Positions 1 to 30,933 of a stretch of 30,933 nt of DNA are shown here, piece by piece (positions within the stretch are counted from its first letter, which is position 1; each line of letters begins with the position of its first letter). Source of the stretch: a virus; the IMG/VR virus record IMGVR_UViG_3300047409_000165, positions 1-30,933 of that record. One strand, 5' to 3'. The translations under genes were made by a program, and so were the position numbers. The notes under the pieces were generated by a model. That model was not told the DNA's origin. It ran no database searches and was given only the letters and a program-made list of their open reading frames with translations.

Positions 1-273
1 CGGGATAACCTGATCCTCGCCGCCGGTAGGTGCCGATGGTGGTTGTGCCGGTGGTTGTGCCGAGGGTGGAGGTGGGGGCGGGGCCAGGGCGGATGTCGGT
101 GCGCCGCCGATCGCCATGACCCGCGCCATCGACGGCGGCAGGCTCTCGTCGTTGGGCTGGCGGGTCCGGCTCTGGACCAGCTGGTCCTCGGCCTCCTGGT
201 TAGGCTGCGCCTCGGGCGGCTCCGGTGTCTGGAACGCCTGTTGTTCCAGGTACTCGGAGTACGGGCTGCTCAT
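1..273 (-). CDS. Partial Pro/Gln-rich virion-associated protein (5' end only)
   Basis: This reading frame starts with ATG at 273 and stays open for 91 codons to the left edge, so only the N-terminus is seen. Its start overlaps the stop of the upstream 968-aa gene as ATGA, so it belongs to the same leftward operon and is probably translationally coupled. The visible part is acidic and Gln/Glu/Pro-rich. It contains a MAIGGA segment at about residues 55-60 followed by a poly-Pro/Ala tract, an arrangement also seen in the two internal virion proteins upstream. No enzymatic domain is visible. By position it is probably another internal or structural virion protein; the function is unknown. Confidence 0.75.
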   Translation of the reverse strand, partial: MSSPYSEYLEQQAFQTPEPPEAQPNQEAEDQLVQSRTRQPNDESLPPSMARVMAIGGAPTSALAPPPPPPSAQPPAQPPSAPTGGEDQVIP

Positions 274-3176
274 GGCGCTGCCGAAGGTTGCGCTACCGGC
301 CGTAGCGTAGCCGCAGGCTTCCCGGCTGACGGGCGGTACTGCGACGGCAGGATCGAACTGATCGCCGATAACGGCAGGTACGCCACATCGACCGAGTCAC
401 TCCCCGGCTTGGGCATCGTCCTGATCGCGTAGATCGGGCTGCCAGTTTTAGTCACCTCGCTGGTCAGCCCCAGCCCGTATTTGCGCAGGTCGAGCTGTCC
501 TTGACCGGGTGCCGGGGCGACAAGGCTGCGCACGATATCCTGCACGGTCCCCGAGGTCATGTTGTCGTTGTACATGATCAGCCCGTGATAGAGGGTCTCC
601 GCGTTTTTACGCTCGGTTAGCGACATCGGCGTCTTGCCGTCGAGGGTCAGCGGCGGATCGCCAGTTAGTTTAGTATCGTCGGTGTTGTACAATCCCTCGC
701 CCTCGACGCGGGTCGCGTGGTCGAGCTGTTTGTTAAATGCCGTGTTGGCGTTGTCGACCCGGTACTTGACCCGGTCCATCGCCGCCTTGCGGTTAGCTTC
801 GGCGATAGCTTCGCGCGACTCGCGGGTCGCCGCCGCCTGGGCGGCGAGCGCCTCGTGGTAAGCCCGCTGGTTTTTCTCTTCCTCGATGTTATGCCGCCCA
901 GTCTCGGCGGCGGTTACCCGGTTGTGCTCTTCATCCTGGATGTTATGTGCGATGGTTTCGTTGGTCTTCTTCTCCTCGTCGGCCAGTTTTTGAAACTGCG
1001 CCGGGTCCTGGATCTGCTTTGCCATGTCCAGGATGCCTTGCTTGGTAACCCCAAAGGGACTGCCCAAGGGCTGGTGGGTATTCTCGTCAAATCGCTGACC
1101 GACGATCTGGTTGTTAATAACCTGGAAGCCGCCCACCGAGCCGTCGTTAAAGAAAGCGTGACTCCGCGCCAACAGGCTCGCAGCGGCTTGTTTATCGGTG
1201 TCGAACGCCGCCCACGCCGCCTGTAAATTCTGCACCGCGCCGGCATGTTGGAGAGTAAAGACGTACTGATGGGCGTGGATGATGTCGTCGACGCTGCCGC
1301 CCATCGCCGCGACACCCATCAGGTTGCGCTGGAAGCTGTTCCAGTTCTGCCCCGGTGTCGCCCCCGACCTGCCATTGTCGGACATGTAGGTGAGGACGCC
1401 GTTGGGGCCGCCGGTGGCAGCTGCCTGCACCGCGCCCTGCGGAGTCATCCGCGACGGGCTGCCGGGCAGGCTGGTGATCGGGCCGTCGCGTGTCGTCGGT
1501 CGCGCCGGCGGTGTCGCGCCGACGGTTTGCGGTGCCGGCTGGGCTACCAGCGGCGCGCCTCCCGGCGTGCCCGCCTGGGGCGGCGCAGCCCCGGCCGATG
1601 GCGGCTGGTCTTCGGGAGTAACCGTCGGCTTTGGTGGTGGCTCACTACCGGTAGTGGGAGCCGTGGCAGCCCCAGGTGCCGGGCCAAGCGCAGCCGACGG
1701 TAAGGGTGCCGGCGCGGCGGGCGCGGTCGCGGGGACGATCGGGCGGACACCGGTGCCGTACTGCGTCGGGGCTAGCGCCGCCGCCGGTGCGGCAGGTGTA
1801 GCGGCCGGCGTGGTTGGCGTAGCCGGTGTAGCGGGTGCAGCTGTCGTCCCAGACGACGGGGCCGGGACAAACCCAGGCCCGAGACGGGTGGGCGGCAGGG
1901 TATCATCCGGTGCCCGCGACGCAGCGATGTCCTGTTTGACTTTTTGCGGGTCCTCGCCAGAAGCGACCCGCCCTACTGTTCGCGCATAGTCGCCAACAGC
2001 GGTGACCGCACGGCCGATCGCCGGCGCGATTATCCCCGGCCCCGCTTCGAGGTCACTCTCGGGCATGATATCGGCGGGTGTGCTCGCCCCGCGCAGCGCA
2101 CCGGCGACATCGCTCGACACGCCCTGGCCGATATTGCGGACCGCCGTACCGAGCTTAGCCGGGTCGCTCAGGGTCGAGGCCAGCCTGCCTGGGGCGCTGG
2201 TGATCGACCCTATGGCAGACGGGAGATCGCGGTTCAGACGCTCGGCGGTCGAAGACGCAGGCTGTTGGCTAAGACCGCCGGTATCGTCCTGGTAACCCTC
2301 CGGCATGCCGCGCGGCGGGATCTCGGTCGGCGGCATCCGCTGCTCGGCGACCAATAGGTTAGGATCGAGCGCCCGCTGCGGCGCGTTGCGGCCCACCACC
2401 TTATTGACAAAATCGAACATCCCCGGTGGGGCGATCGACTGGTGGTCGCTTTGATTATGACGGTGCAACGAGTTAACCACCGGCTCGCCCGAGTGATACG
2501 CAGCCAGTGTTTCCGGCGTAAAAAACCCGTATTCGTGCGACAGGTCCAAATATTTCTTGGCACCGAGCCAGATGTTATCGAGCGGATGGTTAGGGTCGAG
2601 ATGCCCATCCGGGTCGTACTTCGCCTGATCCGCCGGGGTGATCCCCATATAGCCGATCCGGTTGCCCGACTTGGCGTTGGGGTCGTCGTCGCTATTGGCG
2701 TAAATCAACGCCGCGAGGTCGGCACGCGGCACACCGACATCGTCGGCGATGTGATTGATCGCTTCGTAAAGGGTGGGCTGGTCCTGCTCGAGTTGCTTGT
2801 AGCGGGCAAAGGGTGCCTTGAGGCGCGGCTCGTGGTCGACATAGTCGTTGCCCGAAAGCGCGCTCGCACCGCCTTTGGAACCGCGCACCCTCATAGGTGC
2901 TGTCTGGGTAACATCCTCCGGCCCGGTGGCGTCGGGCAGCACACCCCCCGGTGCCTCGGTGGTGCGCGCCATTGGGGGCGGCGGAGTCGTATCGACCGGC
3001 GGTGGCGGCGGGGTAGTGTCAGGCGGCGCTACATCCTGCTGCGGCGGTGGCGTGGTTAGCGCCGACGGTGCCCACGATATCGGGGGCGGCGGCGATACCG
3101 CGCCACCGATCGCCATGTTGCCGGTATCGGCGTCGGGCGTCGGGTACTGGAACTCGGTGTCGTCGAGCGGCGGCAT
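270..3176 (-). CDS. Large internal virion protein with degenerate transglycosylase-like domain
   Basis: This 968-aa protein begins with a Pro-rich segment carrying MAIGGA (about residues 21-26). Residues about 120-240 resemble a soluble lytic transglycosylase: a helix leading into ANSDDDPNAKS (160-170), GYMGI (175-179, compare GLMQI) and AYHSG (226-230, compare AYNAG). The family's catalytic Glu is expected where Asn161 stands, so the domain may be inactive or rely on a neighbouring Asp. A long Ala/Pro/Thr-rich linker (about 440-600) follows and includes a palindrome-encoded PTTGSE near 507. A charged coiled coil (about 735-825) precedes the C-terminus. Such proteins in short-tailed phages are ejected with the DNA and open the cell wall; that role is inferred. 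The start overlaps the upstream stop as ATGA. Confidence 0.8.
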   Translation of the reverse strand: MPPLDDTEFQYPTPDADTGNMAIGGAVSPPPPISWAPSALTTPPPQQDVAPPDTTPPPPPVDTTPPPPMARTTEAPGGVLPDATGPEDVTQTAPMRVRGSKGGASALSGNDYVDHEPRLKAPFARYKQLEQDQPTLYEAINHIADDVGVPRADLAALIYANSDDDPNAKSGNRIGYMGITPADQAKYDPDGHLDPNHPLDNIWLGAKKYLDLSHEYGFFTPETLAAYHSGEPVVNSLHRHNQSDHQSIAPPGMFDFVNKVVGRNAPQRALDPNLLVAEQRMPPTEIPPRGMPEGYQDDTGGLSQQPASSTAERLNRDLPSAIGSITSAPGRLASTLSDPAKLGTAVRNIGQGVSSDVAGALRGASTPADIMPESDLEAGPGIIAPAIGRAVTAVGDYARTVGRVASGEDPQKVKQDIAASRAPDDTLPPTRLGPGFVPAPSSGTTAAPATPATPTTPAATPAAPAAALAPTQYGTGVRPIVPATAPAAPAPLPSAALGPAPGAATAPTTGSEPPPKPTVTPEDQPPSAGAAPPQAGTPGGAPLVAQPAPQTVGATPPARPTTRDGPITSLPGSPSRMTPQGAVQAAATGGPNGVLTYMSDNGRSGATPGQNWNSFQRNLMGVAAMGGSVDDIIHAHQYVFTLQHAGAVQNLQAAWAAFDTDKQAAASLLARSHAFFNDGSVGGFQVINNQIVGQRFDENTHQPLGSPFGVTKQGILDMAKQIQDPAQFQKLADEEKKTNETIAHNIQDEEHNRVTAAETGRHNIEEEKNQRAYHEALAAQAAATRESREAIAEANRKAAMDRVKYRVDNANTAFNKQLDHATRVEGEGLYNTDDTKLTGDPPLTLDGKTPMSLTERKNAETLYHGLIMYNDNMTSGTVQDIVRSLVAPAPGQGQLDLRKYGLGLTSEVTKTGSPIYAIRTMPKPGSDSVDVAYLPLSAISSILPSQYRPSAGKPAATLRPVAQPSAAP
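1643..1656. repeat. Dispersed palindrome, copy 1 (perfect)
   Basis: Exact CACTACCGGTAGTG inside the 968-aa virion protein gene. On the minus strand it is read as TTGS within an Ala/Pro-rich linker. Confidence 0.9.
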
Positions 3177-4348
3177 CAGGCATTGCCTTGGGGGTATAAT
3201 CCACTAGTACGAGGATCATATTGCTGCGGCACCGCCAGCGCGGCTATCTGCGATTGCTGCTGCTGTTGATCGGGCAGGTAGCTCTGCTGATCACGCGGGC
3301 GCGGCGAGTAATTCGGTGCGCGCGGTGTTTGTTGCGGCGGACTGAACGAACCACCCGGCGCGGTGTACTGCACGTTCGGACCGGAAGCGGGGGGCGCACC
3401 CGTGGCTGGCGGCGACGGTGCCGGAGCCGGCGGAGCCGACGCAGGTGGGGCCGGCGCTGCCGCCGCCGTTGCCGGCGTATTGCCGCCGATCGCCATCGGC
3501 GTCGTTCCCTGCGCCGTCGACGGATAAGCCAGCGGCGCATGTGTCGGTACTTGTGGGACAGCTTGATTAAACTGCCCCGGCGCGGCGGCCTGCTGTTGCG
3601 GCGTCTGATAAGGCTGCCAGTTCTGCCCAAAGACACCCTGTATCCCCTGCACCGCCTTGGGATGCAGCATCCCGCCCTGCTCGTTGCGGATCATCGCCTC
3701 GACGAGGCGTGCCTTTACGTCGGGATTATTCCAATCGAGTTGAGCGTCGGGCCTGACGCCCATGATCTGTGACGCCCGGTCAATTAGTAATTGTGTTTTG
3801 TTCTCGTGTGGTGGTGCCCAAGTAGTGATAATGTCGTTTAATGTTGTCAGTGGTTTACCGGGTATAGTTTTTCCAGTAACATAACGATCGAGCTGGTTAA
3901 CTATACCTTGAACACCAGCTTCCGGCGTCGCGAATTGTTGCCACCCGGCAGGGTTCGAGCGCGGACCTCCTCCTATGGGTGCGTTGGGGTTGCGCATCCC
4001 GGCGAAATTATTGGTATCGATCTCAGGATTGTTCGAGCCACCGACACCGCCGATTGTCGGTTGTTCTCCACCGCCGCTAGACCCGCCATCCGAACCGTCA
4101 CCACCGATAGCAGGCAGGTTCTGGGTGGTAGGCGCGTCGTTGCCGACGCCCCCGCCGGTCTTCTTAGTATTTTCATCGTCCATCAACCCAATGCGGTACT
4201 TAGTCTCACGCAGCTGGCGCTCGAGCAGGTCGCTCTTTTTCTGAGTGTCCTGCGCCCAGCTATAGGACTTCATAAAATTGTCGAGACCCTGCTCCAGCGG
4301 ATTGGGTCCGAAATACGACCTGGGGTAAATAATCGGGCCGTCGGCCAT
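3176..4348 (-). CDS. Virion protein with lysozyme-related (P5-like) domain
   Basis: This 390-aa protein has a charged helical N-terminus (1-60), a Gly-rich linker, and a domain at about 113-230. That domain contains FAGMRNPNAPIGG, a GWQQFATPEAGVQG segment, TTWAPPHENKT and a closing MIRNEQGG. The order (NP-N, F-sPe-G, WAPp-EN-T, hENGG) matches a phage structural protein family often annotated as P5-like or lysozyme-related. The C-terminal 150 residues are Pro/Ala/Gln-rich and include MAIGG. The gene starts with ATG behind GGAG, and that Shine-Dalgarno abuts a copy of the dispersed palindrome. Its stop overlaps the next start as ATGA. It is probably an internal or ejection protein of the virion; no enzymatic activity is claimed. 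Confidence 0.75.
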   Translation of the reverse strand: MADGPIIYPRSYFGPNPLEQGLDNFMKSYSWAQDTQKKSDLLERQLRETKYRIGLMDDENTKKTGGGVGNDAPTTQNLPAIGGDGSDGGSSGGGEQPTIGGVGGSNNPEIDTNNFAGMRNPNAPIGGGPRSNPAGWQQFATPEAGVQGIVNQLDRYVTGKTIPGKPLTTLNDIITTWAPPHENKTQLLIDRASQIMGVRPDAQLDWNNPDVKARLVEAMIRNEQGGMLHPKAVQGIQGVFGQNWQPYQTPQQQAAAPGQFNQAVPQVPTHAPLAYPSTAQGTTPMAIGGNTPATAAAAPAPPASAPPAPAPSPPATGAPPASGPNVQYTAPGGSFSPPQQTPRAPNYSPRPRDQQSYLPDQQQQQSQIAALAVPQQYDPRTSGLYPQGNA

Positions 4349-4358
4349 GTGTTCTCTC

Positions 4359-4372
4359 CACTACCGGTAGTG
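4359..4372. repeat. Dispersed palindrome, copy 2 (perfect, intergenic, next to an RBS)
   Basis: Exact CACTACCGGTAGTG in the 25-bp gap between two leftward genes. On the minus strand it runs straight into GGAGAG and then the ATG at 4348, so its last G belongs to the Shine-Dalgarno. Confidence 0.9.
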
Positions 4373-4373
4373 G

Positions 4374-5447
4374 CTAAGCACCAAAGAGCGCAGAACCCGC
4401 AAACTTAGCGCCGATCCCGGCTATGGTGCCAATCGCTCCCCACGGTGAGTTTGCTTGGTTGGCTTGGTAGTTAGCCATCTGCGACGAGTACATGCTGTTG
4501 GTCGCACCGACCCCGGCCCCGATCGCCGCAGACATATTGCCTAAAGCGTTGACGCCGGTGCCCATCAGTCCGACGCCCTGTGTGCCATAGGAACTCGAGA
4601 GGTTGGTATAAGGGTTGAGCGACGCGTAAGCGGTGGGCGACCCCATCGCATTGGTGCCAGCGTTGAGGAAATTACCTGCGGCGGATATGCCTCCACCGCC
4701 GATTGCCGAACCGCTCAACCCAGACGCGGTCTGGTTGAGACCGAGACCAGCCTGGGCTATCGCCTGGGCCGGGAGTTTCTGGCCGACCTCGAGGGCAGCA
4801 GCTTCGTACTGTTTGCCCTGGGCCACGGTCTGCTGCCGCGCCATGGTTCCCGAGGCTGCAGTGGCCGCAGACCTGGAGATATCCGCCGCGCCCATACTTC
4901 GCTGGAACGCACCTTGCGACGGGTCAATACCATATGATGCTAACTGCCGTGTCGCCGCGTCCTTCTGCGCCTGGAACGCATTGCCGACATCGGCCTGCGC
5001 CGCGCCCGCCGCTTGATCCTGCCGCACCGGCGTCGCGTAGCCAAACGCCTCATCGGCGAACTGGGTCTCCTTGGGCATAAAGACGGTTTTGTACTGGTCG
5101 TAAGTATCCTGCGCCTGCTGCGCCGAGATCTGCGCGGCTTTGGTTTGCGCGTCTTGGTTAGCCTGCGCGGCGTTGGTAAAATCGAGCTGCGACTGCATGT
5201 ATTTCTGCAGATAAGGCAAGGCATCCTGGTATTGCTGCTTGCCAAACGCAGCTTGATCCGAGGCCATTTGCGCGTATTTGTCGCCAAGATCGGCCGCACG
5301 GCCCGAATATATATTTTGCTGATCTAGTTGCCTGTTGCCCAGATCCTCGGAGACCTTGGCAGCGGCGGCATCCGACTGCGACGCCTGCTGCGACGCCAGG
5401 ATAAACGGCGTATAGTCGGGTGCTGGCGGGGGCGAGGCCTTGCCCAT
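4374..5447 (-). CDS. Internal virion (ejection-type) protein, Ala/Gln-rich
   Basis: The 357-aa product starts MGKASPPPAPDYTPF, and its first 180 residues are Ala/Gln-rich and helical, likely coiled coil. The C-terminal half is rich in Gly, Ala and Ser (SGLSGSAIGGGG, then GAIGTIAGIGAKFAGSALFG), ending in a weakly hydrophobic, glycine-zipper-like segment. This composition is typical of podovirus internal proteins that leave the capsid with the DNA and may insert into the host envelope. There is no catalytic motif. It lies downstream of the GNAT-like gene with an ATGA overlap and is followed by a gap holding a dispersed palindrome. Confidence 0.7.
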   Translation of the reverse strand: MGKASPPPAPDYTPFILASQQASQSDAAAAKVSEDLGNRQLDQQNIYSGRAADLGDKYAQMASDQAAFGKQQYQDALPYLQKYMQSQLDFTNAAQANQDAQTKAAQISAQQAQDTYDQYKTVFMPKETQFADEAFGYATPVRQDQAAGAAQADVGNAFQAQKDAATRQLASYGIDPSQGAFQRSMGAADISRSAATAASGTMARQQTVAQGKQYEAAALEVGQKLPAQAIAQAGLGLNQTASGLSGSAIGGGGISAAGNFLNAGTNAMGSPTAYASLNPYTNLSSSYGTQGVGLMGTGVNALGNMSAAIGAGVGATNSMYSSQMANYQANQANSPWGAIGTIAGIGAKFAGSALFGA

Positions 5448-5908
5448 CAGGCAGCCCGTTCATTGGCGTGCTGCAAGAACTTCGGAACGTAACCATCGCG
5501 CAGCCACGGGCAGCTATCCCGGGTCATGCCCAGGATGATCAGGTGCACGCCCTTCTCATAGGCGTCGTGCACAACTGCTTCGAGGTTCCACCCGGCACGC
5601 GTATCCATGGCGATCACCGATGACTGGTCGGAACGCAGTGGGGCCAGAACCTTATAGCACCCGATCTGGACAAACGCGTAGTGGAATACCAGCCAGAGAA
5701 GATCCCGCGAGCACCAGTGCTTGTCCTCGCCGGCCATGTGCACGGTTATGGAATTACCGAGATACTGGCACAACGCAAACCCGCCGATGATCTTCCCGTC
5801 CCGGTGGGTGGTGAACGAATGATCGACGCCGGGCATGAAATAACCCTTGACCCGTAGCATCACCCACTCGCCGGCACCGGGATCGTCGATGCGGATCTCG
5901 CGGCTCAT
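5447..5908 (-). CDS. GNAT-fold acetyltransferase-like phage protein (T7 gp13-like position)
   Basis: This 153-aa protein follows the GNAT pattern. A strand at about 35-48 (THRDGKIIGGFALCQYL) is followed by a helix and strand at 68-92 (LLWLVFHYAFVQIGCYKVLAPL), then an RSDQSSVIAMDTRAGW segment (92-107) in the place where GNAT enzymes have the helix following the cofactor strand, and a final strand VHLIILGMTRDSCPWL. Related proteins sit beside internal virion protein genes in T7-like phages and are often annotated as acetyltransferases; the substrate is unknown. The classical acetyl-CoA loop (Q/RxxGxG/A) is not obvious, so catalysis is uncertain. The start overlaps the stop of the small upstream gene and its own stop overlaps the next start, both as ATGA. 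Confidence 0.7.
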   Translation of the reverse strand: MSREIRIDDPGAGEWVMLRVKGYFMPGVDHSFTTHRDGKIIGGFALCQYLGNSITVHMAGEDKHWCSRDLLWLVFHYAFVQIGCYKVLAPLRSDQSSVIAMDTRAGWNLEAVVHDAYEKGVHLIILGMTRDSCPWLRDGYVPKFLQHANERAA

Positions 5909-6123
5909 GCCGGTAGGGGGTGATCCCCGGAGAACTGCGCCGGCGGGTTAGCGTCGACACCATTAGATGTCTGAGCCGTACCTTGAAGCTGACCCATCAG
6001 CGTCTGCCACAAAGGAAGCACATCTTTTAACTTCAACTCACTAACCCCAGCGAGGACGACATCCCATTGCCGAGCTTCGAGTGTCACGGTCAACATTGTC
6101 TCCGGGGAGATTGGTCCGTTCAT
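5905..6123 (-). CDS. Small conserved-type phage protein after the tail fibre
   Basis: A 72-aa product with no recognisable domain. Its middle (residues about 13-45) looks like two amphipathic helices, including ARQWDVVLAGVSEL and KDVLPLWQTLMGQL. Small proteins of this shape are common next to tail fibre or internal virion genes in short-tailed phages, and no function is known to me. It is coupled on both sides by ATGA overlaps: with the S74 fibre gene upstream and the GNAT-like gene downstream. Confidence 0.65.
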   Translation of the reverse strand: MNGPISPETMLTVTLEARQWDVVLAGVSELKLKDVLPLWQTLMGQLQGTAQTSNGVDANPPAQFSGDHPLPA

Positions 6124-8129
6124 GCTGCTGTCTCCATTTTATCAATGCGTAGCGTAAGTTCCTGAAAGGCTTTCCACAGAACAGCCACAAGCTCATTAAT
6201 ATCAAGGGATTGGGTTTTGTTCTCGTCGTCGCCGATGTAATGCCCGCCGAACTCATGCCCTGCCGCACTCATCGCGGCGGCAACCTCCTGCGCGATAAAG
6301 CCCCAATGCACGCGCTCTGGATCAGGGCCTTTGCGCCAGCAAAAGCGCTGCGGTTTAATCGCCTGCACAAGGGCGAGGCAATCATCGGGAAGTGGTTGAT
6401 TATTTGTCTTTAAGCGAAGGTCGGAGGAACCGGGATAAGAATAAGCGGCACACTGTGCCCAAGCGTGCCCGCCCGACCCGCAAAAATAAGCATTATCCGT
6501 TGCTGCCGCGAGATGCGTTTGCAGCATTACATAGTTGCCGCGCACCTGCATCGTATGACCACCGTCGCCGAGATATACTTGGTTATCGGTATACATGCCG
6601 AGGACAGCAAAGGGGTTGTTGCTTGTGTCCCTTACAAAAACCCAATTATTGTTAGCGACCGAAAAAGCAGCATTCATTTGCACGCCGCCGGAAAGCGTGA
6701 GCGTACCACCCATGCTCACGTTGCCGTTGGAGTTGTCCACCGTGAAGGGACGCAGCCCATTCCAACTGCCGTAAGCGTCGTTGACGTTGGTCAGTAGGAA
6801 GTAGGTACTGTTGCCATCGTTCCGCCAGAACGAGCCGTAGCCGGTGCCGGAGACGTTGGGGGCCATGCGGAACTGGCCGGAATTGCCGATACCTTTGGCG
6901 AGGATGGTGCCGTCCGAACGTAGTTGTAGCTGCTCGTTCCCGGCGTAATCATAAACCGCCAAGCCCAGGTTGCCGCTTCCCGGCTTGGCGACGATCCAAC
7001 TGCCGTCGCCGTAGATCAGCGGACCGCCGCCATTGCCCAGCGTCGCACTGCCGTTTTGGAAGGTCAGGTAGTTGCTGCCTGTATTAATCACGCCAGTGGC
7101 GGTCAGCCAGCCTGTGATTGTCGCACCGCTTGGGTAAAAGGCGTGAGCCGTCCCGCCAGCAACCACGTTGAGGGTGCCGCTGGTGATGCTGAACCCGTAC
7201 CCGGTGTCGTAAAGCGTAATGTGCCTGCTGGTGTCGGCCGCACTGCCCGCGATAGCTGACCCAAAATGTAAGCCGTTGGACAGCGTGCCGCCGGTCAGCG
7301 GCAGATACGCGCCAAGCTGGCCGGTCGTTGCGTAGCCTTGCGCCTTGACGAAGGCGGTCGTCGCAATCTGCCCCGAGTTGTCGGCGGTTGCAGGTGTCGG
7401 CGCATAGACCCCCGCGCCATTCAGAGTCAGCGGTTGATAAGAGGTTAAGAGAGTGCTGTCGACGCCCTCGATATGCGACCCAGCCCCATCCTGAAAGAAC
7501 CGTATCCCATAAGTCGTGCCGGCGATGCTAAACGCCAGGAATGCCGTTGTTGATACCTTGAGAGCGCCCGTGACCGTCCCGCCGGAGAGCGGCAGATAGG
7601 GTCCACCCGTGACGTAGGCGACGTTGCTGCCCGCCGTCGCCTGCCCCTTGGCGTTGATCGTGATGTTGTTGAAGGTGCCGATATTGCTGTTGACGATAGG
7701 CAGGGTATTGACCGTGCTTCCGGCAGGACTGGTCACGTCGCCCGTATGAGCGGGCATAAAGCTCGCCGCCAGCGTCGCGACTGAAGAGGTCACGCTTGTT
7801 GCGGTCGCGGCGATCGGAATTTGACCGGCGACCATGCCCGAGAGACCGCTGCCGCCGCCCGACGCAGCCCCGCCGGGACTTTTCACCGCGCTAGGATCGA
7901 GTATCCCGTAGTTAATCATATCGCGAAACGTCACAGCCCGGTTCGCCGCGTCGCCGCGCTGCCCGCTCAGGCTCTCAACACCGGCCTTGAGCGCCTCGAC
8001 GCAAGCACGCAAGTTATTAACGTCGGTGGTAGGCGCTGGGACCGGCGGGGTAAACGGGTTACTGCCGGGATGCGTGCTGGTAAGCCGAAAAGTCGACGTG
8101 CCGAGCGCCGGATTGATACCCCGTGCCAT
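6120..8129 (-). CDS. Tail fibre/spike with C-terminal S74 intramolecular chaperone
   Basis: This 669-aa protein has a short N-terminal region with one helix, then a long Gly/Ser/Thr-rich stretch with LPLSGGTVTG/LPLTGGTLSNG repeats typical of trimeric beta-structured fibres. It ends in a Peptidase_S74 domain (about 565-669). That domain shows SSDLRLKTN, the conserved Ser-Asp-x-Arg-Leu-Lys self-cleavage motif, then WGFIAQEV and a C-terminal helix ELVAVLWKAFQELTLRIDKM. S74 domains assist trimer folding and are then cut off autocatalytically, so the mature fibre would lack about the last 100 residues. It probably recognises the host surface. The gene is joined by ATGA to the nozzle-like gene upstream. 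Confidence 0.9.
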   Translation of the reverse strand: MARGINPALGTSTFRLTSTHPGSNPFTPPVPAPTTDVNNLRACVEALKAGVESLSGQRGDAANRAVTFRDMINYGILDPSAVKSPGGAASGGGSGLSGMVAGQIPIAATATSVTSSVATLAASFMPAHTGDVTSPAGSTVNTLPIVNSNIGTFNNITINAKGQATAGSNVAYVTGGPYLPLSGGTVTGALKVSTTAFLAFSIAGTTYGIRFFQDGAGSHIEGVDSTLLTSYQPLTLNGAGVYAPTPATADNSGQIATTAFVKAQGYATTGQLGAYLPLTGGTLSNGLHFGSAIAGSAADTSRHITLYDTGYGFSITSGTLNVVAGGTAHAFYPSGATITGWLTATGVINTGSNYLTFQNGSATLGNGGGPLIYGDGSWIVAKPGSGNLGLAVYDYAGNEQLQLRSDGTILAKGIGNSGQFRMAPNVSGTGYGSFWRNDGNSTYFLLTNVNDAYGSWNGLRPFTVDNSNGNVSMGGTLTLSGGVQMNAAFSVANNNWVFVRDTSNNPFAVLGMYTDNQVYLGDGGHTMQVRGNYVMLQTHLAAATDNAYFCGSGGHAWAQCAAYSYPGSSDLRLKTNNQPLPDDCLALVQAIKPQRFCWRKGPDPERVHWGFIAQEVAAAMSAAGHEFGGHYIGDDENKTQSLDINELVAVLWKAFQELTLRIDKMETAA

Positions 8130-9877
8130 CAGACAGTCTTCAATTCTTCGAGCACGGTCGCCACCTGGATCGAGGCAACAGGCACCCGGGCGATGATCTC
8201 AACCTGATGATCGAACGCCTTAAAACCATTGGGCAGGCGGAAAATCTCCATCTGCTCGGTCAGGTTACGGGTCATGATCAGCTGGAGCTTTGGCCCCGCG
8301 TAATATTTGAACTGGGCGTTGACCCCTACCGGTAGTGAGACCGTCGCATCGCCGTTGTCCAGAGGGATACTCCCGCCCGGCGGCGCGGTAAGAATACCAA
8401 GGTCGCTCTCGACCTGACACGCGCCAAGACTGAGCGGCGTCGGCGTAAAGAACTGTTTCGAGCGCCAGCGATATATCTGCGAGAGCGCGCTCGGCGGGTC
8501 CCACTCGTAGATCTTTCCCCCGGCGCACATCAGCGTGTCGCCGGTGACCTCGTCGTTCCAGATGCACACCACGCCGGCAACCGTGGTCAGGTCCCCGACC
8601 CCTAATCTTGCCTCGGCGTAGTCGATGATAAACCCGTAATTAGTTCCGTTGACCGCCATATATTGCGAGCGGTGGCGCGCCGACATAAGATGCGCACCCT
8701 GATACTTATTCATCCATTGCGTCTTGGAAATAATCGACTCGGTCACGTTCTGCATGCCGTAACCGGTAAACTGGATCAACCCGTTCTGGGTCGAATAGAA
8801 CACCCCCGACATGTCGACAACGATCGAGCCTCGAGCGATACACGGAGCAGCCACTTGGGTCTGAGTGATGACGATATTAGAGGGCATGTTGCCCGACCCG
8901 GCCGAAGGATAACCACCGGTCATCACCATCAAATACTGCTGCCACACCGCCAGCGCGACGATGTTATAGTGCGCGCTCTGATCGTAGACCTGCGGCCACG
9001 TATGCGGGCGGTTGGGTTCGCTAAAATGCACAGTGTTGTTGGTAAACCCCACCAGGAACCCGCCCGGCATAGCCTCTAGCCCGTCAAGATAGTCGGGCGG
9101 GTTGTCCCAGTTGGTGGACTCGAGGATCTCATTAAGGGATATCTCGCTGTCCGGGTGGGTATCGACATACGTGCCGCTGCCCTGCGGCAGGCCAACGGCT
9201 CCAACAAAGTAGAACTGCGCCCCGGTCGTCGCCCCGGTGATCGTCCGGTAGATGTTGTACTTAGCGATCGGCGGGTAGTTGACACCCGACGGATTAGCCG
9301 GTGTTGCAGTGGGGAACCCCGTCACCGTCCAGGTTGCGTCAGGCGGGCCGGACATATCGTTGCTGGCAGGCGACGGCGCGCTCTCCTCACCAAACGTATT
9401 GACGTAGGTATAGAGGTAAGACCGGTCGATGGCCTCGGCCCCGGGCGGCGGCGTGCCGCCCGTAACACTCACTATCGTCGGCGCGGTCGTCGGCTGGACT
9501 ATCCCCAGATTATAAGGTGGTTTACTTGCCAGCACATCGGCATGGGTGGTGAACCACGGGTGTTGATCGCCCGGGTTTGTCCAGTACACCCGGTGCTTAT
9601 CGTCGTTCGCCAAAGGCGATTTGACCACACTGGAGTATCTCGAAGGCAGCGGCAGCCACGCCTCGGCCCCGATATTGTCCGCCGGGAAACGAAACGCCCG
9701 TTCCACTACCGGTAGTGAGGCGGACAGGTCGATCAGAAAATTCGCCTGGGGCAGCCCCTGGAGCTGCCCCCCGGTAAGGTCGCAGTTGAGCACCTGCGTC
9801 CCCATGTTGTCGGCGACGAGACGGTTGTCGGTGCGGGGAATGGTGCCCCCCATCGAGCTGATCGCCCAGGCTACCAT
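8129..9877 (-). CDS. Tail nozzle / tail tubular protein B-like structural protein
   Basis: The 582-aa product is rich in beta-strand, Trp and Tyr and lacks enzyme motifs. Its order (N-terminal GG-LPR-N substrate-like start, an FN3-like insertion around 150-225 with SYLYTYVNTFGEESAPS, then repeated YS-NGL-FTG blade-like motifs) resembles podovirus tail tubular B/nozzle proteins. These form the distal tube of the short tail and hold the fibres. It lies between an Ig-like surface protein and the fibre gene, which fits. Two dispersed palindromes lie in the gene, both read as SLPV. The ATG is preceded by GGGAG about nine nucleotides upstream. A P22-like stabilisation protein is an alternative. Confidence 0.65.
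   Translation of the reverse strand: MVAWAISSMGGTIPRTDNRLVADNMGTQVLNCDLTGGQLQGLPQANFLIDLSASLPVVERAFRFPADNIGAEAWLPLPSRYSSVVKSPLANDDKHRVYWTNPGDQHPWFTTHADVLASKPPYNLGIVQPTTAPTIVSVTGGTPPPGAEAIDRSYLYTYVNTFGEESAPSPASNDMSGPPDATWTVTGFPTATPANPSGVNYPPIAKYNIYRTITGATTGAQFYFVGAVGLPQGSGTYVDTHPDSEISLNEILESTNWDNPPDYLDGLEAMPGGFLVGFTNNTVHFSEPNRPHTWPQVYDQSAHYNIVALAVWQQYLMVMTGGYPSAGSGNMPSNIVITQTQVAAPCIARGSIVVDMSGVFYSTQNGLIQFTGYGMQNVTESIISKTQWMNKYQGAHLMSARHRSQYMAVNGTNYGFIIDYAEARLGVGDLTTVAGVVCIWNDEVTGDTLMCAGGKIYEWDPPSALSQIYRWRSKQFFTPTPLSLGACQVESDLGILTAPPGGSIPLDNGDATVSLPVGVNAQFKYYAGPKLQLIMTRNLTEQMEIFRLPNGFKAFDHQVEIIARVPVASIQVATVLEELKTV
8324..8337. repeat. Dispersed palindrome, copy 3 (13/14)
   Basis: CCCTACCGGTAGTG, with one arm mismatch (C for A at position 2), inside the nozzle-like gene. 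On the minus strand it encodes SLPVG near the C-terminus. Confidence 0.75.
9704..9717. repeat. Dispersed palindrome, copy 4 (perfect)
   Basis: Exact CACTACCGGTAGTG inside the nozzle-like gene, read on the minus strand as SLPVV near residue 55. Confidence 0.9.
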
Positions 9878-9883
9878 GCAGGA

Positions 9884-10555
9884 CTACTCCCGGTGGCGAC
9901 CGCGACGATGGTTCTCGTGCTCAGGCTCCGGCTCCGGCTCCACATGGCGCGGCACCGATCGCGCCGGCGCGGCCTCGGATGCAGCCGCGACCGCCGCAGC
10001 GGCGACGGCGACCGCGTTCGACGGCGGTGCTTCGGTCGCGCCAAAGTCGTTGGTCGCGGTCACGACACTGGTCAAGCTGTGACCGGCGTCGCCGGGCTGG
10101 ACCGTGTAAAAAGTCCCGGCCTCGATCTCGGTTTCGCCGTCGCTCATCCAAACGCTCGAATAAAGCTTAGGCTCGTTCTCCCAGTTACCCATCGTGCAGC
10201 TGAGCACATCCCCGACATTGGCTGACGCGGCGACTGCCTCATTGACCATCACCGCCGGCACATCGACGTTCTTAGGCCGCAGTCCCGGTTCTGGATTACC
10301 ACCCTGGTCCTCCGGCAGACTATCGAGCATCACCCCGACGGCGACCTGCCCTTCCTCAAGGACGATCGCAATCCCACCTTGCGACAAGGGCAGCCACGGG
10401 TCCGGCACGTTCGCCGGGTCAGCCGCCGCCCACTCTAGGTAAGCCTGCCAGTCCTCGTTATCGGCGGCGACGGGAACCCACTTGCCGCCCATGATCACCC
10501 CTGAGAACGGCGGGTGATCGGGGATAAAGTCCGACGCGTGTTGATAGGCTGCCAT
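9884..10555 (-). CDS. Structural protein with Ig-like domain
   Basis: A 223-aa protein. Its N-terminal part (1-110) is unassigned, with Trp/Asp/Pro-rich segments. Residues about 110-185 match a bacterial/phage Ig-like repeat: GDVLSCTMGNWENEP, then YSSVWMSDG, TFYTVQPGDAGHSLTSVVTATNDFG and a closing SNAVAVAA. Such domains decorate phage surfaces and may bind carbohydrate. An Ala-rich linker is followed by a charged tail with alternating EPEPEPE and HENHRRGRHRE. The ATG follows AAGGAG at normal spacing. The gene sits between a small Gly-rich gene and the nozzle-like gene. Confidence 0.7.
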   Translation of the reverse strand: MAAYQHASDFIPDHPPFSGVIMGGKWVPVAADNEDWQAYLEWAAADPANVPDPWLPLSQGGIAIVLEEGQVAVGVMLDSLPEDQGGNPEPGLRPKNVDVPAVMVNEAVAASANVGDVLSCTMGNWENEPKLYSSVWMSDGETEIEAGTFYTVQPGDAGHSLTSVVTATNDFGATEAPPSNAVAVAAAAVAAASEAAPARSVPRHVEPEPEPEHENHRRGRHRE

Positions 10556-10566
10556 GGTGGTTCTCC

Positions 10567-10821
10567 TTAGACGCTACCGGCTGCGGTGGTGTTCTTGTTC
10601 GGGCCACCGGTGCCGGGAGGATTGACGCTCGACCCGCTCTTCTTAGCCAGGGCCTTTCTGAGCGAGGCCGGCCCACCGGTAGACTGAGGTCCCGGAATAG
10701 GCCGCTGGGTCACGCTGTGCCCCGGCGTCCCGCCCGAGTTATTCACCGTGTTGTCGACCCCGCTATCGGTCGTCTTCGACCCGCCACCCTTGTAGTACGG
10801 CCCACCAATCTGTCCGTGCAT
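10567..10821 (-). CDS. Small Gly/Ser/Thr-rich structural-region protein
   Basis: An 84-aa, low-complexity hydrophilic protein (GGGSKTTDSG, NNSGGTPGH, SGSSVNPPGTGGPN) with no domain I recognise. The chosen ATG (10821) has GGAG seven nucleotides upstream. An in-frame ATG two codons earlier (10827) overlaps the fibre stop as ATGA but has its Shine-Dalgarno only one base away, so coupled starting there is the alternative. It resembles two other Gly-rich small proteins in this operon (16514-16897 and 16897-17091). Function unknown; possibly a minor virion component. Confidence 0.6.
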   Translation of the reverse strand: MHGQIGGPYYKGGGSKTTDSGVDNTVNNSGGTPGHSVTQRPIPGPQSTGGPASLRKALAKKSGSSVNPPGTGGPNKNTTAAGSV

Positions 10822-10823
10822 GG

Positions 10824-12266
10824 TCATGCTCCTTCGAGAGTATCAAGGCGTGCCGCAATCTGCTGGATCGCACGCATGAGGTAAGGGGTAAGCTGCTGAT
10901 CGTTGATAAACTTTGTGTCGCCAATAAGAGTCGCGACGCCTACCCCGGTTGGGATGGTTTCCTCAAGCTCTTGAGCGACGACGCCGCACGCTACCGTTGG
11001 AGCGGCGTCGGGCATGAGTTTCCGCCCCGCCTCGTTCCACTCGAACGCGCGCACCGGAGTCGCGCATATCAAGGCGAGGGCATCGACCTCGGTATCCCGG
11101 ATATTGTCTTTAAGCCGCGCGTCGGAGAAGCCAGAGCCAGGGCCAAAGGTAAACCCGGAAGCGCCAGAGTCAGGGCTAACGACAAAATACCCAGAGTTTA
11201 TAGCAAATGTCATAGAGTTCCAGTCGCCGCCAAAGCACTCGATGCGTGCGCCTTGTCTAGTGTTATTACGAAAAACAGTAGCACAATCAACATCGCCGGA
11301 AGCAACAAGACCTACACAGCTAAGAAAGTCAGCTGTGACAAAAACACGTCCTTGGAACGTTACAGGCTGAGTAAAAGTAGATGGTCCATTAACAGTCAAA
11401 TTACCGCCAACACCTAATTGGTTAGGAGCAGCGACAATAAGATGACCGCCGGTGACAAACAGACCACCAGTAATATTAGCACCACCAGCGGTAACCGCGA
11501 TACCTCCAGCGGTAACCGCGATACCTGCAGCGGCAGTAAGTCCGTGGCAAAAAATATCGTTTGGCATATTAAGATTGCCGTTAATCGTCGCGCCGCCGCT
11601 AACAACATTCAGACCACCGGCAGTAATATTCATTCCGCCGCTAGCAGTTATGGTGTGCCCGCTTATGTCGTTTGTGGAAGAAATTCCACCGGTAACGGTC
11701 AGACCACCGGCAGTAATATTCATTCCGCCAGTGGCGATGAACGTATGCCCGCTAATATCTTGTGAGACATTAAGATTACCAGTCGGAACAGTAATTCCAC
11801 CGGTAACGGTCAAACCACCGGCAGTAATATTCATTCCGCCACTGGCGGTAAACGTATGTCCACTTATGTCGTTTACGACATTAAGATTACCAGTCGGAAC
11901 AGTAATTCCACCGGTAACGGTCAAACCACCGGCATTAATATTCATTCCGCCACTGGCGGTAAACGTATGTCCGCTAATGTCACCCGTCGTAATACTACCA
12001 GCCTGGATGTTAAACGACCGACTCGCAAGGTCGAGCGTCCCCATCGTCGCCCACTCGCTAGCGACATAAACCCCAGCGGTTGCCCGGCCTACCGTGCAGA
12101 TACGCAGGGTCGGCGGAACGGTGCTGTTGTCCATCCACTGCTTGAACTGCCCGGCCCCGCCTTGCGTGCCATTGGGTGGCGTCAGTCCGCCGGACAATTC
12201 GTATGCACTGTCAAAGAACCCGGAAACCAACCGGTCGCCCCCCGCGTAAGGGTATCTATGGCCCAT
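10824..12266 (-). CDS. Repeat-containing tail fibre with S74 chaperone domain
   Basis: The chosen start (ATG, MGHRYPYAGG) follows GAGG with good spacing and gives 480 aa. A longer frame from 12332 would run into the upstream gene. The N-terminal 95 residues may attach to the tail. Residues about 96-236 are tandem units of up to 37 aa, with the core DISGHT-TASGGMNITAGGL, followed by a diverged copy. The C-terminus is a Peptidase_S74 domain with FSDARLKDNI, GVVAQELEE and a final helix YLMRAIQQIAARLDTL. Like the 669-aa fibre, it should trimerise and lose its chaperone by self-cleavage. With two S74 proteins, the phage may carry two receptor-binding fibres, or one may be an adaptor. Confidence 0.88.
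   Translation of the reverse strand: MGHRYPYAGGDRLVSGFFDSAYELSGGLTPPNGTQGGAGQFKQWMDNSTVPPTLRICTVGRATAGVYVASEWATMGTLDLASRSFNIQAGSITTGDISGHTFTASGGMNINAGGLTVTGGITVPTGNLNVVNDISGHTFTASGGMNITAGGLTVTGGITVPTGNLNVSQDISGHTFIATGGMNITAGGLTVTGGISSTNDISGHTITASGGMNITAGGLNVVSGGATINGNLNMPNDIFCHGLTAAAGIAVTAGGIAVTAGGANITGGLFVTGGHLIVAAPNQLGVGGNLTVNGPSTFTQPVTFQGRVFVTADFLSCVGLVASGDVDCATVFRNNTRQGARIECFGGDWNSMTFAINSGYFVVSPDSGASGFTFGPGSGFSDARLKDNIRDTEVDALALICATPVRAFEWNEAGRKLMPDAAPTVACGVVAQELEETIPTGVGVATLIGDTKFINDQQLTPYLMRAIQQIAARLDTLEGA
11559..11981 (-). repeat. Tandem 111-bp coding repeats in tail fibre
   Basis: Four consecutive units encode DISGHT-type blocks. The first, second and fourth are 37 codons each; the third is shortened to 30 codons. 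The first two are almost identical in DNA, which suggests recent duplication or recombination. The tract is noticeably richer in A/T than the flanking fibre sequence. Confidence 0.85.
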
Positions 12267-12273
12267 CTTTTCC

Positions 12274-13059
12274 TCACCCGATAAAGGCGTAACGGGAAGC
12301 CAGGACAATCCAGTGCGCGCCAACCCACTCAAAGATTAGGTCGTCGAAGTTAATATCGGAGATAAAAGTCGAACTGCCGTAGATCAAATCACCCGATGCA
12401 GCGGCGTAAGTGATCGGGTAAGTCGTAGCGTTGCCGTTGATGTCGACCGGAGCAACCCGCTGCAAGACAGTCGGCGTAATCGGCAAAGTCACCGTTATCG
12501 GCGCACCCGACGTATTCTCGACGTAGACACGCCCACTGAAACCCAACGGCAAAGTCTGGCTGCCATTGACGATGATCGGCGACACTGCCGTGATGTCGGG
12601 AGCCGAGGCCGAGACCATATCAGGGTTGAGCGGCACCTCAATGGTAACCAAGCAGTCAACCTGTTTGCGCCGGGGCTGCGTCGGCTCCGAAGATGTAGCC
12701 ACCACGCTAACGACATAGTTAAGACCGGGTGTTCCTGCGGACACCCGCACCTGCACCTGGGTCGCGGTCGTCGTAATCGCCGCCGACTGGATCATCAGTG
12801 GGTAGGTGTCAGCGGGCGGCTTAGTGACACTGGTATCGTCGAGCGGGTAATCGTTCTGCCAGGGTGGGACCGGCACCGCACCCTCAAGTTTAATGGCCGG
12901 CTGCGCTATACTGCCGATCGTCTCACCTGCGTTGAGCCAGCAGCTGAAGTCGAAAATCAGCAACGTAACATCAAGGTTCTCCTTGGTGATCGGCCCAAAC
13001 GGCTGAACCGTATAGGACATCACACTGAAGAAATAATCTCCGCCGCTACCACCGTCCAT
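12274..13059 (-). CDS. Ig-like fibre/tail adaptor-type protein
   Basis: The chosen ATG (13059, MDGGSGGDYFF) has GGGAGG eight bases upstream and gives 261 aa. Upstream extension of this frame only reads through the neighbouring gene out of frame. The visible architecture is a short N-terminal strand region (VTLLIFDFSCWLNAGETIGS), a beta-sandwich with GTPGLNYVVSVVATSS (about 130-145) like the Ig/FN3 folds of phage fibre-tail adaptor proteins, and a C-terminal beta-rich portion. It lies between the head-tail adaptors and the fibre gene, which supports a connecting role. It overlaps the upstream gene's end by 14 bases. Assignment to an adaptor family is tentative. Confidence 0.6.
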   Translation of the reverse strand: MDGGSGGDYFFSVMSYTVQPFGPITKENLDVTLLIFDFSCWLNAGETIGSIAQPAIKLEGAVPVPPWQNDYPLDDTSVTKPPADTYPLMIQSAAITTTATQVQVRVSAGTPGLNYVVSVVATSSEPTQPRRKQVDCLVTIEVPLNPDMVSASAPDITAVSPIIVNGSQTLPLGFSGRVYVENTSGAPITVTLPITPTVLQRVAPVDINGNATTYPITYAAASGDLIYGSSTFISDINFDDLIFEWVGAHWIVLASRYAFIG

Positions 13060-13687
13060 CGGCGTGCCCTCCCGTGGCGAAATAAGGGAACGACCACTGA
13101 GCGCCGTCGCGCAAATGCCCGACCTGGATGTCGGCGCGCGCCGAGGCAATCCCCGAGCGATAGAGCTTAGCCGAGATCTCCATCGCCTTGAGGTCCGAGT
13201 ACGGCTTGCCCGGCTGCAGGTAGAGCCGATACAGCGCACCGTGAAGCAGTGTTTCCCAGTAGGTCGTCCACACATCGTAAGGCAGCACGGTGTTGATGCT
13301 GCGGGGTTTAAGCGCGATCAGCACCTCGCCGTTGCGGGTATTGTCCGGCGGCGGGGAGGTCAGGTCACGAATGCGCCCCGGCGGCTCGAACTTAATATTG
13401 AAGCCCTTAAGCGCCAGAAACCGGCAAACCCGCCAGTCCTGGTCGTAAGGATCGAAATTGAGAGTGACGACGCCAGGGTCCATCCGCCAGTAGATGTGCT
13501 CGCGGCGGTAGGTGGATTTTACGTAAAAATCTTCGATGGTGTTCCAGCACACCATGTTCGCCACGTCGACGACCAGACCGGGCACCAATGCCAAAAGGTT
13601 GTCAAATAAACGATCGACGCCCGGCGCATCGGTCATGTACCCCGGCAGTTCACAGATCGGGGTAGATGAATTAAACGAGCCGCTCAC
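13046..13687 (-). CDS. Head-tail connector-type structural protein
   Basis: This 213-aa protein starts at GTG (13687), overlapping the upstream stop as GTGA. An N-terminal helical segment (LFDNLLALVPGLVVDVANMVCWNTIEDFY) is followed by a beta region and a C-terminal helix pair (YWETLLHGALYRLYLQPGKPYSDLKAMEISAKLYRSGIA). The position, two genes after the capsid gene and before fibre adaptors, is where tail tubular A/connector proteins lie in short-tailed phages. No specific family can be named with certainty. Confidence 0.6.
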   Translation of the reverse strand: MSGSFNSSTPICELPGYMTDAPGVDRLFDNLLALVPGLVVDVANMVCWNTIEDFYVKSTYRREHIYWRMDPGVVTLNFDPYDQDWRVCRFLALKGFNIKFEPPGRIRDLTSPPPDNTRNGEVLIALKPRSINTVLPYDVWTTYWETLLHGALYRLYLQPGKPYSDLKAMEISAKLYRSGIASARADIQVGHLRDGAQWSFPYFATGGHADGRW

Positions 13688-14058
13688 GACTGCACCCGCA
13701 GCAGCTGGGAGGTAAACTTAGTCATCAGGGTCACCGCCCGGCCATCATCCGAGAAGGTGTCCTCGATCAGCTCCGACCGGCCGACCACGTAAAACAGCAA
13801 GGGCGAATAAAACATATCGTCGAAGTCGAACACCAAGTCGGCGTCGCGCGGCAACGCGTAGGCCGGGACCGTCTTACGCAACCCGTAAGCCAGAAAGGCA
13901 TCCGGCCGCTTGGCGCGGACCTGCAGTATCGCCTCGTTGAGCGCCGCCAACAGATCGTCGTCGGCATAGCGCGACGACCCCGAAATGGGGATCGTATCGT
14001 TGAGTATCGTCCGCGCCTCGGCAATCAGCTGACTGACCGTCCGGCTCGCTATTGGCAT
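13684..14058 (-). CDS. Phage adaptor protein (DUF6682-like / head-tail connector)
   Basis: A 124-aa mostly helical protein. Helix 1 (RTVSQLIAEARTILND) is followed by RYADDDLLAALNEAILQVRAKRPDAFL, a middle beta segment, and YVVGRSELIEDTFSDDGRAVTLMTKFTSQLL. This pattern is the one I associate with the DUF6682 family next to capsid genes in podoviruses, likely forming the ring below the portal; that assignment is from memory. The ATG has GGAGGG upstream, and this Shine-Dalgarno abuts a perfect copy of the dispersed palindrome. It is the first gene after the capsid terminator-like hairpin, so the palindrome could control this second transcription or translation segment. Confidence 0.7.
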   Translation of the reverse strand: MPIASRTVSQLIAEARTILNDTIPISGSSRYADDDLLAALNEAILQVRAKRPDAFLAYGLRKTVPAYALPRDADLVFDFDDMFYSPLLFYVVGRSELIEDTFSDDGRAVTLMTKFTSQLLRVQS

Positions 14059-14066
14059 TTACCCTC

Positions 14067-14080
14067 CACTACCGGTAGTG
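14067..14080. repeat. Dispersed palindrome, copy 5 (perfect, intergenic, next to an RBS)
   Basis: Exact CACTACCGGTAGTG. On the minus strand it runs directly into GGAGGG and the ATG at 14058. Confidence 0.92.
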
Positions 14081-14219
14081 TGAGTCGCGACGAGCTGACC
14101 AAGCATCCATAAGCGGGCAATATCTCGGCTACTTCGCCACAAAGGAAGAAGCCGCCGCAGCGTATAACGCTGCGGCGATTACGAAGTTCGGAAAGTTCCG
14201 CCGAGTATACCATAAGTAA
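14079..14219 (+). pseudogene. Truncated AP2-domain relic of a homing endonuclease
   Basis: The plus strand between capsid and adaptor genes reads without a stop for 46 codons to TAA at 14217. It encodes QYLGYFATKEEAAAAYNAAA then ITKFGKF, which closely matches the C-terminal AP2-type segments of the two intact HNH genes here (LGYFDSEQDAHLAYVEAAKA and LGTYSSIEDAAEAYRKAA). There is no start codon in frame, and a TAG within the palindrome closes the frame on the 5' side. No HNH part remains because the adjacent sequence is the adaptor gene on the other strand. It is probably the remnant of a decayed insertion, and its GC-rich centre now also forms a hairpin. Confidence 0.6.
14148..14177 (-). terminator. 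Hairpin/terminator downstream of the capsid gene
   Basis: CGCCGCAGCG (14153-14162) pairs perfectly with CGCTGCGGCG (14168-14177) around a 5-nt loop. In the leftward direction the stem is followed by a T-rich but interrupted run (GCTTCTTCCTTTG). This fits attenuation or 3'-end stabilisation after the highly expressed capsid gene. Confidence 0.55.
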
Positions 14220-15173
14220 TTAACTCGGGGCGCAGTACAACTCTACCAAACAGGTCCCGTCAATTACTTTGTAGCCGTAGACCTGTAGTCCGCGTAATAG
14301 TGTACCGAAGGTCGACTCTGACCTGAGGGTCTCCATCTGTGAGATCTGCGAGGCAAAGGTGAGGCCGGCGTCAAAACCCGCGAAGACCCTTGTGGCGGTG
14401 TGCGTCCCGTCGACCACGGTGGGGAGCAGGTTTGACGAGTAGAGGGTGAACCGGTCGATCATCCCTAAGCGCCCGTTCCTCTGCAGCGACACCCCGTCGC
14501 CCGAGATCGACGCGTTGGACAGCGAGGACTTCTTGATCATGCTGCCGAGCCAGGGTGGGATGATCAGCCATCTGCCGGTCTCCGGGATGTTCTGCTCGTC
14601 CAGGCACTGGCCCATGTCGACGATGTGATTGATGATGTCGGTGGTCGTAGGGATCACCGGGGTGCCGGTCACGCCAAGGTTGATGTTGGACGAGATCTTC
14701 CCCGCCGTCGCGCCCTTGTTCTTGACATCCACGCCGGCGTCGATGCCCGAGAGAACCGCTGTATCGATGACGATCTTCATCTGCTCGGCGGCATCGTCAG
14801 CCCACATGGACATCAAATTCATGTCCGACTGGCGCTCCATGATGTCGTCGAGCACCAGATTAAAGTACTTCGCGTAGTCGATGGTCAGCTCCACCGACGT
14901 GCTGGACGGGCGGTCGACCGTGAGCTGCTGGTCGATCGTGTAGTCGCGGATCTGGATGGTGGGCTTTGTTCTAATTTTGACCTTGTCGCCCATGTTCTTG
15001 ATCTCGCCCTCGTAATCGGTGTTCGAGATCGCGGCAAGAACAGTGGCGGCGTAGAACTTCTCGATGAGTTTCCCGGACCAGATTTCGGGGATGAACACAC
15101 CGCCGGCGGGTGCGCCGGAATAGGCAGGGTTAGCGGCGACGCCGGTATAAGGCGTACCTTGTGCAATAGCCAT
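14220..15173 (-). CDS. Major capsid protein (HK97-fold)
   Basis: This 317-aa protein has features of the phage coat family: an N-terminal arm, then IPEIWSGKLIEKFYAATVLAAISNTDYEG, a conserved segment NMGDKVKIRTKPTIQIRDYT, a spine helix region MSMWADDAAEQMKIVIDTAVL, and TGRWLIIPPWLGSMIKK. The C-terminus is LRGLQVYGYKVIDGTCLVELY. It follows the scaffold gene as in P22-like and T7-like orders. The ATG has AAGGA eight bases upstream. A hairpin follows the gene, so it may be made at a higher level than downstream genes. No cleavage signal is evident. Confidence 0.9.
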   Translation of the reverse strand: MAIAQGTPYTGVAANPAYSGAPAGGVFIPEIWSGKLIEKFYAATVLAAISNTDYEGEIKNMGDKVKIRTKPTIQIRDYTIDQQLTVDRPSSTSVELTIDYAKYFNLVLDDIMERQSDMNLMSMWADDAAEQMKIVIDTAVLSGIDAGVDVKNKGATAGKISSNINLGVTGTPVIPTTTDIINHIVDMGQCLDEQNIPETGRWLIIPPWLGSMIKKSSLSNASISGDGVSLQRNGRLGMIDRFTLYSSNLLPTVVDGTHTATRVFAGFDAGLTFASQISQMETLRSESTFGTLLRGLQVYGYKVIDGTCLVELYCAPS

Positions 15174-15188
15174 CTGAGCTGTCCTTTC

Positions 15189-16259
15189 CTATGCCAGGAC
15201 ACGCCCCTCCGAGGCTGCTGCGAGGATGTCGCGCTCGAGGGCTTCACCCTCTTGCTCGCGACCTTTGTACCGTCCCTCGGTGCGGTCCCGGTAGAAGCGT
15301 GAGATTTCGGGTCGTGACCAGAAACGCGGTGTAGGAGCGCCGTCCGATCCGCCCGAACCGCCTGCGGCCCGGCCAGGAACCACCAGATCCTCTAAGCGAG
15401 TCCTCGCTGCAACCGCACGCCCGTTTCCGTTGGAGTTTGGGCGCGGCGTGCGACCAGTCTGAGGTGCCGCATAGGTCTGTGGCACGGTATGCTCTGCCAT
15501 ATACTTCTTAAAGAACCTGCCCGTCCGTATGGCGTCGCCGTTCGAGTAGGCGTGCTGGAGCATTTGATTGCGAGGCACCCCAGCGTATTCGTCCTGCCCC
15601 TGCAGCCAGTTGATAAACTCAGGATTAGTGTTGATCTCGCGCCAGCCGTCAAGCTCGGGATCTTTGTCGAGCGCCTCGAACACCTGATCGCGGATCTGCA
15701 TCGCCGAGATGTTCTGCTGCCCGCCCTCGAGGCGTTGGATGGTGTTCTCGAGCCGGGCGATCATCGGCTCGTATCTGGCAGCGGCGGCGCGGGCGGCGGC
15801 CTGGAGAAAATCCTCGCCGTAGAGGTCGATGTCCTCCTGGTTAAAGGTCGCCGCAGGCCCACTAGACGGGGCCTGCGGCACCTGAGACTGCGGCGCGGGG
15901 GCCTGCATGGTCGCCAAGAGACGCTCCATGCTGGCGACCTGGGCGCGCAGCCCCGAAGTCTCGGCGTCGTACTTACCCTGCAGGGTGCGGTAACGCTGTT
16001 CCCAGTCTGTCGTGTGGCGAGCCGTGCGGGTATCGACCGGAGGGGCCGCAGCACGCTCCTCCACACGGGTCTCGGAGAGGGGAGGACCTCCTCCACTACC
16101 CGTAGTGGGATCATCACCCTGCTGCGACCCCTCCTCCAGCGGCAAAGTCTCGTCCCCACGCTCCGCCGCCAGTTCACGTTGTAACTCTTCCGCGCGCGCC
16201 GCCTGCCGGCGGATCTGCTCGGGGATGAAATTAGTGTTGGTGCTGGGATCTTCAGCCAT
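15189..16259 (-). CDS. Capsid scaffolding protein
   Basis: A 356-aa charged, hydrophilic protein directly upstream of the capsid gene. The N-terminus (EQIRRQAARAEELQRELAAE) and residues about 90-125 and 150-190 are likely coiled coil. A flexible Pro/Gln stretch lies between. The C-terminal part is basic with helices, as expected for the coat-binding end. Residues about 50-60 include DDPTTGSGGG, encoded by a copy of the dispersed palindrome in a linker. Scaffolds line the procapsid and leave during packaging. The start overlaps the stop of the preceding small gene by eight bases. Confidence 0.8.
   Translation of the reverse strand: MAEDPSTNTNFIPEQIRRQAARAEELQRELAAERGDETLPLEEGSQQGDDPTTGSGGGPPLSETRVEERAAAPPVDTRTARHTTDWEQRYRTLQGKYDAETSGLRAQVASMERLLATMQAPAPQSQVPQAPSSGPAATFNQEDIDLYGEDFLQAAARAAAARYEPMIARLENTIQRLEGGQQNISAMQIRDQVFEALDKDPELDGWREINTNPEFINWLQGQDEYAGVPRNQMLQHAYSNGDAIRTGRFFKKYMAEHTVPQTYAAPQTGRTPRPNSNGNGRAVAARTRLEDLVVPGRAAGGSGGSDGAPTPRFWSRPEISRFYRDRTEGRYKGREQEGEALERDILAAASEGRVLA
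16094..16107. repeat. Dispersed palindrome, copy 6 (centre CCCG)
   Basis: CACTACCCGTAGTG inside the scaffold gene. Both arms are intact and only the centre differs. It is read as TTGS in a Gly-rich linker. Confidence 0.85.
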
Positions 16260-16512
16260 GGGTTTTCACGCTGGGCTTGGGGTTCCTGTTGCCGGGAACC
16301 GGGTTCTCGACTAGCTCGATATGGGCGACGATGTCGCGGATGCCCCGAGCGTAACCCGTGGCGTCCGCGCGCTCGTCGTGCGGGACCTCGATGGCGCGGT
16401 GCATAAAGACGTTCATCTGCTCGCGCAGCGCGTCGACGAAGCGCCGCCAGTCGGCGGTGTTTTTCATATTGGAGATGGCGTCGTATGCCGCCGGGCCGAG
16501 GTTTAGAGCCAT
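16252..16512 (-). CDS. Small helical protein between portal region and scaffold
   Basis: With ATG at 16512 (MALNLGPAAYDAI) the product is 86 aa. A longer frame would need a TTG start and would overlap the upstream gene. The upstream TAG ends one base before this ATG, so the two are near-coupled. The protein is helical, with DWRRFVDALREQMNVFMHRAIE and DATGYARGIRDIVAHIELVE. Small proteins of this type are conserved beside portal or scaffold genes of short-tailed phages. A structural or assembly role is inferred from position only. Confidence 0.65.
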   Translation of the reverse strand: MALNLGPAAYDAISNMKNTADWRRFVDALREQMNVFMHRAIEVPHDERADATGYARGIRDIVAHIELVENPVPGNRNPKPSVKTHG

Positions 16513-16513
16513 T

Positions 16514-16897
16514 CTAAAATAAACCCCCCGGCCCCACGCCACCACCGCCAAGACCGCCTACGCCGCCGCCACCCGGGGCCTTCTTGCCGTAGCGTTGGAC
16601 CGAGTGAAGATCCTGGTCGCCGCCGGCCACTGCCGCGATACCCGATCCGCGCCGGCCGACAACACTCCCCAGATCCTGGGTCCTGATCGACTTGCGCGGA
16701 CCAAACCGCTGCGGGTCGGCGGGCGGGCCGAACACGCCCATCAACCCGGGTTTGGGCGAACTGGGGGGCGCGGCACCGCCGACATATGACGGGGCCTGCC
16801 GGGGGGCGGCGGCGTGCTCCAACGCCGTCGGCATCCCGGCGATCCTACCCCCACCACCCAGGGCGGTGGGGGCTTTTGGCGCGGAGAACGCGACCAT
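16514..16897 (-). CDS. Small Gly/Pro-rich protein
   Basis: A 127-aa, low-complexity protein rich in Gly, Ala and Pro with a Gly-rich C-terminus (APGGGGVGGLGGGGVGPGG). The middle has a short conserved-looking core, FGPRKSIRTQDLGSVVGRRG. No domain is recognised. It is linked to the upstream 64-aa gene by an ATGA overlap and followed after one base by the next ATG. Likely a minor virion or assembly protein; function unknown. Confidence 0.6.
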   Translation of the reverse strand: MVAFSAPKAPTALGGGGRIAGMPTALEHAAAPRQAPSYVGGAAPPSSPKPGLMGVFGPPADPQRFGPRKSIRTQDLGSVVGRRGSGIAAVAGGDQDLHSVQRYGKKAPGGGGVGGLGGGGVGPGGLF

Positions 16898-17091
16898 CAG
16901 GCACCTACCCCGCCGGTGTATTTAGAGGTCGCGGCGATTTTTTGCGGGTTGAACGGCGCGGCCTGGGAGTCGCCGGGTGTGGATTTACCCTTGGGGTACG
17001 AGCGTGAACTCCCCCCGCGCGAGTCGCCCGACGACCCGCCGCTGACCGCCGGCGTCGACTTGTTCGAGATCTCCTTGGTTTCGCCGATCAT
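16897..17091 (-). CDS. Small Ser/Gly-rich protein
   Basis: A 64-aa hydrophilic protein with Ser/Gly-rich centre (SGGSSGDSRGGSSRS) and a C-terminus ending in YTGGVGA. Its ATG has a good AAAGGAG Shine-Dalgarno. It lies right after the polyvalent protein gene. No domain is recognised and the role is unknown. Confidence 0.6.
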   Translation of the reverse strand: MIGETKEISNKSTPAVSGGSSGDSRGGSSRSYPKGKSTPGDSQAAPFNPQKIAATSKYTGGVGA

Positions 17092-17103
17092 CCTGGTTCT
17101 CCT

Positions 17104-19926
17104 TTAATAAGCCTGTGCGTAGTTGGGGTAATCCTGGGGCTGCATGATATTAAGCGCGATATTCTGCGGCTCGGCCGGGTTGTTGGGTGCCGGCGCGGCG
17201 TACTCGTTGCCCCATGACCACTTTAGGTTAGCGTCGCCGGAGTCGGGGCCGGACGGAGCTAAGGCAGCAATCGGCTGGGCCGGCACTACCGGTAGTGGCA
17301 TCTGCTGTTGGGCGGGAAGCTGGTAACTCGAGCTGTCCGGCATCGCGAAAGGGTCGTGCTCGACCGGGGCATACCGGCTCGGGTCGTGCGGGTCGCCTTC
17401 TACCGGGGTCAAGGTCATCGGCGACCCGGCCTCAGCCGGGGTGCTGAACGGATCGTGATCGACTTCCTGGTACTGCCTGCCGGGGGTGAGATCGATGCCG
17501 TACTTACCGCGTTGGCGAATTATCTGCTGCTCGGGCGGCGCAAAGTTGGGCATGTCCGGCGGGTACTGATCGTAATTCCCGGTCTCGTACTCGGTCTGGA
17601 CCTTACGCGACTGAGTCTCGCCGACAAGGTTTTGATATTTGGTATAGGCCCGGTCCTTATCCAGCTCAACCGGATACATGGCCGATACGGCTTCTATCAG
17701 TGCATTATAGTCCTTAGACGGTAACTTACGCTTATACCAATCAATCGCTTCATTATTCGCCGGAGTATTGTCATTATGAACCCACTTCTCTATAAGTAAA
17801 TTTGTCAAAGAGTCGGCAGTATCCGGGTCGATTATTTTAGCCGCCGCGTCACGCGCCTGTTTTATGCCTTCACGGGCGGCGTCGAGCCGGTCGTAATAAC
17901 CCACCGGCAAGAACATGCTATCGGAACCGCCGGGGGCCATCCCCTCGAATTTCTGCACCCCGTGCTGCATCTCGTGCAACAGAGTCGAGACTATTTCCGG
18001 CTCGCTGCGGTTAGCTGACAGCATGACCTTGTTGTCGGTCCTGTCGTAAGCGGCGATCAACCCGCCACCATCCTTATCAGGCGGCAACCGCTCGACCGTC
18101 GCGGTGCGCAGTTCGGGGTAGGCGTTGTACAGCTCGGGGTGATCGAGCACATCCGGCAGCGTGCGGGTTTCCGCCGACGGTTTAAGGGTCAGAGTTTCCG
18201 GCTTGGCCGGGCGCGTATAGCCCGGGCGTTGCTGACCCGACGCGCTCGTATAAGGCTTGATGATGACTTCCGCCGGGGTCGCCGGGGATGTGTCGAACTG
18301 ACCAGTGTTGAGTTTTGCCTGTGCGTCGGGCAGCACCCACTGCCACGTACCGTCCGCGCCGCGAAACCAGCCGGTTTGATAGAAAACATCCCGGCCCGAG
18401 ACACCCTTGTCGGCGAGATCTTTAGCCGCTTCGACCGGCATGCCCGGCCCGCTGGCGGGAGGGGCGGCGGATTTTACCCAGGCAGGCGTCTCGGCGGAAG
18501 TGCCAAGCCGCGCCGCAGCCTGCTCGCCGCCGAACATTACCTGTTGGGTGTTAGGATTTTGTTGTGGTGCCGCTGCCCCAGGGACCACACCGAACCGCCC
18601 GCCGGGCGCGGCCATGGGAGCCGCCTTGGCCTCGCCACTACCGGTAGTGGCGGCAACCGCCCCGCCGCCGCCGGCGATCAGCCCGGCCATGCCGTATTTA
18701 CGGACGATCTCCATATATCTCGGGTCGAAACTGACATAGTTATGAGTCGCGCCCGGGACATCGAGACCGCCGGTGCGGCTGCCCTGGTCGAGATACCTGA
18801 CCCCGGGGATGCCGGCGTCGTTCAGCGCCTGCGACGCGGCAGCGTCGCCGCCAAGTTCGTGCGACAACGCAGTGTAGACGGTCTCTCCACTGCTGCCCGG
18901 GCGCTTTAGCATGTACGCAGCCGACGCGTTCGGGTCGAGCTTGTCGATAACGCTTTGTAGTTTGTCTTTTAGCTGCGGCTGATCGCTAAGAGATCGATCC
19001 CAGTGCAGGTAGTCATCGGGTTTTGCGTGAAGGTTCACCTCGTACATCTTGCCTTGAGGTTTAACCAACTCGTCGAAATTCTTAATGGCGTAATCCATCG
19101 GCTCGCGCAGGGACTGCGACACGGCATCGCCGGGATACCTGTCGGCCCTGATGCGCAGATCCTTTAACGCCGCCCGCTTCGCCGCCGCTCCGGTGAGGCC
19201 GTCGTCGATCGCCTTGTTGAGCGCGTTCTTAGCCAGGATATACGAATACTGCGGATGCCCCGGCGGCACGGCGGGGGTCGTCATGTCGCGGTAAGTCTTG
19301 CCGACGCCTTCCGCTTCCGCCGTGTAGAGGCCGCGCGAAAAGACCTGATTACCCTCGCCGGAACCAATTTTATTGATGTCGAACCGCCCGTGCGGCGCAC
19401 CCGGCTCGGGCGCGAAGTCATGCGGCGACCCGTGATAGGTCCTGATGGGGTCGGGGATGCGAATGTCGGGGCCTCTACTCGACAACGCACCGCCGGAACT
19501 TAGTATCGGAGGCGGTGCGCCCGGTGGTGGGGCCGCCGGTGCGGGTATCTGCGCACCGGGCACGCGCGCCACCGCCGCGTCCTGCGACGAGTGCCACGAG
19601 AGGTCGCCTTTAGGGTCGCGCAGCAGCCACTGCCCGCCGGGTGCGCTAGGCGGGATGACCGCATAACCGCGCCCGAGATTAGTCGGCGCGGTAATGGCGG
19701 GACGTACCGGACCCGAACCCAGCGCGCCGCGCGGCGCTCCGACGCCGCCGCCCATTGCATAGGGCACCACCTCGAGCGCGTCCCGCGTCGCCTGCTCGTA
19801 ATCCCCCGGCTGACGCTCGCCGGTGAGGTATTTCATCGGGATCTTGGCGGTATTCAGCGCGCCCTGCATGATCTGCCACGCAGTGTCGCCGATCACGCCG
19901 CCGAATTTCTGGTGCGCCTGGGCCAT
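17104..19926 (-). CDS. Polyvalent virion protein: ADP-ribosyltransferase-like plus HExxH metallopeptidase-like domains
   Basis: This 940-aa protein combines several modules. Residues about 160-410 match ADP-ribosyltransferase domains of phage polyvalent proteins: TYHGSPHDF (163-171) with the likely NAD-binding His, SRGLYTAE (197-204) with the likely Tyr, then LHWDRSLSDQ, GIPGVRYLDQGSR (372-384) and NYVSFD. A Gly/Ala linker with palindrome-encoded ATTGSG follows near 425. Residues about 510-800 contain YQTGWFRGADGTWQW and the zinc-peptidase motif HEMQH (651-655), as in LPD-type large polyvalent protein domains. The Pro-rich C-terminus carries a second palindrome read as PLPVV. Such proteins are injected to modify or protect against host factors; targets are unknown. 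The stop of the HNH gene overlaps its ATG as ATGA. Confidence 0.8.
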   Translation of the reverse strand: MAQAHQKFGGVIGDTAWQIMQGALNTAKIPMKYLTGERQPGDYEQATRDALEVVPYAMGGGVGAPRGALGSGPVRPAITAPTNLGRGYAVIPPSAPGGQWLLRDPKGDLSWHSSQDAAVARVPGAQIPAPAAPPPGAPPPILSSGGALSSRGPDIRIPDPIRTYHGSPHDFAPEPGAPHGRFDINKIGSGEGNQVFSRGLYTAEAEGVGKTYRDMTTPAVPPGHPQYSYILAKNALNKAIDDGLTGAAAKRAALKDLRIRADRYPGDAVSQSLREPMDYAIKNFDELVKPQGKMYEVNLHAKPDDYLHWDRSLSDQPQLKDKLQSVIDKLDPNASAAYMLKRPGSSGETVYTALSHELGGDAAASQALNDAGIPGVRYLDQGSRTGGLDVPGATHNYVSFDPRYMEIVRKYGMAGLIAGGGGAVAATTGSGEAKAAPMAAPGGRFGVVPGAAAPQQNPNTQQVMFGGEQAAARLGTSAETPAWVKSAAPPASGPGMPVEAAKDLADKGVSGRDVFYQTGWFRGADGTWQWVLPDAQAKLNTGQFDTSPATPAEVIIKPYTSASGQQRPGYTRPAKPETLTLKPSAETRTLPDVLDHPELYNAYPELRTATVERLPPDKDGGGLIAAYDRTDNKVMLSANRSEPEIVSTLLHEMQHGVQKFEGMAPGGSDSMFLPVGYYDRLDAAREGIKQARDAAAKIIDPDTADSLTNLLIEKWVHNDNTPANNEAIDWYKRKLPSKDYNALIEAVSAMYPVELDKDRAYTKYQNLVGETQSRKVQTEYETGNYDQYPPDMPNFAPPEQQIIRQRGKYGIDLTPGRQYQEVDHDPFSTPAEAGSPMTLTPVEGDPHDPSRYAPVEHDPFAMPDSSSYQLPAQQQMPLPVVPAQPIAALAPSGPDSGDANLKWSWGNEYAAPAPNNPAEPQNIALNIMQPQDYPNYAQAY
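17284..17297. repeat. Dispersed palindrome, copy 7 (perfect)
   Basis: Exact CACTACCGGTAGTG near the 3' end of the polyvalent protein gene, read as LPVV within a Gln/Pro-rich tail. Confidence 0.9.
18636..18649. repeat. Dispersed palindrome, copy 8 (perfect)
   Basis: Exact CACTACCGGTAGTG inside the polyvalent protein gene, read as TTGSG in the linker between the ADP-ribosyltransferase-like and metallopeptidase-like parts. Confidence 0.9.
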
Positions 19927-20432
19927 CAGGCAGCTCCTGCGTTGGCAAAATCGCCAAAGACCGCCTTCGCGGCTTCGACATACGCAAGATGCGCGTCCTG
20001 CTCGCTATCGAAATAGCCCAGGTGCTGGGTATAGCCGTCGGCCCTGATGACCGATCGCCATCGATTTTTTACCTTATACGCGCCCTTTAGACCCCGGTGC
20101 ATCGCGCCGGCATTGGCTTTGTTCTGACCATGGGTCGCAAGGCGTAAATTATCCCACCGGTTATCGGCCTTATTGCCGTTAATGTGATCAACCTCTGCTT
20201 CCGGCCATTCGTCGGTCATCATCAGCCAGATAATGCGATGTGCGATGTATTTGCGCGGGTACACACTTACTATTACATACCCTACCTTGACCGTGTGCCC
20301 GACCCTAGCGCCCTCAACAACGTGAGCGCGAGCACGCTGAAACAAATCTCCAGTAACCGGATCATAACGAAACAAACTATGCGCCCGTTCGGCGGTTAGA
20401 TCTGTTTTATTAGGCGCGCGTTTCATCGTCAT
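19926..20432 (-). CDS. HNH homing endonuclease with AP2-like C-terminal domain
   Basis: A 168-aa free-standing HNH endonuclease. The N-terminus has the SLFRYDPVTGDLFQ motif typical of this group. The HNH core runs from AHRIIWLMMTDEWP through EVDHINGNKADNRWDNLRLAT (about 75-110), with DH and N-x(8)-N residues present. A DNA-binding AP2-like segment (KNRWRSVIRADGYTQHLGYF, then DSEQDAHLAYVEAAKAVFG) closes the protein. It lies between portal and polyvalent genes with ATGA overlaps on both sides, so the insertion leaves the operon intact. Its DNA is clearly richer in A/T than its neighbours, consistent with recent transfer. A second in-frame ATG at 20426 is possible. Confidence 0.92.
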   Translation of the reverse strand: MTMKRAPNKTDLTAERAHSLFRYDPVTGDLFQRARAHVVEGARVGHTVKVGYVIVSVYPRKYIAHRIIWLMMTDEWPEAEVDHINGNKADNRWDNLRLATHGQNKANAGAMHRGLKGAYKVKNRWRSVIRADGYTQHLGYFDSEQDAHLAYVEAAKAVFGDFANAGAA

Positions 20433-22723
20433 CGCACTTGAAGATATTTGCCCTGTCTACCAGGACGTGGGTCAGGTATGTAATGAAATCCGTCGGGGGC
20501 CAGCCTAGCGCCCGGCAATGGTGGCGGCCCTGGTGGTGGTCCCGGCGGAGGTCCTGCGGGACCGCCGGGCGGCGGTCCGCCGGGGCCTGACGGCGGTCCG
20601 GGGGGACCTCCTTGACCGCCGACACCTAGCGCCGCGCCGACCGGCCCCTGGCCCACGGCTTTACTAGCGGCTACCGCCATCTGGGCCATGTTCGCGGTCT
20701 GCTGTTGTTGATTTTGCGCCTGTTCTTTCTGTTGAAGCGTATCGTCGTCGGGCACGATGTCGTCGGGCATCCCCAGCCCACTGGCGAGCGCGCGCAATAC
20801 TCGACCGCGACCAGTCATCCCGACGATGCCCATATCCATCGGGTTAGCGGTTATTTGTAAAAACTGGAGTTGTTTCTGGTTCTCGGTTTCTTTCTGGAGG
20901 GCTACGACCACACCGTTTACTTTGATTTGTTCATCCCCCGACAGGAGGCCAGACTGATCGGTCAACATGATCATGTCATACAAAGATTGCAGGACACCGT
21001 GCATCACGTCGACATCGACGTTGGCCGCGACGGTCTGCAGGACTTTCTGAGCGTTGCCCATCAACATAGATAGCCCCGAGGCCGTGCGTCCTGCGCCGCC
21101 GGAGACCGCCTCGCCGGTGGTGTACCTCGGTATCGCCGAGGTATCGTCGCCCATCGCGTTCATGCTCTGGTAGATCGTGATGAGTTCCTGAGCGTTGGAC
21201 TGCGGCTGGAAAAAGGTAATCGGCTGCTGGGTGGAACCCAGCGGATCGGAGTTAACTTTCCAGCGTTTCCAGGGATATAACTGATCCTCGTTGTTGGTGG
21301 GATCTAGTAGTTCAGTGTTGATCACCACCTGCGGCCCGCTGGCGATCGACATGTTATTGACGAGGGCGCGCAAGGTGGCGTTCGCAACTTCCTGGATGTC
21401 TTCCAGAATATCCGGCAGCCCGTGCCCGGCGATGTTGCCGGGGACTTTCTCGAAGCTGGTGACGTAGTAAGGATGCCGGCGGCGCGGGGAAGGGGTGATC
21501 TGGGTCTTAATAGTGTGACGGCCAACGACCCAAGACTGCACCAAGTAATCCCTGTCGGGATCGGGGATCTGGCTTTCATCGACACCCTCGTCGAGCAGGG
21601 TGGTTCCTTGTATGTACCCGTGGTACTCGATCGCGTCGATCAGGTTTGACCTGTTTTGCTGGGGGGCTTCCCGGCCGGCGTTGAGCGCGGCCTCGGTGTC
21701 GGGCGCGTCCATCCAGTCGCGCAGCCCGTGTGCATAATCCTCCAGCGCCGCCCGAACCGCCGCGTCGTTGTATCCCGGAAGGCCTAATACGTCGTTGAGG
21801 TCCTTGCGGGATAATTTTTTGCGCTCGATCAGCTCGGAGTTCTCGACGCTAGTAGCGCCAGGACCCCAGTAAAAGTTAAAGGGATCGACCCGTTCCCAAA
21901 ACAGCTGCGGTACAATATCCATCTGCGGCTGACGGTTGACCCAGGTCAGCTTGGAAACCATACGCACCACCGGCCCCTTCAGCACGGCGAAGGGAAACAG
22001 CGCCAGATCGACTAGGAACTCGGCCAACGCGTCGTAGAAGTTACCGGCCTCGAGAATGTCCTCGACCTTGTTGGACGCCGCCTCGGCCTGCAGGTCGGCT
22101 GTACGTTTGGCGGCCTGCTGGGCTTGGCGGACCATCGAAACAAATCTTGCATGCACGTCGATCGGCTGCGGCGGCTGGCCCACCTGGGCATGGGCCTCCC
22201 CTGCCTCTGAAGAAATAAGCTGAGCAATCGAAGCCATGATCTCGGGCGGCACCGGCGGGTCAGGCTGCGGGTCGATCGACCACGGGCGCTCGGCACCCAA
22301 GTAAACATCCCGAAGTAAACTGGTGGCCCCCCGGCATTTGACTGCGACTATTCTTGAATAAACTTCACTCCCGCCGAATTTTCTGATCTCGGCCAGCTTA
22401 GACGGGTCGTACTGGCCCTCGAACATACGTTGTGCTCGTAGCAACCTTTCGTTCAGAGGGTTCCTATTCTGATTGCGGTGGTTGCGCATCGCATCCCACC
22501 GTGTGCGAATGTAATGGCCCAGATCGTCGGGGGTTTGCTGGACAGGACCGCGCTGGCGCGCGTTCTCCTCGGCTGTTCTTTGGTCCAGCTCGGCGGGGCT
22601 GACAACACGTAAAAACCCAGGACCGCTCTCACGAGAGAGCGGGATAATGTTCGGCCCACTACCGGTAGTGGGCGTCGAATACCTTGGCCCGGGAATAGGC
22701 AGGGCGTTCGCCAAACTGTACAC
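20429..22723 (-). CDS. Portal protein
   Basis: This 764-aa protein has the size and segments of podovirus portals: an N-terminal helical region with RTRWDAMRNHRNQNRNPLNERLLRAQRMFEGQY, a wing region with KVEDILEAGNFYDALAEFLVDLALFPFAVLKGP, PQLFWERVDPFNFYWGPGATSVENS, and a stem/crown region with LEDIQEVANATLRALVNNMSIASGPQVVINTELLD. The C-terminus is Gln-rich then Pro/Gly-rich. It forms the dodecameric DNA channel at one capsid vertex and docks the terminase, whose genes lie divergently next to it. The start is taken as GTG at 22723; a TTG at 22714 with better GGGGG spacing is an alternative. A palindrome copy encodes PTTGSG at residues 18-23. Confidence 0.88.
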   Translation of the reverse strand: MYSLANALPIPGPRYSTPTTGSGPNIIPLSRESGPGFLRVVSPAELDQRTAEENARQRGPVQQTPDDLGHYIRTRWDAMRNHRNQNRNPLNERLLRAQRMFEGQYDPSKLAEIRKFGGSEVYSRIVAVKCRGATSLLRDVYLGAERPWSIDPQPDPPVPPEIMASIAQLISSEAGEAHAQVGQPPQPIDVHARFVSMVRQAQQAAKRTADLQAEAASNKVEDILEAGNFYDALAEFLVDLALFPFAVLKGPVVRMVSKLTWVNRQPQMDIVPQLFWERVDPFNFYWGPGATSVENSELIERKKLSRKDLNDVLGLPGYNDAAVRAALEDYAHGLRDWMDAPDTEAALNAGREAPQQNRSNLIDAIEYHGYIQGTTLLDEGVDESQIPDPDRDYLVQSWVVGRHTIKTQITPSPRRRHPYYVTSFEKVPGNIAGHGLPDILEDIQEVANATLRALVNNMSIASGPQVVINTELLDPTNNEDQLYPWKRWKVNSDPLGSTQQPITFFQPQSNAQELITIYQSMNAMGDDTSAIPRYTTGEAVSGGAGRTASGLSMLMGNAQKVLQTVAANVDVDVMHGVLQSLYDMIMLTDQSGLLSGDEQIKVNGVVVALQKETENQKQLQFLQITANPMDMGIVGMTGRGRVLRALASGLGMPDDIVPDDDTLQQKEQAQNQQQQTANMAQMAVAASKAVGQGPVGAALGVGGQGGPPGPPSGPGGPPPGGPAGPPPGPPPGPPPLPGARLAPDGFHYIPDPRPGRQGKYLQVR
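22657..22670. repeat. Dispersed palindrome, copy 9 (perfect)
   Basis: Exact CACTACCGGTAGTG in the 5' end of the portal gene, about 53 bp inside the coding start, read as TTGS in a flexible N-terminal arm. Confidence 0.92.
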
Positions 22724-22742
22724 CCCCGCAAAATCCAGGCTA

Positions 22743-22770
22743 TTTATACCTTTAAGTTTGACGTTAGCAA
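22743..22770 (-). promoter_or_regulatory. Candidate promoter for the leftward structural operon
   Basis: On the minus strand TTGCTA (-35, 22765-22770) is separated by 16 bp from TATAAA (-10, 22743-22748), about 20 bp before the portal start. It lies in the AT-rich divergent gap between portal and terminase. It fits a sigma-70-like promoter; no phage-RNA-polymerase type promoter was recognised. Confidence 0.5.
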
Positions 22771-22787
22771 TAGTAGCGAGGTCTGAA

Positions 22788-23396
22788 GTGGCTTTGCCGA
22801 TGGTCCTCGACCAAAATCCTTATCACGACGACGCGCTTATCCAGCGGTTACAGTACGATCTCGCCACGGGGATGCACCAGCCCGACGAGATCGCCCGGCG
22901 GTACGGGCTAAAAGACAAGAACGAGTTAAGAAATTACCTGCGGCAGCACCCGATGCTGGTCGAGGAAGCCCGCAAAATCAAGGCGTTGTTTAATTCGGCA
23001 GAGGGAACTGAGACTAGGGTGCGGGCGAAGTTCCAGCGGGCGACCGAGGAGTTGATCGTCCCGATCGCCCACGTCGTGCGAGATCCTCTCACCCCTGTAG
23101 GCGCGCGGATCGACGGTTTCAGGCAGCTTCAACGAGGAGCCGGCCTCGACGGCGCGCCGGCGGCCATACGGGGAAATGAAAGTAGGCAGACTGGAACCGC
23201 GTTTAACCTGACGATAAATTTTGCCGGTGGGCGTCAGGAGGTTATCTCCGGCACGACGGTGCTCGACGCCAGCGAAATCCCGCCGCCGCCCGGCTCGCTG
23301 GCCGAGCATCTATCGACCGATGAACGGGCGCTTGTCGGCAGGCTTATGTCTCCCACTACTGGTAGTGAGGAGGACTACCCCGAGGAAGAAGTCTGA
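22788..23396 (+). CDS. terS: Terminase small subunit
   Basis: With GTG at 22788 (GAGG six bases upstream) the product is 202 aa; ATG at 22800 is an alternative. Residues about 25-50 form a DNA-binding helix-turn-helix-like unit (TGMHQPDEIARRYGL, NELRNYLRQHP). A helical oligomerisation region follows (KFQRATEELIVPIAHVVRD, ARIDGFRQLQRGAGL). The C-terminus has a beta segment FNLTINFAGGRQEVI and a terminal acidic tail, SPTTGSEEDYPEEE, encoded partly by a palindrome copy. It recognises the packaging site and loads the large subunit. Its stop overlaps the terL start as TGATG. Confidence 0.8.
   Translation: MALPMVLDQNPYHDDALIQRLQYDLATGMHQPDEIARRYGLKDKNELRNYLRQHPMLVEEARKIKALFNSAEGTETRVRAKFQRATEELIVPIAHVVRDPLTPVGARIDGFRQLQRGAGLDGAPAAIRGNESRQTGTAFNLTINFAGGRQEVISGTTVLDASEIPPPPGSLAEHLSTDERALVGRLMSPTTGSEEDYPEEEV
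23354..23367. repeat. Dispersed palindrome, copy 10 (centre CTGG)
   Basis: CACTACTGGTAGTG at the 3' end of the small terminase gene, read as TTGS. It also lies 28 bp before the large terminase ATG and is followed directly by GAGGAGG, as at other palindrome-preceded starts. Confidence 0.88.
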
Positions 23397-24805
23397 TGTT
23401 TTACCAGCCGCCGCCAACCATTCAGGATTTTATGCTCGACAACGAGCACCGTATCAGGGTGCTAGTCGGTCCATTAGGTAGTGGCAAGACCATGGGTTGC
23501 GTGATGGAGCTGCTGCGCAGGAGCTGCGAGCAAACTCCCCATAACGGCGTGAGGTACACTCGATGGGCGCTGATCAGGAATACTTTACAACAACTACGTC
23601 AAACTGTTCTTGCGGACGCTGTGCAGTATCTCGGCGAATGCGTGCACTACTACGTGACCGACAGCACATTACAAGTAAGGCTCAACTTGCCCGATGGTAC
23701 GAGCGTGCACTCCGACTGGATGCTTTTGCCGCTGGACTCAAAAGAGGATGTCCGCAGGCTGCTGTCACTGCAGCTGACCGGGGCGTGGGTCAATGAGCTG
23801 CGGGAAGTTCCGTTTGATATTATGCGTCATCTACTCGGGCGGTGCGGTCGCTACCCTTCTCGCGCTCTGGGCGGTGCTACGTGGCACGGGGTTGTGGCGG
23901 ATACCAATCCTTGGGATGTCGACAGCCCTTATCACGATCGAATGGTACTCAACCCTCACAAATCATGGGCCTTATACCATCAGCCGAGCGGGATCGGCCC
24001 CGGCGCGGAAAACGTCCACAATCTCCCCGACGGATACTACGAAGATTTAATGGGCGACAAGGATGTCGACTGGGCGTCGGTACACGTCGAGTCACAGTGG
24101 GGTAGCTCGAACGCGGGTCACGCTGTCTTCAGGAAAACTTTCGACGCCGCGACCCATGTCAAGGACATGTCGGTGGTGGTGAACCCAAATCGACCGGTGA
24201 TGGTCGGGTTGGATTTTGGCCGGACACCATGCGCGGTTATCGGCCAGCACGACAATTTCGGGCGCGCCATCATAATGAAGGAGATCGTCACCGAAGGGAT
24301 GGGCCTCACCCAGATGATACAGGAGCACATGAAACCTGTGTTGTCAGGGCCGCCGTTCGCAGGACGGCGGGTGTTTATCGTCGGCGACCCGGCGGGTCGT
24401 CAACGCTCGCAGACACGCGAAGAAACGCCGTTCGATATACTACACGATGAAGGGTTTCTCGCGTATCCGGCAAGTACTAACGTAATAGACATGCGCTTAC
24501 TAGCAGTTGAAAAGTTTCTACGACAAACAGTTATGGGTCAGCCCGCCTTACAGATTAGTCGCCAGGGTTGCCCTACACTGATTAGAGCACTCGGTAATCA
24601 GTATCGTTATAGAAGAAAACGCGATGGAGTATTAGACGATCTTCCAGACAAGAGTCATCCTTGGTCGGATATTGCCGATGCTTTACAGTATTTCTGCCTT
24701 GGTACTTCAAGCAACTACACTGGTAGAGTAATGGCGCGCGAACGTCGGTATTACAGTCCCGAAACTTCTTACGCTAATACTCCGAGTGCTGCGGGATGGA
24801 CCTAG
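23396..24805 (+). CDS. terL: Terminase large subunit
   Basis: A 469-aa packaging motor. The ATPase domain has Walker A GPLGSGKT (25-32) and a Walker-B-like strand LTGAWVNELRE (about 128-137) with likely catalytic Glu134. The nuclease domain shows VGLDFGRTPCAV (Asp273), VGDPAGRQRS (Asp331) and SHPWSDIADALQYF (Asp425/428), the acidic set of the RNase H-like fold. It cuts concatemers and pumps DNA through the portal. It is translationally coupled to terS by TGATG. The last roughly 350 bp are markedly richer in A/T than the rest. Its stop TAG shares bases with the stop of the convergent HNH gene. Confidence 0.93.
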   Translation: MFYQPPPTIQDFMLDNEHRIRVLVGPLGSGKTMGCVMELLRRSCEQTPHNGVRYTRWALIRNTLQQLRQTVLADAVQYLGECVHYYVTDSTLQVRLNLPDGTSVHSDWMLLPLDSKEDVRRLLSLQLTGAWVNELREVPFDIMRHLLGRCGRYPSRALGGATWHGVVADTNPWDVDSPYHDRMVLNPHKSWALYHQPSGIGPGAENVHNLPDGYYEDLMGDKDVDWASVHVESQWGSSNAGHAVFRKTFDAATHVKDMSVVVNPNRPVMVGLDFGRTPCAVIGQHDNFGRAIIMKEIVTEGMGLTQMIQEHMKPVLSGPPFAGRRVFIVGDPAGRQRSQTREETPFDILHDEGFLAYPASTNVIDMRLLAVEKFLRQTVMGQPALQISRQGCPTLIRALGNQYRYRRKRDGVLDDLPDKSHPWSDIADALQYFCLGTSSNYTGRVMARERRYYSPETSYANTPSAAGWT

Positions 24806-25341
24806 ACCCAGCGGGCAAACTCCCCGTGCAGCCGGATCGCGGCCTTGCGGTAAGCCTCTGCGGCGTCCTCAATCGAGCTGTATGTGCCCAGGTATATTGG
24901 CTTCCCCCGGTAAATCCAAACATCGAACTTACCGGGCGTGCCAGATCGCCGTACCCCCTTCACGCCCGTCGCGCTGTCCCTATGTGCGCGGCGGTTAGCT
25001 TGGTTCTGGACATCTGTCGCGGGGCGGAGGTTATCGAGCCGGTTATTCGTAGGGTCCATATCTCTATGATCGAGTTGATCCGGCACCGGTTCACCGTAAG
25101 CGATCAACCAGACAAGGCGGTGTGCCAGAAACTTAGCACCCCCCAAGTTAACCGAAACACTACCCCGCACTTGAACACGGCCTGCCGTCCGACCCGCATA
25201 TTTGACGTTCCACCCGAGCCAGTCCACCTCGCGGCGGAACATCTCACGCGGCCGAGACTTCCAGGTAAGACTACCGGTAGTGGGATCGTAATCGAGCAGC
25301 TGGCAAACCAGCTCGCGGTCGGGCAGTATCTTAGCAGCCAT
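24802..25341 (-). CDS. HNH homing endonuclease with AP2-like C-terminal domain
   Basis: A 179-aa HNH endonuclease. It begins with a helix and the group motif LLDYDPTTGSLTWKSRP (about 16-32). The HNH core AHRLVWLIAYGEP, QLDHRDMDPTNNRLDNLRPAT runs over about residues 70-110. The AP2-like DNA-binding part is GVKGVRRSGTPGKFDVWIY, YLGTYSSIEDAAEAYRKAA. It is convergent with terL; their stops share CTAG, so it sits flush against terL's 3' end, which has atypical composition. The palindrome copy here encodes part of the family's own conserved YDPxTG motif. The AT-rich terL end may be a co-conversion tract. Confidence 0.92.
   Translation of the reverse strand: MAAKILPDRELVCQLLDYDPTTGSLTWKSRPREMFRREVDWLGWNVKYAGRTAGRVQVRGSVSVNLGGAKFLAHRLVWLIAYGEPVPDQLDHRDMDPTNNRLDNLRPATDVQNQANRRAHRDSATGVKGVRRSGTPGKFDVWIYRGKPIYLGTYSSIEDAAEAYRKAAIRLHGEFARWV
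25269..25282. repeat. Dispersed palindrome, copy 11 (13/14)
   Basis: GACTACCGGTAGTG, with one mismatch at the outer base, inside the second HNH gene. It encodes TTGS of the conserved YDPxTGxLxW motif, so it could be a chance match to a family motif, or the source of the element. Confidence 0.65.
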
Positions 25342-25373
25342 CTCGGTCCTCCCTCAAAGGATCGTCTCGGTCA

Positions 25374-25405
25374 GGGCAGCGCCGTCCGTCACAGCGGCGC
25401 TGCCC
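25374..25405 (+). promoter_or_regulatory. GC-rich hairpin in the 5' leader of the small gene at 25422
   Basis: GGGCAGCGCCG (25374-25384) pairs with CGGCGCTGCCC (25395-25405) across a 10-nt loop. It stands just upstream of the ribosome binding site, in the gap between the divergent HNH gene and the small rightward gene. No T-run follows, so a leader stabiliser or regulatory hairpin is as likely as a terminator. Confidence 0.45.
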
Positions 25406-25421
25406 GCATATGGAGCACCAT

Positions 25422-25655
25422 ATGATCAAGGTGGTCAACACCCCGCAAGCGGACGACATCGTCGAGCGCCTGGAAGACCTCCTCGCGCGCGCCAGGGCGG
25501 GCGAGTTCTCTTCGATATTTCTCGCAGGGTTTTATGCCGGGAAAACCGACTGGTTCACCGCCGAGCTGGGGGTGCGGCTCGACCGGCTGCGCACCATCGG
25601 GATACTCGAGTCGATGAAAGTGGACATGCTTCGTTCGATGGATGTCGAAGAATAA
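25422..25655 (+). CDS. Small acidic helical protein
   Basis: With the ATG at 25422 (GGAG six bases upstream) the product is 77 aa; an ATG twelve bases earlier lacks a usable Shine-Dalgarno. It consists of helices ADDIVERLEDLLARARAGEF, SSIFLAGFYAGKTDWFTAEL and a final RTIGILESMKVDMLRSMDVEE. No family is recognised. It is coupled to the membrane protein downstream (TAATG overlap), so the two are likely made together, perhaps as part of a host-lysis or membrane function; this is inferred from context only. Confidence 0.65.
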   Translation: MIKVVNTPQADDIVERLEDLLARARAGEFSSIFLAGFYAGKTDWFTAELGVRLDRLRTIGILESMKVDMLRSMDVEE

Positions 25656-25942
25656 TGGTTAATCACGACCGCCTGCTGTGGGCCGCGTTTGTCGCAGTGG
25701 CGGTGCTGGTGGTGATGACCGGCCTCCTGGTATTCGGTGCGATCTTCTACGCCCCCGGTGCCGACGCGACGGTCAACCAGATGATCGAGGCGAGGATAAT
25801 CCAGCGCGGGATCGTGCTGTTCCTGATCGTGCCGACCATCGCCCTCCTATGCCTGCAGGACAAGATCAGCGGCGAAGCCGCGCTAGCGGCGCTGTCGGCG
25901 ATCGCGGGTTACATCCTGGGCGGCAGCACGCCGAACAACTAG
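25655..25942 (+). CDS. Small membrane protein, holin candidate
   Basis: A 95-aa protein with two clear hydrophobic segments (residues about 8-31, LLWAAFVAVAVLVVMTGLLV..., and 48-66, IIQRGIVLFLIVPTIALLCL) and a third weaker one (AALAALSAIAGYILGG). It starts overlapping the upstream stop (TAATG). Size and topology fit a phage holin that forms lesions in the inner membrane at lysis. No endolysin gene is adjacent, and the transglycosylase-like domain in the virion would act at entry, so the assignment stays tentative. Confidence 0.6.
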   Translation: MVNHDRLLWAAFVAVAVLVVMTGLLVFGAIFYAPGADATVNQMIEARIIQRGIVLFLIVPTIALLCLQDKISGEAALAALSAIAGYILGGSTPNN

Positions 25943-25986
25943 ATCGACTTCCACACCTGCCAGTAAGTGACAGAGGATATTACACC

Positions 25987-26121
25987 ATGCCTAGATGGCG
26001 AAACCCAACGGATTACCGACGCCGCGCCGACGACGACCTATCATGCGTTCAGATCATGTCGATCGCGGTGATAGTGTCACTACTGGTAGTGGCGGTGGCA
26101 GTGGCTACTACCTACTGGTGA
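25987..26121 (+). CDS. 44-aa single-pass membrane protein
   Basis: A short frame begins at ATG 25987 with GAGG about ten bases upstream and ends at TGA. Its N-terminal half is basic (PRWRNPTDYRRRADDD). The C-terminal half is one hydrophobic segment (IMSIAVIVSLLVVAVAVATT). A copy of the dispersed palindrome encodes SLLVV in the middle of that segment. It follows the holin-like gene and is followed directly by a strong terminator, so it may be the last gene of a lysis or membrane cassette. Such small phage proteins are often overlooked. Confidence 0.5.
   Translation: MPRWRNPTDYRRRADDDLSCVQIMSIAVIVSLLVVAVAVATTYW
26078..26091. repeat. Dispersed palindrome, copy 12 (centre CTGG)
   Basis: CACTACTGGTAGTG inside the 44-aa membrane protein frame, read as SLLVV in the hydrophobic segment. 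Confidence 0.85.
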
Positions 26122-26177
26122 CAAAAGTTTGGCGCGCCCCGGGTATCAGTGGGGGGCGGGGCGCGCCAGTTTTGTCA
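26119..26177. terminator. Strong bidirectional terminator
   Basis: TGACAAAA (26119-26126) pairs with TTTTGTCA (26170-26177), and inside it GGCGCGCCCCG (26131-26141) pairs with CGGGGCGCGCC (26157-26167). The A-run and T-run on the two sides allow termination in both directions between convergent transcripts. The stop of the 44-aa gene lies in the outer stem. Confidence 0.8.
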
Positions 26178-26430
26178 GAATGGTATCGACCGATTTGACA
26201 ATCCGAGCGGGATCGCGAGCGGTGGAGCTAGAGTACCTAGTTAGGCCACTCCATCCCGGGACGGGGTTGTATCGACACTCGCCGTCTTGCCGGTAACCAT
26301 GCCGGTTACTCGACCACTCTACCCTTAGCTGCCGGATTTTACAAGCGGCGGGTAAAAATCGGGGGAGAGGCGCATCCCGCCGGTGTACCAGTCGCGGACC
26401 CAGACGCAGGCCGAGATGGGTCGCTGGCAA
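26146..26430 (-). CDS. Doubtful small leftward frame
   Basis: A 94-aa frame whose only start is a TTG (26430) without a Shine-Dalgarno. It overlaps the 68-aa frame upstream, and its end lies within the bidirectional terminator. The C-terminal half (RVEWSSNRHGYRQDGECRYN, then LTRYSSSTARDPARIVKSVD) looks protein-like, so a shorter or frameshifted gene might exist. There is no known family. I list it because nothing else occupies 26179-26324. Confidence 0.2.
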   Translation of the reverse strand: MPATHLGLRLGPRLVHRRDAPLPRFLPAACKIRQLRVEWSSNRHGYRQDGECRYNPVPGWSGLTRYSSSTARDPARIVKSVDTILTKLARPAPH

Positions 26431-26531
26431 TAAGGTTTCTCGACCTCCCGGGCTATCGACGCCCGCTCCCGGGCCGCTGCGGAGGCCGCTGGTGCGTGCG
26501 AGGTGGTTTCAGCTACTCGACCCCTCTCCAT
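26325..26531 (-). CDS. Possible small protein downstream of the DUF6378-like gene
   Basis: A 68-aa frame with ATG at 26531, overlapping the end of the DUF6378-like gene by 23 bases. The sequence (SAAARERASIAREVEKPYCQ, VWVRDWYTGGMRLSPDFYPP) could be a small soluble protein. It contains two Cys but no metal-binding pair. The Shine-Dalgarno is weak. The overlap and same orientation would fit an operon partner, yet it may be a chance frame. Confidence 0.35.
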   Translation of the reverse strand: MERGRVAETTSHAPAASAAARERASIAREVEKPYCQRPISACVWVRDWYTGGMRLSPDFYPPLVKSGS

Positions 26532-26859
26532 TGGTTTTACCCCCCTCAGCGGCCCGATTTGGGGCCTCAACGTCGATCCTGGGCGTCCAGTTGACGGCCA
26601 GCTGCGCATAACCGGCGATGTCGAGCCAGTGATCCGGCTCGTCAGAGTTGCCCGATAGTATCCTGGACAACTTGAGGGCGATCATCTCGAGCGCCTCCTG
26701 GTGCACCGGTCTAAGGTGCTTCCAGTTTGGCGAGTCGCGGTAGATCTGCTTGATGTCCTGCGAGATGTTGGCGTTATCGCGGAACGACCCGTGGACGGGG
26801 TTACGCTCCTGGAGGATCTGATCGACCCGGTTTACCGGGTGGTGCGTGCCTGTCGCCAT
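26509..26859 (-). CDS. DUF6378-like phage protein
   Basis: With ATG at 26859 the product is 116 aa. Residues about 8-90 carry the conserved pattern of DUF6378 domains: RVDQILQERNPVHGSFRDNANISQDIKQIYRD, then NWKHLRPVHQEALEMIALKLSRILSG and DHWLDIAGYAQLAV. These small all-helical proteins are widespread in phages near nucleotide-metabolism or replication genes; the fold recalls MazG-like/dCTPase helical bundles, and the activity is unknown. A longer frame from 27006 adds residues without family support. The gene is leftward and seemingly alone, with its own promoter overlapping a palindrome at the start codon. Confidence 0.75.
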   Translation of the reverse strand: MATGTHHPVNRVDQILQERNPVHGSFRDNANISQDIKQIYRDSPNWKHLRPVHQEALEMIALKLSRILSGNSDEPDHWLDIAGYAQLAVNWTPRIDVEAPNRAAEGGKTNGEGSSS

Positions 26860-26900
26860 GGGGGTATATAATACCCCCGCCGGGCTTGTGCCGGCAAGCC
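26860..26900 (-). promoter_or_regulatory. Promoter/operator of the DUF6378-like gene, leaderless type
   Basis: On the minus strand TTGCCG (26892-26897) and TATTAT (26868-26873) are 18 bp apart. The predicted start of transcription would fall at or just before the ATG (26859). The -10 lies in a perfect inverted repeat GGGGGTAT/ATACCCCC (26860-26867 with 26871-26878) and the -35 overlaps GGCTTG/CAAGCC (26883-26888 with 26895-26900). Both may bind a repressor. Confidence 0.5.
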
Positions 26901-27132
26901 GCGCGTAGATGCCCCATGGGATGCCCTCGGGAGCTAGTGCGCGCCGGGGTGGGGCCTGCCTGTCACCCCACAAAATTCCCAAGCAGGACTGAGCTTGCGA
27001 GGCCATGTCCGAGCCTGAGCTACGGCCGGCAGGATATCACCGTGTCACCCGACGCTGCCTAGCACCCTACACCCGCCGACCCGCCGCGTCTACGACCGTC
27101 GACCCGCCGGTCCCTTCACCCGCCGATCCGCC

Positions 27133-27202
27133 GACACCTACACCCGCCGACACCTACACCCGCCGACACCTACACCCGCCGACACCTACACCCGCCGACA
27201 CC
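27133..27202 (+). repeat. 16-bp tandem repeat array (4.4 units)
   Basis: Four perfect copies of GACACCTACACCCGCC plus a partial fifth (GACACC), preceded by diverged copies from about 27063. The unit contains CCTACACC, related to the GGTGTAGG units found at 28734-28842 and near 30202 and 30381. Confidence 0.9.
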
Positions 27203-27382
27203 TCGAAGGCTAGCAGGTGTCAAAAATAGTGAAGTAGAATTTTTGTTACTCTCATCTACGCGACTAGGGAGGCGGGGCCGGCCCGGCCCCCTGGCCCGTC
27301 CAGGCCGGGCCGGGGTGGCCGGTCCGAGGCCTCGCATGATGCGCGCATCATCACGTCCATGTTACACCAGCGCACGATGACT

Positions 27383-27403
27383 TTAGTCACCTACGGTGAC
27401 TAA
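27383..27403. promoter_or_regulatory. Inverted repeat, operator candidate upstream of the 341-aa gene
   Basis: TTAGTCACC and GGTGACTAA form a perfect 9-bp inverted repeat around TAC, seven bases before a dispersed palindrome. No T-run follows, so a protein-binding site is more likely than a terminator. Confidence 0.5.
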
Positions 27404-27409
27404 CAATCC

Positions 27410-27423
27410 CACTACTGGTAGTG
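27410..27423. repeat. Dispersed palindrome, copy 13 (centre CTGG)
   Basis: CACTACTGGTAGTG in the leader region of the 341-aa gene, 71 bp before its ATG. Confidence 0.88.
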
Positions 27424-27436
27424 AAACCGGGCAAAA

Positions 27437-27486
27437 TCCGCTTCGCCATGTATGGGCATCGTGCCCCTCAACCAACCGAAAGCGGA
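27437..27486 (+). promoter_or_regulatory. Structured 5' leader that may hide the ribosome binding site
   Basis: TCCGCTTCG (27437-27445) can pair with CGAAAGCGGA (27477-27486, one bulged A), enclosing a small hairpin GGGC/GCCC (27454-27466). The only Shine-Dalgarno-like bases before the ATG at 27495 lie in the right arm, so the stem could limit translation. Confidence 0.4.
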
Positions 27487-27494
27487 CCAACACC

Positions 27495-28520
27495 ATGGCA
27501 AACCGGAACAACAAAGCAGCGATCGTTCCCGTCACGAGCACAGACACAGCGCCCGTCGCGTTACAGTCGGGTGACCTGCAGGCAATCCCGAGCACGGCCA
27601 TTGCGGCAGTGCGCGATGCGATCGTGCTCTGCGCCCCGCACGTCATCGACGCGAAGGATGCGGTCGCGAAGGTCGCGGCGGACAACAAGCTCGCAACCGG
27701 AGCGGCCAGCGAGACCGATGTTACGACGCGGAAGGGGATGTACATCAACCTCGCCGAAATCTCGCATAAGGCGCAGTACACGCAAGCGCATATCGACGCT
27801 GGCGCAGAGGCGGCGAAAACCGCCTATGCCGCTTCTCGCAACGCCGAGATGACGCCCGAGCAGGTGCGCACGCTCAACACGTTCGCCGGCGAGTGCAAGC
27901 GCGTCATGCACCCAATGGTGCGTGAGCACGTCAAGGGCGCGTACATGACCTGCGAGAGCCTGTGGGCCGCAGAGGTCGCCGCTGCGAAAGCCGACCCCGA
28001 GAACGCCGCAACGCCGCTGAAAGACGCGTGGAAAAAGTGCGAACACGCGGTGAAAAACAACAACGGGCTTCTCGGTGCGTACATGCACAAGGATGCGGAT
28101 GTCCGCAACATGGCGCTCACGGGAGACGTGCACGGGCTTGCAGCCCGCGTCATTGCGACCGCGAAGGCGAACCCGGTCGCCAACGCCAAGGCGATTGAGC
28201 GAGCCGCCAGCATCCTTCTCGGCGTCCTGGAAAACTTCCCTGATGACGGTTTCCGGGCGCTGATCGCACAGGTTGCCGCCGTCGACGCCGACGCGTTGCG
28301 CAAGTTCGCGAAAGTGCGTGATGCGAAGGCGCTCTCCGCGAACCCACTGGTGCCAGCGCGTGTCGCACCACGCGCCGCCGCCACGCCAAGCGCGACGCCA
28401 CCCGTTACCGCAGCGGCGGCGCAAGCCGCGACCGACGATCTGTTGGACGCAATGGAGATGAAGAAACAGAACGGCGAGCTTAAGGCGATGCTTGCCGCCA
28501 TCGTCGCCAAGCTCGCGTAA
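27495..28520 (+). CDS. Ala-rich helical protein of unknown function
   Basis: A 341-aa protein with the ATG at 27495 (MANRNNKAAIVPV). A GTG at 27396 would add 33 residues, including palindrome-encoded PTTGSE, but these look non-coding. The protein is strongly Ala-rich and predominantly helical, with an ordered core (about 30-270, for example GKMYINLAEISHK-type and NAEMTPEQVRTLNTFAGECKR segments), a Pro/Ala/Thr-rich linker (about 280-315) and a short C-terminal helix DDLLDAMEMKKQNGELKAML. No catalytic motif or known family is visible. It stands alone between a palindrome-rich control region and a terminator, so it is likely regulated separately. It may be an abundant early or moron-type gene. 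Confidence 0.75.
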   Translation: MANRNNKAAIVPVTSTDTAPVALQSGDLQAIPSTAIAAVRDAIVLCAPHVIDAKDAVAKVAADNKLATGAASETDVTTRKGMYINLAEISHKAQYTQAHIDAGAEAAKTAYAASRNAEMTPEQVRTLNTFAGECKRVMHPMVREHVKGAYMTCESLWAAEVAAAKADPENAATPLKDAWKKCEHAVKNNNGLLGAYMHKDADVRNMALTGDVHGLAARVIATAKANPVANAKAIERAASILLGVLENFPDDGFRALIAQVAAVDADALRKFAKVRDAKALSANPLVPARVAPRAAATPSATPPVTAAAAQAATDDLLDAMEMKKQNGELKAMLAAIVAKLA

Positions 28521-28532
28521 CACCTACACCTA

Positions 28533-28563
28533 GCCCGTGTCGCATTATGCGACACGGGCGCTT
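28533..28563 (+). terminator. Terminator after the 341-aa gene
   Basis: GCCCGTGTCGCA (28533-28544) pairs perfectly with TGCGACACGGGC (28548-28559) around a 3-nt loop, followed by GCTTTC. The stem is 12 bp and starts 12 bases after the stop codon. The T-run is short. Confidence 0.65.
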
Positions 28564-28583
28564 TCACACATAGGAGCGCACAC

Positions 28584-28733
28584 ATGACATACTCGCAGAT
28601 CCGCAACGCGATATTCCACGTTCTGGCAATGCGCACCGTCGGGCAGCAGGACGCGCACGTTCTGGCGTGGCTCGACTACCACGCATGCAACGCGAACGAA
28701 CTGCGCGATCGCATACCGCCGCACCGCGCCTAA
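28584..28733 (+). CDS. 49-aa small phage protein
   Basis: A short frame from ATG 28584 to TAA, with AGGAG seven bases upstream. The product (MTYSQIRNAIFHVLAMRTVG..., VLAWLDYHACNANELRDRIP) looks like a compact helical protein with no known family. It lies between two terminator-like hairpins and has a proper ribosome binding site, so it is probably expressed on its own or by read-through from the 341-aa gene. Confidence 0.6.
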   Translation: MTYSQIRNAIFHVLAMRTVGQQDAHVLAWLDYHACNANELRDRIPPHRA

Positions 28734-28749
28734 CCTACACCTACACTCA

Positions 28750-28783
28750 CCCCCGCACGGCGCGCGCCGTGCGGGGGTTTTTT
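28750..28783 (+). terminator. Strong intrinsic terminator 1
   Basis: A perfect 28-bp palindrome, CCCCCGCACGGCGC and its complement, is followed by TTTTTT. It lies 17 bp after the stop of the 49-aa gene. Confidence 0.85.
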
Positions 28784-28801
28784 GTGCCTGCGCCCGCGTG
28801 T

Positions 28802-28842
28802 AGGTGTAGGTGTAGGTGTAACATACACCTACACCTACACCT
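28802..28842. repeat. 19-bp-stem hairpin built from GGTGTA/TACACC repeats
   Basis: Three GGTGTA-type units (28802-28820) are followed by ACA and the exact reverse complement (28824-28842). The perfect 19-bp stem with a 3-nt loop lies between two intrinsic terminators. No coding capacity is evident. Confidence 0.85.
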
Positions 28843-28846
28843 GTGC

Positions 28847-28880
28847 ACCCGCAGAGCCTATAGGCTCTGCGGGTATTTTT
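28847..28880 (+). terminator. Strong intrinsic terminator 2
   Basis: A perfect 28-bp palindrome, ACCCGCAGAGCCTA and its complement, is followed by ATTTTT. With the hairpin at 28802 and terminator 1 it makes three strong hairpins within 131 bp. Confidence 0.85.
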
Positions 28881-28918
28881 GTGCTCAGCGTATGCTAGAT
28901 ACTGTTATCTAGGACTAT

Positions 28919-28932
28919 CACTACCAGTAGTG
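28919..28932. repeat. Dispersed palindrome, copy 14 (centre CCAG)
   Basis: CACTACCAGTAGTG in intergenic sequence, six bases after the CTAGATA/TATCTAG inverted repeat. Confidence 0.88.
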
Positions 28933-29140
28933 AACCTTGAACGACGCTAGGTTTAACTATGGCTGGCGCGAGTTACTCGACGCCTATCCCATTGATAACA
29001 CACGAATAGTCCTATCTGTTAAAATTAGTACCGCGTGATTTCGACAAATATGGGACTGGTTTCGACCATTTAACTTGTTGATTTATCTTGATTTTAGGTT
29101 AGCCAGTCCTAAGTTACCTATCAATCCTATACAAAAAAAT

Positions 29141-29242
29141 ACCTACGTGAAGGAGCCGAGCCGGCAGCCGGCGCTCGTAGACATTTGCGGTCGTCGTAGA
29201 TGCGCGTAAACAGGCTAAAAACAGCCCCTCCTATACGTAGGT
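29141..29242 (+). ncRNA. Candidate structured RNA
   Basis: ACCTACGTGAAGGAG (29141-29155) pairs with CTCCTATACGTAGGT (29228-29242): 13 Watson-Crick pairs, one G-U and one mismatch. The enclosed 72 bases hold a bulged hairpin (29157-29177; CGAG/CTCG and CCGG/CCGG) and a small hairpin GGCT/AGCC (29213-29226). This multibranched shape without an open frame suggests a functional RNA or a DNA structure, though no known family is recognised. Confidence 0.4.
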
Positions 29243-29318
29243 TCTCCGAAAACCGTGGTACTAAAGGACTATCTCGGTTTTATGTATCGATATCAATGGC
29301 TTATTAGTACCGTGACCA

Positions 29319-29343
29319 CTGGATTTAATCCAATTAAATCCAG
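29319..29343. promoter_or_regulatory. Inverted repeat upstream of the RHH gene, operator candidate
   Basis: CTGGATTTAAT and ATTAAATCCAG form a perfect 11-bp inverted repeat around CCA, ending 58 bp before the ATG at 29402. Its AT-rich, symmetrical form suits autoregulation by a dimeric repressor. Confidence 0.5.
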
Positions 29344-29401
29344 TACCAATTCCGGGTCCGCCGTGGTATACCCCAGCTCGACAGCTCGTAGGAGGTTAAA
29401 A

Positions 29402-29755
29402 ATGACGATACGCATATCTATCGCGGTTACGGATGGGTTCTCGGACGGGCTACAGCAGCTCGCGCTAGACAGGCGGACAACCGTGTCCGAGGTTATCCGC
29501 TACGCTATACTCACCCATCCTGAGTTTATTTATGCTATGGCTAATTTTACATCGACTAATTTGCCTGACGAAATTGGGGATCGAGAGCGCGCAAAGGTGG
29601 ATAACCCGTACTATGTCGCCCCCAAGGCCATTACGTATGCGGATTGGAAGCGCGAACGCCGCGAGCGAGATCAAGCGTTCCGCGACGCCTACAAGGCGCA
29701 ACAGAAGGAACAGCGTAGGGCAGACAGAGCTGCTGCGAAGTTGTTACGTAAGTAA
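29402..29755 (+). CDS. Ribbon-helix-helix DNA-binding protein, candidate regulator
   Basis: The ATG at 29402 with GGAGG six bases upstream gives 117 aa; the frame upstream of it is non-coding. The N-terminus matches the RHH (Arc/CopG/MetJ) fold: strand TIRISIAVT (2-10), helix SDGLQQLALDRR (14-25), then the helix TTVSEVIRYAILTHPEF (26-42). In this fold the strand enters the DNA major groove as a dimer. The C-terminal part is long for the family and ends in a highly charged helix (DWKRERRERDQAFRDAYKAQ...). It is flanked upstream by inverted repeats and followed by a consensus promoter. By inference it is a transcription regulator and a possible binder of the dispersed palindromes. Confidence 0.7.
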   Translation: MTIRISIAVTDGFSDGLQQLALDRRTTVSEVIRYAILTHPEFIYAMANFTSTNLPDEIGDRERAKVDNPYYVAPKAITYADWKRERRERDQAFRDAYKAQQKEQRRADRAAAKLLRK

Positions 29756-29812
29756 CGTCTAGGCGAATACTTGTGCGCTAACCGTGGTCATTTCAGCCCT
29801 AAAAGATTTTTC

Positions 29813-29840
29813 TTGACATATGCTACGAATACTGTATGAT
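29813..29840 (+). promoter_or_regulatory. Near-consensus sigma-70 promoter
   Basis: TTGACA (29813-29818) is followed after 16 bp by TATGAT (29835-29840), with an A/T-rich tract (AAAAGATTTTTC) just upstream. It points right, towards the run of small genes starting at 29920. A dispersed palindrome about 50 bp downstream would lie in the transcript leader. Confidence 0.75.
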
Positions 29841-29892
29841 GGGCAAATCAAGAGCGAGGAACGCCTTGACGTGGCAACGGGATGTCCGGTGT

Positions 29893-29906
29893 CACTACCA
29901 GTAGTG
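29893..29906. repeat. Dispersed palindrome, copy 15 (centre CCAG, next to an RBS)
   Basis: CACTACCAGTAGTG runs into GGAGCTAGTGA and the ATG at 29920. Confidence 0.9.
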
Positions 29907-29919
29907 GAGCTAGTGAGCC

Positions 29920-30138
29920 ATGAAGATCGACGGCATCAATGTATACCCGAACGTCACCAGTGAGCGCGTCATGGATTTGGTCGAGTTTGCCATGTGCTCG
30001 CTCGAGAACCCGGGCATCTGCATCGCCTGCGGCGCGGACGCCGACGAATGCGAGCCTGATGCTCGCCGCTACGAGTGTGACGAGTGCGGCGAGCGTGCGG
30101 TGTACGGCGCGGAGGAGCTGGCGCTGTATATGTTCTAG
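29920..30138 (+). CDS. Small zinc-ribbon-like protein
   Basis: A 72-aa protein with two Cys pairs: CIACGADADEC (34-44) and CDECGE (53-58), a spacing typical of short zinc ribbons. The N-terminal helix (TSERVMDLVEFAMCSLE) and C-terminal helix (GAEELALYMF) flank them. Phages carry many such small proteins; some bind RNA polymerase or DNA, but no partner can be named here. It is the first gene after the near-consensus promoter, with its GGAG directly after a dispersed palindrome. Confidence 0.75.
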   Translation: MKIDGINVYPNVTSERVMDLVEFAMCSLENPGICIACGADADECEPDARRYECDECGERAVYGAEELALYMF

Positions 30139-30153
30139 AACTTTCGGTGAGTA

Positions 30154-30184
30154 GCGCCGCCGACCCTCGCCGGGTCGGCGGCGC
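30154..30184 (+). terminator. GC-rich hairpin after the zinc-ribbon gene
   Basis: GCGCCGCCGACCC (30154-30166) pairs perfectly with GGGTCGGCGGCGC (30172-30184) across 5 nt. No T-run follows, so it may protect or process the mRNA rather than terminate. Confidence 0.6.
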
Positions 30185-30209
30185 GAGGCGTCGAGGTGTG
30201 AAGGTGTAG

Positions 30210-30228
30210 GTGACAAATCGTTTGTCAC
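30210..30228. promoter_or_regulatory. Inverted repeat joined to a dispersed palindrome
   Basis: GTGACAAA and TTTGTCAC pair around TCG. The right arm shares its CAC with the palindrome at 30226, giving two overlapping palindromes before the 43-aa gene. The same GACAAA/TTTGTC arms occur in the terminator at 26119-26177. Confidence 0.5.
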
Positions 30229-30239
30229 TACCAGTAGTG
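30226..30239. repeat. Dispersed palindrome, copy 16 (centre CCAG, upstream of an RBS)
   Basis: CACTACCAGTAGTG is followed by AAACTAGGAGCTGG and ATG at 30256. Confidence 0.9.
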
Positions 30240-30255
30240 AAACTAGGAGCTGGAA

Positions 30256-30387
30256 ATGATCGTGACTTTCTTTTATCGGCACGGGCGCACCGTGTATCGT
30301 GCCCAGATCCGCCGCGAGACGGCGGTGGCGTGGTGTGCGCGTCACCGCTTCGAGCTGGTGCGGGTGGTCGAGGTGTCGCCGGTGTAG
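30256..30387 (+). CDS. 43-aa small basic protein
   Basis: Frame from ATG 30256 to TAG with AGGAG six bases upstream. The product (MIVTFFYRHGRTVYRAQIRR..., AVAWCARHRFELVRVVEVSP) looks like a small beta-alpha fold and is basic. No family is recognised. It is flanked by a dispersed palindrome upstream and a terminator-like hairpin downstream, so it forms its own expression unit. Confidence 0.6.
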   Translation: MIVTFFYRHGRTVYRAQIRRETAVAWCARHRFELVRVVEVSPV

Positions 30388-30400
30388 GTGTAATCTGCAG

Positions 30401-30443
30401 CGGGGCGACGTGGGGAGACCATCGCCGCCCCGACTTCTTTTTG
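30401..30443 (+). terminator. Terminator after the 43-aa gene
   Basis: CGGGGCG (30401-30407) pairs with CGCCCCG (30426-30432), with an inner TGG/CCA pairing, and is followed by ACTTCTTTTTG. Confidence 0.6.
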
Positions 30444-30444
30444 T

Positions 30445-30458
30445 CACTAATGGTAGTG
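30445..30458. repeat. Dispersed palindrome, copy 17 (centre ATGG, next to an RBS)
   Basis: CACTAATGGTAGTG, with intact arms, runs into GGGAGCTAGTGA before the ATG at 30474. Confidence 0.82.
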
Positions 30459-30473
30459 GGAGCTAGTGAAGTT

Positions 30474-30665
30474 ATGGAGCGAGAATACACCGACGACGAC
30501 ATCCGGGCGGCGACGCGCGGCCTGAACATGTACAGGCTGTCTATACGGGAATTATCAAACCTGCGCGACGAGCACGACAAGCGCGTGTTCGCCTCACGGG
30601 TGATCCGTGAGGCGGCGGCGCGTATGATCGTCGTGAAGACTGTTAACTTGAGGGAGCTGGTGTGA
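30474..30665 (+). CDS. Small helical protein of unknown function
   Basis: A 63-aa charged, helical protein (EYTDDDIRAATRGLNMYRLS, ELSNLRDEHDKRVFASRVIR) with the ATG at 30474. GGGAG lies 11 bases upstream, directly at the edge of a dispersed palindrome. Its stop overlaps the next start as TGATG, so the two are coupled. No domain is recognised. Confidence 0.65.
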   Translation: MEREYTDDDIRAATRGLNMYRLSIRELSNLRDEHDKRVFASRVIREAAARMIVVKTVNLRELV

Positions 30666-30922
30666 TGACCGATCAGGAACTGGTTTTGGCGATACGCGAC
30701 CTGTTGAGTGGGCACGATTGGAACGCCGATACCCTGCAGGGTATCGCCGGCCTGCTGGCGGATAACGGGTATCACGTCGATGACATCGCCGACGCGCCTG
30801 ACGACGAGAGCGCGGCGGAGCCGCGCTTCATGGTTCCTGTCAAGCGCGACGATGGTACGGTCGAGCCTGTGTACCTGCCGGCTTATTGGGACGAGGACGG
30901 CAACCTGCGACAACGTAAGTAA
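30665..30922 (+). CDS. Small acidic protein of unknown function
   Basis: An 85-aa acidic protein. It starts with a helical part (DQELVLAIRDLLSGHDWNAD, then LQGIAGLLADNGYHVDDIAD) and ends in a beta-rich tail (RFMVPVKRDDGTVEPVYLPA). The ATG overlaps the upstream stop as TGATG and has GGGAG upstream. An inverted repeat CGACAACG/CGTTGTCG (30908-30931) surrounds its stop codon and may be a terminator or processing site. No family is recognised. Confidence 0.7.
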   Translation: MTDQELVLAIRDLLSGHDWNADTLQGIAGLLADNGYHVDDIADAPDDESAAEPRFMVPVKRDDGTVEPVYLPAYWDEDGNLRQRK

Positions 30923-30931
30923 GCGTTGTCG
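30908..30931 (+). terminator. Inverted repeat around the last stop codon
   Basis: CGACAACG (30908-30915) and CGTTGTCG (30924-30931) pair around an 8-nt loop containing the TAA. The window ends two bases later, so a following T-run cannot be checked. Confidence 0.4.
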
Positions 30932-30933
30932 AT

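What the first reader, a model, noticed from the sequence alone, without database searches (positions are those of the whole stretch)
17104..19926. Virion-region protein joining an ADP-ribosyltransferase-like and a zinc-peptidase-like domain
The 940-aa product shows YHGSPHDF, RGLYTAE and GIPGVRYLDQGSR motifs, then TGWFRGADGTW and HEMQH. Placement between portal and scaffold suggests packaging in the head and injection. Polyvalent proteins with such domains are known in phages and conjugative elements, yet this pairing in a short-tailed phage could be an early takeover or anti-defence effector.
Basis: partly seen in the sequence, partly recalled or inferred. Interest (0 to 1): 0.65.

Follow-up and report, generated by a model that had tools for sequence, protein, structure and literature searches.

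The report
Phage cargo protein with swappable enzymes
A short-tailed phage encodes, next to its DNA-entry portal, a modular protein that fuses an ADP-ribosyltransferase-like and a zinc-protease-like domain, a known kind of probably injected takeover protein; its constant tail carries a short 'HDPF' peptide that, unexpectedly, marks the ends of many portal-side proteins in other short-tailed phages and may be a head-loading tag.

Summary
In detail: a 940-aa ORF on the minus strand (17104-19926) carries all the motifs named. Residues 160-416 are an ADP-ribosyltransferase (ART-PolyVal type): 50 of 56 relatives hit PF18760, and the model matches a podophage ejectosome protein, diphtheria-toxin homologues, PARPs and AcrIF11. 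Residues ~500-780 are LPD23 plus a zincin (HEMQH, third ligand probably E770). The pairing is not new: phage F116 gp60 has the same domains, and Iyer 2017 describes ART plus zincin in polyvalent proteins, including a podovirus one. The modularity is informative: a sister phage, 88-92% identical in the flanks, has only LPD23-zincin in this slot; others have ART alone or nothing. The exchanged segment stops at a constant C-terminal tail that starts at an HDPF motif. That motif (consensus PVDHDPFA) occurs in at least 120 viral stretches against 0 for a codon-permuted control, typically 4-5 residues after the start or 0-4 before the stop, mostly downstream of P22/SU10-type portals (33 of 38 contigs; 0 of 38 HK97- or lambda-type), on ARTs, zincins, cell-wall hydrolases and DarB-like proteins. 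I propose a head-loading tag; the window's copies are divergent and internal. Packaging, activity and targets are inferred.

The parts
17104..19926 (-). 940-aa polyvalent protein gene (ART + LPD23 + zincin + constant tail)
18679..19449 (-). ART-PolyVal-like domain, residues 160-416, with a long helical insert; H165 (19432-19434), Y201 (19324-19326), N396 (18739-18741) invariant in 56 relatives
18307..18429 (-). LPD23 domain, residues 500-540
   Evidence: PF18838 E 1.3e-9; all 38 relatives match LPD23
17587..18144 (-). zincin-like metallopeptidase domain, about residues 595-780
   Evidence: DUF6782 E 4e-5, below Pfam cut-off; model and VIA matches to PprI, selecase, SPRTN, Wss1
17962..17976 (-). 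HEMQH zinc-binding motif, residues 651-655
17617..17619 (-). E770 of the invariant Y....GE...R motif, probable third zinc ligand
   Evidence: 38 of 38 conserved; ligand role inferred
17446..17466 (-). HDPF motif copy 1, EVDHDPF, residues 821-827, at the swap breakpoint
17344..17367 (-). HDPF motif copy 2, PVEHDPFA, residues 854-861
17104..17463 (-). constant C-terminal tail, inside the 92%-identical flank shared with sister phage L002
17464..20423 (-). exchangeable segment (HNH + N-terminus + ART + LPD23-zincin); L002 has a 1.1-kb LPD23-zincin segment instead
   Evidence: no nucleotide match except 93 bp at 72%
19926..20432 (-). HNH_3 homing-type endonuclease gene at the edge of the segment, absent there in L002
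   Evidence: PF13392 E 1.7e-16, phrog_99
20429..22723 (-). portal protein (SU10/T7-like)
   Evidence: PF23899 E 5e-11, phrog_332 E 1e-63
15189..16259 (-). scaffold-like protein (by position and composition; phrog_13678, unknown function)
14220..15173 (-). major capsid protein
   Evidence: PF25209, phrog_267 E 2e-53

Best explanation
This is a modular polyvalent cargo protein of a podovirus. It is made late with the head genes, loaded into the procapsid near the portal, probably through its constant C-terminal tail, and ejected with the DNA. In the cell the zincin probably processes the polyprotein (freeing the ART from the linker and tail) or cuts a host protein. The ART, an NAD+-dependent H-Y-N variant of ART-PolyVal, probably modifies a host protein early in infection. 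SHOWN by computation: the domains, intact motifs, module swapping at a constant tail, and a conserved slot next to the portal. INFERRED: packaging, ejection, catalysis, targets, and the tail's loading role through its HDPF motifs.
For: Domains: LPD23 in all 38 relatives, DUF6782 in 13; PF18760 in 50 of 56 ART relatives. Structures: ART model pLDDT 88.8; VIA best match is the cyanophage A4 pre-ejectosome (9k3a_B, Z 10.6, 149 aligned, 4.0 A), then diphtheria-toxin homologues, tankyrases and AcrIF11 (Z 6-7.5). Zincin model pLDDT 84.6, with PprI, selecase, SPRTN and Wss1 at Z 5-6. Active-site positions are invariant in divergent relatives. Slot: phiGT1 has ART alone between portal and scaffold, sister phage L002 LPD23-zincin alone, L010 ART with another C-terminus, RHph_TM27A no such gene. 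Loading idea: the swap ends at a constant tail beginning at HDPF copy 1; the motif is enriched in ART and zincin ORFs (7 of 172 versus 1 of 9443, p 4e-12), is terminal, and is portal-linked elsewhere. Precedents from papers: T4 Alt is packaged and injected, P1 DdrB is processed; 44% of phage ARTs lie in contexts suggesting packaging.
Against: No virion proteomics for this phage; the phiGT1 virion mass-spectrometry table could not be opened. N396 replaces the glutamate that sits at the matching place in F116 (REFVVF), so the ART chemistry may differ or be lost. The window's HDPF copies diverge from PVDHDPFA and lie 80-120 residues from the end, so the tag may be decayed here. Zincin fold matches are weak (Z about 6) and come below chance helical matches. 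Foldseek alone found no significant solved relative for either model.
Confidence: 0.6

Rival explanations
1. The ART is an anti-defence effector: delivered with the DNA, it ADP-ribosylates a host immune component, as AcrIF11 does to its target (recalled, not tested), rather than taking over transcription.
For: AcrIF11 (6kyf) is among the fold matches, Z 6.3. The ART comes and goes between near-identical phages, as expected of an accessory gene tied to host defences.
Against: AcrIF11 ties with many other ARTs. No target evidence; presence and absence fits takeover roles as well.
Confidence: 0.25
2. The ART fold is no longer catalytic and serves as an NAD-binding or structural part of the ejection complex.
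For: Asn at the strand-5 position where F116 has Glu, invariant in 56 relatives. The nearest solved fold lies in a pre-ejectosome.
Against: The H, Y and N pocket residues are invariant at 29% mean column identity, which suggests retained function. Iyer 2017 describes an H-Y-D set in polyvalent ARTs, so the last position varies among predicted enzymes.
Confidence: 0.2
3. The gene is a moron expressed in infected or lysogenic cells and is not a virion component.
For: It sits at a variable locus beside an HNH gene, and sister phages differ there.
Against: Same strand and cluster as the head genes; homologues keep the portal-side slot; an ART-like domain occurs in a pre-ejectosome.
Confidence: 0.15
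4. The HDPF motif is a cleavage or linker sequence, or an ejection-complex docking site, and not a head-loading tag.
For: In the window it marks a module boundary.
Against: Most copies elsewhere are near the N- or C-terminus (74 of 83 complete ORFs, 21 expected), where there is little to link or release.
Confidence: 0.3

Closest known systems
Polyvalent proteins (Iyer et al. 2017, PMC5512222)
   Same: ART, zincin and LPD domains in one protein of a phage head module; predicted packaged and injected
   Different: Shorter than the giant examples; H-Y-N site with a long helical insert; single-copy domains swapped at a constant tail
Pseudomonas phage F116 gp60 (AAT47251, Hollowayvirus)
   Same: LPD23 + DUF6782-like zincin + ART-PolyVal in one protein of a phage known (from memory) to be short-tailed
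   Different: Zincin before ART; 1649 aa with a 680-aa PLxRFG tail domain; Glu, not Asn, at ART strand 5
Sulfitobacter phage phiGT1 gp5 (QLB38217)
   Same: Homologous ART in the same portal-scaffold-capsid interval of a podovirus
   Different: Standalone 387-aa ART, no zincin, no HDPF motif
Cyanophage A4 pre-ejectosome chain 9k3a_B
   Same: Contains a domain matching the ART model at Z 10.6
   Different: Larger protein; sequence relation not detected
T4 Alt; T4 capsid-targeting sequence; encapsulin cargo-loading peptides
   Same: Head-packaged injected ART (T4 Alt); short terminal peptides that load cargo (analogy, from memory)
   Different: No sequence relation tested; HDPF has no demonstrated loading function

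Membership tests
ART-PolyVal (PF18760) | Profile match over the family cut-off | tested here: inconclusive
   The window itself gives no match, but 50 of 56 aligned relatives match; phiGT1 gp5 and L015 fall just under the cut-off and cover only the N-terminal part
ART-PolyVal (PF18760) | ART fold | tested here: met
   Model pLDDT 88.8; VIA top 45 rows nearly all ARTs, best Z 10.6
ART-PolyVal (PF18760) | H (strand 1), Y (strand 2), acidic residue in strand 5 (H-Y-D in Iyer 2017) | tested here: inconclusive
   H165 and Y201 in 56 of 56; strand 5 is HNYVSFD: N396 56 of 56, D401 44 of 56; which residue acts is unknown
Zincin-like metallopeptidase of polyvalent proteins | HExxH plus a downstream Glu ligand | tested here: met
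   HEMQH and GE(770) in 38 of 38 relatives; zinc geometry not measured
Zincin-like metallopeptidase of polyvalent proteins | Zincin fold | tested here: inconclusive
   selecase 6.1, PprI 6.0, SPRTN 5.8, LF 5.6, below helical chance matches at 7-9
LPD23 (PF18838) | Profile match over the cut-off | tested here: met
   38.1 bits against a cut-off of 27
Polyvalent protein | Two or more unrelated effector domains in one phage protein | tested here: met
Polyvalent protein | Delivered into the host with the DNA | not testable with these tools
   Needs virion proteomics and ejection assays
HDPF-tagged podovirus proteins (proposed here) | PVDHDPFA within a few residues of a terminus | tested here: not met
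   The window has two divergent internal copies, EVDHDPF and PVEHDPFA; it is related to the set, not a canonical member
HDPF-tagged podovirus proteins (proposed here) | Gene downstream of a P22/SU10/T7-type portal on the same strand | tested here: met
   Window portal 20429-22723 (-) upstream of this gene, same strand; pattern in other contigs

The most novel reading that the evidence does not exclude
The PVDHDPFA-type peptide is a general cargo-loading signal of short-tailed phages: a terminal tag, recognised at the portal vertex or by the scaffold, that sorts unrelated injected enzymes (ARTs, zincins, cell-wall hydrolases, acetyltransferases, DarB-like anti-restriction proteins) into the head. 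The window protein then shows a constant address tail with an exchangeable enzyme payload.
Probability: 0.35. Interest if true: 0.82.

Novelty: new variant of a known kind. Interest (0 to 1): 0.56.

Why it matters
How podoviruses choose which proteins enter the head is, as far as I know, poorly understood. A short terminal peptide shared by unrelated portal-side proteins would make this directly testable, would give a sequence handle to find injected effectors among hypothetical proteins, and could allow loading of reporter cargo into heads of laboratory phages. The protein itself adds a natural payload swap between closely related phages.

Tried and rejected
Foldseek against PDB gave no significant match for either model; the VIA second look recovered ARTs and zincins. 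Sequence and profile searches of PDB found nothing. A single-sequence scan with the ART found no relatives; an alignment query did. 'New pairing' was rejected by F116, L015, L117, L124, L145, L154 and L168. A DNA-level signal was rejected for HDPF: all wobble positions vary. Chance was rejected: permuted control 0 stretches, reversed pattern 0 in 38 contigs. No paper with the string DHDPF in this sense was found. HK97-type and lambda-type portals were sought in 38 tag-bearing contigs, none found. No paper describing the cyanophage A4 ejectosome was found.

Full report
WHAT IS THERE. The ORF is real, but on the minus strand: 17104-19926, 940 aa. All motifs are present at residues 164, 198, 372, 518 and 651. 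It lies in a head module transcribed as portal (20429-22723), HNH gene (19926-20432), this gene, small ORFs, a scaffold-like gene (15189-16259) and capsid (14220-15173). The record is a 30.9-kb virus contig. A gp77-like fiber-tail adaptor, an internal virion protein and a transglycosylase-like injection protein fit a podovirus. The nearest cultured portal is that of Rhizobium phage RHph_TM27A, 52% identical.

ART DOMAIN. Residues 160-416 miss PF18760 on their own, but 50 of 56 aligned relatives match it. The AlphaFold2 model (pLDDT 88.8) has the six short strands of an ART, with large helical inserts. VIA matches: cyanophage A4 pre-ejectosome 9k3a_B at Z 10.6, then diphtheria-toxin homologues, tankyrases, MbcT, ParT and AcrIF11 at Z 6-7.5. 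H165 and Y201 are invariant in 56 sequences. At strand 5 the invariant residue is N396, where F116 has Glu (sequence); D401 is kept in 44 of 56. I call it an H-Y-N variant; whether it is catalytic is open.

PEPTIDASE DOMAIN. LPD23 (E 1.3e-9) precedes a DUF6782-like zincin (below cut-off). In 38 relatives H651, E652, H655, G769, E770 and R774 never change, so E770 is the likely third zinc ligand. The model (pLDDT 84.6) matches PprI, selecase, SPRTN, Wss1 and lethal factor at Z 5-6, below chance matches of its helical insert.

THE PAIRING IS KNOWN. F116 gp60 has LPD23, the zincin and a full-length ART-PolyVal (E 1e-39), and further ORFs from independent contigs have both. Iyer et al. 2017 describe the zincin as the most common domain of polyvalent proteins and ART as the most common protein-modifying one, including ART in a zincin-containing podovirus virion RNA polymerase.

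MODULE SWAP. Against sister phage L002 the flanks are 88-92% identical (window 20424-23582 and 14100-17463), but 17464-20423 has no match except 93 bp. L002 has there a 498-aa gene with LPD23-zincin only, without ART or HNH. Elsewhere the slot holds ART alone (phiGT1), ART with a different C-terminus (L010) or only tiny ORFs (RHph_TM27A). The breakpoint at residue 821 lies at the first residues of HDPF copy 1, so a constant tail is joined to exchangeable payloads.

THE HDPF MOTIF. Among ORFs collected by domain, not by motif, a relaxed motif occurs in 7 of 172 ART/zincin ORFs and in 1 of 9443 others (Fisher p 4e-12); the one exception is the neighbour of a carrier. All wobble positions vary, so selection is on the peptide. 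N-terminal copies most often begin 4-5 residues after an ATG, C-terminal copies 0-4 residues before the stop; 74 of 83 complete ORFs have it near a terminus, 21 expected. Carriers fall into 25 single-linkage clusters and include ART-PolyVal, cell-wall hydrolase, LPD23, pyrophosphatase, acetyltransferase, phosphatase, DarB-like anti-restriction and minor-head families. Neighbours are portal, coat, terminase, head-closure and ejection genes. Of 38 longer contigs, 33 match a P22/SU10/T7-type portal (union; a few matches weak) and none an HK97- or lambda-type portal. All 38 sites with a placed portal are on the portal strand, 20 within 3 kb downstream. In cellular genomes a looser mixture appears, with many Bradyrhizobium and Methylobacterium records. 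Among annotated phages the podovirus Pam5 has two tags at the start of Pam5_13, the gene after the tail lysozyme. The literature library has no mention of the string in this sense.

READING. The protein most likely is an injected, self-processing or host-cleaving effector with an ART payload and a constant loading tail. Domain identity is well supported, packaging moderately, enzyme activity and target not tested. The tag is an association: no experiment shows loading, and the window's own copies are divergent and internal, so the tag argument applies to this protein by relation.

Noticed in passing
L169-L287 (viral contigs motif scan), L351 Pam5_13: PVDHDPFA-type peptide at the N- or C-terminus of many unrelated podovirus portal-side proteins, often in tandem; absent in a permuted control.
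   Followed up: yes
window 19926-20432: HNH_3 endonuclease gene at the edge of the swapped segment, absent there in L002, which has an HNH-like ORF after its capsid gene instead; possibly involved in the exchange.
   Followed up: partly
window ORF residues 408-430 and ART relatives: A small-residue, hydrophobic stretch (KYGMAGLIAGGGG-like) follows the ART domain in many relatives; might touch membrane or the ejection channel.
   Followed up: no
window ORF residues 88-125 and L010 ORF 3851-6328: A similar ~40-aa segment (YxVIPPSAPGGQWLLRDPKGDLSWHS / YTIIPATGEGSSWLVMNKGRAIKFDS) recurs in both proteins; possible small mobile domain.
   Followed up: no
window 5447-5908: Small ORF matching phrog_4470, acyl-CoA N-acyltransferase (moron/host takeover class), within the virion gene cluster.
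   Followed up: no
L016 7470-8786 and 8752-11031: ART and LPD23-zincin encoded as two adjacent overlapping ORFs, the split version of the window's fusion.
   Followed up: partly
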